Assembly: GCF_000428945.1 (NCBI RefSeq)
Contig: NZ_AUAX01000034.1
Span: forward strand, 1-64,000
Direction of reading: 5' to 3'
Source: Hamadaea tsunoensis DSM 44101
GTDB lineage: Bacteria > Actinomycetota > Actinomycetes > Mycobacteriales > Micromonosporaceae
Length of the DNA stretch: 64,000 nucleotides
The first letter of the stretch is position 1, and each line of letters starts with the position of its first letter. The position numbers and the translations under genes are program-made. Below, one piece after another: positions 1 to 64,000 of the stretch. A model generated the notes under the pieces. That model was given only the letters and a program-made list of their open reading frames with translations. It was not told the DNA's origin and made no database searches.

Positions 1-1527
1 CTCGGGTTTTAAGGTCGGATTAGTTCTTTGGGGATCTTGACTTTGGTTGTGCGGGTGGGTTCGTAGCGGGGTGCGGGTTCGCTGGTGCGGCCTTTGGGTC
101 GTCCGGGTCCGGGTTTGGTGGGTTTTGGCCATCTAGCTGGTGTGTCGATTGTGGCTAGCAGGTGGGTGAAACCTTGCCGGACCCGGCCCGGGGTCATTTG
201 CTGGCTGGTGAGGGGTTTCTGCCAGGGCAGGCGGTGGTCGGCGACGAGGGGGCGGGCCAGGCGTAGCTGGGTGGCGGTGATGGCGGTGAGTTGGCTGAAC
301 CGGTCGGCTTGTTGTGGGTGGCGTAGTCGTGGGGTGGCCCAGCCGAGGTTTTGGCGGGCGAAGCGGAAGAAGTGTTCGACGTCGAACCGGCGTAGGTAGG
401 CGCGCCAGCAGCGGTCGGGGTCGAAGGTGTCGGCGGGGCCGTTGAACCAGAGCCAGATCGGGCCGGGTTGGCGGTGGCGGGGTGTCTTGTCGACGGTGAG
501 CCGGAGGATGGTGGCTTCGATGATGCTGGGCCGCCCGTCGGGGTCGCGGTAGTGGGTTTGGGTTTCGGGGTGTAGTTGGTGCCATGCGGTGACGTGGACG
601 TTTCCGTAGACCGGGTCGTGCAGGGCGAGTTCGTGGTCGGGTGGGGTGTGGCTTTCGGGGTGGGCGAAGTGGAATCGTCGTCCGTGTCGGCGGGGTGTGC
701 CGGGGCCGCGTTTGCCGGTCGGTGGTTGGGGGCGGGTCCACATGACCCGGTCGTTGCGCAGCCGGATCAGGGTTTGCACGGGTTGGTCGGCGAGTTCGAC
801 GCCCAGGGTGACCGCGTCGTAGCCGGCGTCGCAGACGAACAGTGGCAGGGGTTGCGACCGGGGGTGCTCGAGCAGGGGAAGCAGGAGGAGGATCTGCCCG
901 ATCGCGGTTTCGGTGCAGGTCTGGGAGGTGTTCACCCGGGAGACGTCCAGGGGCGCGACCCAGCTACCGGGTTCGGTCGACAGGTTCACCAGCCATGAGT
1001 ATGACCATCCCGCGGTGATCGGTTTCCCGTTGGTGATCTGTGCTTGGGCGTGGTTGTACTTGTGCAGGCCACGTTCGGGTGAGCATTGCGCGGCCGGACG
1101 TGCCCACAGGGTGGTGTCGACGGCGAACGTCGGTTCCCATTCGGCGGGCCGGAACCCGGCCAGGGTCTCGCGCAGCATGCCGGTGTCGATCGCTCCGTCG
1201 GCGATCGCCCGGTAGGCGCTGCCGTGCCCGCGCCGTGCGCCCGGCGCGAGCGTCAGATGCGCCAGGCCGTCCACCGCGACCGCCGACGCTTGCGCGTCGA
1301 CCAGGTCGAACAATGCGTCCGGCCAACGGTCCAGGCAGTCGTACACCTGATGGCGGAACTCTCGCAGCGCCTGCTGCGCGCCGGCCAACTCATGCGCGAC
1401 ACTGCTGGAAGTGGTCATCGCGACCTCCGAGAGGGTTTGTCAGGCCTTTACTCGAAGATCCGCGATGACCACTTCTATGTCACTACCCGACAAGAAGGAC
1501 AAACAGCACTTCACGTTAAAACCCGAG
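1..1527 (-). mobile_element. Complete insertion sequence with 12-bp terminal inverted repeats
   Basis: The element holds one transposase gene and is bounded by perfect 12-bp inverted repeats: CTCGGGTTTTAA at 1-12 and TTAAAACCCGAG at 1516-1527. The right end abuts a truncated copy of the dispersed palindromic repeat seen intact at 16442 and 54248, so the right boundary is clear. The left boundary coincides with the window edge, and the repeat could extend a few bases outside. About 100 bp lie between the transposase start and the right end, which is room for its promoter. No passenger gene is present. The target duplication cannot be seen because the left flank is missing. Confidence 0.85.
9..1418 (-). 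CDS. DDE transposase
   Basis: This 469-aa protein has the layout of a DDE transposase. Candidate catalytic residues are D101 in FAVDTTLW, D197 in FVCDAGYD and E348 in RRFDVEHFFRFARQNLGW, the last being the usual DxEHxFR-type block around the third acidic residue. The C-terminus is basic and proline-rich (KPGPGRPKGR). It resembles the roughly 470-aa actinobacterial transposases that NCBI annotates as NF041680; that assignment is from memory. The ATG start sits 109 bp inside the right inverted repeat and the frame is intact. Codon use is laxer (more G/T-ending codons) than in neighbouring genes, as expected for a mobile gene. Confidence 0.85.
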   Translation of the reverse strand: MTTSSSVAHELAGAQQALREFRHQVYDCLDRWPDALFDLVDAQASAVAVDGLAHLTLAPGARRGHGSAYRAIADGAIDTGMLRETLAGFRPAEWEPTFAVDTTLWARPAAQCSPERGLHKYNHAQAQITNGKPITAGWSYSWLVNLSTEPGSWVAPLDVSRVNTSQTCTETAIGQILLLLPLLEHPRSQPLPLFVCDAGYDAVTLGVELADQPVQTLIRLRNDRVMWTRPQPPTGKRGPGTPRRHGRRFHFAHPESHTPPDHELALHDPVYGNVHVTAWHQLHPETQTHYRDPDGRPSIIEATILRLTVDKTPRHRQPGPIWLWFNGPADTFDPDRCWRAYLRRFDVEHFFRFARQNLGWATPRLRHPQQADRFSQLTAITATQLRLARPLVADHRLPWQKPLTSQQMTPGRVRQGFTHLLATIDTPARWPKPTKPGPGRPKGRTSEPAPRYEPTRTTKVKIPKELIRP

Positions 1528-1592
1528 TCAGGGAAGTCACCCGAATCTTGGGCCATGATTCGGGTGACTTCCCTGATCCAAACGGGATCATG
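1528..1592. repeat. Palindromic repeat A, copy 1, truncated by the IS
   Basis: The sequence from GGGAAGTCACCCGAATC to its complement GATTCGGGTGACTTCCC, followed by CTGATCCAAACGGGATCATG, matches the right-hand 65 bp of the 81-bp palindrome found at 16442-16522 and 54248-54328. The missing 16 bp of the left arm are replaced by the insertion sequence, so this copy was the insertion target. The perfect internal stem survives. Confidence 0.85.
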
Positions 1593-1618
1593 AGCTCGCG
1601 GAGCGGCGAAAGGTCCGG

Positions 1619-3133
1619 CTAGGCCGGGATCAGGATGCCGCGTTCGACCAGGTGGCGGACCATGCCCGACAGCGCGACCCCGAGCAGTTCCGCCGGCGCC
1701 TCGTGGGCCGTCGCCAGCAGCGCCACCAACTCCCGCAGCGGCACCGTCCCGTCGCACCCGCCGACCAGCGACACGATGAGCGGGTCGATCTCCTCGGCCC
1801 ACCGCAGTCCGTGCTGCTGTTCGAGGATCTGCCGCTCGACGGCCCATCCGTCCGGGCCCAGGACCGCCTCCTGCCGCAGGATCACGCCGTCGGCGAGCCG
1901 GAATCGCGTACCCAGGAGGTGTTCGAGGTCGTGGGCGGCGAGCCAGTCCTGGCGGGCGTACCACTGCTCGACCTCGGGGCCGAGCGGGCCGGCGATCGTC
2001 TGGCGGAGGTCCTCGCAGACGACGGTCGGATCGTCGCGTCCGGACAGCCGGGCCGTGATGAGCCCGAAGCCGACGGCCTCGATCTTGTGCTGGTCGAACC
2101 AGTCCAGCCAGGCGGCCGCCCGCCGCGGGTCGTGGCCCTCGGACGCGTCGGCGAGCCAGAGGCGTACGTAGTCCAGGGGCTCGGTCACCTCACGCTGGAT
2201 GACCCACAGGTCGCAGCCGGTGCCGGCGAACCAGCCGGTGACGCGGTCCTCCCACCGCTCGCCCGCCACGTGCACCCAGTTCGCCAGGTACTGCAGCGTG
2301 CCGCCCTCGTTGAGCAGCCGCGGCGCGGCGGCCGCCAGCTCCGAGCAGACCCCGTCCCCGGGCCGTCCCGAGTCGCGGTAGGTGTGGGTGGTCACGCCCG
2401 GCCCGACGATGAAGGGCGGGTTGCTGACCACCAGGTCGAACCGGCGGTCCGCGACCGGCGCCAGCAGGTCGCCGTGCAGCAGTTCCCAGTCCAGCCCGTT
2501 GAGCGCCGCCGTGGTCGCGGCGAACCGCAGCGCACGCTCGGACAGATCGGTTCCGGTCACCCGCCGCGCGTGCTCCGACAGGTGCAGCGCCTGTACGCCG
2601 CACCCGGTGCCCAGGTCGAGGGCGGTGCCGACCGGCCGGCGGATCGTCGATTCGGCCAGCGTCATCGAGGCGTTGCCGACGCCGAGCACGTGATCTGCCG
2701 GCAGCGGCCCGGGGCGTACGCCGGACGGCAGGTCGGCCACCACCCACCAGTCGCCGTAGATGTCGAGGTCGACCGCGGCGCGTACGCCGTCCCCGGACCG
2801 TTCGAGCAGGCCGCCTTCCAGCGCCCGCTCCAGCGGAAGGCCGCCGAGGGCCCGCGCGACGGCGGCCTCGGGCTCGGTCTGGCTGGCGAGGAACAGCCGG
2901 ATGAGCGTCGCCAGCGTGTCACCATCGCCCTGACCGAACTCCTGGCGGCTCGCGCGAGCGCTCCCCGGCGCCGTCACTGCGAGCGTCGCCCGGAAGTCCT
3001 CCCGCCCGGCGGCCGCGACGGCGGCGGGACCCAGCCGGGCGGCCACCCCCTTCTGGGTGAATCTCGCGGTGGCCAGGGCCTCCCGCAGTCGCGCGATATC
3101 GGTGTCGTCAAGAATTCCCTGCTGTCCGATCAC
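1619..3133 (-). CDS. Class I SAM-dependent methyltransferase (NPPF type)
   Basis: The protein is 504 aa. A Rossmann SAM-binding motif (ALDLGTGCGVQALHLSEHA) is followed by LVVSNPPFIVG, the NPPF/NPPY signature of N-methyltransferases such as PrmC and RsmC that act on planar amide or base nitrogens. About 150 residues of helical N-terminal domain precede the catalytic domain and about 200 residues follow it. This three-part layout occurs in actinobacterial proteins of uncharacterised substrate (DUF7059/DUF7782 type). The GTG start at 3133 leaves only 20 bp to the divergent phosphotransferase gene. The enzyme class is clear; the substrate is not. Confidence 0.8.
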   Translation of the reverse strand: MIGQQGILDDTDIARLREALATARFTQKGVAARLGPAAVAAAGREDFRATLAVTAPGSARASRQEFGQGDGDTLATLIRLFLASQTEPEAAVARALGGLPLERALEGGLLERSGDGVRAAVDLDIYGDWWVVADLPSGVRPGPLPADHVLGVGNASMTLAESTIRRPVGTALDLGTGCGVQALHLSEHARRVTGTDLSERALRFAATTAALNGLDWELLHGDLLAPVADRRFDLVVSNPPFIVGPGVTTHTYRDSGRPGDGVCSELAAAAPRLLNEGGTLQYLANWVHVAGERWEDRVTGWFAGTGCDLWVIQREVTEPLDYVRLWLADASEGHDPRRAAAWLDWFDQHKIEAVGFGLITARLSGRDDPTVVCEDLRQTIAGPLGPEVEQWYARQDWLAAHDLEHLLGTRFRLADGVILRQEAVLGPDGWAVERQILEQQHGLRWAEEIDPLIVSLVGGCDGTVPLRELVALLATAHEAPAELLGVALSGMVRHLVERGILIPA

Positions 3134-3153
3134 GTCGACTATCCTGCCTTTTC

Positions 3154-4125
3154 ATGTCCGCGCCAGCCCTCCGACCCGCCCTCAGCCCGTGGGGACTGCC
3201 CGAACCCGACTCCGTCCGCTCACCCGAGCGCGGCTCCAACAACATCACCCACCTGCTCGAGGTGGGCCGCCGCCCCTACGTCCTGCGGGTGTACCAGAAC
3301 CTCGACGCCGACCGGGTCGCCGCCGAACACCGCCTGCTGGCCGCCCTCGCCGGCCAGGATCTCGGCTTCGCCGTACCCAGCCCACTGCCCACCATGGACG
3401 GCTGTACCTGGGTCGACACCGAGGAAGGGGTGGCGGCGCTGTTCGCGTACCTGCCGGGGCGGATGGCGTACCGGGACAACCCCACCGAACTCGAGCTGAT
3501 CGGGCAGGCGCTGGGCGATCTCGACCTCGCCCTGGCCCGGCTCCCCCTCGACCTCGCGCCGATCGACTGGCGGCGCCCGCTCCACGCCATCCACCCCGCC
3601 GTGCCCGACCTCCACGCGCTCATCGCCGATCTCCTGCAGGCCATGCCCGGGTACGCGGGCGCGCTCTGGCTCGCCGAAGTGGTCGAGAAGACGGCCGGCG
3701 AGCAGGAACGGCTGTGGGCGAGCCTGCCGGTGCAGATCATCCACGGCGACATGGCCGCGTCCAACGTGCTCGTGGAGGACGGCCGGGTGAGCGCCGTCCT
3801 CGACTTCGAGATCGCCGGTGCCGACCTGCGGGTGACGGACCTGGTCGGCGCGATCCTGCAGTGCACGGACGGCTGGTGGGAACCCGGCGGCACCGAGCAG
3901 GCGGAGATCTTCCTGCGCGGCTACCACTCGCGGCTGCGCCTGACCCCCGAGGAGTACGCGGCCTTCCCCACCGTCCTGCGGCTGCGCGCGATGGGCAGCG
4001 CGATCTGGCGGGCGGGCCGCTGGAAGCGGGGCCAGTCGACCCTGCACGACGTCCGCCTGCGTCTCCAGGAGGGGCAGCGCCTCGAACAGTGGCTCACCCA
4101 CCACGAGTCGGACCTGCCCCGGTGA
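3154..4125 (+). CDS. APH/ChoK-family phosphotransferase
   Basis: A 323-aa small-molecule kinase of the aminoglycoside/choline/homoserine kinase fold. The catalytic loop is IHGDMAASNVL (HGDxxxxN), followed by the metal-binding DFE in AVLDFEIAGAD, with an N-terminal ATP-binding lobe (SNNITHLLEVGRRPYVLRVY). It resembles the homoserine kinase II-like subgroup more than true aminoglycoside-resistance enzymes, but the substrate cannot be read from sequence. Its TGA overlaps the GTG of the VanZ gene by 4 bp (GTGA), so the two are translationally coupled. The promoter must lie in the 20-bp divergent gap or inside the neighbouring gene. Confidence 0.8.
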   Translation: MSAPALRPALSPWGLPEPDSVRSPERGSNNITHLLEVGRRPYVLRVYQNLDADRVAAEHRLLAALAGQDLGFAVPSPLPTMDGCTWVDTEEGVAALFAYLPGRMAYRDNPTELELIGQALGDLDLALARLPLDLAPIDWRRPLHAIHPAVPDLHALIADLLQAMPGYAGALWLAEVVEKTAGEQERLWASLPVQIIHGDMAASNVLVEDGRVSAVLDFEIAGADLRVTDLVGAILQCTDGWWEPGGTEQAEIFLRGYHSRLRLTPEEYAAFPTVLRLRAMGSAIWRAGRWKRGQSTLHDVRLRLQEGQRLEQWLTHHESDLPR

Positions 4126-4700
4126 TCTCCGAACAGCTCCACCGCTGGGCGTTGCCCCTCTGGGTCACGCTCGCCCTCGTCCCGGTGGCCCTCGTGGTCG
4201 CGCCACTGCGCCGCCGGGGCGTACCGGAGGCGGTGATCGTGCTCGGGACGTTCCCGTGGACCTGGATGGCGCTCACGCCCCTCGGCGGTACGCGTACCGT
4301 CGCCCTGGTCCCGCTCGTGGATCTCTATGACCAGGTCACCTCGAACCCGGCGGCGGCCTTCCCGCAGGTCTTCGCCAACCTCGTGTTCCTGCTGCCGTTC
4401 GGGGCCGCCGCGCCCTTCTGGCGCCTCTGGTTCCGCCGGTTCCGGCGCGTCTTCCTGGTCGCCGCGGCGTTCTCGGCGCTCATCGAGTTCCTGCAGTACG
4501 CGCTCGGCCTCGGCCGCGTGTCCAGTATCGACGACGTCCTGCAGAACGCGACGGGGGCGCTCATCGGCGCCCTGCTCACCTGGCCCTGGTGGCGATCTAC
4601 ACGTCGAGGTGTACGCGCAGCGCGGCATCCAGTCGAGCAAGCGTCACCGGGCTCAGCCCGCCCAGGCGCCTGCGCAGCCGACCGAAATCCACCGATCTGA
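4122..4700 (+). CDS. VanZ-family membrane protein
   Basis: A 192-aa protein with about five hydrophobic segments and the VanZ-type signature at its C-terminal half (NLVFLLPFG, then FSALIEFLQYALGLGRVSSIDDVLQNATGA shortened here to its key E, Q, D and N positions). VanZ proteins in some bacteria affect glycopeptide or lipoglycopeptide susceptibility, but most actinobacterial members are uncharacterised. The GTG start overlaps the preceding stop. The last 104 bp overlap the 3' end of the convergent MazF-like gene, so its C-terminal 30 or so residues are basic and probably unstructured. Confidence 0.75.
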   Translation: MISEQLHRWALPLWVTLALVPVALVVAPLRRRGVPEAVIVLGTFPWTWMALTPLGGTRTVALVPLVDLYDQVTSNPAAAFPQVFANLVFLLPFGAAAPFWRLWFRRFRRVFLVAAAFSALIEFLQYALGLGRVSSIDDVLQNATGALIGALLTWPWWRSTRRGVRAARHPVEQASPGSARPGACAADRNPPI

Positions 4701-4944
4701 CCTGCTCGGCCTGGGCCTTCGAATCGCGCGCCAGACCGCCTTCGCCGCCTGGGATCAGAACCTGGAACGGATACACGCGCTCGATGTTGGAGGTCACCGG
4801 GACGACCGTGACCACACCTCGGCCGTTGCGCTCCGCGACCCGGTTGGCGGTGGTGTTGCTGACCAGCACCGCCGGGCGCATCTTGTTCGCCTCCGCGCCC
4901 TGACTGGGTTCGAGGTCGACCAGGTAGATGTCACCGCGCCGCAT
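4597..4944 (-). CDS. mazF: MazF/PemK-type endoribonuclease toxin
   Basis: A 115-aa protein starting MRRGDIYLVDLEPSQGAEANK, which is the RGDIYxVDLxP...G(S/A)E signature of MazF/PemK ribonucleases. RPAVLVSNTTANR and VTVVPVTSN follow, as in the family. The ATG at 4944 was chosen because everything upstream in the frame is low-complexity and belongs to the antitoxin gene. It overlaps the end of the ribbon-helix-helix antitoxin by 14 bp, the standard antitoxin-first order. It should cleave mRNA at a short sequence when free of antitoxin; the recognition site is unknown. Confidence 0.85.
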   Translation of the reverse strand: MRRGDIYLVDLEPSQGAEANKMRPAVLVSNTTANRVAERNGRGVVTVVPVTSNIERVYPFQVLIPGGEGGLARDSKAQAEQVRSVDFGRLRRRLGGLSPVTLARLDAALRVHLDV

Positions 4945-5170
4945 CGGTGAGCCCGTCCGCGGTGACGGCGTCCCACAGCTTGCCGTCCTCGTCGGCGTCC
5001 CACTCCTGCCAGGCGGCCGCGTACGCGTCTTCCAACTCGCTCGCACGGAGCAGGTCGATAGCCTGATGAAGGACGGCGGACCGGGAGGAGCCGCCGCGTC
5101 GTTCCAGATAGTCATCGACGTAGGCGATGTCTTCCTCGGGCAGGCTCACGCTCAACTTCATAGCGCTCAT
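4931..5170 (-). CDS. mazE: Ribbon-helix-helix MazE-like antitoxin
   Basis: A 79-aa protein with an N-terminal MetJ/Arc-type fold (MKLSVSLPEEDIAYVDDYLERRG...SRSAVLHQAIDLL) followed by an acidic, tryptophan-containing tail (AAWQEWDADEDGKLWD) of the sort that binds MazF. Two ATGs, at 5170 and 5161, are both possible; the shorter form begins directly with the beta strand. It is the first gene of a two-gene toxin-antitoxin operon and probably autorepresses it through the N-terminal domain. Confidence 0.8.
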   Translation of the reverse strand: MSAMKLSVSLPEEDIAYVDDYLERRGGSSRSAVLHQAIDLLRASELEDAYAAAWQEWDADEDGKLWDAVTADGLTDAAR

Positions 5171-5300
5171 GCTACCGAGGAGTCGGCAGAGCTGCCACTA
5201 AGGGTAATACTCGTATACCTACCGATGATGCTACCGACGTTCGGACATGCGCCGGCCGGGACGGATTTACGACCCCTTTCCGCAAGCGAACGACGGCGGA

Positions 5301-5395
5301 CGATGCGTCGCCCCACTCACCTGGCAGTGGAGGCCCCCCAGGGCCGGAACGGTCTCCCGCGGGAGGAGCGGAGGTGAGATCGACGGACCCGGGAC
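5301..5395 (+). repeat. Composite repeat B, copy 1 (solo end)
   Basis: This 95-bp segment matches the right-hand ends of the larger elements at 34146-34679 and 62771-63400. Shared blocks are ATGCGTCGCCCCACTC, CTGGCAGTGGAGGCC, GGTCTCCCGC and GGAGCGGAGGTGAGATCGAC...CCCGGGAC. As in the other copies, it is followed by an AT-rich tract of repeated GATCTTGA-like units (5402-5432). No left end or internal core is visible. The rest of the 308-bp gene-free stretch 5171-5478 holds only the promoter region of the antitoxin gene and the start region of the HhH-GPD gene. Confidence 0.8.
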
Positions 5396-5478
5396 ATGAA
5401 CGTGATCTTGAATTTGATCTTGATTTTGATGAACTGGACCTCCGCCCGGAGTGAAGATGCGTCTGGCAAGCTGGGCGC

Positions 5479-6054
5479 ATGGCCACCAAGCTCTTCCTCG
5501 CCGGCGATCCCGCCGCCGACAAGCTGCTCGCGTCCGATCCGCTGGCGCTGCTCATCGGCATGCTGCTCGACCAGCAGATCCCGTTGGAGAAGGCCTTCAC
5601 CGGGCCGCACATCCTCACCCAGCGGATGGGCGTGACGAAGCTGGACGCCGCCCAGATCGCCGCGTACGACCCGGAGAAGTTCGCCGAGCTGTTCGCGACC
5701 GTGCCGGCCATCCACCGGTTCCCGGGCTCGATGGCCGAGCGTACGCAGAAACTGTGCCAGGCCGTCGCCGCCGAGTACGACGGTGACGCCGAGCGGATCT
5801 GGGCGACCGCGACGGACGGCAGGGACCTCCTGAAGCGGATGGAGGCGCTGCCCGGTTTCGGCAAGCAGAAGGCGCAGATCTTCGTGGCCCTGCTCGGCAA
5901 GCAGTTCGGCGTGCAGCCGGCCGGCTGGCGGGAGGCGGCCGGGGTGTACGGCGAGGAGGGTTCGCACCGGTCGGTCGCGGACATCGTCAGCAAGGAGAGC
6001 CTGGCCGAGGTACGCGAGTACAAGAAGCAGATGAAGGCCGCCGCTAAGAAGTAG
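5479..6054 (+). CDS. HhH-GPD base-excision repair family protein
   Basis: A 191-aa protein with a helix-hairpin-helix motif (MEALPGFGKQKAQIFVALLGKQFG) in an all-helical HhH-GPD fold, matching the small actinobacterial subgroup TIGR03252, annotated as HhH-GPD-type base excision repair proteins of unknown substrate. No iron-sulfur cluster cysteines are present. The lysine-rich C-terminus (KKQMKAAAKK) could help bind DNA. Its stop overlaps the convergent DUF4239 gene by 11 bp. Family membership is firm; glycosylase activity is inferred. Confidence 0.75.
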   Translation: MATKLFLAGDPAADKLLASDPLALLIGMLLDQQIPLEKAFTGPHILTQRMGVTKLDAAQIAAYDPEKFAELFATVPAIHRFPGSMAERTQKLCQAVAAEYDGDAERIWATATDGRDLLKRMEALPGFGKQKAQIFVALLGKQFGVQPAGWREAAGVYGEEGSHRSVADIVSKESLAEVREYKKQMKAAAKK

Positions 6055-6820
6055 CGGGCGCGTCCCGCAGCTGGGATATCGCCGTCTCGAAGCTGCCCGG
6101 GCCCACGGCGAAGGCGCGGCTGAACGGGTACTCCACCTGGTAGATCACGATCAGCAGCAGGGCGACCATGGCCCCGACGACGGCCAGCATCAGGGCGTTG
6201 GGGAAGGTCCGTTCCAGGCCGAACATGTACAGGAACGTCACGCTGATCAGGCCGCCGAGGATGAGGATCGGCCAGAGCAGCGTGGGCATTCCTTCGCCGG
6301 CAGCCGCGAGCCGGGACCGGCGGGCGCCGGCGGCGGTGCTGATCTGGCTGGTCACGGAGTCGTACGCGCCCTGCTCGCGATCCGTCTTCGGGTCGATCGT
6401 GTCGACGCGCTCCCGCAGCCGCGTGAAGGCCGTCGTGGCGCCCGCGGTCGGTTGCCGGGTGTCGTGCAACGAGAGCCATTCGGGCCCGGCCGCCTGCCGG
6501 AGGTACGCGAGGATGGACTCCCGCACCGCGCTCCGATCGGCCGGGGCCAGCCCGTTCGCGGCCCAGTACGCCTCCACCATGCCGGTCGCCTCCGTGTCCA
6601 CGTTGGACGCGGCGGCGTCGCGCGGCTCCCAGACCGCGATGGCCGCGATGGCGATGAGGATGGCGTACACCATGCCGATCGTGGCGTAGAGCGAACTGGC
6701 CACGCCGGAGTCCGCCACGAGCCAGCGTTGCGGGACGATCTTGGTGATCACCAGGAAGCCGAGCACGGCGCAGACCGCCGAGCCGACGATGATCAGTACG
6801 CCTGCGAAGAGCGAACTCAT
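6044..6820 (-). CDS. DUF4239 (bestrophin-like) membrane protein
   Basis: A 258-aa protein with paired N-terminal hydrophobic segments (FAGVLIIVGSAVCAVLGFLV, then ASSLYATIGMVYAILIAIAAI), a soluble helical middle and a C-terminal pair (LLWPILILGGLISVTFLYMFG, ALMLAVVGAMVALLLIVIY). This is the DUF4239 layout, now grouped with bestrophin-like channels. The ATG at 6820 has AGGGG eight bases upstream. It lies 8 bp downstream of the secreted GEVED protein gene on the same strand, so the two are probably co-transcribed. Function is unknown. Confidence 0.75.
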   Translation of the reverse strand: MSSLFAGVLIIVGSAVCAVLGFLVITKIVPQRWLVADSGVASSLYATIGMVYAILIAIAAIAVWEPRDAAASNVDTEATGMVEAYWAANGLAPADRSAVRESILAYLRQAAGPEWLSLHDTRQPTAGATTAFTRLRERVDTIDPKTDREQGAYDSVTSQISTAAGARRSRLAAAGEGMPTLLWPILILGGLISVTFLYMFGLERTFPNALMLAVVGAMVALLLIVIYQVEYPFSRAFAVGPGSFETAISQLRDAPATS

Positions 6821-6828
6821 GGACACCC

Positions 6829-8235
6829 CTATCGGCGGGCCCTGGCCTTGACCCGGGCGGCGAGCGTGATCGCGGGCACGAGCAGTCCGGCGAAGACCGA
6901 CCAGGTGATCGGCAGCCGGGCGGGCGGCGGCGGGGGCGGCGGTCGCCGGATCGCGTGATGCAGGGCAACAGGAGTACGCGAGACGGACGGCGATGGGGAC
7001 GGTGACGGAGGCGTCGGCGCGGCCGAGGGCGGCACCGGCGGGAGGGGAGCCGGCGGGCGCGGGGAGGCCGGCCGCGGCTGCGGCCAGATGATGCGGACCA
7101 GGTAGTCCTCGACCTCGCCGCCCGAGGCGGAGCCGGTCGGGGCCAGGCCCGACGCCGGCACCGTCCCGTAGAGGCGCAGGCGGAGTCCGGCCGTGTCGCG
7201 GCCCGGGTTGACCTGGACGCCGGTCCAGGTCAACGTGGCCGTCGTCGCTCCCGGTGGGACGGTCGCCGTGGCGAGGCCCGCCGCGCCGAAGGTGGCGTTC
7301 CCGGCGAAGTCCTGCCACCCGGCCAAGGTCGCCGGCTGCTCGGTCGTGTTCGTGACGGCCACCGTGACCTGCCAGGACGTGGCCTCGGCGGCGATCGTCG
7401 GCGGGGCCGCGAAGGCGTCGTCCACGCCGGCCGCGGCCCCGATCGACAACCGGCCGAAGGTGGTCAGCGTGTTCCGGGCGGCGCCGTACCCGGCCGCCGA
7501 GCCGTAGTCCCAGGCGACCGGGCAGGTCGCGCCGTCCGCGTGGTAGACCGTCGAGCCGTCCGCCACGACTGCCGTCTGAGCCGGGTCGGCCAGCGGGATC
7601 GCGTACAGGCGGCCGGTGCCGTTGTGCAGGGCGTACAGGGTGCCGAAGGGGCTGATCGCCACGGCACCGTAGCTGCTGCCGTGGGGCAGTCTGGGCAGTG
7701 CGGCCACCGTGGACACCGTCCCGGTGGCGGGGTCCACCGCGGTCAGCTTCGCGACCGGGCCGGCGGCCACGCCGTAGAGCCTGCCGTCGGCCGGGTTCAG
7801 CTCCCAGTCGCCGAGGCTCACCGGCACCGACAGCGGCGTACGCCTCGTGACGGCCAGGGTGCCGAGGTCGACCGAGATCAGCTCGTCCCCGTCCGCCGAC
7901 TGGATCAGCCACGCGTTCCCGTCGGCGGCCGCCGCGTACGCGCCCCGGAGCAGGGCGGGCGCCCGGCCCCGGTCGGCCACGTCACCCGCCGGGCCGACCG
8001 AGATCACGTGCGGCCCGTCCTGCTCGTCGGCCAGTCCGACGATCCGGTCGCCGGCCTGCGCGTACACGATGGCGTTGAGCTGCGGCGGGAGCTGCGCGAC
8101 GGTGACGCTGCGCGCGGCGCTCTCGTCGAAGCGGACCAGGGTGTGCCCTTCGACCAGGTAGAAGCCGTTGTGACAGGCGGCCGGGTCCGGTCCCGGGAGC
8201 AGGCCGGCGGCGAGCAGCAGCGTGGTCCAGGCCAT
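6829..8235 (-). CDS. Secreted, C-terminally anchored beta-propeller/GEVED-domain protein
   Basis: A 468-aa protein. An N-terminal signal peptide (MAWTTLLLAAGLLPG) is followed by a WD40/DUF6923-like repeat domain (VISVGPAGDVADR, LISVDLGTLAVTRRT, LYALHNGTGRLYAIPL), a domain of unknown type, and the GEVEDYLV motif that marks GEVED domains. A long Pro/Ser-rich wall spacer precedes a C-terminal membrane segment with a basic tail (FAGLLVPAITLAARVKARARR). The ATG shares one base with the stop of the polyprenyl synthase gene (TGATG), so the two are translationally coupled. It should be exported and displayed on the outer face of the membrane. Why it is coupled to an isoprenoid enzyme is not apparent. 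Confidence 0.7.
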   Translation of the reverse strand: MAWTTLLLAAGLLPGPDPAACHNGFYLVEGHTLVRFDESAARSVTVAQLPPQLNAIVYAQAGDRIVGLADEQDGPHVISVGPAGDVADRGRAPALLRGAYAAAADGNAWLIQSADGDELISVDLGTLAVTRRTPLSVPVSLGDWELNPADGRLYGVAAGPVAKLTAVDPATGTVSTVAALPRLPHGSSYGAVAISPFGTLYALHNGTGRLYAIPLADPAQTAVVADGSTVYHADGATCPVAWDYGSAAGYGAARNTLTTFGRLSIGAAAGVDDAFAAPPTIAAEATSWQVTVAVTNTTEQPATLAGWQDFAGNATFGAAGLATATVPPGATTATLTWTGVQVNPGRDTAGLRLRLYGTVPASGLAPTGSASGGEVEDYLVRIIWPQPRPASPRPPAPLPPVPPSAAPTPPSPSPSPSVSRTPVALHHAIRRPPPPPPPARLPITWSVFAGLLVPAITLAARVKARARR

Positions 8236-9272
8236 CAACGGTCCCGGCGCGCGGCCAGCGCCGCGACGGCCGCGAGCGGGGTGGTGCCGGTCAGCGGCCC
8301 ACCCATGGTCAGCGCGTCGAGCGCACGTTCCAGCAGCTCGTCGGCTTGCGCGAGGCACCAGGCCCGGCCACCCGCGAGGTCGATGGCCGCCGCGAGCCGC
8401 TCCAGCTCCGCCTCACTCAGCTCCCCTTCCCCGGAGTACGCGTCGCGCAGCGGACCGGCGACCGGGGAGCCGCCGCTGAGCGCCGCGACGACGGGCAGGG
8501 ACTTCTTGCGGCTGCGCAGGTCGGAGTAGACGGGCTTGCCGGTCACGGCCGGGTCGCCCCAGATGCCGAGCAGGTCGTCGGCGAACTGGAAGGCGAGCCC
8601 GAGGTCGGCGCCGAACGCCCGCAGCTGGGCGACCTGGGCGGCGGTCCCGCCGCCGAACAGCGCGCCCAGCCCGGCGCTGCATTCGAGCAGCGCACCGGTC
8701 TTGTGCCGGGCCATCGCCAGGCACTGCTCGACGCGGACGTCGTCGCGGGTCTCGAAGGCCAGGTCCTCGCCCTGCCCTTCAAGCAGGTCGTTGACGGCGG
8801 CGGCGAGCATGCGGGTGCCGTCGCCGGCCGGGCGGTCGGCCGTCGCGATGGCCTCGAAGGCCAGCGCGAGCAGGGCGTCGCCGGCCAGGATGGCGTGCCC
8901 GACGCCGAAGACCTTCCACACCGTGGGGCGGTGGCGGCGGGTCTCGTCGCCGTCCATGACGTCGTCGTGGATCAGCGAGAAGTTGTGGACCAGTTCCACC
9001 GCGACCGCCGCCGGCAACGCGGCGTTCGTGGAGCCGCCGACCGCCTCGGCGGCCAGCAGGGCCAGGGCCGGTCGCAACGCCTTGCCGGGGTCGCCTGCCT
9101 CAGGGACCCCGTGGCGGTCCCACCAGCCGAAGTGGTAGCCGGCCAGCCGCCGTAACGCCCCGGGCAGGGCGTCCACTGCCTCGCGGAGGGCGGGGTCGAC
9201 CGCCGTCCGCGCCGCTTCCAAGGCCCGCGCGGCGACCTGCGCCGTCGGCGTGGCTTCGAGCGCTGTCATCAT
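8235..9272 (-). CDS. Polyprenyl (geranyl/farnesyl/geranylgeranyl) diphosphate synthase
   Basis: A 345-aa trans-isoprenyl diphosphate synthase. The first aspartate-rich motif is LIHDDVMDGDETRRHRP (DDxxD, D103-D107) and the second is FQFADDLLGIWGD, both intact. It should condense IPP with an allylic diphosphate in the cytosol. Chain length cannot be assigned safely, though the actinobacterial IdsA-like layout suggests C15-C20. Adjacent ATGs occur at 9272 and 9269; the first is spaced better from a GAGAGG ribosome site. It lies 137 bp downstream of the encapsulin shell gene on the same strand. Family 2B encapsulin loci are known to carry such prenyl synthases with terpene cyclases, so it may be cargo or may supply FPP to the geosmin synthase. 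Confidence 0.88.
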   Translation of the reverse strand: MMTALEATPTAQVAARALEAARTAVDPALREAVDALPGALRRLAGYHFGWWDRHGVPEAGDPGKALRPALALLAAEAVGGSTNAALPAAVAVELVHNFSLIHDDVMDGDETRRHRPTVWKVFGVGHAILAGDALLALAFEAIATADRPAGDGTRMLAAAVNDLLEGQGEDLAFETRDDVRVEQCLAMARHKTGALLECSAGLGALFGGGTAAQVAQLRAFGADLGLAFQFADDLLGIWGDPAVTGKPVYSDLRSRKKSLPVVAALSGGSPVAGPLRDAYSGEGELSEAELERLAAAIDLAGGRAWCLAQADELLERALDALTMGGPLTGTTPLAAVAALAARRDR

Positions 9273-9409
9273 CGTCGCCCTCTCTGCTGGGTCATTCCAG
9301 GGGTCAGGCTCTGCTGTGGTGCTGCTCGTGCCTCTCCAGGGTCCACGGGCGGGCAACCACCCCGGCCGAATCGGTGAACCCGATCGGAGCGGTCGCCCGG
9401 CCCGGGATC

Positions 9410-10843
9410 TCAGTAGTGACCGAGTTCGACGTTCTCCAGCACGCCCAACGCATCGGGCACGAGGACGGCGACGGAGTAGTACGCGCTGACGAGGTAGGAG
9501 ATGACGGCCTGCTCGTTGATACCCATGAAGCGCACCGACAGCCCCGGCTGGTACTCGTCCGGCAGGCCGATCTGGTGCAGCCCGACGACCCCCTGGTCGT
9601 CCTCGCCCGTACGCATCGCGATGACCGAGGTCGTGTGCGTGTCGGTCACCGGGATCTTGTTGCACGGCAGCAGCGGTACGCCCCGCCACGAGGGCACGTG
9701 GTGCCCCTGGAAGTCCACCGTGTCCGGATAGAGCCCGCGTCGGGTGCATTCCCGGCCGAACGCCGCGATCGCGCGGGGATGGGCCAGCAGGAAATGCGTA
9801 CTGCGGCGGCGGCTGAGCAGTTCGTCGAGGTCGTCCGGGGTGGGCGGGCCGGACCGGGTCGAGATGCGCTGCTTGAGATCCGCGTTGTGCAGCAGGCCGA
9901 TCTCGCTGTTGTTGACCATCTCGAACTCCTGGCGCTCGCGCAAGGCCTCGATCGTCAGTCGCAGCTGCTGCTCGGTCTGGTTCATCGGCTGGTTGTAGAG
10001 GTCGGCCACCCGGGTGTGCACCCGCAGGACCGTCTGGGCGACGCTCAGCTCGTACTCGCGCGGCGACAGTTCATAATCGACGAAGGTGCCGGGCAGGTCG
10101 TGCTCGCCCTTGTGGCCGGCGCTCAGCGCGATCTCCGCCTCGCCGTGCCGGTTCTGCTTCGGTACGCCCTTCGCCCGCAGCCGCCCGATGTGCCCGGCCA
10201 GCGCCTCGGACTGGTCGACCAGCTGGAGGAACGCGGTCCTCGACAGGCTCAGCACGATGCACTTCGTGGCTGCCTGCACGGAGAAGTCCCAGGTCAGATC
10301 CGCGTCGGTGAGGATCTTGTCGCCGAAGAACTCGCCGTCGGCCAGCACGCCCAGCACGGCCTTGTTGCCGTAGGAGCCCTCGCCGACCTTGTCCGCCTTG
10401 CCGTGCGCGATCAGGTAGAGCGTGTCGGCCGCGCTGCCGGCGCTCACGATCGTGTCGCCCGCGGCGTACTCCTGTTGCGTGAACCGCTGGGAGAGCGCGT
10501 CGAGGACCTCGATGTCGTCGAAGTCGCGCAGCTGCGGCAGCTCGCAGAGTTCCGGGGGGACGACGCGGACGTGGGTACCGACATTGGTGAAGGTCAGCCG
10601 GCCGTCGCCGATCGCGTAGGTCAGCCGCCGGTTCACCCGGTACGCGCCGCCGTTGACCTGGGTCCACGGCAGGACCTTGAGCAGCCAGCGGGAGGTGATC
10701 TCCTGCATCTGCGGAACGGACTTGGTCGTCGTGGCGAGGTTGCGGGCCGCCGCCGTGGTGAGGCTGGAAGGCGTCTTGCCGTTCGGGCTGCTGCCGTTCG
10801 CGCTGGGGCTGGTTTCCGACTGCTCGTGAACGTCGATCGTCAC
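9410..10843 (-). CDS. Family 2B encapsulin shell protein with cyclic-nucleotide-binding domain
   Basis: A 477-aa protein. A disordered Ser/Asn-rich N-terminal arm precedes an HK97-fold start ([23 protein letters not shown]). A cNMP-binding insertion follows ([30 protein letters not shown], shortened; [11 protein letters not shown]), then the rest of the HK97 shell fold ending [20 protein letters not shown]. This architecture defines family 2B encapsulins, which self-assemble into roughly 24-nm protein shells around cargo enzymes. The GTG at 10843 was chosen because it gives the usual length of about 470 aa; in-frame ATGs upstream lack ribosome sites. It sits between a prenyl synthase (same strand) and a geosmin synthase (divergent), a known family 2B cargo context. 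Whether cAMP or another ligand binds is not known from sequence. Confidence 0.9.
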
Positions 10844-13230
<2,387 letters not shown>

Positions 13231-13231
13231 C

Positions 13232-13265
13232 CCTGTCTCCCGGATCTCGTGGTCCGGGAGACAGG
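13232..13265 (+). terminator. Hairpin terminator after geosmin synthase
   Basis: A perfect 13-bp stem (CCTGTCTCCCGGA / TCCGGGAGACAGG) with an 8-nt loop begins 2 bp after the stop codon. There is no U-tract, as is common in actinobacteria. The left arm recurs without its partner at about 31135. Confidence 0.7.
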
Positions 13266-13434
13266 TCCTCAGCATTCCTCTGGCGCCCGGGGCCGCCTTC
13301 GCGGGGCGGTCCCGGGCTATTCTGGGTACGGCGGCACGCCCGCCCGAGCCGTCCGGCCAAGAGTCCCCGACTCAGCGTTCACGCCTCCCGCCGCCGGGCC
13401 GGAGGTGCTGGACCGTGAGATCTCGGAGGGCAGC

Positions 13435-14082
13435 ATGACCACCACCGACCGAGCCCGCCGCCGTGCCGTCCGCGCGCTGGCCGAGCGGGCCGGGATCGCG
13501 TACTCGGAGGCGCGCCGGCAACTGGAGCGAGGCGTCGGACCCGACGAGATCCTGGCCACCAGCGGCCGCACGATCTATCGGGACACCCTGGACCTGCGCC
13601 CCTTCGCGGTACGCCTCGCCGAGGTCCGCGAAGCCGCCGACGTGCCGGCCGGCCGGGCCGCCCATCTCGTCCGTCGCTTCCCCGAGTCCGACGGCCTGTA
13701 CGCCGCCCGGCCAGACGTGCTCGCGGACGCGTACCGGGCGGTCGATCCGCAGCTCGTGCCCGCCGATCTGGGATGGGTGGCGGAGCTGGCCGAGGCGACC
13801 GCCGTCGACCAGGCCTGCGCCGGTCTCGACCGGGCCGCCCGGCGGGTGCTCGGCGACGACCCGGCCCGGCTGGGCGAGGCGCAGGTGCTCGACGCCGTCC
13901 TGGTGGTCGGCGACGACGGCCACGCGCCCGGCACACCGGTACGCGTCCTGCCGACCGGCGCGTACGGGCTGATCCTGACGGCGTGCTGGGGTCCGGCCGG
14001 GCCGCCGTTCGCGTACCTGGTGTCGGGGACGGCCGGCCGGTTCGAGGTGGCCGCCGACGACCTGGCCGTCCGTCCCGACTGA
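13435..14082 (+). CDS. Hypothetical protein, possible regulatory partner
   Basis: I do not recognise this 215-aa protein. The N-terminal 45 residues are strongly basic and helical (TTTDRARRRAVRALAERAGIAYSEARRQLERG), with the look of a DNA-binding or ribosome-hibernation-type segment. The C-terminal half is beta-rich and acidic (VLDAVLVVGDDGHAPGTPVRVLP). No membrane segment or signal peptide is seen. The ATG at 13435 has GGAGGG upstream. It precedes the XRE/PIN pair by 44 bp, but that pair has its own promoter in the gap, so shared function is only a possibility. Confidence 0.55.
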   Translation: MTTTDRARRRAVRALAERAGIAYSEARRQLERGVGPDEILATSGRTIYRDTLDLRPFAVRLAEVREAADVPAGRAAHLVRRFPESDGLYAARPDVLADAYRAVDPQLVPADLGWVAELAEATAVDQACAGLDRAARRVLGDDPARLGEAQVLDAVLVVGDDGHAPGTPVRVLPTGAYGLILTACWGPAGPPFAYLVSGTAGRFEVAADDLAVRPD

Positions 14083-14089
14083 GGACGCT

Positions 14090-14119
14090 GTTGCTGTTTT
14101 CGCAACTCCGCTCTACTCT
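14090..14119 (+). promoter_or_regulatory. Promoter with overlapping inverted-repeat operator for the XRE-PIN pair
   Basis: TTGCTG at 14091-14096 and TACTCT at 14114-14119 are separated by 17 bp, a good sigma-70-type promoter that would start transcription only a few bases before the ATG at 14127. An inverted repeat GTTGC-N7-GCAAC (14090-14106) covers the -35 box, the expected place for autorepression by the XRE protein encoded next. Confidence 0.6.
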
Positions 14120-14126
14120 GGAGGAC

Positions 14127-15251
14127 ATGAAAGCGACGCTGACCGATCGCGTACGCACCCTCATCGACCAGGTTTCCGGTAGTCAGACCGCGTTCGGCGA
14201 CCTCATCGGCATGAGCAAGGACAAGCTGTCCAAGTCCCTGGCCGGCACCCGGCGCTTCACCTCGCTGGAGCTGGCCCTGATCGCCGAGGCCGGCGACGTC
14301 TCGGTGGACTGGCTGCTCACCGGCCGGTCCCCGGAGCGGCCCGCGGTCGCCGCCCGGTCGGCGGTCGCACCGGCACCGGCCGGCCTGGCCGATCGCTACG
14401 CGGACGCGTACGAGGTGCTGGATCTGCTGGGCCGGACGCGAGCGGTGCCGCCGCTGCCGGACGCCCCGGCCACGACCGGCATGCACGACCGCGGGACGGC
14501 GCTCGCGACCGCCGCCGTCGACCGGCTGGCCCGCCACCGGGTCGGCCCGGTCAGCGGGCTCGGCGCCGCCGAACTCGTCGCCGCGGTCGAAGAGGTCTTC
14601 GGCGTGGACGTCGCCGTCGGCGAGCTGCCGCCGGGCCTCGACGGCCTGTCCTGGCAGACCGACCAGCGGCGGTTGATCCTGCTCGCCGCGACCCAGCAGT
14701 GGACGCGGCAGCGCTTCACCCTCGCCCACGAGCTCGGCCACCTCCTCGGCGACGACGCCCGGCAGGTGGTCGTCGACCGGCACGTCTCCCCCGGCGTCGA
14801 CCGCGACCCGACCGAGGTCAGCGCCAACTCCTTCGCGGCCGCGCTGCTCATGCCGGAGGCCGAGGTCCGGGCCCGGGCCGGCGGCGCGCTCACCGACGAC
14901 GAGTTCGCCCGGCTGGTCGTGGACTTCCAGGTGTCCCCCAGCGCCATGGCGGTGCGCCTGTTCACCCTGGAGATCGTCGGCCCGGTGCGCTTCGAGCAGC
15001 TGCGGGCCACCACGGCGCTCGCCTGCCATCAGCGGGCCGGGAGCATCGAGGAGTACCTCGACAAGGTCAACGCCGCCCTCGCCCAGCGACTGCCGACCCG
15101 GCTCGTCGGCGACCTGTTCGCGGCGTACCAGGAGGGGGCGACGACGCTGCGGCCGCTGGCGAACCTGCTCGGCGTCGACGTCGACGACCTCTACGAGACC
15201 CTCGCCGGGACGCCCGCCGACACGGCGCCGGACGCGGTCTTCTCGCTATGA
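14127..15251 (+). CDS. XRE-ImmA/IrrE metallopeptidase regulator
   Basis: A 374-aa protein with an N-terminal helix-turn-helix (TAFGDLIGMSKDKLSKSLAGTRRFTSLELALIAE, residues about 20-55, shortened) and a central ImmA/IrrE zinc-peptidase domain with HELGH at 201-205 and a downstream SANSFAAALLMP helix supplying the third ligand region. A C-terminal helical domain follows. Proteins of this class sense a signal and cleave or regulate a repressor (ImmA, IrrE) or act as the antitoxin in toxin-antitoxin modules. It is preceded by its own promoter/operator and ends in an ATGA overlap with the PIN-like gene, so the two are translationally coupled. Confidence 0.85.
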   Translation: MKATLTDRVRTLIDQVSGSQTAFGDLIGMSKDKLSKSLAGTRRFTSLELALIAEAGDVSVDWLLTGRSPERPAVAARSAVAPAPAGLADRYADAYEVLDLLGRTRAVPPLPDAPATTGMHDRGTALATAAVDRLARHRVGPVSGLGAAELVAAVEEVFGVDVAVGELPPGLDGLSWQTDQRRLILLAATQQWTRQRFTLAHELGHLLGDDARQVVVDRHVSPGVDRDPTEVSANSFAAALLMPEAEVRARAGGALTDDEFARLVVDFQVSPSAMAVRLFTLEIVGPVRFEQLRATTALACHQRAGSIEEYLDKVNAALAQRLPTRLVGDLFAAYQEGATTLRPLANLLGVDVDDLYETLAGTPADTAPDAVFSL

Positions 15252-15802
15252 CGGCGTGGTGGTTCCCGGACAACACCGTCCTGTGCAACTTCGCCACCGT
15301 CCGCCGGCTCGACCTGCTGGAGAAGACCCTCGCCGGCCGGGGGCGCTGGACGGACGCGGTCGCGTACGAGACGCGGCGCTCGACGCGCTACCTGCCCAAC
15401 CTGGCGGACGTGCTGACCGGCGGCTGGCTCGACGAGCCGATCGAGATCTCCGAACCCGAGCGGATCGCCCGCATCGAACGGCTGCGGCGGGCCGTGTTCG
15501 GCGGCCCGCCCCGCGATCCCCGGCGACACCTGGGCGAGGCGCAGACGCTGTACCTGCTGGAGAACGACCTGGAGTTCGCCGGTTCCCTGTGGATCACCGA
15601 CGACCGCGCCGCCTACGAGTACGCCGTCCGCCGCGGCATCCCCGCCTGGGGAACGGCCGAGGTCATGCGGGCAGCGGTCGGGGCCGGCCTGATCGCGGCG
15701 CACGACGGTCTCCACCTGCTGGAGGGCATGGTGGAGGTCGGCCGGCACGTCCATCGCCTCCCCGCGTCCGCCGAGGAGTTGGCCGCGCCGGAAAAATCTT
15801 GA
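15248..15802 (+). CDS. PIN-like ribonuclease domain protein (putative toxin)
   Basis: A 184-aa protein with a PIN-like arrangement of acidic residues: D8 in WWFPDNTVLCNF, E in HLGEAQTLYLLEN, and the pair in LWITDDRAAYEYA. The order strand, D, helix, then E, then DD near the C-terminus fits PIN nucleases. It starts inside the stop of the XRE-ImmA gene. Such ImmA/XRE-PIN pairs behave as type II-like toxin-antitoxin modules in related genomes; here that is an inference from context. Confidence 0.7.
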   Translation: MTAWWFPDNTVLCNFATVRRLDLLEKTLAGRGRWTDAVAYETRRSTRYLPNLADVLTGGWLDEPIEISEPERIARIERLRRAVFGGPPRDPRRHLGEAQTLYLLENDLEFAGSLWITDDRAAYEYAVRRGIPAWGTAEVMRAAVGAGLIAAHDGLHLLEGMVEVGRHVHRLPASAEELAAPEKS

Positions 15803-15885
15803 AGAAGTTCTCGCCGCCGTGTCGATCCGGACGGAGGCCGTTCGCTGCACCAGTAGAGAACGACCTACGAGAAGGAGAAGGCATC

Positions 15886-16419
15886 ATGCGGAAGATCGTT
15901 GCGGGGCTGCACATGTCGCTCGACGGCGTCATCGAGTCCCCGGAGAAGTGGAGCTTCGACTACTACTGCGACGAGGTCGGCCAGTCGATCAAGTCCCGGC
16001 GCGACGAGACCGAGACCCTGCTGCTCGGCCGGGCCATGTACGAGGAGTTCGCGGCGTTCTGGCCGGGCAAGGACGGCGAGGTCGCCGAGTTCATGAACAA
16101 CACCCCGAAGCTGGTGGCCTCGACGACGCTGACCTCCGTCGACTGGACCGGCAGCACGCTGATCGACGGCGACGTCGTCGAGTCGCTGGCCGCGCTGAAG
16201 GCAGAAGACGGCGGCAACATCACCATCACCGGGAGCGCGACGCTGGTGCGGTCGCTGCTCGCGGCCGGCCTTGTCGACGAGTTGCACCTGATGGTCTGCC
16301 CGATCGTGCTCGGCGACGGCAAGCGGCTGTTCGACGGCAGCGGCCGGATTCCGTTGCGGCTGGCCGGATCGGAGACCTTCCCCACCGGCGTCACCCACCT
16401 CACCTACCGCCCGGCCTGA
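15886..16419 (+). CDS. Dihydrofolate reductase-like (RibD C-terminal) family protein
   Basis: A 177-aa protein with the signature of the DHFR/RibD-C family: RKIVAGLHMSLDGVIE at the N-terminus, ETLLLGRAMYEEFAAFWP, GNITITGSATLVRSLLAAGLVDELHLMVCPIVLGDGKRLF (shortened) and a C-terminal TYRP. These enzymes bind NADPH; most, like this one, have no known substrate and are not the housekeeping DHFR. The ATG at 15886 follows GAAGGAGAAGG. It is a single gene with its own spacing from the PIN gene (83 bp). Confidence 0.85.
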   Translation: MRKIVAGLHMSLDGVIESPEKWSFDYYCDEVGQSIKSRRDETETLLLGRAMYEEFAAFWPGKDGEVAEFMNNTPKLVASTTLTSVDWTGSTLIDGDVVESLAALKAEDGGNITITGSATLVRSLLAAGLVDELHLMVCPIVLGDGKRLFDGSGRIPLRLAGSETFPTGVTHLTYRPA

Positions 16420-16441
16420 ACCCCGGCCCCGTCGACCGCTC

Positions 16442-16522
16442 CAAGATCCCGCTTGGATCAGGGCTTTCACCCGAATCTTGAGCCATGATCCGGGTGATTC
16501 ACCTGATCCAAGCGGGATCTTG
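16442..16522. repeat. Palindromic repeat A, copy 2
   Basis: An 81-bp palindrome with outer arms CAAGATCCCGCTTGGATCAG / CTGATCCAAGCGGGATCTTG and an inner imperfect stem (TCACCCGAATC / GATCCGGGTGA). It lies between two convergent genes and could act as a bidirectional transcription terminator. Other copies are at 1528, 49156 and 54248. Confidence 0.9.
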
Positions 16523-16556
16523 AGGGCTGCGGGCTCGAAAGAGCGGGGCGGCGGGG

Positions 16557-19013
16557 TCAGGCCGGGGTGGGCGGGAGGAGGCGGCGCGGGCCGGTGTCCG
16601 GGCGCGGCAGCGGATCGTCGATCACTCCCGACGCGTGCAGCACCGAGATCCCCGTCGACCGGGCCAGCACCGGGTTCAGCGTCAGCCGCCGGACCTGGGG
16701 CACCTCGGCGGCCAGATGCCCGATCCGCAGCAGCAAATCCTCCACGGCGGACCGATCCACCGGCGTCCCGCCGACCGCGCCGCTGAGCAGGCTGGCCGCG
16801 CGGGGCGTACGGACGAGGTCGAAGGCGTCCCGGTCGGTCAGCGGAGCGGCCCGCCACGCCCGGTCCCCCACCAGATCGGCGACCACGCCACCGAGCCCGA
16901 AGCCGACGACCGGCCCGAACGCCGGATCGTCCACCATCTCGACCACGCACGGTACGCCCGGCGCCACCATCGGCTGCAGGTAGACCTCGATGTCGGCCCC
17001 GAACAGTTCGCAGACGTCCGCGTACGCCGCGCGTACCTGGTCCGGACCGGCGAGGTTGAGCCGCACCGCGCCGAGGTCGATCCGATGTGGACGCTCGACC
17101 ACCTTGAGGGCGACCGGTCCGCCGCCGAGTCCGGCGAAGGCCGCGACGACCGCCTCGACGCCGGCGACGCGGATCGAGGGCACGACCGAGATGCCGTAGG
17201 ACGCGAGCACTCTGTCCAGAGAGGACAGATTCGGGCCGGACTCGGCCAGCGGGGACGGCGGCACGGTCCCGGCCGGTTCGCGCAGCCAGGCCGCCCGGCG
17301 ATTCACGTGGGCGACCGCGCGTACGGCCTCTTCGATGGAGGGATAGCCCGCGACCGAGGGCGGCGGCGTGCCGTAGAGGAACGAGGCGACCACCAGCTTC
17401 TCGGACGCCGCCGAGGCCGCGGCGACCGCGGACGCGTACGGTGCGGTCTTCTCCTCGTAGGGCGTCATGGCGCCGGTGGGCAGCGGCGGCGCGACCACGA
17501 CGAGCAGCGTGTCCGTGTCCTCGGAGCGGACGGCGAGTTCGAGGGCCGCGGCGAACTCCTCCTCGGGCGCGGCCGGGCTGACCGCGAGCATCATGCCGGC
17601 CCTTAGGCCCGCGGACTGCACGGCCGACCGGGCGAGGGACGCGAGCGCGGGCGCGTTGCTGACGATGCCGACCCGGTCCCCCGCGGGCAGCGGGTGCCCG
17701 GCGAGCAGCCGGCCGACGTCGAAGAGCTCGCTGACGGTGTCGACCCGGATCACGCCGGAGTGCTCCTGGAGCGCCTGCATGGCCGACACATCCAATGTGG
17801 ACCCAAGCCCGGTACGCCCGGACAGGATGACGACCGGCTTCACCCGGCCCACCTCGCGGGCGATCCGGGCGAACTTGCGGGGATTGCCGAAGGTCTCCAG
17901 GTACATCAGGATCACGTCGGTGTCGGGGTCACCCGCCCAGTACTGCAGCAGATCGTTGCCGGACACGTCCCCGCGCTGGCCGACGTTGACGAAGCTCGAC
18001 ATGCCGAGTTCCTGCCGGTCGGCCTCGGCCAGCAGGAGCAGGCCCAGCGTGCCGGACTGGCTGAAGAAGCCGACCCGGCCGGGCGGCGGCAGGTGCGGCG
18101 CGAGGGTCGCGTTGAGGTCGCCCGCGGCGATGCCCAGGCTGCCCGGACCGATGACCCGCATGCCGGCGGCGCGGGCGGAGCTGACCAGGTCGCGGCGCTG
18201 CGCACGGTCGAGATCGGTGATGACGAGCAGCCCGCCGACCTTGCCCGCGCACGCCGCCACCACTGCCGGGACGGCCGACGGGGGCACCGCGACGACCGCG
18301 AGGTCCACACCGGACTCCAGCGCCGCACCGGGATGCACCACCGTCAGCGGCAACTCCGACCCGGACATGTGCTGCCGGACGGCCGCGCCGACCCCCATGC
18401 CCGACCGCGAGGCACCGAAGATCGCGACGGATCTCGGCTTCAGCAGCCGGGCCACCGATCGCGCCTCGCTGCGCCGTTCCCGGTCGGCCTGCACCTGCCG
18501 GGACCGGTCGGTCGGCGCGACCGGGAAGGTGAGGTGGACGACGCCGTCGGCGTACTCACGGGTGACGATGTAACCGGCGTCGGTGAAGACCCGGATCATG
18601 GTGCCGTTCTCGGGCAGCACCTCGGCGACGAAGCGGGTGATCCCCGCCGGCTCGGCCGCCGCCGCGAGGTGTTCGAGCAGCACCGACCCGATCCCCCGGC
18701 CCTGGTACGCGTCCTCGACCACGAACGCGACCTCGGCGTCGGGCGCCTGCGGGCCGAGCCGCTCGTACCGGCCGACGGCCACGATCTCGATGCCGTGGGC
18801 GATGACGAGCGCCTCGCGGTCGCGATGGTCGACACGCACGAAGCGTTCGAGGTCGCGGGCCGGAATCCGCGGATAGGGCGAGAAGTAGCGCAGGTAGCGC
18901 GTCCGCTCCGAGAAGCGGGCGTGCATGGCGACGATCGCGTCGGCATCGGCCGGCTCGATCTGCCGGATCCGGACGGTCGAGCCGTCCGAGAGGAGCACGT
19001 CCGCCGGTCGCAT
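16557..19013 (-). CDS. GNAT/acyl-CoA-ligase fusion, Pat-type protein lysine acyltransferase
   Basis: An 818-aa protein. Residues 1-165 form a GNAT acetyltransferase (VEDAYQGRGIGSVLLEHL is the acetyl-CoA loop, Q/RxxGxG/A). A CoA-binding/NDP-forming acyl-CoA synthetase core follows (RSVAIFGASR, GFFSQSGTLGLLL, LMYLETFGNPRKF) and then an ATP-grasp domain (GGGPVALKVV). This is the domain content of Salmonella Pat but with GNAT at the N-terminus, the order described for a Streptomyces PatA. Such enzymes acetylate acyl-CoA synthetases and switch them off. It is 5 bp downstream of the AcuC deacetylase gene in one operon, which supports the acylation role. Confidence 0.85.
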   Translation of the reverse strand: MRPADVLLSDGSTVRIRQIEPADADAIVAMHARFSERTRYLRYFSPYPRIPARDLERFVRVDHRDREALVIAHGIEIVAVGRYERLGPQAPDAEVAFVVEDAYQGRGIGSVLLEHLAAAAEPAGITRFVAEVLPENGTMIRVFTDAGYIVTREYADGVVHLTFPVAPTDRSRQVQADRERRSEARSVARLLKPRSVAIFGASRSGMGVGAAVRQHMSGSELPLTVVHPGAALESGVDLAVVAVPPSAVPAVVAACAGKVGGLLVITDLDRAQRRDLVSSARAAGMRVIGPGSLGIAAGDLNATLAPHLPPPGRVGFFSQSGTLGLLLLAEADRQELGMSSFVNVGQRGDVSGNDLLQYWAGDPDTDVILMYLETFGNPRKFARIAREVGRVKPVVILSGRTGLGSTLDVSAMQALQEHSGVIRVDTVSELFDVGRLLAGHPLPAGDRVGIVSNAPALASLARSAVQSAGLRAGMMLAVSPAAPEEEFAAALELAVRSEDTDTLLVVVAPPLPTGAMTPYEEKTAPYASAVAAASAASEKLVVASFLYGTPPPSVAGYPSIEEAVRAVAHVNRRAAWLREPAGTVPPSPLAESGPNLSSLDRVLASYGISVVPSIRVAGVEAVVAAFAGLGGGPVALKVVERPHRIDLGAVRLNLAGPDQVRAAYADVCELFGADIEVYLQPMVAPGVPCVVEMVDDPAFGPVVGFGLGGVVADLVGDRAWRAAPLTDRDAFDLVRTPRAASLLSGAVGGTPVDRSAVEDLLLRIGHLAAEVPQVRRLTLNPVLARSTGISVLHASGVIDDPLPRPDTGPRRLLPPTPA

Positions 19014-19018
19014 CGGAC

Positions 19019-20188
19019 TCAGTCCCGCGGATCGAACGGGTCGAGCCCGTGCAGCGGGAAGACCGCCTTGCGGGTGGCGAGGATCGCTCTGTCCAAAGGC
19101 GACGGATCGCCGTCGGGATCCCACGCCCGGTACGCGAGGTCGGCGTCGTCGGTCATCCGCGGCATGGCCATCCGCTGCGGGCAGAGTTCGGCGGCCAGAT
19201 CCTTCCACTCCGCCGGGATCAGCCGGGCCGGGTCGAGCGGCTCGCCGGTGATCGCCGCGATCAGATGCGTCCACGCCCGCGGGACCGCTTCGACGAGCGC
19301 GTACCCGCCGCCGCCGGTGGCGACCCAGCGGCCCTCGCAGAGCTCTTCGGCCAGGTCCCGCAGCGCCAGGTACGCCGCCCGCTGCCCGTCGACCGACAGC
19401 CGCAGGTTCGCCAGCGGGTCCAGCCGATGCGGATCCGCGCCGCACTGGGTGAACAGGATCTGCGGGCGGAAGGCGCGTACCAGCGAGGGGACGACCGCGT
19501 GGAAGGCGCGCAGCCAGCCGCGGTCGTCGGTGCCGGTCGGCAGCGCCACGTTGACCGCGGTGCCGTCGACACCCGTCTCGTCCGGGAAGCCCGTGCCCGG
19601 GAACAGCGACAGCGGCGACTCGTGCAGGCTGATCGTCAGCACCCGCGGATCGTCGATGAAGGCCGCCTGCACGCCATCGCCGTGATGAACGTCGATGTCG
19701 ACGTACGCGATCCGCTCCGCGCCCCGCTCCAGCAGGTCCTTGATCGCGATCGCCGGGTCGTTGTAGACGCAGAACCCCGCGGCCCGCGCATGCATCGCGT
19801 GATGCAGCCCGCCTGCGATGTTCACCGCCCGCCGCTGCTCGCCCGCCCACACCGCGCGCGCCGCGGTCAGCGTCGCCCCCGCGATCAGCGCCGACGCCTC
19901 GTGCATCCCGTCGAAAGTCGGATTGTCCGGCGTGTTCAGCCCATAACCCCGGAAGAACGGGTCGTCCGGCGCCGCCTTCACCGCCGCGATGTAATCCTCC
20001 CGGTGCACCAGCCCCAGCTCCGCGTCGCTCGCGGCCGCGGTCGGCGGCGCGACGGTCACTCCGTCCCTGTCCAGCAGGGAGTACGCGTCGGCCAGCGCCA
20101 TGGTCAACCGCAGCCGCACCGGATTGAGGGGGTGGTCGCCCATGTCGTAGCCGAGCAGCGCGTCATCCCAGACGACGAGGCTGTTCAC
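19019..20188 (-). CDS. acuC: AcuC-type class I/II histone-deacetylase-fold lysine deacetylase
   Basis: A 389-aa protein with the zinc deacetylase motifs [32 protein letters not shown] and [13 protein letters not shown]. These contain the tandem active-site histidines and the Asp/His zinc ligands of the HDAC/AcuC family. In Bacillus AcuC removes acetyl groups from acetyl-CoA synthetase. The GTG start overlaps the rhodanese stop (GTGA), and the Pat-type acetyltransferase gene follows after 5 bp, so an eraser and a writer of lysine acylation are made from one transcript. Confidence 0.88.
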
Positions 20189-20973
20189 CGCGCTTCCCCG
20201 GTTTCCTCCGCGCCGCTGCTCTCCTCGCCCGTGGCGATCGGGCGGTTCGGGTCGGTGATCCATCCACTCCAGGAACCCAGGTAGATCACGGCGTCCGGGC
20301 GGCCGGCCTCGTGCAGCTTGAGCACGGTCCGGGCGGCCGTCACCCCGCTGCCGCAGTACGCGGCCACGGGCGTCTCCGCGGGGATGGCAGGCAGCTCGCC
20401 GGGTGCGTTGACCGCGCCGGGAATGTGCCCGGCGACCGGGTCGATCGGCTCGACCTCGCCCCGGTATCGCTCAGCCGCGCGGACGTCGAGAAGGACGCCC
20501 TTGTGCACGAAGGCCGGGATGTCCTCAGCCTCGATCGTCGGCAGGTGGCCGGGTACGACCGTGAAGTCACCCTCCGCCGGCTCCGGGACCTCCCGCGTGA
20601 CCGGTCCGGTCCAGGCCGGGAAGCCGCCTTCCAGCACCCGGACGTCCGGGTGGCCGGCCCACTTCAGGGTCCACCACGCCCGGCCGGCGGCCAGGAGGTC
20701 GCCCCCGTCGTAGACCACCACCGGTCTCCCCGCCTCGACCCCGGCGCTCCGGAGGGCGGCTTCGAGGTCGTCCAGGTCCGGCAGCGGGTGGCGGCCGCCC
20801 TTCCCCGGCGGACCGCACAGGTCCCGGTCGAGGTCGACGAAGACCGCGCCGGGCAGGTGGCCAGCCGCGTAGTCCTCGCGCCCGGGCGGCCCGGCCAGGC
20901 GCCAGCGCACGTCCAGCAGGGTCACGTCACCGAGGATCGGCAGCAGCCGCTCGGCCGAGACGAAGTTGCTCAC
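20185..20973 (-). CDS. Two-domain rhodanese sulfurtransferase
   Basis: A 262-aa protein with two rhodanese domains. The first ([12 protein letters not shown]...[12 protein letters not shown]) is structural. The second carries the catalytic cysteine in [11 protein letters not shown]. The active-site loop CGSGVTA is typical of the 3-mercaptopyruvate sulfurtransferase (SseA) subgroup, with which it also agrees in length. It starts with GTG and is the first gene of the rhodanese-acuC-acetyltransferase operon, ending with a 4-bp overlap with acuC. A link between sulfur transfer and acylation is not obvious; it may be simple co-transcription. Confidence 0.85.
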
Positions 20974-21068
20974 CCCGCCATTCTGTCAGGGACCGCCGAC
21001 CTTCTCGCCGGACCGCTCGAACCTTCGCCGGATGCTCATACGTGCGGCCACCCGCTACCGTGCCGGAC

Positions 21069-21557
21069 ATGGTGGCCCCCAACATCTCGATTTTCGTCTA
21101 CCTCATCGTCGGCTTCCTGTGCGTGGTCGCACTGGTCCTGGTGGGCTCCGGACTCCTGCGCATCCGCCGGTCCCGGCGCCTGCGGGAGGACGGCTTCGAG
21201 GCCGACGGCACGATCGTCGAAACCGTCACCGAGACCCGCCACTCGAACAATAACGGCCACCGCCGCTCCTACCAGGTCTTCTTCCCGGTCATCGAGTTCC
21301 GTACGCGTACCGGCGCCGAGGTCAAGGCGACCGGTCCGGTCGAGTCGAACCGCTCGTTCGTCACCGGTACGCCCGTCAAGCTGCGCTACAACCCCGACAC
21401 GCCCACCGAGTTCGAGATCGTCTCCGGCCCCGGCGCCGGCTCCGGAGGCATGCCCCGCGTGCTCGGCGGACTCGTCTTCGCCGCCTTCGGCATCGCGATC
21501 ATCGCGTTCGTCGTGTGGAATGCGAGGGGTGGTGTCCCCTCCTGTCTCGGGTGCTGA
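21069..21557 (+). CDS. DUF3592 membrane protein
   Basis: A 162-aa protein with an N-terminal membrane segment (IFVYLIVGFLCVVALVLVGSG), a DUF3592-type beta domain (ADGTIVETVTETRH...FFPVIEFRTRTGAEV...VKLRYNPDTPTEFEI, shortened) and a C-terminal membrane segment (LGGLVFAAFGIAIIAFVVW). The ATG at 21069 was preferred over an in-frame GTG at 21042. Function is unknown. The following gene is a paralogue overlapping it by 38 bp. Confidence 0.75.
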   Translation: MVAPNISIFVYLIVGFLCVVALVLVGSGLLRIRRSRRLREDGFEADGTIVETVTETRHSNNNGHRRSYQVFFPVIEFRTRTGAEVKATGPVESNRSFVTGTPVKLRYNPDTPTEFEIVSGPGAGSGGMPRVLGGLVFAAFGIAIIAFVVWNARGGVPSCLGC

Positions 21558-21960
21558 CGTACTCGGCGTCGTGGCGATCGTCTGGGCGGTCGTCGCCCTG
21601 TTCCTGCTGTCGATCGGCCTCAAGCGGCTGCTGCGCTCGCTGCGCCTGCACGGCGGCCACGAGTCGCCGGGAACCATCGTCGAGAGCCAGTTCCGCTCCG
21701 GCCATCTCGGCCGGGTCCGGTACCGGCCGGTGATCGTCTACCGCGCCGCGAACGGCCAGCGCGTCCGCGTCCTCGGCCCGGTACGCCGGCGGTCGGCGTA
21801 CCCGCGCGGCGCGGCGGTGATCGTCCGGTACCGCCCCGAACGGCCGGACCGCGTCGAGGTCGTCGACGGCCCCGGCGAAGGTACGGCCGCGGCCGGGCAC
21901 CTCTTCACCGGCACGCTGCTGCTCGTCACCCTGGTGGTCTTCGCGATCGCCCTGGGCTGA
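21520..21960 (+). CDS. DUF3592 membrane protein (paralogue of the preceding gene)
   Basis: A 146-aa protein repeating the layout of its neighbour: a membrane segment (LGVVAIVWAVVALFLLSIGL), a DUF3592 beta domain (PGTIVESQFRSGH, YRPVIVYRAANGQRVRV, VIVRYRPERPDRVEV) and a C-terminal membrane segment (LFTGTLLLVTLVVFAIALG). The ATG at 21520 overlaps the preceding gene; a GTG at 21532 behind GAGGGG is an alternative. The pair looks like a tandem duplication that has diverged. Confidence 0.65.
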   Translation: MRGVVSPPVSGADVLGVVAIVWAVVALFLLSIGLKRLLRSLRLHGGHESPGTIVESQFRSGHLGRVRYRPVIVYRAANGQRVRVLGPVRRRSAYPRGAAVIVRYRPERPDRVEVVDGPGEGTAAAGHLFTGTLLLVTLVVFAIALG

Positions 21961-22065
21961 CGCCCTCCGGTTTCCACCGCACACCCGATTGCCTCACTCC
22001 ACACCGGACGGTCACCCTGGATCCGGTCCACTCGTCGACACCGACCTGGCGGGAGAACACACGGC

Positions 22066-22509
22066 ATGAGCACACCCGAGGTGGTCCTGGCCTACTGGAC
22101 CGAGCACCGGCAGCAGTTCCGCCAGTCCGAGGACCAGCGGTCCGTGCTCACGAACTACCTGCTCGTCATCACCGCCGGCCTCACCGGCCTCATCGCCGCC
22201 CAGCGCTTCGCCCTCGTCACCCTCCCGGCGGCCCTGCTCATCGCCGCCCTCGGCCTGTACGGCGCGCTCGCCGTGGCCAAGTACCACGAGCGGGCCTCCT
22301 ACCATCTCCAGCAGGCCCGCGCCCTGACGCGGACGCTCAAGGAACTCGGCGCGCTGGCCGACGACCCCCACCTCGACGAGCAGCGCGAAGACCACTACCG
22401 GCGGCACCCCCTGCTGCACCGCGTACGCCTGCATTGGCTCTGGACCGGCCTGCACCTGGCGATCGCGGTGTTCGGCGCGGTGCTCGCGGTCGTGATCCTC
22501 GCGGTCTGA
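22066..22509 (+). CDS. Small three-TM membrane protein, first gene of the TIR/FxSxx-like locus
   Basis: A 147-aa protein of no recognised family. Two adjacent membrane segments (NYLLVITAGLTGLIAAQRFA and LPAALLIAALGLYGALAVA) are followed by a charged helical loop (ERASYHLQQARALTRTLKEL) and a third segment at the C-terminus (WTGLHLAIAVFGAVLAVVIL). The layout recalls the 2TM SLATT-type proteins that pair with nucleotide-sensing effectors, but I cannot assert membership. It is separated by only 3 bp from the TIR gene, so they form an operon, and it may anchor or respond to the TIR protein. Confidence 0.6.
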   Translation: MSTPEVVLAYWTEHRQQFRQSEDQRSVLTNYLLVITAGLTGLIAAQRFALVTLPAALLIAALGLYGALAVAKYHERASYHLQQARALTRTLKELGALADDPHLDEQREDHYRRHPLLHRVRLHWLWTGLHLAIAVFGAVLAVVILAV

Positions 22510-22512
22510 CGG

Positions 22513-23661
22513 ATGGGCAGGGATTTCTTCATCAGCCACGCCACCGCGGACCGGCAGTGGGCGGAGTGGATCGCGGTCACGCTGGAGGCGGCGGGCTACA
22601 CGACGGTCGTCCAGTCGTTCGACTTCCGGCCCGGCACCGACTTCGCCCACGAGATGCAGCAAGCTCTCAGGACCTCGGGCCGCCTCATCGCGGTGCTCAG
22701 CCCGGACTACCTCGCCTCGGCCATGGCCGAGGCGGAGTGGCGCAGCTTCTTCGCCCAGGACCCCACCGGCGAGCTGCGAAAACTCCTGCCTGTCCGGATC
22801 GCCCCGGTCACCGGCACCGGCCTGCTCCAGACCCGCGTCTACGTGGACTTCGTCGGCGTCGGCCCGGCCGCCGCCCGCCGCCGACTCCTGGCCGCCGCCC
22901 ACCCACACCGCCCTCGCCCGACCACCGCCGCCTGGCCCGGCGCCGGCCCCGAGCCCGATCCGGCCGTGCCGGCGCACGGCGGCCGGCTGGCCGGCATCAT
23001 CGATGGGGCGATCCGCGGCGACCTCCCGCCCACCGTCGGGACACTGACCGGCACGCTGCGACCCCCCGCGTTCTATGTCAGCTACGCGCGCCCGTCGTCC
23101 GTACCGGGACCGCCACGCGAGGGGGCCTTCTTCGCGGCCCTGTCCCGGTCACTGTCCCTCGGCACCCGCCCCGACGTCGGCCAGGGTTACATCGACTTTC
23201 CCGCCACCGGCACCGACCTCTGGAATCCCGGCATACTCCGGGCCATCGCGAGCAGTCAGAGCCTCCTGCCGCTCATCTCCCCCCGCTACGTGCGCAGCGC
23301 CTTCTGCGCCCGCGAATGGGCGGCCTTCGCCGACCGTCCGGCCTACGCGACCACGGGCGGCCCCGCAGCACCAGGTGCCGCGATCGTGCCCGTCCTGTGG
23401 TCGCCAGTCGACCGGAAGACACTGCCCTCGGCGATCCGCCGGCAGCCCATGTTCGCCCCACGGCATCCGCGGACAGCCGAGGCGTACCAGGCGGAAGGGC
23501 TGCACGGGCTGCTGAGCCGCCACCCCCGCCTGTACGCCGTCGCCCTCGACGAACTCGCCACAGCGGTCGCGGGAGTGCTCGATGCGGTACGCGTACCGGC
23601 AGCGGCCCCTCTGCCCGGCACCCCACCCGTCGGATACGCCGACTGGACAGCAGGCGAATAG
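22513..23661 (+). CDS. fxsC: Double TIR-like protein with FxsC-type second domain
   Basis: A 382-aa protein. Residues 1-100 are a TIR domain starting RDFFISHATADRQWAEWIA, with the alpha-B loop (FRPGTDFAHEMQQAL) and the E in AEAEWRSFF at the position of the NADase glutamate of active TIRs. A proline-rich linker leads to a second TIR-like domain from about residue 175 (PPAFYVSYARP, then SLLPLISPRYVRSAFCAREWAAF), which resembles the TIR-like FxsC proteins of FxSxx-COOH systems. Such domains may degrade NAD or act as scaffolds. Context: upstream 3-TM gene, downstream candidate precursor and aKG-HExxH enzyme. Confidence 0.75.
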   Translation: MGRDFFISHATADRQWAEWIAVTLEAAGYTTVVQSFDFRPGTDFAHEMQQALRTSGRLIAVLSPDYLASAMAEAEWRSFFAQDPTGELRKLLPVRIAPVTGTGLLQTRVYVDFVGVGPAAARRRLLAAAHPHRPRPTTAAWPGAGPEPDPAVPAHGGRLAGIIDGAIRGDLPPTVGTLTGTLRPPAFYVSYARPSSVPGPPREGAFFAALSRSLSLGTRPDVGQGYIDFPATGTDLWNPGILRAIASSQSLLPLISPRYVRSAFCAREWAAFADRPAYATTGGPAAPGAAIVPVLWSPVDRKTLPSAIRRQPMFAPRHPRTAEAYQAEGLHGLLSRHPRLYAVALDELATAVAGVLDAVRVPAAAPLPGTPPVGYADWTAGE

Positions 23662-23708
23662 CCGACAGCTATGTGGATGGTCAGAGCCTCGGTCAGTACG
23701 CACGGTGC

Positions 23709-23737
23709 TTGGGGAACTACATATCTACACGTATGCT
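23709..23737 (+). promoter_or_regulatory. Candidate promoter for the precursor/aKG-HExxH pair
   Basis: TTGGGG at 23709-23714 and TATGCT at 23732-23737 are separated by 17 bp inside an unusually AT-rich stretch for this genome. The start point would be near 23744, giving a leader of about 75 nt before the precursor ATG at 23818 (GGGAGG upstream). This would let the precursor and enzyme be transcribed apart from the TIR genes. Confidence 0.5.
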
Positions 23738-23817
23738 TGTAAGAGACGCCGATCTGTCACCATGCCGGTACGCGCAGGCGGCCGCGGACATGGGCGGGCG
23801 TAGCGGGAGGCTGCAGG

Positions 23818-24036
23818 ATGGACACGCCCACGACCGAGGATCTCGCACACAACGACGTACCCGACGTGGCGGCGTCGCGCCTCGCTGATCTGCTGTCGGG
23901 ATCGAACGCGGAACTCCTGGCCTGCGCCGAACGATTGATCGCGGCGATCGACGGCCGATTGGAGACTTCGCTCGGATGGAACAGCTTTCTTCCGGAGGTT
24001 CCCTCCGCGCCACCGACGGGCCATTCGCAGCACTAG
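23818..24036 (+). CDS. Candidate modified-peptide precursor (FxsA-like)
   Basis: A 72-aa protein with an acidic N-terminal leader (MDTPTTEDLAHNDVPDVAAS), an amphipathic helix (RLADLLSGSNAELLACAERLIAAID) and a C-terminal tail GWNSFLPEVPSAPPTGHSQH. The acidic leader plus short tail, and position directly before a peptide-modifying enzyme of the aKG-HExxH family, fit a RiPP precursor. The body resembles FxsA proteins, whose extreme C-terminus is FxSxx; here no FxSxx is at the end, although an aromatic/Ser motif (WNSF) begins the tail. The last 61 nt overlap the enzyme gene in another frame. It could instead be a small structural partner of the system. Confidence 0.5.
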   Translation: MDTPTTEDLAHNDVPDVAASRLADLLSGSNAELLACAERLIAAIDGRLETSLGWNSFLPEVPSAPPTGHSQH

Positions 24037-25193
24037 CCGCCGGCGGCAGCGACCCGGCGAGCCTCGATCTCCTTGGCCGTACGCGGGTCAGCCGCTCGAA
24101 GCTGTTTCTGGCCCGGCTCTTCGCGGAACGACCGGACCTCGACGATGTCAAGGAGATCCTCGTCGCCGCCGACTGGGAGAACCCCGGCGCGGTCGCCCGA
24201 TTGATCGCGTACCCCTGGACGGCGGTGTGGCTGCAGCGGGCCGCCGCCGAGCCACGGCAGGCGGATGTCGACTATGGGCGAGGGCTGGCGCTGGCGGCGG
24301 CCTCGCGGGCCGAACTGACGGGCGTGGTCAGCGTTGCGCCCCAGTCAGGCAAGATCACCGTGCCGGGCCTCGGCGAGCTTCGCGGCCTGGGGCAGGACGA
24401 GCGGCGACTGACAGCGAAGGATCTGAACGGCCCCGACTGGTTCGGCCTCAAGTCGGTCACGGTGTCAGCGGGCGGACGCAACCTCTCCCTGACGCTCGAC
24501 GATCTCGATCCGTTCCGGCAATGCCTCTCCTACGGCGTCGCTCCTCACAATCCGGACGACTTTGTCCGCCGCACCCAAGCCGTGCTCTCGTCGGCCTGGG
24601 AACTGCTCACCGCATACGCACCTGCGCGGGCGGACGAACTCGCGGCCGGACTCACGGTCCTGACACCGTTGGCAGCCAACCTGATGGCCGGTGTCAGCGC
24701 CAGCCATCAGGAGGCCTACGGCGGCTTCGGCATGTCGCCGCAGACCGACCCGGCCGCGTTCGCCGCGACCATGATCCACGAGTTCCAGCACAGCAAGCTG
24801 AGCGCGCTGCACGCGTTGCTGCCGCTGTACGATCCCGCCGGCAACGAGCTCTACTTCGCTCCGTGGCGGCCGGATCCGCGGCCCCTCGGCGGGCTCCTGC
24901 AGGGAATCTACGCCTTCCTGTCGGTGGCTGGCTGGTGGCGGGACCTCATGGCTGCCCCGGCCGAGCAGCCGCGTGCGGCCCTTCAGTTCGCCACCTTGCG
25001 CGCCCAGGTCTGGCGCGCGCTCGAGCAGGTACACGATGCCGCTGGGCTCACGGAGGCCGGCCGGCGTTTCGTGGCCGCCGTCGCCCGGACCGCGGCGGAG
25101 CACAACGCGACACCGGTGGACGCCGTACACGACGCTCACGCCAGGAAGGAGCTCCAGCGCCTGGAGTCTGTCTGGCATGAGCGTCACGCCTGA
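23976..25193 (+). CDS. Stand-alone aKG-HExxH-type peptide beta-hydroxylase family protein
   Basis: A 405-aa protein with HEFQH at 268-272 (ATMIHEFQHSKLSALH), the signature of the HEXXH peptide-modification family (TIGR04267), now described as iron/alpha-ketoglutarate-dependent peptide beta-hydroxylases. The N-terminus (GPFAALAAGGSDPASLDLL) matches the usual start of the domain. In classical FxSxx systems this domain is fused C-terminally to a radical SAM/SPASM enzyme (FxsB); here no radical SAM domain (no CxxxCxxC) is present in the protein or the window. The ATG at 23976 overlaps the precursor by 61 nt. Predicted job: hydroxylation of side chains of the adjacent peptide. Confidence 0.8.
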   Translation: MEQLSSGGSLRATDGPFAALAAGGSDPASLDLLGRTRVSRSKLFLARLFAERPDLDDVKEILVAADWENPGAVARLIAYPWTAVWLQRAAAEPRQADVDYGRGLALAAASRAELTGVVSVAPQSGKITVPGLGELRGLGQDERRLTAKDLNGPDWFGLKSVTVSAGGRNLSLTLDDLDPFRQCLSYGVAPHNPDDFVRRTQAVLSSAWELLTAYAPARADELAAGLTVLTPLAANLMAGVSASHQEAYGGFGMSPQTDPAAFAATMIHEFQHSKLSALHALLPLYDPAGNELYFAPWRPDPRPLGGLLQGIYAFLSVAGWWRDLMAAPAEQPRAALQFATLRAQVWRALEQVHDAAGLTEAGRRFVAAVARTAAEHNATPVDAVHDAHARKELQRLESVWHERHA

Positions 25194-25202
25194 GCGCAGC
25201 GG

Positions 25203-28200
25203 TCACACCGTCGACGAATCGATGTCGCACTCCGCCCGCCGATGCCGCCGGGCGCCCTCGACCTCGGGGTGATTCTTGGAGAGCACCCGCTCGAGGGCAG
25301 CGATGTTGTCCGCGAGCAGCGCCGTCCCTTCCTTCTTCTCACCGAGATCGATCAGCAGGAGGGCATGATTCGTCGCGGCGTGCAAGGTGTATGGATGCAG
25401 CGCCCCCCGACGGACGGTCGCTGCCTCCAGGACCTGCTGGGTCAGCGTGCGTGCATCGGCGAGCTGATGCGCGCGGACCAGGTCGATCGCATAGTTGCTC
25501 AGCAGGGAGAGCAAGTAGGGATGATTCGACGGGAGCACCCGCCGCATGATCTCCAGCGTCCGCTCGTCCAGTTCTCGGGCATCCATGTCGTTGCCCTGCG
25601 CGCGGTGCACGATCGCCGTGTCGACCGCCGCCGCGAGCGTCAGCGGATACTCGGCGCCGTAGAGGTCGGTGAAGCCGTTGAGGGCGGTCGTGGACAGGCT
25701 GAACGCGTTGGCGAAGTCGCCGATCGTCCGGAGCGCGTTCGCATACGTCACCGTCGAGATCAGCGTGAACTGATGCTTCTCCCCGAACCGGGTGCTGCTG
25801 CTGCGGTAGTTCTCGCGGGACCGGGCCAGCGCCTCGTCCAGGCGACCGACCTTGCGCAGGGCCGCGGCCTCATGGTTCTGGGCCAGCAGCACAGCCCCGT
25901 GGTACGGGCCGAGTAGCTCGATGTGGGCGGGCAGTACCCGCTGCTGCAGCTGGAGAGCCTCGGCATAGCGGCCAAGGCCGTTGAGGTCGCGGGCCTGCAT
26001 GGAAAGGGCGAAGTAGGTCAGCGCGTCGCCCTCGCCGAGTGCGATGCGCGCCTGCCGGGCGGACTCGACATCGGATTCGTAGGCGCTTTGGTAGTCCCCG
26101 AGGACGTAGTGATCGAGGGCGACGGAGTTCAGCGCGCGGATCGTCGCGGGATCACCTTCACCCAGATTGTCCTGGCAGATCTGGAGATACTGCTCGTCGA
26201 GCGCCTGGGCCTCCTCGAACCGCCCGGCGATGCGGCGGTCCGCACCGAGGCTGTTCGCCGCGCCGATGGTGTACTCGTGGTCCTCGCCGAGGGCGTCGCG
26301 CATCGCCTCGAACGCGCGCTCGGTCTCCTCCCGGGCCTGGGCGAACTCGTTCATGACCCGCAGAGTGTCGGCATGGCGGCGCAGCGCGAGCAGGGTCAGG
26401 CCGTCGTTCCTGCCGAGGCCGCCTTCCTCGACCGGGCGGTTCCAGCGCAGCAGGATCTCCTCCGCCAGCGCCCGCGACCCTTCGAGGTCGCCGATGTTGT
26501 AGAGGTACCGCACCTGGTCGAGCAGCGTACGCCGACTGTCGATCTCGCCGTCGATGAGTCCGGCCGGCCCGATGTGCGGATAGATCTCGGCGTGCCGTTC
26601 CCAGGTCGAGCGGTCGTCCGGCGGGCCCGGGTTCGCGGCGGCCAGCAGCTGGCGGGCGTTGCGCTGGGCCTCTTCCCGCCGCTCCTCCGTCAGCTCTTCC
26701 CGCAGCACGCGTTGGATGAGGCGGTGCACCTGCAGCTTCTTGCTCGCGATCTCGACCTTCGCGAGGCCGAAGCGGCCGAGTTCGCGTACGGCGCGGGCGA
26801 TGTCGTTGCGCTCCTGCAGGAGGCTGCGCAGGGGTTCGCTGATGTCACCGCTGCGGCCGGACCAGAGCAGCGTCGTGGAAATCGGCTCCGGCCCCAGGTA
26901 CGCGAGCAGTTCCAGCAGTTTCGCGGCGCCTTCGGACTTCTCGCGCAGCCGGCTGAGCGCCATGCCGACCAGGGTGAGGACGGTGGTCGGGTACTGCCGG
27001 GGGCGGCCGTCGTCGAGCAGGTCGGTGGCTTTGCGGTCGAACTCCTTGAGGTAGTCGTCGACCGAGGTCATGGTGGTGATCAGCCAGCTGGCCGCCTGCT
27101 CCAGCGCCAGCGGCAGGTCGCCCAGCTGCTCGGCGAGCCGGTCGGCGTCCCGGTCGGAGATCTCGGGGCGCCGGCGCTGCAGCAGTTCCTTGCTCTCGGC
27201 CCGGGTGAAGACGTCGACCTGCAGCGTCGCCGAGGTGGTGACCGCCCAGCCGGGGTCGCGCGAGGTGACGATCACGTGCCCGCCCGAGGTGGGGATCAGA
27301 TCGTCGAGGCTGGTCGGCTCGGCCGCGTTGTCGTAGACCAGCAGCCACTTCAGCTCGGTCGTGTACGCGAGCGCGTCCAGGACGCCGCGGACGGTCTGGT
27401 CCATGGTCTGGCCGATCGGTGTTCCGAGGCGGCCGGCCAGGGCGGACAGGGAGGAGCGGACGGTCGACTGGTCCTCGGCCGGCACCCACCAGATCAATTG
27501 ATAATCGTCGACATGACGATAAACGTACTCGATGGCGATCTGAGTCTTTCCGACGCCGCCGAAGCCGTGCAGAGTCGCCTCCGGCAGCACGGACGCCCGC
27601 CGCTCGGCGAGCAGCGCCACCTCGAGCCGATCCAGGATCTCGTGGCGACCGGTGAAGTTCGGATTACGGGCGGGAATGCCGCCCCGAATGGCCGACTCCG
27701 CCACGATCTGCGGGGACGCCGATTCGATGATGATTGTTTTCCGCACGTCCGGCTCCGGATCATCGCTATCGAGAATTGATACGTCATTGATTAACGGACG
27801 AAGCTCCTGGTAGTGGCGTGCGGTGTAGGAGCGGGCGTCGGCCAATTGGGCCTCGTTCACTCCCAGTCGCAGTGCCACTCGGGCCACCCACGCCTGCAGT
27901 CGAGTCCGGTCTTCGTCCCATTGCGGACCGTCCATTGCATGGCTCAGGCAGTCGGCGAAAGCGAGCATGGCCGCCACACCCCACCGCTCCGAGTGCTCCC
28001 AGCCGATCGACTCCGTGATCTTCACCAGCGGATGGTCGGACCGGAACCGGCCGTCCGCGACCGCACCGGCCGCCGCCAGCACGTCGTCCTGGTCGAGATC
28101 GGGCAGGATCTCCAGCAGGTCGACCTCGCACTCCCAGCGCACGAGCAGCCGTTCGGTCTTCGCCAGGGAGTTCATCCTGGGAAAGAGGTTCCTCGCCACC

Positions 28201-28427
28201 CGGGTGAGGCCCGTCAGGTCCCGCGACGACTGCTCATACGCCAGGATGATGCTCAGCAGATCAAGTTGCGGCTCCTGATGCCGCTCCGGAGCCAGCCCCA
28301 CACCGAGCTCGCTCTCCAGCAGGTTCAGATAGAGCGTACGGGTCTTCTCCTGGCGGAACGCGGAAATCGTCAGCAGGGAGTCGCACACCTGCTGCAGAAG
28401 CGTCGACCTCATGCGAAACTGGCTCAT
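25203..28427 (-). CDS. fxsT: NB-ARC/TPR protein of FxSxx-COOH systems (FxsT-like)
   Basis: A 1,074-aa STAND-type protein. About 270 residues of N-terminal helical domain precede an NB-ARC ATPase with Walker A GFGGVGKTQIA (near residue 288), Walker B KWLLVYDNA and the GLPLAL-like GDLPLALEQAA. From about residue 640 onward there are tandem tetratricopeptide repeats (GRFEEAQALDEQYLQI, GDYQSAYESDVESARQ, GRYAEALQLQQRVLP, and more). The order fits the FxSxx-COOH system tetratricopeptide protein. It converges on the aKG-HExxH gene with 9 bp between stops. STAND proteins act as ligand-triggered oligomerising switches; its trigger here is unknown. Confidence 0.82.
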   Translation of the reverse strand: MSQFRMRSTLLQQVCDSLLTISAFRQEKTRTLYLNLLESELGVGLAPERHQEPQLDLLSIILAYEQSSRDLTGLTRVARNLFPRMNSLAKTERLLVRWECEVDLLEILPDLDQDDVLAAAGAVADGRFRSDHPLVKITESIGWEHSERWGVAAMLAFADCLSHAMDGPQWDEDRTRLQAWVARVALRLGVNEAQLADARSYTARHYQELRPLINDVSILDSDDPEPDVRKTIIIESASPQIVAESAIRGGIPARNPNFTGRHEILDRLEVALLAERRASVLPEATLHGFGGVGKTQIAIEYVYRHVDDYQLIWWVPAEDQSTVRSSLSALAGRLGTPIGQTMDQTVRGVLDALAYTTELKWLLVYDNAAEPTSLDDLIPTSGGHVIVTSRDPGWAVTTSATLQVDVFTRAESKELLQRRRPEISDRDADRLAEQLGDLPLALEQAASWLITTMTSVDDYLKEFDRKATDLLDDGRPRQYPTTVLTLVGMALSRLREKSEGAAKLLELLAYLGPEPISTTLLWSGRSGDISEPLRSLLQERNDIARAVRELGRFGLAKVEIASKKLQVHRLIQRVLREELTEERREEAQRNARQLLAAANPGPPDDRSTWERHAEIYPHIGPAGLIDGEIDSRRTLLDQVRYLYNIGDLEGSRALAEEILLRWNRPVEEGGLGRNDGLTLLALRRHADTLRVMNEFAQAREETERAFEAMRDALGEDHEYTIGAANSLGADRRIAGRFEEAQALDEQYLQICQDNLGEGDPATIRALNSVALDHYVLGDYQSAYESDVESARQARIALGEGDALTYFALSMQARDLNGLGRYAEALQLQQRVLPAHIELLGPYHGAVLLAQNHEAAALRKVGRLDEALARSRENYRSSSTRFGEKHQFTLISTVTYANALRTIGDFANAFSLSTTALNGFTDLYGAEYPLTLAAAVDTAIVHRAQGNDMDARELDERTLEIMRRVLPSNHPYLLSLLSNYAIDLVRAHQLADARTLTQQVLEAATVRRGALHPYTLHAATNHALLLIDLGEKKEGTALLADNIAALERVLSKNHPEVEGARRHRRAECDIDSSTV

Positions 28428-28901
28428 ACGCGCACCGCCCCACTCACGGCCGGCCGTGGGCGCACGGCGTCCGGAAGCCGGTCCAGCGACTCGGGCCAGG
28501 AGCTATCGATGAGCGGCGACACACAACCATTCAACCGCGATCCGGCGCCCGGCACATCCATCGAGCGACCCCCATCTCCCGGTCCGGTCGGCGGCACACC
28601 CCGGCGAGTCCGCGACCCGGGCGACAGCGGCTCTTCCCGCCGAAGTTTATCCACATGCGACCGAAGATCACCTTCCCCCCGCCGAGGTATTCCGGCAGCC
28701 GTCCGGACCGGATCGCGAAGCATGATCAGCTGAGTTCGCGCATCCACCGTGAACGCGATCACACCGAGGGGCGGCGCGGGAATCGGGCCGCCCGCCATGC
28801 GCCTTGTTCCGGAGAGGCTCTGGTTGCCCTTCTTGTCGGCCGGTACGGGTACCCTTGGCTCTGCTTACAGATTCCTCCAGGCCGGGGCGGGTTCACTGAC
28901 T
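28428..28901. other. Gene-free 474-bp divergent region between fxsT and ideR
   Basis: No coding frame with family resemblance, no RNA gene and no clear palindrome is seen here. It must carry the promoters of fxsT (leftward) and ideR (rightward). The ideR frame stays open upstream to 28749, but that segment is not family-like, and mycobacterial IdeR begins close to the VDTTEMYL motif, so it is treated as untranslated. Confidence 0.5.
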
Positions 28902-29609
28902 ATGCGGCAGCAGGCGGCGACAGTTCACAAACATGATCTCGTGGACACCACCGAGATGTACCTTCGCACCATCCTCGAGCTGGAAGAGGAAGGTGTTCCC
29001 CCGCTGCGCGCGCGTATCGCCGAGCGGCTGCACCAGAGCGGGCCGACCGTGAGCCAGACCGTCGCCCGGATGGAGCGCGACGGTCTGCTCAACATCGTGG
29101 AGAGCGACCGGCATCTGGAGCTGACCGAGGACGGCCGCGAGCACGCGGTCGCGGTCATGCGTAAGCACCGTCTCGCCGAACTGCTGCTGGTGAACGTGAT
29201 CGGCATGCCCTACGAGGAGGCCCACGAAGAGGCCTGCCGGTGGGAGCACGTCATGAGCGACACCGTCGAGAAGCGGGTCTACGAACTGCTGAACCGGCCG
29301 ACCCGCTCGCCCTACGGCAACCCGATTCCGGGCCTCTCCGCGCTCGACAGCGCGCCCCCGGCGGCCTCCAGCGACGCCGAGCGCAACCTTGCCTTCCCGG
29401 GGCTCACCGGATCGGTGATCGTGCGGCGGATCTGCGAGAGCGTGCAGACGGACGCGGAGGTTCTGCGCCAGTTGCACGCGGCCGGGGTCGACCCGGGCGC
29501 GACCGTCACCGTGGCCCAGGAGCGCGACGGCGTCACGATCGACCGCTCCGGCGAGCAGGTGCGCCTGCCCCGCGAGGTCGCCTCCCGCGTGTTCGTCACC
29601 GCCCGGTAG
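28902..29609 (+). CDS. ideR: IdeR/DtxR-type iron-dependent repressor
   Basis: A 235-aa protein whose N-terminal two-thirds closely follow mycobacterial IdeR: VDTTEMYLRTILELEEEGV, RIAERLHQSGPTVSQTVARMERDGL (recognition helix region), DRHLELTEDGR, AVMRKHRLAE, and EEACRWEHVMSDTVEKRV, which carries metal ligands. NPIPGL and a C-terminal SH3-like domain follow. With Fe(II) bound it should repress siderophore and iron-uptake genes. The ATG at 28902 was chosen because it begins 13 residues before the conserved VDTTEMYL. A strong terminator follows. Confidence 0.9.
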   Translation: MRQQAATVHKHDLVDTTEMYLRTILELEEEGVPPLRARIAERLHQSGPTVSQTVARMERDGLLNIVESDRHLELTEDGREHAVAVMRKHRLAELLLVNVIGMPYEEAHEEACRWEHVMSDTVEKRVYELLNRPTRSPYGNPIPGLSALDSAPPAASSDAERNLAFPGLTGSVIVRRICESVQTDAEVLRQLHAAGVDPGATVTVAQERDGVTIDRSGEQVRLPREVASRVFVTAR

Positions 29610-29622
29610 GGAAGCACACGTC

Positions 29623-29652
29623 AAAGCCCCGGGGATCATCCCCGGGGCTTTT
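29623..29652. terminator. Bidirectional hairpin terminator
   Basis: A perfect 13-bp stem (AAAGCCCCGGGGA / TCCCCGGGGCTTT) with a 3-nt loop lies between the convergent ideR and lipoprotein genes. T-runs flank both strands, so it should stop transcription from either side. Confidence 0.9.
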
Positions 29653-29657
29653 GTCCT

Positions 29658-30200
29658 TCACAGGCTTGACTTGTCCAGTTCCTTGGCGAGCGCGACCACC
29701 TTGGGCTCGGCCGCCGCCGGGTCGGCTCCGGCCGGGAGCGTCCAATGGACGATGAACAGCCGCGCGTCCCCCGTGAGCCAGCCGACCTCCAGGATCGGCC
29801 CCAGGTCGCCCTTGGCGGCCGTCGTCAGCAGGTACGCGGACCTGCCCACTCCCGCGACGGCCTTGGCCGCCTTCGGCTTGACGACGTCGCCGAAGACCGA
29901 GGTGTCGACCTTCGACGGCGTGACCGACACCGACACTTCCGGGTACGCGGCCTGCTCCGTGCGTACGACGCAGGTGTTGGTCTTGTTGTTCTTGGCCGCC
30001 GCGGCGACCGTGTAGTGGTCGCCGAGGACCTTGTCGAAGGTGGCGAAGTCGACGAGCTGGCACGCGCCGCCGGCGAGGGCGGCGGGCCGGACGGGCGGTT
30101 CCGGCGCGGGCGTGGGCGCGGGCAGGTCGGGACCGCAGCCGGTCACCGCGAGCAGCAGCACCGCCGCGACGGCGAGGGGTCCGAGGCGCACGCGGAGCAA
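29658..30200 (-). CDS. Putative lipoprotein
   Basis: A 180-aa protein with a signal peptide and lipobox (LGPLAVAAVLLLAVTGCG, Cys at the usual position), a Pro-rich spacer and a compact domain (GACQLVDFATFDKVLGDHYTVAA...NTCVVR) resembling the DUF3558-like lipoproteins of actinobacteria. It should be anchored to the outer face of the membrane. The start is TTG at 30200 or GTG at 30191; the GTG gives a tighter signal peptide. It lies 7 bp from the LLM oxidoreductase gene on the same strand, so it is probably the second gene of that transcript. Confidence 0.7.
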   Translation of the reverse strand: MLRVRLGPLAVAAVLLLAVTGCGPDLPAPTPAPEPPVRPAALAGGACQLVDFATFDKVLGDHYTVAAAAKNNKTNTCVVRTEQAAYPEVSVSVTPSKVDTSVFGDVVKPKAAKAVAGVGRSAYLLTTAAKGDLGPILEVGWLTGDARLFIVHWTLPAGADPAAAEPKVVALAKELDKSSL

Positions 30201-30207
30201 GGTAGCA

Positions 30208-31110
30208 CTACAACCGGCCTGGTGCGAAGGCGTCGAGTACCTCTCGGGCGACGGCCATCGACGCTTCGGGGTCGGCGGTGGGCGAGCCGATCTCCGGGTC
30301 GAAGTTGAGGTCGAAGAAGAACTCGGTGATGCCGATCTCCTCGACGACGGCGAGGTCCTCGCGGATCTGCTCGATGCTGCCGCTGAGCGGGGCGCGGTCG
30401 GCGGAGGCCGGGCGTACCTTCACGGCGCCGCGGCAGACCAGGCGCAGCGTCTCCGGGTCGCGGCCGACCTCCTCGGCGGCCTGCCGGACGGTCGCCACCC
30501 CGGTACGCAGCGCGTCCAGGTCGGCCCGGCTGGAGGAGACCCAGCCGTCGGCGATCCGCCCGGCGCGGCGCAGAGCGGCCGGGGCCGTGCCGCCGAGCAG
30601 GATCGGGATGCGCGCCTGCACCGGCTTGGGTTCGAAGGTCGTACGCGGAATCGAGTAGAAACGCCCCTCATGCTCGGGATGCTTCTCCGTCCACAGTGTA
30701 CGCAGAACCGAGACGTACTCGGCCGCACGAGGACCGCGTTCGGCCAGATTCGCGCCGGTGGCCTGGAATTCGTCGGCCGACCAGCCCACGCCGAGACCGG
30801 TGTCGAGCCGGCCGTTGGACAGGATGTCCAGGGTCGCGCACTGCTTGGCCAGCACGACCGGCGACACGAACGGCATGTTGACGATCGCCACGCCGAGCCG
30901 GATCCGCCACGTCGTGGCCGCGACGAACGCCAGCGGGACGATGCCGTCCAGCACGCTGCGGTACTGCGGCTCCAAGGTCTCGGCGGCGATCAGGCGCTGG
31001 AAGGTCCACAGGCTGTCGTAGCCGAGTTCCTCCGCGCGTACGGCGACCTGCTGGATGCGGTCCGGAGTCGCCCAGGTCCCGGAGACGGGCAGTCCCACGC
31101 CAAGCTTCAT
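30208..31110 (-). CDS. LLM-class F420-dependent oxidoreductase
   Basis: A 300-aa luciferase-like TIM-barrel enzyme: KLGVGLPVSGTWATPDRIQQVAVRAEELGYDSLW at the N-terminus (shortened family opening), LGVAIVNMPFVSPVVLAKQCATLDILSNGRL in the middle (shortened), LGVGWSADEFQATG and ILLGGTAPAALRRAGRIADGWV near the cofactor site. Actinobacterial members of this class use F420. The substrate is not evident. The ATG at 31110 is clear. The next gene upstream on the strand (lhgO) is 60 bp away. Confidence 0.85.
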   Translation of the reverse strand: MKLGVGLPVSGTWATPDRIQQVAVRAEELGYDSLWTFQRLIAAETLEPQYRSVLDGIVPLAFVAATTWRIRLGVAIVNMPFVSPVVLAKQCATLDILSNGRLDTGLGVGWSADEFQATGANLAERGPRAAEYVSVLRTLWTEKHPEHEGRFYSIPRTTFEPKPVQARIPILLGGTAPAALRRAGRIADGWVSSSRADLDALRTGVATVRQAAEEVGRDPETLRLVCRGAVKVRPASADRAPLSGSIEQIREDLAVVEEIGITEFFFDLNFDPEIGSPTADPEASMAVAREVLDAFAPGRL

Positions 31111-31170
31111 GAGCCTCAGCCTAAGCCCCTAGGGCCTGTCTCCCGGATCATCCGCGGCCCGTTGGCGGCC

Positions 31171-32349
31171 TCAGACGGAGACCATCTTCTCGACGATGTG
31201 CTGGGCGATCGCGAGCGAGCTGGTCGCCGCCGGCGAGGGCGCGTTCAGCACGTGGATCTGCCGGTCCGCCCGGACGATCAGGAAGTCGTCCACCAGGCGG
31301 CCGTCCGGCCGGATCGCCTGGGCGCGTACGCCGGCGCCGGCCGGTTCCAGGTCCGCGGCCGAGATCTCCGGCATCAGCTTCGCGACGCTCGCCGCGAACC
31401 TCTTGCGCGACAACGAACGCAGCACCTCCGCGGTGCCTTCGCGATAGTACGCGCGGGCCAGCCGCCGCAGGCCGGGATAGCGTACGGACTGGGCGAACTC
31501 GCGTACGTTCACCTTGCCCCAGGAGTAGCCCTCCCGGGCGAGGGCCAGCACGGCGTTGGGTCCGGCGTGCACGGTTCCGTCGATCATCCGGGTCAGGTGG
31601 ACGCCGAGGAACGGGAACCGGGGATCCGGGACGGGGTAGATCAACCCCTTCACCAGGTCCGTACGCCCCGCTTTCAGCTGCGCGTACTCCCCCCGGAACG
31701 GGATGATCTGGGCCGGCGGGTGCACCCCGGCGAGGACCGCGATGCGGTCGGCGTACAGGCCGGCGCAGTTGATGAGAACGTCGTAGCGCACGTCGCCGGC
31801 GGTGGTCTGGACGGTGTCGGCGGCGATGCCCGTGACCGCGGCGCCCAGCCTGACCTCGCCGCCGAGCTTGCGCACGTCCTCGGCCATCGCCACGGCGACC
31901 TGGCCGTAGTCGACGATGCCGGTGGACGGCACGTGCAGCGCGCCGACGCAGGCGACATGCGGTTCGATCTCGCGGGCCTCGTGCGGCGTGATGGAGCGGG
32001 CCGTGATGCCGTTGGCGCGCGCCCGTTCCTCCAACGTACGCAACGCCGTCAGCTGCGACTCGTCGGTGGCGACGATGAGCTTGCCGGTGATCAGGTAGTC
32101 GATCGAGTGCTCGTCGCAGAAGTCGATCATCATGTTGACGCCGGCCCGGCAGAGCTGGGCCTTGAGACTGCCCGGGGCGTAATACACCCCCGCGTGGAGA
32201 ACGCCGGAATTGTGGCCGGTCTGATGGGCGCCCGGGCGGGCCTCCTTCTCGACGACCGTCACCTCGGCCCCGGTCGAGGGGTCCAACAGCAGCCTGCGGG
32301 CGACGGCCAAGCCGACGATGCCCGCCCCGATCACCACGTACCGCGTCAC
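31171..32349 (-). CDS. lhgO: L-2-hydroxyglutarate oxidase/dehydrogenase
   Basis: A 392-aa FAD-dependent oxidoreductase. The N-terminal GxGxxG (VVIGAGIVGLAVARRL) binds FAD. HNSGVLHAGVYY is the hallmark of the LhgO/L2HGDH family, and LINCAGLYADRIA and IPFRGEYAQL follow as usual. It oxidises L-2-hydroxyglutarate to 2-oxoglutarate, passing electrons to the membrane quinone pool in Escherichia coli. The GTG at 32349 begins 3 residues before the FAD motif. It is divergent from the VOC gene (85 bp). Confidence 0.88.
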   Translation of the reverse strand: MTRYVVIGAGIVGLAVARRLLLDPSTGAEVTVVEKEARPGAHQTGHNSGVLHAGVYYAPGSLKAQLCRAGVNMMIDFCDEHSIDYLITGKLIVATDESQLTALRTLEERARANGITARSITPHEAREIEPHVACVGALHVPSTGIVDYGQVAVAMAEDVRKLGGEVRLGAAVTGIAADTVQTTAGDVRYDVLINCAGLYADRIAVLAGVHPPAQIIPFRGEYAQLKAGRTDLVKGLIYPVPDPRFPFLGVHLTRMIDGTVHAGPNAVLALAREGYSWGKVNVREFAQSVRYPGLRRLARAYYREGTAEVLRSLSRKRFAASVAKLMPEISAADLEPAGAGVRAQAIRPDGRLVDDFLIVRADRQIHVLNAPSPAATSSLAIAQHIVEKMVSV

Positions 32350-32434
32350 CGTGGCAATATACGGCCCCGCCCCGGCCGGACCAACTGTCACGAACCCGTC
32401 AGATCCGCAGGCCAGACCTCCTACGCTGACACTC

Positions 32435-32815
32435 ATGAGTGGAGAAGTGGTGCACTTCGAGGTGCCGGCCGAGGACATCACCCGGGCCCGCGCCTTCTAC
32501 GGCGAGGCCTTCGGCTGGAAGTTCGACGAGTATCCGCAGATGGACTACACGCTCGTCACGACCACACCCAGCGGCGACAAGGGTCCGATCGAACCGGGCG
32601 CGATCAACGGCGGCATGGTGTCGCGGGAGGGTCCGTTCGCCGGCCCGCTCATCACGATCAGGGTCGACTCCATCGCCAGCTCACTGGAGACGATCGGACG
32701 GCTCGGCGGCTCGACCGTCGTCGAGCGCCAGGCCGTGGGCGACATGGGATTCACCGCGTACTTCCGGGACACCGAGGGGAACCTCACGTGCCTCTGGGAA
32801 GACGCCGGGCACTAA
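32435..32815 (+). CDS. VOC (glyoxalase/bleomycin-resistance fold) protein
   Basis: A 126-aa single VOC module: VVHFEVPAEDITRARAFYGEAFGWKF at the first metal-ligand strand (shortened) and FTAYFRDTEGNLTCLWE at the last, matching small VOC proteins annotated as glyoxalase-like. The fold usually binds a metal, but the substrate is not predictable. The ATG at 32435 lacks a strong ribosome site. Its stop overlaps the convergent DUF5522 gene by 4 bp. Confidence 0.8.
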   Translation: MSGEVVHFEVPAEDITRARAFYGEAFGWKFDEYPQMDYTLVTTTPSGDKGPIEPGAINGGMVSREGPFAGPLITIRVDSIASSLETIGRLGGSTVVERQAVGDMGFTAYFRDTEGNLTCLWEDAGH

Positions 32816-33045
32816 TCCTCATAGGGGCAGTGGCGGCACCCGCGGCCGCAGCACGTTCCGCGCCGGGCCAGGAAACCCGCGGACAGCACGAACAGGCCGG
32901 TGTCGGGGTCGGCGTACCCGGCCTCGTCCCGGTCCAGCGCCGCGCGGTGCCGCGCCAGGATCTCCGCCCGCCGCGGATGATCGAGCGCAAGCCGCCCCGG
33001 GTGCGGTTCGTCGAGCCGCCGGCCCGCGAGCGGCTTGCGCTCCAT
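32812..33045 (-). CDS. DUF5522 small cysteine-rich protein
   Basis: A 77-aa protein ending in a tight cysteine cluster, CCGRGCRHCPYED, after a conserved body (LDHPRRAEILARHRAALDRDEAGYADPDTGLFVLS, shortened). This is the DUF5522 pattern; homologues are fused to or sit near ferredoxin-like proteins. The cluster CxxxCxxC could bind a metal or an iron-sulfur centre. The ATG at 33045 is 2 bp downstream of the EamA transporter stop, so it is co-transcribed with it. Confidence 0.8.
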   Translation of the reverse strand: MERKPLAGRRLDEPHPGRLALDHPRRAEILARHRAALDRDEAGYADPDTGLFVLSAGFLARRGTCCGRGCRHCPYED

Positions 33046-33047
33046 GC

Positions 33048-33941
33048 TCAGTCCTTCCCTATGGCGAACACCGCGCCCAGCATCAGCGCCGCTCCCACGA
33101 CCGCCGTCCACGCCAGGCGCTCATGCAGCAGCGCCACCGCGAGCGCCAGCGCGCTCACCGGCTCCACCAGCACGATCACCGACGCCAACGTCGCCGGCAC
33201 CGCCTTCAGTCCCACGAAGAAGAGGGCGTACGCGAGAGCGGTCGGCACGGCACCGAGGAAGAGTAGCCAGCCGACCGTCGCCGGCAGATGCGCCCTCGGC
33301 ACGATGCCCTCGACCGCGGCCAACGGCAGCAGGCACACGGTCGCCACATAGAAGGCCGCCAGCGTCCCGCCGAGCTCGTCGGCGACACTCTCCTTGCGTG
33401 CCCGGGTGACCAGCGTGACGAGGGCGTACCCGGCCGCCGACAGCAGCGCGAGGCCGACCCCGAGCACAGGATGGGGCCCGACCGCGCCGGGGCGGCCGAC
33501 CAGCAGAACCAGGCCCGCCACGGCCACCCCGATCGCCACCCCCGTACGCGTCCGCAGCCGCTCGCGCAGGAACACCGAACTGCCGAGCGCCACCATGACG
33601 GGGCATGCGCCCAGAGTCGCGACCGTCCCGACGGACACCCCGGCCTGGGCGATGGCACCGTAATAAGCACTCTGGTAGACGCCCACGCCGAGGCCGACCA
33701 CGATCGTCGGCCAGTCGAGCTTCATGGCCATGGGCTTGCGGCGTACCGCCTGGACGCCGGCGAGGACCACGACGCCGAAGGCCGCCCGCCAGAAGGACAC
33801 CGCCAGCGGACCCAGCCCGCTGGACTTGTAGAGGACGGCGGCCACGATGCCGCCCACGCCCCACGCGACGGCGGCCACCGTCACGAAGAAGACGCCCATC
33901 CTGAATCCGCCGCGCTGAAGGGCGGCGGTCTGCGTACTCAT
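33048..33941 (-). CDS. EamA/DMT-family transporter
   Basis: A 297-aa protein of ten hydrophobic segments in two EamA repeats, for example GVFFVTVAAVAWGVGGIVAAV at the start of the first and LGVGLALLSAAGYALVTLVTR at the start of the second. The conserved EPVSALALAVALLHE ending is typical of drug/metabolite exporters. The ATG at 33941 has GGAG seven bases upstream; a GTG at 33944 is less well placed. Substrate unknown. The DUF5522 gene follows directly. Confidence 0.85.
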   Translation of the reverse strand: MSTQTAALQRGGFRMGVFFVTVAAVAWGVGGIVAAVLYKSSGLGPLAVSFWRAAFGVVVLAGVQAVRRKPMAMKLDWPTIVVGLGVGVYQSAYYGAIAQAGVSVGTVATLGACPVMVALGSSVFLRERLRTRTGVAIGVAVAGLVLLVGRPGAVGPHPVLGVGLALLSAAGYALVTLVTRARKESVADELGGTLAAFYVATVCLLPLAAVEGIVPRAHLPATVGWLLFLGAVPTALAYALFFVGLKAVPATLASVIVLVEPVSALALAVALLHERLAWTAVVGAALMLGAVFAIGKD

Positions 33942-34145
33942 CACTTATCTCCACAATGGAATGCCGTCAGGACCGCGTATTCGCAGGCGACGACAAACCA
34001 CCCGGCCGTATCAGCCGGGTAGGAGACGGGTGCCGCCCGCGCTCAGCGAACCGGCGGCGAAATGATGGTACGAGCCATGCCGAACACTCTAGGCGGCCTC
34101 GGTGCGCGGACTCAAACTCAAGATCAAAGTCATCAAGATTATTGT

Positions 34146-34679
34146 GTCCCGGGTTCGTCGATCTCACCTCCGCCCAGCCGCCCCCAGGTTCGCCTTTGTC
34201 CCGACTGTCCGATCCAAGGCCTCGATGCTCGTCCGGGGTGGCGATCGAATGCGGCTGCGATGTCATTTCGAGAGTGTCCGATTCGGAGCCCGCTGGCACC
34301 GGGACAGATCTTGACGGATGCACCGACAACATCGAAAGCAGTCGGGATGTAGTTCCGGGCGGAACGCCTTGATCGAATGCGGGTCGCATGCGGGAATGGC
34401 CGCAAGGCCGCAGCTGAGCCGCATTCGATCAAGGGGAAACCCCGGAAACGACAGCTCAACCGCAATCGATCACCACCCCGGCCGACCAGCACCGCCCCTA
34501 TATAGGCCAGTCGAGACAAAGCCAGCAGGCATAAGGAAACGAAGGGGTGCAAGCGCAACAGATCCGCGGTGAAGGATGCTTCGCCCCACTGTGCTGGCAG
34601 TGGAGGCCTCGGAGCGCAGCGGAGAGGCCGGAGCGGTCTCCCGCGCGAGGAGCGGAGGTGAGATCGACGAACCCGGGAC
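34146..34679. repeat. Composite repeat B, copy 2, with 28-bp terminal inverted repeats
   Basis: This 534-bp non-coding element fills most of the 825-bp gene-free stretch 33942-34766. It is bounded by perfect 28-bp inverted repeats (34146-34173 and 34652-34679, beginning GTCCCGGGTTCGTCGATCTC). The right end continues into the shared 106-bp arm seen at 5301 and 63296. Inside lies an inner inverted pair, CTTTGTCCCGACTGTCC near 34193 and GGCCAGTCGAGACAAAG near 34504. Within that are two nested pairs, GGTGGCGATCGAATGCGG with CCGCAATCGATCACCACC and CCTTGATCGAATGCGG with CCGCATTCGATCAAGG. AT-rich GATCTTGA-type tracts flank both ends. No transposase frame is present. Confidence 0.85.
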
Positions 34680-34719
34680 AAAGGGATCTTGATCTTGATC
34701 TTGAAGTTCTTGAGCTGAA

Positions 34720-34752
34720 TGAAAGAAGGGGGCCGGCTGACGCCGACCCCCT
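34720..34752 (-). terminator. Rho-independent terminator of nrdJ
   Basis: On the minus strand an 11-bp stem with one mismatch (AGGGGGTCGGC / GCCGGCCCCCT) and a GTCA-type 4-nt loop is followed by TTCTTTCATT. It starts 15 bp after the nrdJ stop and lies outside the composite repeat. Confidence 0.85.
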
Positions 34753-34766
34753 GTGCAACAAGACTC

Positions 34767-37562
34767 TCAGCTGCAGCCGCTGGTGGATCCGCAGCCTTCG
34801 CAGACGTAGCAGCTGCCCGCCGGCCGCATCTTCGTGCCGCAGGTGAAGCAGAGCGGCGCGTCCGCCGACGTCCCGAGCACCACTTCGAGCAGCTCGGTCG
34901 AGGACCCGACGCTCTTGGGCGCGGCAACCGTCTCCGGAGCCTTCACCACGGGCTTCTCGGCCGGAGCCGGCGCCTCGTACGCGACGCCCTCCTCCTCGGC
35001 CCGCAGCTGCGCGGCCCGCTCGGCGGCGGTGAAGATGCCGATCTCGGCGCGGCGCTCGTAGGGCAGGAAGTCCAGTGCGAGGCGGCGGAAGATGTAGTCC
35101 ATGACCGAGTTGGCGATCCGGATGTCCGGGTCGTCGGTCATGCCCGCCGGCTCGAAGCGCATGTTGGTGAACTTGCTGACATACGTCTCGAGCGGTACGC
35201 CGTACTGCAGGCCGATCGAGATGGCCACGGAGAACGCGTCCATGACGCCGGCGAGGGTCGAGCCCTGCTTGGACATCTTGAGGAAGACCTCGCCGAGGCC
35301 GTCGTCCGGGTAGGACGAGGCGGTGAGGTAGCCCTCGGCGTCGCCGACCGCGAAGGAGACCGTCTGCGACGGGCGCTTCTTCGGCAGGCGCTTGCGGACC
35401 GGGCGGTACTCGACGACCTTCTCGACGACCGGCGCGGGCGCGGTGGCGGCCTCGGCCTTGTCGGCCTTGTCGGCGGCCTTCTTGCCGACCGAGAGCGGCT
35501 GGCCGACCTTGCAGTTGTCGCGGTAGATCGCGAGCGCCTTGAGGCCGAGCTTCCAGCCGTCGTAGTACATCCGCTCGACGTCCTCGACCGTCGCCGACTC
35601 CGGCATGTTGACGGTCTTGGAGATCGCGCCGGAGATGAACGGCTGGATGGCCGCCATCATCAGCACGTGGCCCATCGGGGAGATGGCCCGCTCGCCCATG
35701 GCGCAGTCGAAGACCGACAGGTGCTCGGCCTTGAGGCCGGGCGCGTCCACGACGTGGCCGTGCTGGCCGATGTACTCGACGATCGCCTCGACCTGCTCCT
35801 CCTGGTAGCCCAGGGAGCGCAGGGCGCGCGGCACGGTCTGGTTGACGATCTGCATCGAGCCGCCGCCGACCAGCTTCTTGAACTTGACCAGCGCCAGGTC
35901 CGGCTCCACGCCGGTCGTGTCGCAGTCCATCATGAAGCCGATGGTGCCGGTCGGGGCGAGGACGCTGGCCTGCGAGTTACGCCAGCCCTGCTTCTCGCCG
36001 ATCTTGTTGCCGAGCTGCCACTGCTTCACGGCCTCCTTGGCGACTGCCTGGGCCACCTTGCCGACCGGCTTGATCTCGTCGGCCGCCGCCGCGTGCTTGC
36101 GCATGACGCGCTGGTGCGGCTCGGCGTTGCGGGCGTAGCCGTCGTACGGGCCGACGACGCCGGCCAGCTCGGCGGAGCGCCGGTACGCCGCACCCGTCAT
36201 CAGCGCGGTGATCGCCGCGGCGACCGAGCGGCCGCCGTCCGAGTCGTAGGGCAGGCCGGAGGCCATGAGCAGGGCGCCGAGGTTGGCGTACCCGATGCCG
36301 AGCTGGCGGTAGGCCCGCGTGTTCTCGGTGATCTTCTTGGTCGGGAAGTCGGCGAAGCAGATCGAGATGTCCATCGCGGTGATCACGAACTCGACCGACT
36401 TGACGAACTTCTCGATGTCGAAGGCGCCGTCCTTCTGCAGGAACTTCATCAGGTTGAGCGAGGCCAGGTTGCACGAGGTGTCGTCCAGGTGCATGTACTC
36501 CGAGCACGGGTTGCTCGCCGTGATCCGGCCGGTCTCCGCGCAGGTGTGCCAGTCGTTGATCACACCGTCGTACTGGATGCCGGGATCGGCGCACTCCCAG
36601 GCGGCCTGGGCCAGCTTGCGGAACAGCGTCTTGGCGTCGACGGTGTCGATCACACGGCCGTCCAGCCGTCCGATGAGGTCGAACGACTTGCCCTCCTCGT
36701 ACGCGCGCATGAACTCGTCGTTGACGCGTACGGAGTTGTTGGCGTTCTGGTACTGGACGCTGATGATGTCGGAGCCGCCGAGGTCCATGTCGAACCCGGC
36801 GTCGCGCAGCGCACGGATCTTGTCTTCCTCGCGCGCCTTGGTCGCGATGAAGTCCTCCACGTCCGGGTGGTCGACGTCGAGGATGACCATCTTCGCCGCG
36901 CGCCGGGTGGCGCCGCCGCTCTTGATGGTTCCCGCCGAGGCGTCGGCGCCGCGCATGAAGCTCACCGGGCCGGAGGCGGTGCCGCCGGACGACAGGAGCT
37001 CACGGCTGGCGCGGATGCGCGACAGGTTGATGCCGGAGCCGGAGCCGCCCTTGAAGATCAGCCCCTCCTCCTTGTACCAGTCCATGATGGAGTCGACCGA
37101 GTCGTCGACCGACAGGATGAAGCACGCGGAGACCTGCTGCGGGCTGCTGGTGCCGACGTTGAACCAGACCGGCGAGTTGAAGCTGAAGATCTGGTGCAGC
37201 AGCATCCAGGTCAGCTCGTGCTCGAAGACCTCGGCGTCGGCGGCGGTCGCGAAGTAGGAGTGCTCCTCGCCGGCCTTGCGGTAGGTCTGCACCACGCGGT
37301 CGATCAGCTGGCGCAGGCTCCACTCGCGCTCGGGCGTGCCGACGGCGCCCCGGAAGTACTTGGTGGTGACGATGTTGGTGGCGTTGATGGTCCACGAATC
37401 GGGGAACTCCACGCCGCGCTGCTCGAAGTTGATCGAGCCGTCCCGCCAGTTCGTCATCACGACGTCGCGGCGCTCCCACGCGACCTCGTCGTACGGGTGG
37501 ACCCCCGGGGTCGTCCAGACCCGCTCCACCTTCAACCCCGCCGTGCGCGTACGTCCCGCCAT
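34767..37562 (-). CDS. nrdJ: Vitamin B12-dependent ribonucleotide reductase (class II)
   Basis: A 931-aa class II reductase that makes deoxynucleotides using adenosylcobalamin. Visible features are FNSPVWFNVG and SACFILSVDDS near the substrate and active-site cysteines, GGSGSGINLSRIR, NPCSEYMHLDDTSCNLASLNL (shortened) and LAPTGTIGFMMDCDTTGVEPD. The C-terminal zinc ribbon CFTCGTKMRPAGSCYVCEGCGS carries redox and metal cysteines. Length and order match actinobacterial NrdJ. It follows nrdR (97 bp) in an nrdRJ operon like that of Streptomyces and ends in its own terminator. Confidence 0.95.
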   Translation of the reverse strand: MAGRTRTAGLKVERVWTTPGVHPYDEVAWERRDVVMTNWRDGSINFEQRGVEFPDSWTINATNIVTTKYFRGAVGTPEREWSLRQLIDRVVQTYRKAGEEHSYFATAADAEVFEHELTWMLLHQIFSFNSPVWFNVGTSSPQQVSACFILSVDDSVDSIMDWYKEEGLIFKGGSGSGINLSRIRASRELLSSGGTASGPVSFMRGADASAGTIKSGGATRRAAKMVILDVDHPDVEDFIATKAREEDKIRALRDAGFDMDLGGSDIISVQYQNANNSVRVNDEFMRAYEEGKSFDLIGRLDGRVIDTVDAKTLFRKLAQAAWECADPGIQYDGVINDWHTCAETGRITASNPCSEYMHLDDTSCNLASLNLMKFLQKDGAFDIEKFVKSVEFVITAMDISICFADFPTKKITENTRAYRQLGIGYANLGALLMASGLPYDSDGGRSVAAAITALMTGAAYRRSAELAGVVGPYDGYARNAEPHQRVMRKHAAAADEIKPVGKVAQAVAKEAVKQWQLGNKIGEKQGWRNSQASVLAPTGTIGFMMDCDTTGVEPDLALVKFKKLVGGGSMQIVNQTVPRALRSLGYQEEQVEAIVEYIGQHGHVVDAPGLKAEHLSVFDCAMGERAISPMGHVLMMAAIQPFISGAISKTVNMPESATVEDVERMYYDGWKLGLKALAIYRDNCKVGQPLSVGKKAADKADKAEAATAPAPVVEKVVEYRPVRKRLPKKRPSQTVSFAVGDAEGYLTASSYPDDGLGEVFLKMSKQGSTLAGVMDAFSVAISIGLQYGVPLETYVSKFTNMRFEPAGMTDDPDIRIANSVMDYIFRRLALDFLPYERRAEIGIFTAAERAAQLRAEEEGVAYEAPAPAEKPVVKAPETVAAPKSVGSSTELLEVVLGTSADAPLCFTCGTKMRPAGSCYVCEGCGSTSGCS

Positions 37563-37659
37563 GCTCAGGCCCCCTCCGGCATCATTCTGATCAACAAACG
37601 AACGGTGGTGCTTATTCGCTGCGCCAAGCCTTCCGGCTGCGCCATATGTCCGGTACGCC

Positions 37660-38130
37660 CTACGTCGCCGCGTCGGCCGGCGACGTCGCCGGCTGCGCGC
37701 GGAGGGCGGCGATCTCGCGCTCGAAGTCCTCCAGGGACCAGTCCCGGTAGACGCTCGCGAATCGCAGGTACGCCACCTTGTCCAGCTCCTGGAGCGGCTG
37801 CAGGATGGCGAGGCCGACCTCTTGCGAGGGCACCTCCGCCAGTCCCAGCGCGCGGATGGTCTCCTCGACCCGCTGCGCCAACAGGGCGATCTTGTCGTCG
37901 TCGACCGGTCGGCCCTGGCACGCCTTGCGTACGCCGGAAATGATCTTGTCGCGGCTGAACGGCTCGGTCACGCCGGAACGCTTGGCGATCGCCAGGATCG
38001 CCTCCTCGACCGTCGTGAACCGCTTGCCGCACTCCGGACAGTGACGCCGCCGACGGATGATTTTCCCGTCCTCGGCCTCACGGGAGTCGACGACCCGCGA
38101 GTCGGAATGCCGGCAATACGGGCAGCGCAC
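37660..38130 (-). CDS. nrdR: Transcriptional repressor NrdR
   Basis: A 156-aa protein with the NrdR zinc ribbon ([29 protein letters not shown]) and an ATP-cone ([37 protein letters not shown]). It senses dATP/ATP through the cone and represses ribonucleotide reductase operons. It starts with GTG at 38130. The next gene on the strand is nrdJ, its expected target, and lexA is divergent on the other side, the order known from several actinobacteria. Confidence 0.95.
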
Positions 38131-38233
38131 GACGAATCACCCTCCCCTGAGGCACACGCCACCGGCCGACCGGCAGCCCGGAAAGGCCGCCGTCCGGCGA
38201 TGACATAGGTCACTGATGTTGCGAAGCCGTCAC

Positions 38234-38275
38234 CATCTATAGATGTTGGCTCCGCCGACCACCACAAGATGTTGG
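38234..38275 (-). promoter_or_regulatory. Repeated AGATGTTGG sites upstream of nrdR (candidate NrdR operator)
   Basis: The 499-bp gene-free region 38131-38629 between nrdR and lexA holds a 12-bp perfect palindrome CATCTATAGATG (38234-38245) extended by TTGG, and a second ACAAGATGTTGG at 38264-38275. Both share AGATGTTGG, offset by 26 bp. On the minus strand TATAGAT could serve as a -10. NrdR operators come in pairs upstream of such operons, but this spacing and sequence fit the published consensus only loosely. A degenerate LexA-like site (AGAAC-N4-GTACG) lies near 38441 ahead of lexA. Confidence 0.4.
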
Positions 38276-38629
38276 GTTGAACTTATGCCTCTCGGAGGCT
38301 TCACGCAAGCTGAACACGCCGTGCCGCGCGCGTGTCGGAGGTCTCAGCACGCCGCGCTCACCGGCCGTCACGGACAGCTGATGAACGACGGGGTTCACTC
38401 CTTCCGGCGCGCCATATCCCGGAAGGCTTGAAGCTATACCAGAACAACCGTACGATGACGAGACCGACACGCGTCGTACAACTGTTTGAAGGCCACCCGG
38501 CCTCAGGACCGTTGACACGCGCCGGCAGCGCGACGGGACATCGCCGCGAGATCCGGACTTCTCCCCGGGTCATCGATGGTCCGCTCGCCATTGCGCAGCT
38601 TCCCGACTAGTACAACAGGAGTGGCCCGA

Positions 38630-39334
38630 ATGGGGACCGAGAAGCAACCCAAGAGCGCCATGAGAGCCGTGGCGTCGATCTCCGCCTCGGCCGCCGATCT
38701 GAACGCCGGACCGGAACTCACCGCCCGCCAGCGGCGCATTCTCGACACCATCCGGGCCTGGATGGAGCAGAAGGGCTACCCGCCCACGGTCCGTGAGATC
38801 GGGGACGCCGTCGGCCTCGTCAGCCCGTCCAGCGTGGCGTACCAGCTGAAGGAACTCGAGCGCAAGGGCTACCTGCGGCGCGACCCGCACCGGCCGCGCG
38901 CGGTCGACGTCCGGCCGCCCTCCGAGGGCGACCCCGAACTGCTCGGCCAGCTCCGCCCCACTCCTGCCTACGTACCCGTCGTCGGTCGCATCGCGGCCGG
39001 CGGCCCGATCCTGGCCGAGGAGTCCGTGGAGGATGTCTTTCCGTTGCCCCGCGAGTTGGTCGGCGAGGGCACGCTTTTCCTGCTGCAGGTCAAGGGCGAC
39101 TCGATGATCGAGGCTGCCATCTGCGACGGCGACTGGGTCGCCGTGCGCCAGCAACCGACCGCCGACTCCGGGGACATCGTCGCGGCGATGATCGACGGCG
39201 AGGCGACCGTGAAGACCTATCGCAAGCGCAACGGCCACGTGCTGCTCATGCCCCGCAACGCCGCGTACGAGCCGATCCCCGGCGATGAAGCCACCATCCT
39301 GGGCAAGGTCGTCGCCGTCATGCGCCGGGTCTAG
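38630..39334 (+). CDS. lexA: SOS repressor LexA
   Basis: A 234-aa LexA with an N-terminal winged helix ([32 protein letters not shown], shortened; [20 protein letters not shown]). The autocleavage site is A123-G124 (IAAGGP), with catalytic S158 (VKGDSMIE) and K195 (EATVKTYRK). It represses SOS genes until RecA filaments trigger cleavage; recA and recX are in this window at 56.5-58.4 kb. The ATG at 38630 follows ACAGGAG; a GTG at 38622 is too close to that site. Confidence 0.95.
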
Positions 39335-39383
39335 TCGAAGCCGCAACACCAGTCGAAGCCGTAATGCATGAAGCCGTAATAAA

Positions 39384-39419
39384 TAGAGCGCGCGGCCGGA
39401 GATCCGGTCGCGCGCTCTA
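39384..39419. terminator. 36-bp palindromic terminator between convergent genes
   Basis: An 11-bp GC-rich stem TAGAGCGCGCG / CGCGCGCTCTA continues through six more pairs (one G-T) to a 2-nt tip. It lies between lexA and the convergent secreted-protein gene. Three GAAGCCG(C/T)AA repeats sit between the lexA stop and the hairpin. Confidence 0.85.
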
Positions 39420-39463
39420 CGTATGTCCGTCTCGTGGTCTCAATCCGTCTCGCGTGCGGCCGG

Positions 39464-40900
39464 TCAGTAGCCGCCGTTCCAGTTCTGGTCCTGCGGCGGA
39501 TACTGCTGCTGCTGCGGCGGGTAGTTCTGGGGCGGGTAGTTCTGCGGCGGATACTGCTGTTGCTGCGGCGGGTTCCAGCCCGGTTCGGCGTACCCGCCGC
39601 CGTTGCCGTGGTCGTTGCCGCCGTAGACGTTGCCGCGCCCCTGGCCGCCACCCCCACCGCCGCCGCCGTAGACGTTGCCGCGCGGCTCGCCGTACACGCC
39701 GCCACCGCCGGCCGGCTCGCCGTACATGCCGCCCGCGCCGACGCCCGCCGGCTCCAGCTCTTCCTCGCGCCGCTTCGCCTTCTTGGCCGCCGTCAGCGCC
39801 TTCTGCCGCTTCTTCTTACCGGTCACCATGCCGTAGATGCCGATCAGCATCACGATCAGACCCACGAAACCGATGCCCGCCAGCAACGCGTACGCCTGGG
39901 AGAGCGACAGGCCCTTCCACCACTTCGTGAACCAGCCGTCGCCCGCGCTGGCCTTCACGGTCGGCGGCGCGACGTACTGCTTGGTCGTCGGCGTGTAGCT
40001 GAGCAGGGACGACGTCGTGATGCTCTTGTCCGCCTGGCCGGCCCGGTCGAGCCGGGTGACCGTGATCAGCTTCGAGCCGTCGGCGCTGTAGGTGATGGCC
40101 TCGCTGAGCGGCTCCATCGGCAGGCCCGTGACGCGGGGCTCGGCCTTCACCGCGCTCAGCACATCGCCGCCCGTGACGTCCCACTCGTACGCGTCCGCCT
40201 GCGTACGCAGAACGACCTTGGAACCGTCGGGTGAGACCGCCCCGCCGACGAAACCCTTGCGGCCGAATCCGCCCAGCACGTTCTCGGTGACCGTCGGCAG
40301 GATGCTGATCTTGCCGGCCTGCTTCAGCGGTACGCTCGCGCCCGCGGCCGGCGTCGCCGACGGGGTGTACAGCAGCGCGGTGGCGTTGGTCTCGAACGTG
40401 ACGATGATCGGCAGCCCGTCCCCGCCGACCAGCAGCGCCTTCGCGTCGTGCCGGTCGCCCTCGGGGTACGTGAACCGGTAGAGCGCGGCCGTGCCGCTGC
40501 CGCTCTCGGGAACCTTCCACAGCACGACGCTGGTGCGGTCCTTGTCACCCTCGCCGGTGTCGGCCACCCAGATCGCGCCGTCCTTGCCGCGCACGATGTC
40601 CTGCGGCGACCGGGATCCGCTGGCGAACGCGATGGTGCCGGTCACCTTGCAGGCGGAGCTGATCGCGAAGATCTTCTTGTGGGTCTCGGGCTCCTGGTCG
40701 GCGCCGGCGTTGACGGCGAGGTAGCCGGTGGAGGTAGCGAGCAGGCCGCTGATCTCACCGAGCTTCGCGTCGCTGATGGAGCACACCTTCTTACCCAGTG
40801 CCGGCGCCTGAGCCGCGGGGCTGGGGTCCGCCATCGCCGGGGAGATGCTCGCCAGAAGGGCGGCCCCCGCCGCGATGACCGTGGTCGTCACTCGCCGCAT
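39464..40900 (-). CDS. Secreted/anchored beta-propeller-like protein with low-complexity cytoplasmic tail
   Basis: A 478-aa protein. A signal peptide (RRVTTTVIAAGAALLASISPAMA) is followed by about 300 residues of repeat-like extracellular domain (SPQDIVRGKDGAIWVADTG, AVSPDGSKVVLRTQADAYEW, AITYSADGSKLITVTRLD), a TM segment (AYALLAGIGFVGLIVMLIGIYG), a basic stop-transfer (KKKRQKALTAAKKAKRREE) and a tail of about 100 residues made of GGxYGEP, GGNVYGG and QQQQYPPQNYPPQ repeats. The topology places the propeller outside and the Gly/Tyr/Gln/Pro tail in the cytoplasm. Function unknown; the tail resembles low-complexity segments that drive assembly. Confidence 0.7.
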   Translation of the reverse strand: MRRVTTTVIAAGAALLASISPAMADPSPAAQAPALGKKVCSISDAKLGEISGLLATSTGYLAVNAGADQEPETHKKIFAISSACKVTGTIAFASGSRSPQDIVRGKDGAIWVADTGEGDKDRTSVVLWKVPESGSGTAALYRFTYPEGDRHDAKALLVGGDGLPIIVTFETNATALLYTPSATPAAGASVPLKQAGKISILPTVTENVLGGFGRKGFVGGAVSPDGSKVVLRTQADAYEWDVTGGDVLSAVKAEPRVTGLPMEPLSEAITYSADGSKLITVTRLDRAGQADKSITTSSLLSYTPTTKQYVAPPTVKASAGDGWFTKWWKGLSLSQAYALLAGIGFVGLIVMLIGIYGMVTGKKKRQKALTAAKKAKRREEELEPAGVGAGGMYGEPAGGGGVYGEPRGNVYGGGGGGGGQGRGNVYGGNDHGNGGGYAEPGWNPPQQQQYPPQNYPPQNYPPQQQQYPPQDQNWNGGY

Positions 40901-40954
40901 CGGGCAAGTCTCGCACGTCTCGTCATCGCGACGGGAACCCGCGGCTCTATATCA

Positions 40955-42412
40955 CTATGCCGAGACGTTCTCGTGACTTTCGGTGATCACGTACGGCGCG
41001 AGTTCGCCCGCGAGATCGGCGTCGACCCGTGCCCGCAGCCAGGTGCCCACCTCGTCGTGCTCGGTACGCATCACCTCACCGCGCAGGTGGACGCGGGTCA
41101 CCAGGTCGCCGCGGTCGTACGGCAGGCGTACGACGAGTTCGACGGCGGGACGCGGGAGCCGGGCCTCGACCGCGGCCTTGAGCTCCGCCATGCCGGCGCC
41201 GGAGTGGGCCGACACGAAGATCGCGCCGGGCCATTCCCGCTTGAGCCGCAGCAGGGTCTCCTCGTTCGCGGCGTCGACCTTGTTCACGACCAGCAGCTCG
41301 GGCAGCTTGTCCGCGCCGACCTCGGCGAGAACCTCGCGGACCGCGCGGACCTGCTCGTCGGGGTCGGGGTGGGCCCCGTCCACGACGTGCACGACCAGGT
41401 CGGCCTCGGCGACCTCCTCCAGCGTCGACCGGAACGCCTCCACCAGGTGGTGGGGCAGATGCCGGACGAAGCCGACGGTGTCGGACAGCGTGTAGACGCG
41501 GCCGTCCGCGGCGGCGGCCCGCCGGGTGGTCGTGTCCAGGGTCGCGAACAGCGCGTCCTCGACCAGCACGCCCGCGCCGGTGAGCCGGTTGAGCAGGCTC
41601 GACTTGCCCGCGTTGGTGTACCCGGCGATGGCGACGGCCGGCACGGAGTTGCGCCGCCGCGTCGCCCGCTTGGTGTCGCGGATCGTACGCATCGCGGACA
41701 GCTCCCGGCGCAGCTTGGCGATGCGCTGGTTGATCCGGCGACGGTCGGTCTCGAGCTTGGTCTCACCGGGACCGCGCAGGCCGACGCCGCCACCCGCACC
41801 GCCACCGCGGCCGGAACCGCCGGATTGACGGGAGAGCGCGTCACCCCAACCGCGCAGACGCGGGAGCAGGTACTGCAGCTGGGCCAGTTCGACCTGGGCC
41901 TTGCCTTCCTTGCTCTTCGCGTGCTGGGCGAAGATGTCCAGGATCAGCGCGGTCCGGTCGATGACCTTGACCTTGATCTGCTGCTCGAGCGAGCGCAGCT
42001 GGCTGGGCGACAGCTCGCCGTCGCAGATGACGGTGTCGGCACCGGTGGCCTCGACGACCGATCGCACCTCGTCGACCTTGCCCCGCCCGATGAAGGTCGA
42101 GGGGTCGGGCTGGCTGCGCCGCTGGATCAGGCCCTCCAGGACCTGGGAACCGGCGGTCTCGGCCAGGGCGGCGAGCTCGGTCAGGGAATTCTCCGCGTCG
42201 GTGACCGTCCCGGTCGTCCAGACCCCGACCAGCACCACGCGCTCCAGCCGCAGCTGGCGGTATTCGACCTCGGTGATGTCGGTGAGTTCGGTGGACAGCC
42301 CCGCGACCCGACGCAGAGCATGCCGTTCCGCGAGGTCCAGGTCGCCCGTCGTGTCATCGACATCTTCGTGTGTGGGGGCTTCCACCAGCGGATCAGCAAG
42401 ATAGTTCGTCAA
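40955..42412 (-). CDS. hflX: Ribosome-associated GTPase HflX
   Basis: A 485-aa GTPase with the HflX N-terminal domain (PSTFIGRGKVDEVR, VICDGELSPSQLRSLE), a glycine-rich linker (GGSGRGGGAGGGVGLRGPGETKLE), the G1 loop AGYTNAGKSSLLN, the switch/G3 region DTVGFVRHLPHHLVEAF and G4 VVNKVD. It splits or rescues stalled 70S ribosomes in other bacteria. The start is TTG at 42412, placed by GAGGAGG six bases upstream; no ATG or GTG lies nearby in frame. It is divergent from the malic enzyme gene. Confidence 0.92.
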   Translation of the reverse strand: MTNYLADPLVEAPTHEDVDDTTGDLDLAERHALRRVAGLSTELTDITEVEYRQLRLERVVLVGVWTTGTVTDAENSLTELAALAETAGSQVLEGLIQRRSQPDPSTFIGRGKVDEVRSVVEATGADTVICDGELSPSQLRSLEQQIKVKVIDRTALILDIFAQHAKSKEGKAQVELAQLQYLLPRLRGWGDALSRQSGGSGRGGGAGGGVGLRGPGETKLETDRRRINQRIAKLRRELSAMRTIRDTKRATRRRNSVPAVAIAGYTNAGKSSLLNRLTGAGVLVEDALFATLDTTTRRAAAADGRVYTLSDTVGFVRHLPHHLVEAFRSTLEEVAEADLVVHVVDGAHPDPDEQVRAVREVLAEVGADKLPELLVVNKVDAANEETLLRLKREWPGAIFVSAHSGAGMAELKAAVEARLPRPAVELVVRLPYDRGDLVTRVHLRGEVMRTEHDEVGTWLRARVDADLAGELAPYVITESHENVSA

Positions 42413-42547
42413 AATGTCCTCCTCGCCTTCCAGGGTGGCACGGCCGGGCCCCGGACGCACCCCCATTAACCCCGGGCGTCCCGGGTGTTTCCCAAGGGGT
42501 GAGAGAATGGCGGCCGCGTCGAAGACATTGTGAGGAAAGGGACAGAA

Positions 42548-43942
42548 GTGGCAAGCAGTCGCCTCCCGAGCGCCGGTTTCTCGATCACGATCCGGGTGGC
42601 GGTGACCGCGGACTCGTCCGCGATCGGCCGGCTCACCACCGCGGTCGGCGAGGCCGGGGCCATCGTCACCGCCCTCGACGTCGTCGATTCCGACCATGTA
42701 CGCGTCGTGGCCGACCTCACCTGCGACACCGCCGACACCGCGCACGCCGACCAGGTCGTCGACGCGCTGGGCCGGCTCGACGGGGTCGAGGTCCGCAAGG
42801 TCTCCGACCGCACCTTCCTGCTCCACCTCGGCGGCAAGATCGAGGTCAGCCCGAAGGTCGCCCTGCGTACGCGTGACGAGCTGTCGCGCGCGTACACGCC
42901 GGGGGTGGCCCGGGTCTGCATGGCCATCGCCGAGAACCCGGCCGACGCGCGCCGCCTGACCATCAAGCGCAACACGGTCGCGGTGGTCAGCGACGGCTCC
43001 GCGGTCCTCGGCCTGGGCAACATCGGCCCGGCCGCGTCGCTGCCCGTCATGGAGGGCAAGGCGGCCCTGTTCAAGCGGTTCGCCGGCGTCGACGCGTGGC
43101 CGATCGTCCTCGACACCCAGGACACCGACGAGATCGTCAACATCGTGCGGGCCATCGCGCCGGCGTACGGGGGGATCAACCTGGAGGACATCGCGGCGCC
43201 GCGCTGCTTCGAGATCGAGGCCCGGCTGCGCGAACTCCTCGACATCCCGGTCTTCCACGACGACCAGCACGGCACGGCGATCTGCGTCCTGGCCGCGCTC
43301 ACGAACGCCCTGCGCGTCGTCGGCAAGCGCATCGAGGACGTCCGCGTCGTCGTCTCCGGGGCCGGGGCCGCCGGCACGGCCATCATGAAGCTGCTGCTCA
43401 AGCAGGGCGTCGGCGACGTGATCGCCTACGACCGGGCGGGCGCGCTGCACCGCGGCATGACCGGCCTCAACAGCACCCACCAGTGGCTCGTCGAGAACAC
43501 CAACAAGGGCAACTACGCCGGCGACCTGCCCGGCGCGATCAAGGGGGCCGACGTCTTCATCGGCGTCAGCGCGCCCAACCTGCTCACCGGCGACGACATC
43601 GCCCAGATGGCGGACAAGGCGATCGTCTTCGCCCTGGCCAACCCCGACCCCGAGGTCGACCCGCGCGAGGCGCGCAAGCACGCGGCGGTCGTCGCCACCG
43701 GCCGGTCCGACCAGCCCAACCAGATCAACAACGTGCTCGCGTTCCCCGGGATCTTCCGCGGCATGCTGGACGCGCAGGCGACGGCGTACACGGAGGACAT
43801 GGCGCTGGCGGCGGCCCAGGCGATCGCGGACGTGGTCGGCGAGGAGAAGGTCAACGCCAGCTACATCGTCCCCAGCGTCTTCGACGCCAAGGTCGCGCCA
43901 GCGGTGGCGGCGGCGGTCACGGCGGTCTGCAAAGCTCAATAA
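42548..43942 (+). CDS. NAD-dependent malic enzyme with N-terminal ACT-like domain
   Basis: A 464-aa enzyme. An N-terminal ACT-like domain ([37 protein letters not shown], shortened) precedes the malic enzyme core: [39 protein letters not shown] (shortened), [11 protein letters not shown] and the dinucleotide fold [14 protein letters not shown]. It decarboxylates malate to pyruvate. The GTG at 42548 follows AGGAAAGGG; a GTG at 42530 lacks a ribosome site. A composite repeat begins 27 bp after the stop. Confidence 0.93.
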
Positions 43943-43968
43943 GAATCTTCAAATTCAAGATCATTATT

Positions 43969-44450
43969 TCCCGGGTTCGTCGATCTCACCTCCGCTCCTC
44001 GCGCGGGAGACCGTTCCGGCCCCGGGGGGCCTCCACTGCCAGGCGAGTGGGGCGACGCATCATTCACCGTCGCCCAGCCACCGTTTCACCCCTCACCCGG
44101 CCTTTGTCTCGACTGTCCTACTTGTGCGCCCGGCGGACCGCCGACGGGTGCTGTTTTCTTGATCCTTTACGGCTGAGGCGTAAAACGGCCACTCGGTGCA
44201 TGATCGTTTGCGATTCTGGAGCGCGTTGACCGGCTTCTGCTGCACCTGACGCGTCATCGATCATGCAGATCGGGCCGGATTTACACCTCAGCCGTAAACG
44301 ATCAGGAAAACAGCGTCCTGTGTCCGCATGACGGAAGATCGTTCCCGCATCACGGGCCAAGGCCGACGGCGGGGCGGCCCAGCCGTGAACGATCACCCAC
44401 CAGCCGATCCACCCAGCCACCCATATCGGACAGTCGCGACAAAGTCCAGG
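43969..44450 (-). repeat. Composite repeat B, copy 3 (inverted relative to copies 1, 2 and 4)
   Basis: This occupies most of the 569-bp gene-free stretch 43943-44511. It begins with the shared arm (CCCGGGTTCGTCGATCTCAC, CTCCGCTCCTCGCGCGGGAGAC, shortened), preceded by an AT-rich TTCAAGATC tract. Its inner inverted pair is CTTTGTCTCGACTGTCC (44102-44118) and GGACAGTCGCGACAAAG (44428-44444). Between these lies a nested pair, CTTGATCCTTTACGGCTGAG and CTCAGCCGTAAACGATCAGG, enclosing TGATCGTTTGCG and CATCGATCATGCAGATC. It is the reverse complement of much of copy 4, which has an extra module. Confidence 0.88.
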
Positions 44451-44511
44451 GCAGCGCGGGGATGGAACGGTGACCAGACTCCGCGGTGAGCGATACGCCG
44501 GTCGGTCGCGG

Positions 44512-45288
44512 CTAGCGGAAGGTGCCGGTCGCGACGAGGACCGCCGGGCCGGCGAGGCGGCACGTTTCGGCGAGGGTGACGACCAGGGTTCCGCCGGGCA
44601 CTTCCACCGTCACCCGGCCGGGCTGCCCGTCGAGGTGGGCGACCGCCACCGCGCAGGCGCCGGTGCCGCACGACAGGGTCTCGCCGCTGCCCCGCTCGTA
44701 GACGCGCATGCGTACGTGGTCGGGGCCGAGGACCTGGGAGAACTCGACGTTCACGCCTTCGGGGAAGAAGTCGCCGTCGAAGGCGGGTGCGCGGGTGAGG
44801 TCGAGGGGCGCCACGTCGTCGACCGGGCAGACGAGGTGCGGGTTGCCCATCGAGACGCCCGCGCCGTCGTAGACCACACCGCCGACCGTGGCCTTGGAGT
44901 CGCCGAGGAACACCGGCCGGCCCATGTCGACCTCGATCAGGTCGCCGTCCACGTACGCGGTCCGCAGACCGGCCCGCGTGGCGATCGGGATCTCCGTGGC
45001 GTCCGCCGGGACGTGGCCGGCCGCCAGCAGGTAGCGGGCGAAGACGCGTACGCCGTTGCCGCACATCTCCGACAGCGACCCGTCCGAGTTCCAGTAGTCC
45101 ATGAAGAACCGGTCGCCGTCGCGCAGTACGCGCAGCACCCCGTCCCCGCCGATGCCGAAGCGGCGGTCGCACAGCACGCGTACGCGCTCCGGGGACAGTT
45201 CGACGCCGCCTTCGACGATGACGAAGTCGTTGCCGGTGCCGTGGCCCTTGGTGAACGGGATGCCGCCCAGTTCCGCCGTGATCGTCAT
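44512..45288 (-). CDS. dapF: Diaminopimelate epimerase
   Basis: A 258-aa epimerase that makes meso-diaminopimelate for peptidoglycan and lysine. Both catalytic cysteines are visible, C76 in SEMCGNGVR and C207 in LSCGTGACAVA, with FTKGHGTGNDF at the N-terminus and SMGNPH in the middle. It is a little shorter than average but complete. The ATG at 45288 overlaps the miaA stop by 4 bp (ATGA), so the two are translationally coupled. Confidence 0.95.
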   Translation of the reverse strand: MTITAELGGIPFTKGHGTGNDFVIVEGGVELSPERVRVLCDRRFGIGGDGVLRVLRDGDRFFMDYWNSDGSLSEMCGNGVRVFARYLLAAGHVPADATEIPIATRAGLRTAYVDGDLIEVDMGRPVFLGDSKATVGGVVYDGAGVSMGNPHLVCPVDDVAPLDLTRAPAFDGDFFPEGVNVEFSQVLGPDHVRMRVYERGSGETLSCGTGACAVAVAHLDGQPGRVTVEVPGGTLVVTLAETCRLAGPAVLVATGTFR

Positions 45289-46181
45289 GACGAGCCCTCC
45301 ACCACCTTCTGCGCCTGTGCCAGCAGATCCTCCCGCGCCCCGTCGAGCCAGGTGATCGCGGGGTCCCGGCGGAACCAGGAACGCTGGCGGCGCACGAAGC
45401 GACGGGTGCCGACGACGGTCGCCGTGAACGCCTCCTCCTCCGTCATGCTCCCGTCCAGGTACGCGAGCACCTGCTGGTACCCGAGCGCCCGGCTGGCCGT
45501 CAGCCCCTCGCGCAGGCCCTGCGGGACGAGGCCGCGTACCTCGTCGACGAGTCCGGCCGTCCACATCTGGGTGACCCGCCGCTCGGTCCGCTCGTCGAGG
45601 TCGTCCCGGTCGACGGCTATCTGGACGGACGCGTACCGCGGGGTGGGGTGGGGCAGCGACGCCGTGAACGGCTCACCAGTGATCTCCATCACTTCGAGCG
45701 CGCGGACGATCCGGCGGCCGTTGCTGGGCAGGATGGCGGCGGCCGCCGCCGGATCCCGATCGGCCAGTTCGGCGTGCAGGGCGCCCGGGCCCTCCGCGGC
45801 GAGGCGGGCTTCCAGCGCGGCGCGTACGTCAGGATCGGTCCCTGGGAAGGCGAACTCCTCCAGGACCGCGCGCAGATAGAGGCCTGTACCGCCGACCAGC
45901 ATGGGAATCCGGCCGCGGGCCGCGACGTCGGCGATGGCGTCGCGGGCGAGGGTCTGGAACTCGGCGACGGTGGCGGTCCTGGTCACCGGCCAGATGTCGA
46001 GCAGATGGTGAGGTACGCCCGCCCGCTCGTGGACCGGTAGCTTCGCCGTGCCGATATCCATGCCACGATAGAACTGCATGGAATCGCAATTGATCACCTC
46101 ACCGCCCAGGGCGGTCGCGAGCCCGAGCGAGAGTGCCGACTTTCCGGCGGCGGTAGGTCCCACAATGGCGATCACCTGCAC
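45285..46181 (-). CDS. miaA: tRNA dimethylallyltransferase
   Basis: A 298-aa enzyme with the P-loop VGPTAAGKSALSLGLA, NCDSMQFYRGMDIGTAK, VPHHLLDI, VGGTGLYLRAV and FVRRQRSWFRRD, all family landmarks. It transfers dimethylallyl to A37 of UNN-reading tRNAs; the MiaB enzyme that acts next on the same base is encoded 1.5 kb away at 47652. The start is GTG at 46181. It is the first gene of a miaA-dapF pair. Confidence 0.95.
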   Translation of the reverse strand: MQVIAIVGPTAAGKSALSLGLATALGGEVINCDSMQFYRGMDIGTAKLPVHERAGVPHHLLDIWPVTRTATVAEFQTLARDAIADVAARGRIPMLVGGTGLYLRAVLEEFAFPGTDPDVRAALEARLAAEGPGALHAELADRDPAAAAAILPSNGRRIVRALEVMEITGEPFTASLPHPTPRYASVQIAVDRDDLDERTERRVTQMWTAGLVDEVRGLVPQGLREGLTASRALGYQQVLAYLDGSMTEEEAFTATVVGTRRFVRRQRSWFRRDPAITWLDGAREDLLAQAQKVVEGSS

Positions 46182-46381
46182 AGAACAACCGTAACCGGAT
46201 CGTGCCCGGATTTGGGCGGCACAGAGGCTGTCACAATCATCAAGGACACCGTATGGTCACGGTCGGCCACAGGCGGTGGACGCGCACCGGGTCGGACCTG
46301 TGACAATGCCGGGGGAGCACTTTCTGCGCGCTGGCGGGCGGCACGGGCGACGTGCTGGCCGGGAAGACTGAGGGATGGCAC

Positions 46382-47590
46382 ATGAGCGACTGGACGACCT
46401 TCGGCCGGATCGATGAGGACGGCACGGTCTACGTCAAGACCAGCGAGGGGGAACGGGTCGTCGGATCGTGGCAGGCCGGTACCCCGGAGGAGGGCCTGGC
46501 CCACTTCGCCCGCCGGTACGCCGACCTGATCACGGAAGTGGAGCTGCTGGAGACCCGGCTGAACAACGGCTCGGCCGACCCGGGGCACACCCTGACCGCT
46601 GTGCGCAAGCTCGCCGGCGGGCTCGCCGAGGCGCATGTCGTCGGTGACCTGGACTCGCTCTCCGCCCGGCTCGACCGTCTCGCGACCGCCGCCGAGGAGA
46701 AGGCCGGTGTGGCCAAGGCCGCCCGCGACGCCGCCCGGGTGGAGGCCGTGGCCCGCAAGACCGCCCTGGTCGAAGAGGCCGAGCTGCTCGCCAACGAGGC
46801 CACCGGCTGGAAGGCCGCCGGCGACCGGCTCAAGGAGATCCTCGACGAGTGGAAGACCATCCGCGGGATCGACAAGAAGACCGACGGCGAGCTGTGGAAG
46901 CGCTTCGCGGCCGCCCGGGACGGCTTCACCCGCCGCCGCGGGGCCCACTTCGCCAGCCTCGACTCCCAGCGCAAGCAGGCCCAGGGAGCCAAGGAGGAGC
47001 TCGTCGCCGAGGCCGAGAAGCTGGCCGACTCGACCGAGTGGAACGCCACCGCCGCCCGGCTCAAGGAGCTCATGACCGACTGGAAGGCCGCCCCGCGCGC
47101 CTCCAAGGAGTCCGAGCAGAAGCTCTGGGAGCGGTTCCGCGCCGCCCAGGACTCCTTCTTCACCCGCCGCAGCGAGGTCTTCTCCGCCCGTGACGCCGAG
47201 CAGAAGCAGGCCCTCGGCAAGCGCCAGGAGCTGCTGACCAAGGCCGAGGCGCTGGACGTGGACGCCGACCCGAAGGCCGCCCAGGCCGCGCTGCGCGAGC
47301 TGCAGGGCCAGTGGCACGACTCCGGCCGGGTCGGCCGCGACGCCGCCGCCGGGCTCGACCGGCGCCTGCGGGCCGTCGAGGACAAGGTCCGGTCGGCGAT
47401 GGACTCGGCCTGGCGCCGGGTCGAGCCGTCCGCCAACCCGATGCTCGACCAGATGCGCAAGCAGGTTGCCGAGGCCGAGGCCAAGCTGGCCAAGGCGCAG
47501 GCCGCCGGGGACGCCAAGCGGATCAAGGAAGCCCAGGCCGCCCTCGACGGCAAGAAGAACTTCCTCGCGCTCGCGGAGAAGGCTGAATAA
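46382..47590 (+). CDS. DUF349 coiled-coil protein
   Basis: A 402-aa, mostly helical protein with three or four DUF349 units marked by recurring WK/LW-F motifs: LKEILDEWKTIRGIDKKTDGELWKRFAAARD (shortened), RLKELMTDWKAAPRASKESEQKLWERFRAAQD (shortened) and LRELQGQWHDSGRVGRD. A C-terminal coiled coil (EAEAKLAKAQAAGDAKRIKEAQ) follows. It starts at ATG 46382 behind GAGGG. DUF349 proteins lie near miaB and miaA in many actinobacteria; the function is unknown, though RNA or ribosome association has been suggested by their genomic neighbours. Confidence 0.85.
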   Translation: MSDWTTFGRIDEDGTVYVKTSEGERVVGSWQAGTPEEGLAHFARRYADLITEVELLETRLNNGSADPGHTLTAVRKLAGGLAEAHVVGDLDSLSARLDRLATAAEEKAGVAKAARDAARVEAVARKTALVEEAELLANEATGWKAAGDRLKEILDEWKTIRGIDKKTDGELWKRFAAARDGFTRRRGAHFASLDSQRKQAQGAKEELVAEAEKLADSTEWNATAARLKELMTDWKAAPRASKESEQKLWERFRAAQDSFFTRRSEVFSARDAEQKQALGKRQELLTKAEALDVDADPKAAQAALRELQGQWHDSGRVGRDAAAGLDRRLRAVEDKVRSAMDSAWRRVEPSANPMLDQMRKQVAEAEAKLAKAQAAGDAKRIKEAQAALDGKKNFLALAEKAE

Positions 47591-47606
47591 GCCCCGCCGA
47601 GCGCCG

Positions 47607-47641
47607 AAGGGCCCGAGCCACATCGGCTCGGGCCCTTCGTT
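47607..47641. terminator. Hairpin terminator between DUF349 gene and miaB
   Basis: A 13-bp stem AAGGGCCCGAGCC / GGCTCGGGCCCTT with a 5-nt loop is followed by CGTTT on the plus strand. It serves the convergent DUF349 and miaB genes. Confidence 0.88.
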
Positions 47642-47651
47642 TCGCTCAGCT

Positions 47652-49115
47652 CTAGCGGGCGCAGGCGTCCGCGGCAGGCTCGCTCCTGGGCGCGCCCACA
47701 CCCGGCAGTCCCAACAGCACTCCAGGTGTACGCACAGCCCGCCCCGCCTCGTACGCGTCGCCGGCCCGCGTACGGCGGTGGGAGAGGACCGGGCCGTCGG
47801 CGTTGAGGTGGTGCGGTGCCGCGTACGTGATCTCGGTGGTGACGACGTCGCCTGGCCGGATCGCCTGGCCGGGCTCGACCGCGAAGTGGACCAGGCGGCC
47901 GTCACGGGCCCGTCCCGACATGCGCCCGGTCGAGGCGTCCTTGCGGCCCTCGCCGACGGCCACGAGGACCTCGGGACGGGTGCCGATCAGCTTCTTGTTC
48001 TCGGCCCACGTCACCTCCTCCACGACCTCGATCAGCCGGTTGTAGCGCTCCTGCACGACCTGCTTCGGCAGCTGGTCGGGCATCGTGGCGGCCGGCGTAC
48101 CGGGGCGGATCGAGTACTGGAAGGTGAACGCGCTGGCGAACCGGGCCTGCCGGACGACGTCCAGGGTCGCCTGGAAGTCCTCCTCGGTCTCGCCGGGGAA
48201 GCCGACGATGATGTCGGTCGTGATCGCGGCGTCCGGCATGGCCTCGCGTACGCGGTCCAGGATCCCGAGGTACTTCTCCGACCGGTAGCTGCGCTTCATC
48301 GCCTTCAGCACGTCGTCCGAACCGGACTGCAGCGGCATGTGCAGCTGGTGGCAGACGTTCGCCGTCTCGGCCATGGCGGCGATCACGTCGTCGGTGAAGG
48401 CCGCCGGGTGCGGGCTGGTGAACCGGACGCGCTCCAGGCCGTCGATCTCGCCGGTCGCCCGCAGCAGCTTGGAGAAGGCCTGCCGGTCGCCGAACTCCAC
48501 GCCGTAGGTGTTGACGTTCTGGCCGAGCAGGGTGACCTCCAGCACGCCCTCGTCGACCAGCGCCTGCACCTCGGCCAGCACGTCGCCGGGGCGGCGGTCC
48601 TTCTCCTTGCCCCGCAGGCTCGGCACGATGCAGAACGTGCAGGTGTTGTTGCAGCCGACCGAGATCGACACCCAGCCGGCGTACGTCGACTCGCGCCGGG
48701 TCGGCAGCGTCGACGGGAACACCTCCAGGGACTCGAGGATCTCGACCTCGGCCTCCTCGTTGTGCCGGGCGCGTTCGAGCAGCACCGGCAGGGAGCCGAT
48801 GTTGTGCGTACCGAAGACGACGTCGACCCAGGGCGCCTTCTTGACGATGTCGCCCTTGTCCTTCTGGGCGAGGCAGCCGCCGACCGCGATCTGCATGCCG
48901 GGCCGCTTCGCCTTCTGCGGCGCCAGGTGCCCGAGGTTGCCGTAGAGCCGGTTGTCGGCGTTCTCGCGTACGGCGCAGGTGTTGAAGACCACCACGTCGG
49001 CGTCGTCGGACTCAGCCTTCACATAGCCGGCGGCGTCGAGCAACCCGGAGATGCGCTCGGAGTCGTGAGCGTTCATCTGGCAGCCGTACGTGACGACCTT
49101 GTAGCTCCTGGACAC
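47652..49115 (-). CDS. miaB: tRNA-2-methylthio-N6-dimethylallyladenosine synthase
   Basis: A 487-aa radical SAM methylthiotransferase. The N-terminal cluster cysteines are in [16 protein letters not shown] and VGGCLAQ; the radical SAM cluster is in [11 protein letters not shown]; a TRAM domain with LVAVGEG and GRLVHF follows. It methylthiolates the i6A37 base made by MiaA. The GTG at 49115 has GGAGG 10 bases upstream. An 81-bp-family palindrome lies 40 bp upstream of it. Confidence 0.95.
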
Positions 49116-49155
49116 GGGTTCCTCCTCCTGCCGACCTATTACGATATCCCGAACC

Positions 49156-49205
49156 CAAGATCCCGCTTGGATCAGGTAAATCACCCTGATCCAAGCGGGA
49201 TCTTG
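49156..49205. repeat. Palindromic repeat A, copy 3 (short form)
   Basis: A perfect 21-bp inverted repeat beginning CAAGATCCCGCTTGGATCAG with an 8-nt loop. It is the outer stem of the 81-bp repeat with the inner stem deleted. It lies between the citrate synthase stop and the miaB start on the minus strand, so it may also act as an intergenic terminator. Confidence 0.92.
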
Positions 49206-49229
49206 TCGAAGCAGCCCGAGCGTGCGGAT

Positions 49230-50507
<1,278 letters not shown>

Positions 50508-50869
50508 TGGTGTCCCTCGCAAGCCTGTGCAGTTTTCCGCGAACCGGGTGTGTCTGTCGCGGATCTGACGGATCTGATGGATGAATCCCTTCAGATTTAC
50601 GGTAACGGCTTGGCCACACCCTGCGGCGGTGTCCCCGGGTGTTGTCTGCGTCACGCGCTGATCACGCATTGCGTGCTCATCCGGCCGGTTGTTTCCCCAT
50701 CCCCTACGGTGTTACCGCTCTGTGACCAAACGGGTTGCTTGCTGTCACTACGCTCCCCATAAACTCGCGAAGCGCATCGTGCCCCATACACCCCAATAGC
50801 CCCGCCGCCCGCATCCCGCCGGACTGGCCCGCCACCCGCCACCAGTGCGGCCCCATCGAAGGACGACGC
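50508..50869. promoter_or_regulatory. Gene-free 362-bp divergent region, gltA / gluA
   Basis: It must carry both promoters. On the plus strand TTGCTT (50735-50740) and CATAAA (50758-50763) are 17 bp apart, a weak candidate for the glu operon, which would give a leader of about 100 nt. On the minus strand an AT-rich block near 50590-50604 (GATTTACGGTAACGG on the plus strand) could include the gltA -10. No repeat or small gene is seen. Confidence 0.35.
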
Positions 50870-51610
50870 ATGACCGACGCCCTCATCACCCTCGACGCGG
50901 TCAACAAATGGTTCGGAAAGCTCCACGTCCTGCGCGACGTAAACCTTTCCGTCGCCGCCGGCGAGGTCGTCGTGGTCATCGGACCCTCCGGCTCCGGCAA
51001 GTCGACGCTGTGCCGATCGATCAACCGCCTGGAGACCATAGACTCCGGCACCATCACGTTCGACGGCCGCCCGCTGCCCGCCGAGGGCCGCGCGCTGGCC
51101 CGGCTGCGGGCCGACGTCGGGATGGTGTTCCAGTCGTTCAACCTGTTCGCGCACAAGACGATCCTCGACAACGTGACGCTCGGCCCGACCAAGGTACGCC
51201 GGCAGTCCACAGCGGACGCGCGCGCGTACGGCATGGAGCTTCTGGAGCGCGTGGGAATCGCGGACCAGGCGGGCAAGCATCCTGCCCAGCTGTCCGGCGG
51301 CCAGCAGCAGCGGGCGGCGATCGCGCGGGCGCTCGCGATGCGCCCCAAGGCGATGCTCTTCGACGAGCCGACCTCGGCGCTGGACCCCGAGATGGTGGGC
51401 GAGGTGCTGGAGGTCATGACCGGCCTGGCCAAGGGCGGCATGACGATGATCGTCGTGACCCACGAGATGGGCTTCGCGCGGCACGCCGCCGATCGCGTCG
51501 TGTTCATGGCCGACGGCCAGATCGTCGAGCAGGCGCCGCCCGCGGAGTTCTTCGCGCAGCCGCGCACCGAGCGCGCCCGCGACTTCCTGGGCAAGGTCCT
51601 CAGCCACTGA
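50870..51610 (+). CDS. gluA: Glutamate ABC transporter, ATP-binding subunit
   Basis: A 246-aa polar-amino-acid ATPase: Walker A VIGPSGSGKSTLC, Q-loop MVFQSFNLF, signature LSGGQQQRAAIARAL and Walker B AMLFDEPTSALDP, then VTHEMGFAR. It starts at ATG 50870 and is the first gene of gluABCD. It powers uptake with the binding protein and two permeases that follow; glutamate is inferred from the four-gene order known in Corynebacterium and Streptomyces. Confidence 0.93.
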   Translation: MTDALITLDAVNKWFGKLHVLRDVNLSVAAGEVVVVIGPSGSGKSTLCRSINRLETIDSGTITFDGRPLPAEGRALARLRADVGMVFQSFNLFAHKTILDNVTLGPTKVRRQSTADARAYGMELLERVGIADQAGKHPAQLSGGQQQRAAIARALAMRPKAMLFDEPTSALDPEMVGEVLEVMTGLAKGGMTMIVVTHEMGFARHAADRVVFMADGQIVEQAPPAEFFAQPRTERARDFLGKVLSH

Positions 51611-51683
51611 CGACCGCCCGCATCACCACACATTCTCCGCCGCCGGTCCCCTACCGGCGTGCGGTGTTGAGGGAGGAGACATC

Positions 51684-52547
51684 ATGCGTTTGACGCGCAT
51701 CGCCGCGGTGGCAGTCGTCGCCGCGCTCGCGCTGGGCGCTGCCGCCTGCGGTGGGGACGACGACAAGTCGAGCTCGAACAAGTTCCCCGCCGGTTCCACC
51801 ATGGCCAAGCTCGCCGACGCTGGCAAGATCAAGATCGGCACCAAGTTCGACCAGCCGCTGTTCGGCCTCAAGGGCCTGGACGGCAAGCCGGCCGGCTTCG
51901 ACGTGGAGATCGCGAAGATCCTCACCAAGGAGCTGGGCATCAAGGACGACAACATCGAGTGGGTCGAGTCCCCGTCGAAGGTTCGCGAGGACTACATCCA
52001 GCAGGACAAGGTCAGCCTGGTCGTGGCGACGTACACGATCAACGACGCCCGCAAGGAGAAGGTCTCCTTCGCCGGCCCGTACTTCACCGCCGGTCAGGAC
52101 ATCCTGGTCCGCAAGGACGACGACTCGATCAGCGGGCCGGAGTCCTTCCAGGCCGGTGACAAGAAGGTCTGCTCCGTGACCGGCTCGACGCCGGCCAAGA
52201 ACATCGAGCAGTACCTGAAGGACAAGACCGCTCAGCTGGTCCTGTTCGACGTCTACTCGAAGTGCCTGGACGCGCTGAAGGCCAAGCAGGTCGACGCCAT
52301 CACCACCGACAACGTGATCCTCTCGGGCTTCCAGAGCCAGAACCCGGACGCGGTCAAGCTGCTCGGCCAGCCCTTCACCCGCGAGCCCTACGGCATCGGC
52401 GTCAAGAAGGACGACAAGCAGTTCCGCGACTGGATCAACGACGTCCTCGAGGCGGCGTTCAAGGACGGCCGCTACAAGACGGCCTGGGACGCGACCCTCG
52501 GCACGAACGTCAAGATGCCCACGGCGCTGACCGTTCAGCGCTACTGA
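51684..52547 (+). CDS. gluB: Glutamate ABC transporter, substrate-binding lipoprotein
   Basis: A 287-aa family 3 binding protein with a signal peptide and lipobox (VVAALALGAAACGGDDD). GKIKIGTKFDQPLFGLKG, KPAGFDVEIAKIL and VATYTINDARKEKVSFAGPY are the domain landmarks. The mature protein is tethered outside. GGGAGGAG precedes the ATG. It is the second gene of gluABCD, 73 bp after gluA and 27 bp before gluC. Confidence 0.93.
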   Translation: MRLTRIAAVAVVAALALGAAACGGDDDKSSSNKFPAGSTMAKLADAGKIKIGTKFDQPLFGLKGLDGKPAGFDVEIAKILTKELGIKDDNIEWVESPSKVREDYIQQDKVSLVVATYTINDARKEKVSFAGPYFTAGQDILVRKDDDSISGPESFQAGDKKVCSVTGSTPAKNIEQYLKDKTAQLVLFDVYSKCLDALKAKQVDAITTDNVILSGFQSQNPDAVKLLGQPFTREPYGIGVKKDDKQFRDWINDVLEAAFKDGRYKTAWDATLGTNVKMPTALTVQRY

Positions 52548-52574
52548 CATAACTCCATAGAAGGGACACGGGCC

Positions 52575-53288
52575 GTGGAAGTCTTCTCCGACAAGCTCGA
52601 CGTCTTCTGGAATGGCTTCCTCGGCACCGTGCAGATGTGCCTGCTCGCCGCGGTGGGCGCGCTGATCCTCGGCGCGCTCGTCGCGGTGCTGCGGATCTCG
52701 CCGATCCCGCCGCTACGCGCGGTGGGAACGGCGTACGTGACGGTGTTCCGGAACGTGCCGTTGACCGTGGTCATGTTCTTCGCGGCGTTCGCCCTGCCAC
52801 TGCTGGGCAGCGACGCGAGCTTCCTGAAGATCCCCGGGCTGCGCGACGTCATCAAGCCGCTCGGCACCGACCTGCCGTACTTCCGGTTCGCCACGATCGC
52901 CCTCACGCTCTACACGACGGCGTTCGTCTGCGAGGCGCTCCGATCGGGCATCGGCGCCGTTCCGCTGGGGCAGGCCGAGGCGGCGCGCTCGCTCGGCCTC
53001 AGCTTCACCCAGAACCTCCGGCATGTGGTTCTTCCCCAGGCGTGGAAGCTCGCGATCGTGCCGCTGGGCAGCGTCATCATCGCCATGGTGAAGAATTCGG
53101 CGCTGGCCGCCGCCTTCGGCGTGATCGTCACCCTCATGGGCGTCGTCGACGAGTTGGTCTCCCAGCAGTACTACGACGCGGTCCCGGTCTTCCTCGGGGT
53201 CGCCGTCGGCTTCCTCATCCTGACCATCCCGCTCGGGCTTCTCCTCGACATGGTCGAGCGCTCGCAGAAGAAGGTCGCCACCCGATGA
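52575..53288 (+). CDS. gluC: Glutamate ABC transporter, permease subunit 1
   Basis: A 237-aa permease with about five TM segments (GTVQMCLLAAVGALILGALVA, TVVMFFAAFALPLL, and others) and the EAA loop EAARSLGLSFTQNLRHVVLPQAW that contacts the ATPase. It starts at GTG 52575. Its stop overlaps the gluD start by 4 bp (ATGA). Confidence 0.93.
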   Translation: MEVFSDKLDVFWNGFLGTVQMCLLAAVGALILGALVAVLRISPIPPLRAVGTAYVTVFRNVPLTVVMFFAAFALPLLGSDASFLKIPGLRDVIKPLGTDLPYFRFATIALTLYTTAFVCEALRSGIGAVPLGQAEAARSLGLSFTQNLRHVVLPQAWKLAIVPLGSVIIAMVKNSALAAAFGVIVTLMGVVDELVSQQYYDAVPVFLGVAVGFLILTIPLGLLLDMVERSQKKVATR

Positions 53289-54229
53289 ACAGTGTCCTCT
53301 ACGACGCGCCCGGTCCGCGTACGCGGCTGATCACGATCATCGCCAGCATCGTGGCCGTGCCCGTGCTCGCGTACGCCGCCTATCGCTGGATCTACGTGCC
53401 GCTCGACCAGCACCACCAGTTCGACGGCAAGATCTGGGCGCCGATCGTGAACCCCGGCAACCAGTACTTCCCGATGGTCTGGGATCGCTGGCAGACCGGC
53501 TGGCTGAACACGCTCAAGGCGGCCGGCCTGTCGATCGTGGCATCCCTGATCGTCGGCTCCCTGCTCGCACTGCTCCGGCGTCAGCTGCTCGAACTCCGGA
53601 TCTTCCGGATGAGCCCGCTGAAGCGGCTCGGCCTGAACAGCACGCGCTCGGCGACGCGTACATGGGTCGAGGTCTGGCGCGGTACGCCGGTCGTCACGAC
53701 CCTCTTCTTCGTCTTCATGGTGCTGCCGGTCTGGGGCATCGATTTCGACGACCGCCTGTGGTTCCTCGTCATCGGCTTGACGCTCTACAACAGCGTCGTC
53801 ATCGGCGAGATCCTCCGGTCCGGAATGGACGGTCTGCCGGCCGGTCAGCGGGAGGCGGCCTTCGCGGTCGGCCTGCGCCCCTGGCAGACCTCCTGGCTGG
53901 TGCTCTACCCGCAGGCGCTGCGGGTCATGCTGCCGTCACTGATCAGCCAGGTCGTCGTGATCCTCAAGGACACCTCGCTCGGCGGCCTGATCATCTCGTA
54001 CGAGGAGGCGCTCGGCGTCTCCAAGCAGATGGTCGAGGCGTTCCACAGCTACAACATCGACATCGGCATCCCGATGTACTTCTCGGTCGGCGTCATGTAC
54101 ATCGTCGTGAACTACGCGCTGTCGAAGCTGGCCCAGTACCTGCAGAAGCGGCTGTCCAAGAGCGGCTACAAGGCGGTGGAACCGCCGGTCACGGCGCTCG
54201 TGTCACAGGCCGAGGCCAGCGCGGCGTGA
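53285..54229 (+). CDS. gluD: Glutamate ABC transporter, permease subunit 2
   Basis: A 314-aa permease that is longer than gluC because of an N-terminal extension with an extra TM and an external loop (VLAYAAYRWIYVPLDQHHQFDGKIW, shortened). The EAA loop is REAAFAVGLRPWQTSWLVLYPQAL. The ATG overlaps the gluC stop. It is the last gene of the operon and is followed by a palindromic repeat. Confidence 0.93.
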   Translation: MNSVLYDAPGPRTRLITIIASIVAVPVLAYAAYRWIYVPLDQHHQFDGKIWAPIVNPGNQYFPMVWDRWQTGWLNTLKAAGLSIVASLIVGSLLALLRRQLLELRIFRMSPLKRLGLNSTRSATRTWVEVWRGTPVVTTLFFVFMVLPVWGIDFDDRLWFLVIGLTLYNSVVIGEILRSGMDGLPAGQREAAFAVGLRPWQTSWLVLYPQALRVMLPSLISQVVVILKDTSLGGLIISYEEALGVSKQMVEAFHSYNIDIGIPMYFSVGVMYIVVNYALSKLAQYLQKRLSKSGYKAVEPPVTALVSQAEASAA

Positions 54230-54247
54230 CCACCCGCCCGGCTTGCC

Positions 54248-54328
54248 CATGATCCCGTTTGGATCAGGTTTTCGCACGTGATCATGGACCATGATTCGGG
54301 TGACATCCCTGATCCAAGCGGGATCTTG
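54248..54328. repeat. Palindromic repeat A, copy 4
   Basis: An 81-bp palindrome with outer arms CATGATCCCGTTTGGATCAG / CTGATCCAAGCGGGATCTTG and an inner stem less well matched than in copy 1. It lies between convergent gluD and rny and may terminate both. Confidence 0.9.
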
Positions 54329-54354
54329 GGGTCGTGGGATCTTGGGGTCTTCCG

Positions 54355-56223
54355 TCAGCGGGCGATCTCGGTCGTCCGCGACTCGCGGACGACGGTGACG
54401 CGGATCTGACCGGGGTAGGTCAGCTCCTCCTCGATCTGCTTGGCCACGTCCCGGGCGAGGACCGCCGCGCCGATCTCGTCGACCTGCTCCGGCCGGACCA
54501 TGACCCGGATCTCGCGGCCGGCCTGCATCGCGAAGACCTTCTCGACGCCGACCTTGCCGGAGGCGATCTCCTCGATCCGCTCCAGCCGCTTCACGTACGC
54601 TTCGAGGCTCTCCCGCCGGGCCCCCGGACGGCCGCCGGAGCAGGCGTCGGAGGCCTGGGTGAGGACCGCCTCGATGGTCTGGGGCGCGACCTCGTTGTGG
54701 TGCGCCTCGATGGCGTGCACGACCTCTTCCGACTCGCCGCAGCGGCGGGCCAGGTCGGCGCCGATGAGCGCGTGCGACCCCTCCACCTCGTGCGTGAGCG
54801 CCTTGCCGATGTCGTGCAGGAACGCCGCCCGCTTGATGATCGCCGGTTCGAGCCGGAGCTCGGCCGCCATGATCCCGGCGATGTGCGCGGTCTCGACGAG
54901 GTGCTTGAGCACGTTCTGCCCGTACGAGGTCCGGTAGCGCAGCCGGCCGAGCATGGTCACCAGGTCCTCGTGGATCTCCGTGATGCCGACCTCGACCAGG
55001 GCGTCCTCGGCCGCCCGCAGGCAGAGCCGCTCGACCTCGTCGCGGGCGGTCTCGTAGACCTCCTCGATCCGGTGCGGGTGGATGCGGCCGTCGAGGACCA
55101 GCTTCTCCAGGGTGACCCGGCCGATCTCCCGGCGTACGGGGTCGAAGCAGGAGAGCAGGACCGCCTCGGGAGTGTCGTCGATGATCAGGTTGACCCCGGT
55201 GACCTGCTCGAAGGCGCGGATGTTGCGGCCCTCGCGGCCGATGATCCGGCCCTTCATCTCGTCGGAGGGCAGGTGCAGGACGCTGACCACGCTCTCCGCG
55301 GTCTGCTCGCTCGCGACCCGCTGGATGGCGTCGACGACGATGTGCCGGGCCCGCTGATCGGCGGTCGACCGGGCGTCGTTCTCGATGTCCCGGATGAGCA
55401 GGACCGCTTCGCGCTTCGCCTGCGCCTCGACGGCCTCGACGAGTTCGGCCTTGGCGGCGTCGGCGGTCAGCCCGGCGACACGCTCCAACTCCTTGCGACG
55501 CGCCTCCTCGCCCTTGTCCAGCTGGTCGGAGCGCTGGTTCAGCTCGGTCTCCCAGCGCACGAGGTCGAGTTCGGCGGCGGCGATCCGGCGGTCGCGCTCG
55601 GCGAGGCGTTCGGCCTCCTCGCCGTGCAGGCGCTCGCGCTCGGCCAGCCGGTCGGCCTCCTCGGCGTGGCGGCGCTCCCGTTCGTCGAGCCGCTGGGCCC
55701 GCCGCTCGGCGTCCTCCGACTGCTCCTTGGCGGTCGCGGTCAGCAGCGCGATCTCCCGCTCACCACTGCGGCGGGCAGCTTGGCGTACCTGTTCGGCGTC
55801 GAGCTCGGCTTGCTTCTGGGCACGTTCCAGGAGCCCCTCCGCCTCCGTGTGGGCGGAGTCGAGGATGCGCTGCGCCTCCGTACGCGCCGCGGACGCCTCG
55901 GCCTTCGCGGCGGCGGCGTCGGCCTTGGCGGCGGTCGCGTCGCCCCGGGCCGAGCTGGCTTCCCGCTGGGCGGTGGCGGCGAGCGCGCGGGCCTGTTCCA
56001 AAGTCGCGGCCGCCTCGATGGCGGCCGCGTGAAGTTCACGGGATTCGGCGCTGTCGGCGGCTGCGATCGGCCGCTGCCACAGCGAGTGGTCGTCCGCCGC
56101 GGCGGGCTGCCGCCCACCCCCGCCCATCTGGCGCAGCACGCGTACGCCGACCACGAACAACGCGACGACACCGAGGGCGAGCAGGACGACCGCGCCCGCG
56201 AGCACTCCCTCGAGCCCGCTCAT
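54355..56223 (-). CDS. rny: Ribonuclease Y
   Basis: A 622-aa endoribonuclease with an N-terminal TM (GVLAGAVVLLALGVVALFVVGV), a long coiled coil of Ala/Glu/Arg (residues about 50-240), a KH domain (EMKGRIIGREGRNIRAFEQ) and an HD domain with AAFLHDIGKALTHEVEGSHA, then an AHHNEV pocket. It is membrane-anchored and initiates mRNA decay in other bacteria. The ATG at 56223 follows GAAGGGAG. It is longer than Bacillus RNase Y (about 520 aa), the excess being in the coiled coil. The 277 bp upstream to recX hold no gene. Confidence 0.93.
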   Translation of the reverse strand: MSGLEGVLAGAVVLLALGVVALFVVGVRVLRQMGGGGRQPAAADDHSLWQRPIAAADSAESRELHAAAIEAAATLEQARALAATAQREASSARGDATAAKADAAAAKAEASAARTEAQRILDSAHTEAEGLLERAQKQAELDAEQVRQAARRSGEREIALLTATAKEQSEDAERRAQRLDERERRHAEEADRLAERERLHGEEAERLAERDRRIAAAELDLVRWETELNQRSDQLDKGEEARRKELERVAGLTADAAKAELVEAVEAQAKREAVLLIRDIENDARSTADQRARHIVVDAIQRVASEQTAESVVSVLHLPSDEMKGRIIGREGRNIRAFEQVTGVNLIIDDTPEAVLLSCFDPVRREIGRVTLEKLVLDGRIHPHRIEEVYETARDEVERLCLRAAEDALVEVGITEIHEDLVTMLGRLRYRTSYGQNVLKHLVETAHIAGIMAAELRLEPAIIKRAAFLHDIGKALTHEVEGSHALIGADLARRCGESEEVVHAIEAHHNEVAPQTIEAVLTQASDACSGGRPGARRESLEAYVKRLERIEEIASGKVGVEKVFAMQAGREIRVMVRPEQVDEIGAAVLARDVAKQIEEELTYPGQIRVTVVRESRTTEIAR

Positions 56224-56500
56224 GGTCACTCCCTTCGCCGTCATCAGCGTGGGTCGCCCGACCATGGCGAGGGTGCACGACATCGACCCGCACAGCGGCC
56301 CGGAAAGTCCACACCGGACACCCGACGCGTGCCGGCTGTCCGAACGGTTATCCCGGACCGATGTCGAGAGAACATCGGTCACTCAAACTGTTGCTCTACT
56401 GTTACGCGATCTATGTTGTGCGCTTTAACCCAAGGTGGTCGGAGGAAACCCTCGTACCACGAGGCTAGGTTGTGAGGGACGCTCGGTCAAGAACTCATGA

Positions 56501-57298
56501 TCAGACACGATCCGGGCGTTCCCACTCAGCCTCGGCGGCTTCCGCCTCGAGCGCGTCGGCCCACGCTTCGCCGTCGGCGCCGAGTTCCCGCTGGTCAAGC
56601 ACGTCCTTGACGATCCGGTACGCGACGCCCGGCCCGTAGCCCTTGCGCGCGAGCATGCCGACCAGGCGACGGAAGACGGCGTCCGGTTCGCCCCGTATCG
56701 TCCGGACTTTGCGCTCGACCAGCTCGCGGGCGGTCCGCTCCTCGGCATCCGGGGCCAGCTCGTCCAGCGCCTCGGCGACCGTGTCCGAGTCGACGCCCTT
56801 GCGCCGCAGCTCCTGGCTGAGCGCTCGGCGGGCGAGGCCCTTGCCGTGGTGGCGTGATTCGACCCACGCGCGCGCGAAGGCCGCGTCGTCGATGAGGCCG
56901 ACCTCGTCGTAGCGGTCCAGCACCTCGGCCGTGACTTCGTCCGGAATGTCCTTCTTCAACAGGGCGTCGGCGAGTTCCTTGCGCGTACGCGGCCGGACGG
57001 CGAGCAGCCGGAGGCAGATGTCCCGGGCGACTTCGCTCTGGTCACGAGGCTTCGGCGGAGCCGCCGACACACCGGTACGCGTGTCGTCCCCCTCGGCGCG
57101 TCGAGCGTGTCGCCGACTTTCCCGGGTTGTGCGAAATGTCTCATCACTGTCAGGCCCCGCCGACCGACCAGCGGCCTGCTCGGCTTCGTCGGGGAACCAC
57201 GTCACCTCGCCGCCCTCCGCGGTGGCGCGGGGCCGGGTACGAGGCGGCCGGGGCGGGGCGGCATCCCAACCCCGGCCCGTACGCGCTCGTCTTGTCAC
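56501..57298 (-). CDS. recX: Recombination regulator RecX
   Basis: A 265-aa protein with a long disordered basic N-terminal extension of about 90 residues and a RecX core (CLRLLAVRPRTRKELADAL, VGLIDDAAFARAWVESRHHGKGLARRAL (shortened), RRLVGMLARKGYGPGVAYRIV). It modulates RecA filaments. The GTG at 57298 is 44 bp after the recA stop, so the two are co-transcribed, the normal arrangement. RecX is usually 150-200 aa; the extra length is the N-terminal extension. Confidence 0.92.
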   Translation of the reverse strand: MTRRARTGRGWDAAPPRPPRTRPRATAEGGEVTWFPDEAEQAAGRSAGPDSDETFRTTRESRRHARRAEGDDTRTGVSAAPPKPRDQSEVARDICLRLLAVRPRTRKELADALLKKDIPDEVTAEVLDRYDEVGLIDDAAFARAWVESRHHGKGLARRALSQELRRKGVDSDTVAEALDELAPDAEERTARELVERKVRTIRGEPDAVFRRLVGMLARKGYGPGVAYRIVKDVLDQRELGADGEAWADALEAEAAEAEWERPDRV

Positions 57299-57342
57299 GA
57301 TGTGCTCGTCCCCCGCTCAGTGCCCGTGGACGTGACCGTCGA

Positions 57343-58407
<1,065 letters not shown>

Positions 58408-58598
58408 GTTTGCCACCCCTTGCTGGGCCGCCTTCGCGGGCGCCTTCGCCGTCGAGCTCTTCGTCACGTCCGACACCGTATGCGGCGGGTACGACAAAAC
58501 CGCCGATGATCACGTGCGCGGGCCGACGGAGGAGTTCCATTCCGTAGTGAACGAGCCGCACGATACCCGTACAGGCGTACTAAGTGCTACCCGACACG

Positions 58599-58796
58599 CT
58601 ATCGGAGCCGGGACGGCACACGGTCGGGGTAAGTCGCCACGACAGCCCGCCAGACGGTCACCGTCTCGACGCCGGACCGCAGCGCGTCGTCGACGGTCAG
58701 GCCGAGCTGCGGCAGCACCTGGTCGGCCGCGACCGACCGGGCGTACGTCGTGCCGAACGCCTCGCCCATCCGCCGCCAGAAGTCACTCAGCTTCAT
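58599..58796 (-). CDS. DUF3046 protein
   Basis: A 65-aa protein (MKLSDFWRRMGEAFGTTYARSVAADQVL, shortened; FWRRM and VWRAV are the family landmarks). DUF3046 genes lie just upstream of recA in many actinobacteria, as here. The ATG at 58796 follows GAAGGG and overlaps the MFS gene end by 14 bp. Function unknown. Confidence 0.88.
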   Translation of the reverse strand: MKLSDFWRRMGEAFGTTYARSVAADQVLPQLGLTVDDALRSGVETVTVWRAVVATYPDRVPSRLR

Positions 58797-60057
58797 CGGC
58801 AACCCTTCCACTCATCCGACCAGGGTGCCCCGTCCGGAGCGCCAGCGCCAGCAGCGGCACGATCGCCACGGCGGCCAGACCGGCCAGCGCCGCGTACGAC
58901 AGTTCCTGGACGATGATTCCCGACAGCAGTCCGGCGCCGGCCCCGGCGATCCCCGTGGCCAGATCGGACAGGCCCTGCGCGGACGCCTTCACCGGCAGCG
59001 GGACGCTCTCGGCGAACATCGTCGAGCCGGCCACCATCGTGCACGACCAGCCCTGGCCGAGCAGGACCAGGCCGATCGTCAGGCGTACGACGTCGTCGCC
59101 GGCGGTGCCCGCGACCGCGCACGCCGCCGCCAGCAGCGCCACGCCGGCCAGCACGACCTGGCGCCGCCCGACCCGGTCGGTCAGCCAGCCGACCAGCGGC
59201 GACAGCGCGTACATGCCGGCGATGTGCAGGCCGATCACGAAGCCGACGACGGTCAGCGTCCCCGGACCGTGGTGGGTGGCGCCGATGTGGATCGGCGTCA
59301 TCGACATCACACCGACCATGACCGTGTGCCCGAGCGCCATCGCGGACAGGCCCAGCCGGGCGGCCGGCACCGCCCACACCGCGCGGGCCGCCTCGGCCAG
59401 CCCCACCTTGCGGCCCGCCGGCCGGTCCGGCTCCGCCGGCGCGAGCTTCTTGGCCAGCCGCAGGGGATCCGGCCGCAGCATGACCAGCAGCCAGATCGCG
59501 CAGACGCCGAACGTCACCGCCGAGGCCAGGTAGGGCGCGGCCAGCTCGGGCACGCCGCGGCCGCGTACCAGGTAGCCCACCGGCGCGGCCAGGTTCGGCC
59601 CGGCCACCGCGCCGATCGTCGAGGCCCACACCACCCAGGACAGCTGGCGGCCCCGGTGGGCGGGATCGGCCAGGTCCGCCGCCGCGTACCGGGACTGGTA
59701 TTTGCCGGTGGTGCCGGCCCCGAACAGGAACATGCCCGCGAGCAGCCAGGCGACGTCCCGCCGGGCGGCCGCGACGACCACCAGCAGCGCGCCCAGCGCG
59801 CCCGCCAGGTAGCAGAGCGCGAGACCGGGACGGCGGCCGCGGCGGTTCATGAGCCGGCTCGCCGGCACCGCGAACACCGCGCCGCCCACGACCGCGACGC
59901 TCTGCGCGACGCCGGACAGCGCGGTGCCCACCATGTCGCGGGTCAGCAACGCCCCCACCGAGATGCCGATCGCGCTGCCCAAGCCGCTCACGATCTCGTT
60001 GGCGACGAGCACACGCACCGTGCGCCGCTGCACGCGCGCGACGTCGGGGAGGGACAC
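58783..60057 (-). CDS. MFS transporter
   Basis: A 424-aa major facilitator with 12 predicted TM segments. The MFS motif A-like loops are SRLMNRRGRRPGLALCY in the first half and VGWLTDRVGRRQVVLAG in the second. Helices such as WLLVMLRP and LGHTVMVGVMSMTP follow. It is probably a drug or metabolite exporter of the DHA type; the substrate is unknown. The GTG start at 60057 gives a short cytosolic N-terminus. It shares 14 bp with DUF3046, its downstream neighbour. Confidence 0.88.
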   Translation of the reverse strand: MSLPDVARVQRRTVRVLVANEIVSGLGSAIGISVGALLTRDMVGTALSGVAQSVAVVGGAVFAVPASRLMNRRGRRPGLALCYLAGALGALLVVVAAARRDVAWLLAGMFLFGAGTTGKYQSRYAAADLADPAHRGRQLSWVVWASTIGAVAGPNLAAPVGYLVRGRGVPELAAPYLASAVTFGVCAIWLLVMLRPDPLRLAKKLAPAEPDRPAGRKVGLAEAARAVWAVPAARLGLSAMALGHTVMVGVMSMTPIHIGATHHGPGTLTVVGFVIGLHIAGMYALSPLVGWLTDRVGRRQVVLAGVALLAAACAVAGTAGDDVVRLTIGLVLLGQGWSCTMVAGSTMFAESVPLPVKASAQGLSDLATGIAGAGAGLLSGIIVQELSYAALAGLAAVAIVPLLALALRTGHPGRMSGRVADEAE

Positions 60058-60120
60058 GACGACTCCGAGGGGTAAGGAGTGACAGGGAGGTACGACCCTA
60101 CAGGCGCCCCCTCGGCACCG

Positions 60121-61431
60121 TCACACCGTCCAGCGCCCGCCCGCTCCCCCGGCCGCCGCGGCGAAGGCGTCCGCGAACCGCTCCACCTCCGCGGTCTCCA
60201 GATTCGCGATCGTCACGCGTACGCCGGGCGGCGCGGCCAGCCGGTAGACGCTGCCCGGCGCGACGGCGTACCCGGCGTCCCGCAGGGCGGTGAGCGTACG
60301 CGTCTCGTCGGCCACGGGTACCCAGATGTTGATCCCCGTCCGGCCCATCGCGGGCAGTCCGCGGTCCCGCAGAGCAGTCACGAGCGCGTCGCGCCGCCGG
60401 TCGTACTCGCGGCCGGCCTCGCTGACGTCGACGGTCGCCCAGAGCCGCAGCAAGGTGTGCTGCAGGACGGTGGAGACCCAGCCGGAGCCGAGCCGCATGC
60501 GACCCTCCACACGGGACACCGTCGTCGCGTCACCGGCCAGTACGGCGATCCGCAGGTCGGGCCCGTAGGGCTTGGACGCGCTGCGCAGGAACGCCCACCG
60601 GTCGGTGGTCCCGGCCAGCGTGGCCAGCGGCACGGCGGCCAGCTCGGCGGCGTGGTCGTCCTCGATCACGAGCACGTCCTGGTGGCGGAGCAGCCGCCGC
60701 AGGTCGGCCGCGCGCGCGGCGCTCACGGCGGCTCCGGTCGGGCTCTGCGCCCGCGTCGTCACCACGATCGCCTTGACCCCTTTGACCAGCGCGGCGCGCA
60801 CGCCCTCGACGGTCGGGCCCTCGTCGTCGACCGGCATCGGCACCGGCGTGAGCCCCCGCGCGGCCATCAGGTCCAGCGAGGCCGCCCAGCCCGGGTCCTC
60901 GACGCCGACCGGATCGCCGGGTCGCACCGCAGCGTCGAGCAGGCGGTCGAGGCCGTCGAGCGCACCGCCGACGACCGTGACCGCCGCGTCCGCCGGCAGC
61001 TCGGACAGCCGCGTCCGGGCCGCCTCCAGCAGCGCGGGCAGCGGTCCGCCGTTGCGGTAGTTGGCCGGCGTCCGGTGGGCGGCCGCGTACGTGAGTGCCT
61101 CGGTCAGGTCGGGCAGCAGCGTCGGCTCGCCCCGCGCCAGATCCAGTACGCCGGGCGGCAGGCTCAATCCGCGCTGCGACCGGAACGTCGAGATCGGCGG
61201 CTCGCGGCGGACACGCGTACCGTGCCGGCCCTGGGTCTCGATGACGCCCCGCTGGCGCAGCTGCTGGTACGCGGCCGCGGCGGTGTTCGCGGCCACGCCC
61301 AGCTCCTCGGCGAGCGCCCGGACGGTGGGCAGCGCGTCGCCTTCGCGCAGCGCGCCCGTCCGCACGCCCTCCTCGACGCTGCCGACGATGGCGGCTGCGG
61401 ACTTCCCGGTGATCTGATACTGTACTGCCAC
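60121..61431 (-). CDS. MocR-type (GntR/aminotransferase) transcriptional regulator
   Basis: A 436-aa protein: a GntR winged helix at the N-terminus (GDALPTVRALAEELGVAANTAAAAYQQL (shortened), GVIETQGRHGTRV) fused to a fold-type I aminotransferase domain (AVTVVGGALDGLDRLLDAAVRPGDPV (shortened), LRSASKPYGPDLRI with the PLP lysine). MocR proteins sense PLP or amino acids and often activate vitamin B6 genes; here the divergent gene is a PNP-oxidase-like fusion, a plausible target. The GTG at 61431 lies inside the operator region, with no ribosome site, so the mRNA may be leaderless. Confidence 0.88.
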   Translation of the reverse strand: MAVQYQITGKSAAAIVGSVEEGVRTGALREGDALPTVRALAEELGVAANTAAAAYQQLRQRGVIETQGRHGTRVRREPPISTFRSQRGLSLPPGVLDLARGEPTLLPDLTEALTYAAAHRTPANYRNGGPLPALLEAARTRLSELPADAAVTVVGGALDGLDRLLDAAVRPGDPVGVEDPGWAASLDLMAARGLTPVPMPVDDEGPTVEGVRAALVKGVKAIVVTTRAQSPTGAAVSAARAADLRRLLRHQDVLVIEDDHAAELAAVPLATLAGTTDRWAFLRSASKPYGPDLRIAVLAGDATTVSRVEGRMRLGSGWVSTVLQHTLLRLWATVDVSEAGREYDRRRDALVTALRDRGLPAMGRTGINIWVPVADETRTLTALRDAGYAVAPGSVYRLAAPPGVRVTIANLETAEVERFADAFAAAAGGAGGRWTV

Positions 61432-61447
61432 AGTTTCAAGACTGTAC
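61419..61447. promoter_or_regulatory. ACTGTAC direct repeats in the MocR/PNPOx divergent region
   Basis: Two ACTGTAC repeats (61419-61425, 61441-61447) are 22 bp apart, two helical turns, with an inverted ACAGT between them. They overlap the MocR start codon and lie about 30 bp before the PNPOx-GNAT start. This is the direct-repeat geometry typical of MocR operators. Confidence 0.6.
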
Positions 61448-61476
61448 CAGAACAATCATCTTTCGCGGAGCCCGCC

Positions 61477-62742
61477 ATGCCCACTGCCCCGGAAACTGCC
61501 CCGGCCCATTTCCCTCAGACCGACCGGACCACCAGCCTCCGCGAGAAGGATCGCATGCGCTACAACCGCGAGGAGGCGTACGCGCTGCTCGACGAGGCGT
61601 GGACCTGCACGGTCAGCTTCGTGCTCGACGGACAGCCCCGGGCGCTGCCCACGCTCTACGTCCGCATCGGCGACCACGTCTACATCCACTTCTCGACCGG
61701 CTCCCGGATCGGCCTCGGCGGGCGGGACGGCCTGCCCGTCTGCCTGTCGGTGACGCAGCTCGACGCGCTGATCCTGGCCCGGTCGCAGTTCCACCACAGC
61801 GCGAACTACCGGTCGCTGGTCGCCCACGGCGTCGCCGAACTGGTGGCCGACCCGGACGAGCGGTCCGCCGCGTTCACCGCCCTGACGGAGAAGGTCGGTC
61901 CGGGACGCTCGGCGCACACCCGGCCGCCGTCGGCCAAGGAAGCCGCCCAGACCGCCGTCCTGCGGCTGCCCCTCGACGAGGTCAGCGTGCGTACGCGTAC
62001 CGGCGGGGTGAACGAGGAGCCCGAGGATCTCGCACTGCCCTACTGGGCCGGGGTCGTGCCGATGCGCTCGGGCTACGGCCGGCCCGAACCGGACAAGGGC
62101 GTCACCGCCCCCCTGCCGGACTACCTGCGCCGGCCGCCCAGCCCCTGGCATGAGGCCCCGACGCTGACCGGCGAGCACGTGATCCTGGAACGCCTCACCA
62201 TGGACCACGTCGAAGGCCTGTACGCGGCGGTCGGCCAGGACGACGACGTCTGGCGTTACCTGCTCAACGACACGCCCCGTTCTCTTGAGGAGATGGGCCG
62301 GCTGGTCGGCGACGCCGAGATCGCCCAGGCCCAGGGTGCCCGGGTGCCCTGGGTCCAACGCGACGCGGAGACCGGCGAGATCGTCGGCACGACCTCCTTC
62401 TACGGAGTCGACCCGCACAACCGGTCGGTGATCATCGGCATCACGACGCTGGGTCGCAAGTGGTGGCGTACCGGGATCAACACGGAGTCGAAGCTGCTCC
62501 TGCTCCGGCACGCCTTCGACACCCTGGGCTGCGTACGCGTCCAGTGGGAGGCCCACGCCGGCAACGTACGCTCCCACACGGCCATCGAGCGGCTCGGCGC
62601 GACCCGGGAAGGACTGCTGCGCAACCACAAGAAGCTGTCCGACGGGACCTGGCGCGACACGGTGGTCTTCGGCATGACCGCCGAGGAGTGGCCCAAGGCG
62701 GAGGCGGCCCTGGTCGCCCGGCTCCGGCCGCGCGCCTCATAA
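61477..62742 (+). CDS. Pyridoxamine 5'-phosphate oxidase-like/GNAT fusion protein
   Basis: A 421-aa protein. Residues about 25-175 form a PNPOx-like FMN-binding split barrel (RYNREEAYALLDEAWTCTVSFVLDGQPRALPTLYV (shortened), VYIHFSTGSRIG). Residues about 230-420 form a GNAT acetyltransferase of the RimJ/RimL type (HVILERLTMDHVEGLYAA, VRVQWEAHAGNVRSHTAIERLGATREG (shortened), WRDTVVFGMTAEEW). Substrates of both halves are unknown. It is divergent from the MocR regulator across the ACTGTAC repeats, the typical regulator/target pair. Confidence 0.85.
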   Translation: MPTAPETAPAHFPQTDRTTSLREKDRMRYNREEAYALLDEAWTCTVSFVLDGQPRALPTLYVRIGDHVYIHFSTGSRIGLGGRDGLPVCLSVTQLDALILARSQFHHSANYRSLVAHGVAELVADPDERSAAFTALTEKVGPGRSAHTRPPSAKEAAQTAVLRLPLDEVSVRTRTGGVNEEPEDLALPYWAGVVPMRSGYGRPEPDKGVTAPLPDYLRRPPSPWHEAPTLTGEHVILERLTMDHVEGLYAAVGQDDDVWRYLLNDTPRSLEEMGRLVGDAEIAQAQGARVPWVQRDAETGEIVGTTSFYGVDPHNRSVIIGITTLGRKWWRTGINTESKLLLLRHAFDTLGCVRVQWEAHAGNVRSHTAIERLGATREGLLRNHKKLSDGTWRDTVVFGMTAEEWPKAEAALVARLRPRAS

Positions 62743-62770
62743 CGCTCACGATCTTCAGCAGCACGCTGCC

Positions 62771-63400
62771 CCGGGACTTTGTCGCGACTGTCCGATATGG
62801 CGGCCGGGTGGATCGGCTGGGCGGGGATCGTTCGCGGCTGGGATGTAGTTTCCGACCCATCCCCTCGATCCATTGCGGCTGGGATGTAGGTAGAGGCCGT
62901 TTCCTACATCCCGACCGCTGTGGATCTTGGGCGAGAGGTGGGTTTTACATCTCAGCCGCTATGGATCACGCTCAGGCCGTCCCGCGGTCGGCCGTGACCC
63001 ATGATGCGGGAACGATCTTCCGTTATGCGAACACGGGACACTGTTTTCTTGATCATTTACGGCTGAGGTGTAAATCCGGTCCGATCTGCATGATCAATTA
63101 CGCGTCAGGTGCAGCCGGACCCGGTCAACGTGCTCCAGAACCGTAAACGATCATGCATTGGGTAGCCGTTTTCGCACCTCAGCCGTAAAGGATCAAGAAA
63201 ACGAGGCCCTGTTGGTCGCCGCCGGGGCGCACAAGTCGGACAGTCGCGACAAAAGCCGGGGCGAAGGGTGAAACGGTGGCTGGGCGACGGTGGATGATGC
63301 GTCGCCCCACTCAGCTGGCAGTGGAGGCCCCGTCACGAAGTGGCGGGGCCGGAGCGGTCTCCCGCGCGAGGAGCGGAGGTGAGATCGACGAACCCGGGAC
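62771..63400 (+). repeat. Composite repeat B, copy 4 (longest)
   Basis: It fills most of the 706-bp gene-free stretch 62743-63448. The inner inverted pair is CTTTGTCGCGACTGTCC (62777-62793) and GGACAGTCGCGACAAAAG (63238-63255). Between them lie the CTTTACGGCTGAG-type nested pair seen in copy 3 and an extra block of about 150 bp built of GGGATGTAG and its complement CTACATCCC. The shared arm ends ACCCGGGAC at 63400 and is followed by a GATCTTGA-rich tract. It is the reverse complement of copy 3 apart from the extra block. Confidence 0.88.
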
Positions 63401-63448
63401 AAAAGCCCTTGAAAGATCTTGAACTTGATCTTGAGAGAAGGCGGCGGA

Positions 63449-63817
63449 TCAGGCGAACGAGAGGGCCAGATCCTGGCGGCCGAGCGCCGTGACGATCTCG
63501 TTGAAGACCGGGACGTCCGCGCTCACCGGCCGCTGCGGGAGACGCGCGTGGTGGTAGTGGTGACGCTCACGGCGTACGACGACGAAGTGGACCGCCGCAC
63601 GGACCATGGCCCGGTCGGCCGCGCTGGCGCGGGCGGTCTCGGCGACGAGGCGGCGGAGGTTGACCGCGATCCGCTCGGCGAGCGCGAAGTCGTGCGGCGA
63701 ACGGGCCTGTACCCACGCCAGGTGGGCGTCGAGCTGACGGAGCAGAACGTCGGATTCGTGGGAGGCGGCGCGGGGCACGGTTCGGGTCAGGATCGGGGCG
63801 GAACGACGGTCGTCCAT
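63449..63817 (-). CDS. Hypothetical protein
   Basis: A 122-aa soluble protein, not recognised. It is helical with charged stretches (RQLDAHLAWVQARSPHDFALAERIAVNLRRLV, shortened) and a His-rich patch (RRERHHYHHARL) before the C-terminus DVPVFNEIVTALGRQDL. No membrane segment or signal is seen. The ATG at 63817 was preferred because the upstream 41 codons look non-coding. It could be an actinobacterial orphan. Confidence 0.55.
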   Translation of the reverse strand: MDDRRSAPILTRTVPRAASHESDVLLRQLDAHLAWVQARSPHDFALAERIAVNLRRLVAETARASAADRAMVRAAVHFVVVRRERHHYHHARLPQRPVSADVPVFNEIVTALGRQDLALSFA

Positions 63818-63987
63818 GGCACTAGCCCTCCAGCCGGTCGTGGACTCACGGAACGTTCCCCAGACCTTACCCAACGTAATCGCAAGGTGACAACCCAGAA
63901 GTAGCGCAGATTTCCCCCAAACCAGCGATTCAGCGCACACCTGCGAGGTACGCCGGAATGTCGGTGCCCCAGGGCAGGATGGGTAGC

Positions 63988-64000
63988 GTGACGGATGTGC
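63988..64000 (+). CDS. Possible start of a gene cut by the window edge
   Basis: A GTG at 63988 follows AGGATGGG by a few bases and opens a frame V-T-D-V before the window ends. Only four codons are visible, so this is a weak call. Confidence 0.25.

Follow-up and report, generated by a model that had tools for sequence, protein, structure and literature searches.

A diverged FxSxx-type precursor gene and a free-standing HExxH enzyme gene without a local radical SAM partner in Hamadaea tsunoensis

Gene organization of the locus

Within the window, i.e. the 64,000-nucleotide stretch of DNA from the soil actinobacterium Hamadaea tsunoensis DSM 44101 analysed here, five neighbouring genes were characterized. 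P0001 (22066..22509, + strand) encodes a 147-aa membrane protein and is followed by P0002 (22513..23661, +), whose product has a TIR_2 domain (PF13676, 1.5e-37) and then an FxsC-like domain (NF040588, 129.6 bits against a cut-off of 130). A possible ribosome-binding site, GGGAGG (23805..23810, +), lies 7 nt 5′ of the ATG of P0003 (23818..24036, +), which encodes a 72-aa FxsA-like precursor with the core W54-N55-S56-F57-L58 (core codons 23977..23991, +). The start ATG of P0004 (23976..25193, +) is nested within the GW codons of this core, and a possible ribosome-binding site for the enzyme, GGAGA (23961..23965, +), is found inside the precursor gene. P0004 is a free-standing alphaKG-HExxH protein and a predicted peptide hydroxylase, with its HEFQH motif (residues 268-272) encoded at 24777..24791 (+). 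Finally, P0005 (25203..28427, − strand), convergent with P0004, encodes an EAD2-NB-ARC-TPR protein of the FxsT type. A scan for consensus promoters returned no promoter-like site.

The gene set proposed in an earlier note on this DNA (TIR/FxsC, short peptide, aKG-HExxH and NB-ARC/TPR FxsT) is borne out by the verified coordinates and domains, as is its statement that the window has no radical SAM (rSAM) protein. The FxsB rSAM/SPASM protein of FxSxx-COOH systems is not found near the HExxH enzyme by tblastn, and the window's contig (C31) has no match to the FxsB model TIGR04269 at E <= 0.001; all such matches in this genome lie on other contigs.

A clade of rSAM-free loci

Together with 14 others from Micromonosporaceae, the window locus falls into a clade whose 15 loci are all rSAM-free; this clade is supported at 100/98 in a careful tree of 41 chosen rows. 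In a quick tree the same clade receives 67, or 90 with the rSAM-containing locus L121 placed inside it. The window enzyme sits on a long branch. The precursor lies directly 5′ of the enzyme gene, with no local FxsB and no rSAM gene in the interval between the two, at 15/15 clade loci (L117 and L128 having less than 0.8 kb of upstream sequence). The precursor-enzyme part of the gene order in the earlier note recurs in other Micromonosporaceae, and the 72-aa gene is conserved beside the enzyme. The HExxH gene is convergent with the FxsT-type gene at 13 of the 15.

The precursor and its W-N-S core

The 72-aa ORF exceeds chance. Against a profile built from six relatives, with the window excluded, P0003 ranks first among 469 window ORFs (E 1.1e-12; next best, 0.21), and its leader alone scores 2.7e-7. 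P0003 reaches 42.8 bits compared with 13.9 for the best of 2,000 shuffles, and the leader alone 25.4 bits compared with 15.6 for the best shuffle.

In an alignment to classical FxsA, GWNSF of P0003 matches AFQSF. Every clade precursor carries W-N-S where classical FxsA has F-x-S, and 14 of the 15, listed by nucleotide pattern, carry GWNSFL. P0003 itself has no TIGR04268 match and does not end as FxSxx-COOH precursors do: it ends in GHSQH, with 14 residues following WNSFL in all. When six clade precursors were compared with TIGR04268, one (from Hamadaea) matched, at 23.5 bits (E 4.7e-5) against a cut-off of 28. The earlier description of an acidic-leader peptide is loose: P0003 is better described as a precursor of FxSxx type that has diverged and has WNSFL as its core.

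Conservation of the core merely through the nested start codon was considered as an explanation. The S, F and L codons differ synonymously among the 14 GWNSFL loci, and clade member L118 keeps the core as WNSAINV with no overlap between the two genes, which together suggest that the peptide itself, and not only the start codon, is under selection. The Asn codon AAC is forced, as AAT would create a stop in the enzyme frame. A GGAGA-type site precedes the enzyme gene at 6/14 loci. Few differences separate the precursor pairs tested (dN/dS 0-0.44), and six enzyme pairs give values of 0.19-0.32; in these pairs both genes look to be under purifying selection.

The tryptophan was also considered as a marker of rSAM loss and dismissed: precursors of rSAM-containing loci L124, L131 and L133 carry GWNSAM, and that of L121 carries GWQSHLP.

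The HExxH enzyme

P0004 matches the alphaKG-HExxH family profile with an intact HExxH motif (TIGR04267, 163 bits against a cut-off of 40), and none of H268, E269 and H272 varies among 34 aligned sequences. An AlphaFold2 model (pLDDT 92.5) predicts a ChlB/SjiH-type fold, the best matches being SjiH (22ob, TMq 0.82) and the ChlB HExxH domain (8s5f, TMq 0.51-0.56). W81 and L170 are specific to the clade enzymes, as is H309 in 13 of the 15, this position being Q in the window.

The HExxH protein is indeed free-standing, as the earlier note held, but this is not the oddity that it was taken for. A free-standing HExxH protein is ordinary: the same genome has two other systems, each with such a protein encoded next to a separate rSAM gene, and 13 rSAM-containing loci, chosen for their short HExxH frames, show the same arrangement. 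What sets the window locus apart is the missing rSAM gene. The HExxH proteins of the two other systems in the genome, on contigs C3 and C19, were rejected as orthologues of the window enzyme (33% and 31% identity, respectively, by tblastn; rSAM gene beside both).

FxsB elsewhere in the clade genomes

The window's own genome has five matches to TIGR04269 at E <= 0.001, two of them above the cut-off, on C19 and C3. An fxsB gene elsewhere in the genome, which the earlier note suggested looking for as an orphan, exists in two copies, each belonging to a complete rSAM system with its own FxsA. These two systems leave room for action in trans on P0003, so that the claim that only hydroxylation could occur here is not fully supported, although a local FxsB is indeed absent.

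An FxsB above the cut-off is encoded elsewhere in 13 of the 15 clade genomes, the window's included. For the other clade genomes, 16 FxsB copies were compared. They represent several lineages, one of which (91-98% identical) is common to seven clade Micromonospora, and an F-type FxsA was read upstream of 14 of the 16. The two genomes with no FxsB above the cut-off of 370 bits are those of M. arida (a 100% complete draft; best TIGR04269 score 75.8 bits) and M. phytophila (87% complete; 79.2), both of which retain the rSAM-free system. M. noduli, close to M. arida, has FxsB; the loss in M. arida is therefore recent and has little bearing on long-term independence. In addition, the general Radical_SAM model finds 15 matches in M. 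arida, and another rSAM enzyme could act there.

The STAND protein, EAD2-proteases and the TIR gene

P0005 scores 808 bits against the FxsT model NF040586 (cut-off 300), which makes FxsT one component of FxSxx-COOH systems that is present at the locus. It has an EAD2 domain at residues 16-95 (31 bits, cut-off 23.8), an NB-ARC match at residues 285-448 just below the cut-off (21.7 bits against 23.5), TPRs and a GFGGVGKT nucleotide-binding motif. An EAD2-protease is matched at 12/15 clade loci, compared with 1/57 rSAM-containing loci. In relatives, a peptidase as well as the STAND protein carries EAD2, but not in the window's genome: no EAD2-protease is found at the window or elsewhere in the genome, whose sole EAD2 matches are two FxsT proteins. 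Among 24 other rSAM-free loci, mostly from Streptomyces and with RxD-like precursors where any were found, 19 match a caspase-EAD2 query, and EAD2 was confirmed in the three tested.

The P0001/P0002 pair is probably a separate TIR/STAND module, judging by gene neighbourhoods. P0001 resembles NCBIfam SLATT_3 at E 0.029 (14.4 bits against a cut-off of 45) and has homologues in 10 of 200 genomes of the family, its own included. Five relatives have 13-15 kb of surrounding sequence; four are found 3′ of a TIR-NB-ARC gene and one precedes a TIR gene, with HExxH absent around all five. More distant relatives (L200-L205) have no TIR or NB-ARC within 1.5 kb on each side by tblastn, and by the same method neither P0002 nor P0001 has a match in the DNA analysed around the other 14 clade loci. 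A PADLOC scan of the five window proteins matched only the TIR protein and gave no evidence of phage defence. The suggestion that TIR and STAND proteins imply signalling or defence agrees with the gene content.

Proposed function and alternatives

We propose, at about even odds of being right, that P0003, P0004 and P0005 together make up an offshoot of the FxSxx peptide systems that has no rSAM enzyme, in which the HExxH enzyme alone would modify a linear W-N-S-F-L core and an NLR-like conflict system would use the peptide. In favour of this reading are the well-supported clade with its conserved precursor-enzyme order, the signs of selection on both genes and on the core, the lack of FxsB in M. 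arida and M. phytophila, the diversity of the FxsB copies in the other genomes, the predicted fold, the activity of free-standing alphaKG-HExxH enzymes in other RiPP clusters and the frequent EAD2-protease at clade loci. The P0003 leader would guide the alphaKG- and Fe(II)-dependent enzyme to the linear GWNSFL core, which would probably be beta-hydroxylated without a cyclophane, Asn55 being our first choice of site and Phe57 the second. Because translation of P0004 starts within the codons of the core, enzyme and substrate would be co-produced. The peptide, once modified and probably cut by a protease, would function in an NLR-like conflict circuit as its signal or effector. The STAND protein of most relatives would use its EAD2 domain to recruit a trypsin or caspase fused to EAD2; at the window this protease would have been lost or never present, leaving the proposed circuit incomplete there because the EAD2-protease is absent.

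Against modification by the HExxH enzyme alone, W-N-S is a plausible cyclophane site that rSAM-containing loci share. Moreover, the ChlB HExxH domain is stated to require a preinstalled cyclophane (PMC12636437), and Asn hydroxylation in the enzyme family is not known beyond a substrate variant. An FxsB from C3 or C19 might crosslink W54-S56 in trans, after which the local enzyme would hydroxylate the cyclophane as ChlB does. Two strong FxsB genes in this genome, the presence of FxsB in most clade genomes, W-N-S in the precursors of L124, L131 and L133 and GWQSHLP in L121, a quick-tree neighbour of the clade, all favour this alternative. We consider it rather unlikely: M. arida has no such FxsB in a complete draft, the FxsBs of the clade genomes are of several lineages and mostly accompany an F-type FxsA of their own, and no clade locus keeps an rSAM gene between precursor and enzyme.

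Quite unlikely is a main role in cleavage, in which the enzyme would cut the peptide by hydrolysis or, like PflC, by oxidation to free a C-terminal fragment. PflC oxidatively removes a C-terminal tetrapeptide and shows proteolytic activity in the absence of the leader (PMC12636437), P0003 does extend past its core, and cleavage was predicted in 2020 for the 'MPTase' of conflict systems (PMC7159879). However, the extension is conserved neither in sequence nor in length, the family is annotated as beta-hydroxylase, P0004 is modelled with the fold of SjiH and ChlB, and most clade loci have an EAD2-protease on hand. Very unlikely is a decaying, nonfunctional remnant that has lost both rSAM and EAD2-protease: the long branch and the lack of a protease matched at 12 other loci would fit, but the frames are open, the GWNSFL core, HEFQH and the GFGGVGKT motif of P0005 are all present, and ribosome-binding-like sites precede both precursor and enzyme.

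Returning to the HExxH enzyme acting alone, a bolder version is possible but rather doubtful. An NLR-like lineage may have dropped the crosslinking rSAM enzyme and kept its aromatic-Asn-Ser target; a lone alphaKG-HExxH enzyme would then make a hydroxylated (or self-crosslinked) W-N-S-F-L peptide, which an EAD2-recruited protease would free to arm or gate the STAND ATPase, forming an oxygen- and alphaKG-sensitive immunity checkpoint.

Relation to known systems and significance

The window shares with FxSxx-COOH systems (FxsA/FxsB/FxsC/FxsT; TIGR04268, TIGR04269, NF040588, NF040586) a homologous leader and core position, a HExxH enzyme and an FxsT protein, and it has nearby an FxsC-like gene whose domain score falls just short of the FxsC cut-off. 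It differs in having no local rSAM gene and in its internal W-N-S-F-L, in contrast to a C-terminal F-x-S-x-x. Systems of HExxH protein, small precursor and AP-ATPase-TPR without rSAM were already described in 2020, with RxD and acidic peptide types (PMC7159879), so that the system once billed as undescribed is better called an undescribed variant. The window has all three of these components. Compared by eye with that description, P0003 belongs to none of the FxSxx, RxD, acidic or FtsH types; its core differs and is internal, nowhere do four acidic residues stand in a row, the AP-ATPase is not fused to a vWA protein, and the window HExxH falls in a tree group separate from that of similar rSAM-free loci. 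The open-licence literature searched, mostly listings and abstracts, yielded no recognised rSAM-free type with W-N-S-F-L.

Like P0004, the enzymes PflC/PosC, PesO and BpmH, which belong to the same alphaKG-HExxH family, lack a fused rSAM domain (PMC12636437, PMC13060819 and PMC12257519). According to these sources, PflC/PosC act on Gln, or on Asn in a substrate variant, and PesO on Pro, while the role of BpmH is a prediction. All are encoded in biosynthetic clusters, whereas the window enzyme adjoins a STAND gene, and their known cores are unlike WNSFL: PflA has a Gln run with ARMD, and PesA has Pro before R(V/T)DN. With EAD2-coupled peptidase/STAND pairs, the clade relatives share an EAD2-NB-ARC-TPR protein accompanied by EAD2-trypsin or EAD2-caspase; the window lacks the protease.

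The coupling of peptide processing with AP-ATPases was predicted in 2020 (PMC7159879), and we found no assay of it in the open-licence literature searched. The loci offer a natural test of what the rSAM step does. Loci with F-x-S and rSAM and rSAM-free loci with W-N-S have a common leader, enzyme family and STAND partner; therefore, the hydroxylase could be studied alone on a peptide seemingly descended from a cyclophane substrate. They would also connect bacterial ATPases of the protease-coupled, apoptosome-like kind with a peptide modification that depends on oxygen.

Organization of the locus and its precursor

The window, on contig C31 of its genome, has five genes in this region, namely: a 147-aa membrane protein; a TIR and FxsC-like protein (P0002); a 72-aa precursor (P0003); a 405-aa HExxH enzyme; and a 1,074-aa EAD2-NB-ARC-TPR protein (FxsT), convergent with the enzyme gene. 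In the family scan, the enzyme scores 163 bits against TIGR04267 (cut-off 40) and FxsT 808 bits against NF040586 (cut-off 300). The FxsC-like domain of P0002 (129.6 bits, cut-off 130) and the NB-ARC domain of FxsT (21.7 bits, cut-off 23.5) fall slightly short. A DtxR-type iron-dependent repressor gene (window:28749-29609, + strand), divergent from FxsT, occupies the position of the trypsin-EAD2 gene of relatives.

Judged by its sequence, P0003 is a genuine precursor gene. Its leader and core GWNSFL are common to relatives adjoining homologous enzymes. A profile built from six relatives, window sequence left out, places P0003 at the top of the 469 window ORFs (E 1.1e-12), and its leader by itself reaches E 2.7e-7. 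Its GWNSF aligns to AFQSF of classical FxsA sequences.

A clade of loci lacking a radical SAM gene

A pattern scan of genome contigs with the enzyme alignment supplied the best 80 of 121 relatives. To these were added 25 loci found by genus and family searches, the window and two loci of its own genome, for a total of 108, or 97 after removal of 11 duplicates. Fifteen, from Hamadaea, Actinoplanes, Micromonospora and Catellatospora, form one clade (support 100/98, tree on 41 chosen rows). In a quick tree of 67 rows, the support is 67 for these loci alone and 90 with L121 added. The earlier note had made its case depend on homologues of the 72-aa gene being kept beside the enzyme, and they are: a W-N-S precursor lies immediately 5′ of the enzyme in all 15 loci (WNSFL in 14, WNSAI in one), that of L120 having been identified by eye. 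No radical SAM (rSAM) gene lies between precursor and enzyme in any of them; for L117 and L128, with under 0.8 kb of upstream DNA, this covers that stretch only. FxsT and the enzyme gene converge at 13 loci; FxsT is on the other side of the enzyme at L118 and was not found at L128. In a family-wide profile search, 15 of 354 genomes score at least 369.9 bits and the next match scores 336.7, a gap arising partly by construction, as the profile was made from clade members. At L120 and L214 (M. phytophila), the FxsT match breaks into two parts at the N-terminal third, reflecting a break or an assembly error.

Among six clade precursors scanned with TIGR04268 (cut-off 28), one from Hamadaea matches at 23.5 bits and P0003 does not match; the own genome's classical FxsAs are likewise below cut-off (24.0 and 22.3 bits). 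Three rSAM-containing Micromonospora systems (L124, L131 and L133) have precursors ending in GWNSAM-COOH, an FxSxx terminus that is classical except for Trp in place of Phe; that of L131 exceeds the cut-off.

The enzyme start codon sits inside the core Gly-Trp codons of the precursor. At this position, 14 clade loci carry ATG (4), TTG (2), GTG (1) or CTG (7, all Micromonospora); six of the 14 have a Shine-Dalgarno-like site before it. The CTG loci may instead start at an in-frame ATG farther upstream. The core Ser, Phe and Leu codons vary synonymously across the clade, some changes being non-synonymous in the enzyme frame, and L118 keeps WNS without the overlap. From these patterns, we argue that the peptide itself is likely under selection.

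The TIR pair

The TIR protein had been counted as part of the system. Relatives of the 147-aa protein occur in 10 of 200 family genomes, own genome counted. Among five with 13-15 kb of surroundings, four follow a TIR-NB-ARC gene on its 3′ side and one precedes a TIR gene, with no HExxH match around any; more distant relatives have no TIR or NB-ARC within 1.5 kb on each side. The TIR half of P0002 is 46-57% identical to four of the five adjoining TIRs and 34% to the fifth, and its other half resembles FxsC. We thus regard the two genes as a neighbouring module that may have been recruited to the locus, rather than a conserved part of the system. Of the gene order that the earlier note would search for in other actinobacteria, the clade keeps precursor, enzyme and, mostly, FxsT; at the other 14 clade loci, tblastn of the DNA retrieved gives no match to either gene of the TIR pair. 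A second 147-aa relative in one genome (G118:C1:1985315-1985702, L206-L208) is split over three frames and apparently broken.

EAD2-proteases

Examined gene by gene, L063, L064 and L065 have, directly 5′ of FxsT, a trypsin-EAD2 gene that abuts or overlaps the FxsT start; at L072/L118, a caspase-EAD2 gene lies 5′ of FxsT. With these four proteins as tblastn queries, and in raw counts that ignore relatedness, EAD2-protease matches occur at 12 of 15 clade loci, the others being the window, L117 (whose contig stops within FxsT) and L128 (no detected FxsT). The corresponding counts are 1 of 57 rSAM-containing loci (L121) and 19 of 24 other rSAM-free loci; Pfam confirms EAD2 in L121 and in all three tested of the 19. 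The caspase-EAD2 query matches 19 of these 24, and some of them, e.g. Streptomyces L134, L140 and L154, have RxD-like precursors (..NPGRAE, ..RRVD). In the window's genome, EAD2 matches are confined to the window FxsT and that of contig C3, and trypsin-EAD2 profile matches span the protease part only. Between its EAD2 and NB-ARC domains, the C3 FxsT (L017:3727-6984, - strand) has a VMAP-M0 region, which connects it to vWA-MoxR ternary systems.

Enzyme, predicted target residue and FxsB elsewhere

The enzyme model (AlphaFold2, 34-sequence alignment, pLDDT 92.5) is closest to SjiH (22ob, TMq 0.82) and the ChlB HExxH domain (8s5f, TMq 0.51-0.56) among solved folds; H268, E269 and H272 are invariant. 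Portions of the literature on the alphaKG-HExxH family report hydroxylation of His, Asp, Phe, Gln and Pro (PMC13060819) and of Asn in a substrate variant (PMC12636437). The pfl (PMC12636437) and pes (PMC13060819) clusters have no rSAM in the gene content described in those portions, where the ChlB domain is said to require a prior cyclophane (PMC12636437). From these residues and clusters, our guess for the predicted site is Asn55, followed by Phe57. We give roughly even odds to a mechanism in which the HExxH enzyme alone would modify the linear W-N-S-F-L core, with predicted beta-hydroxylation and no cyclophane.

Alternatively, an FxsB encoded elsewhere might act on the window peptide in trans. 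Of 15 clade genomes, 13 have an FxsB gene above cut-off at another place; the window's 9.48-Mb genome, in which the earlier note would look for an orphan fxsB, has two. None is above cut-off in M. arida (100% complete) or M. phytophila (87% complete). M. arida matches the general Radical_SAM model 15 times and so has other rSAM enzymes. The 16 compared FxsB copies belong to several lineages, one common to seven Micromonospora, and an F-type FxsA lies upstream of 14 (none recognised in G246 and G145c), which disfavours a dedicated partner in trans; we judge action in trans the less likely of the two readings. The own genome's two further Fxs systems (G000:C3:1059-6984, L017; G000:C19, L016:1665-9721) have an rSAM frame next to a separate HExxH frame, so the free-standing HExxH stressed by the earlier note is not distinctive. 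Their FxsA cores are AFQSFTSAS and AAFGNAV.

Relation to known systems

Part of PMC7159879 describes systems of an HExxH 'metallopeptidase', a precursor and an AP-ATPase with four peptide types, rSAM being present in the FxSxx and FtsH types only. The claim of an undescribed system hence stands in part: some rSAM-free systems of this kind are already described there, but none of the types named in that text is the W-N-S-F-L type with EAD2-trypsin, and no other description of it was recognised in our literature searches. We rate the W-N-S-F-L rSAM-free loci as a newly recognised form of an already known kind of peptide/AP-ATPase system.
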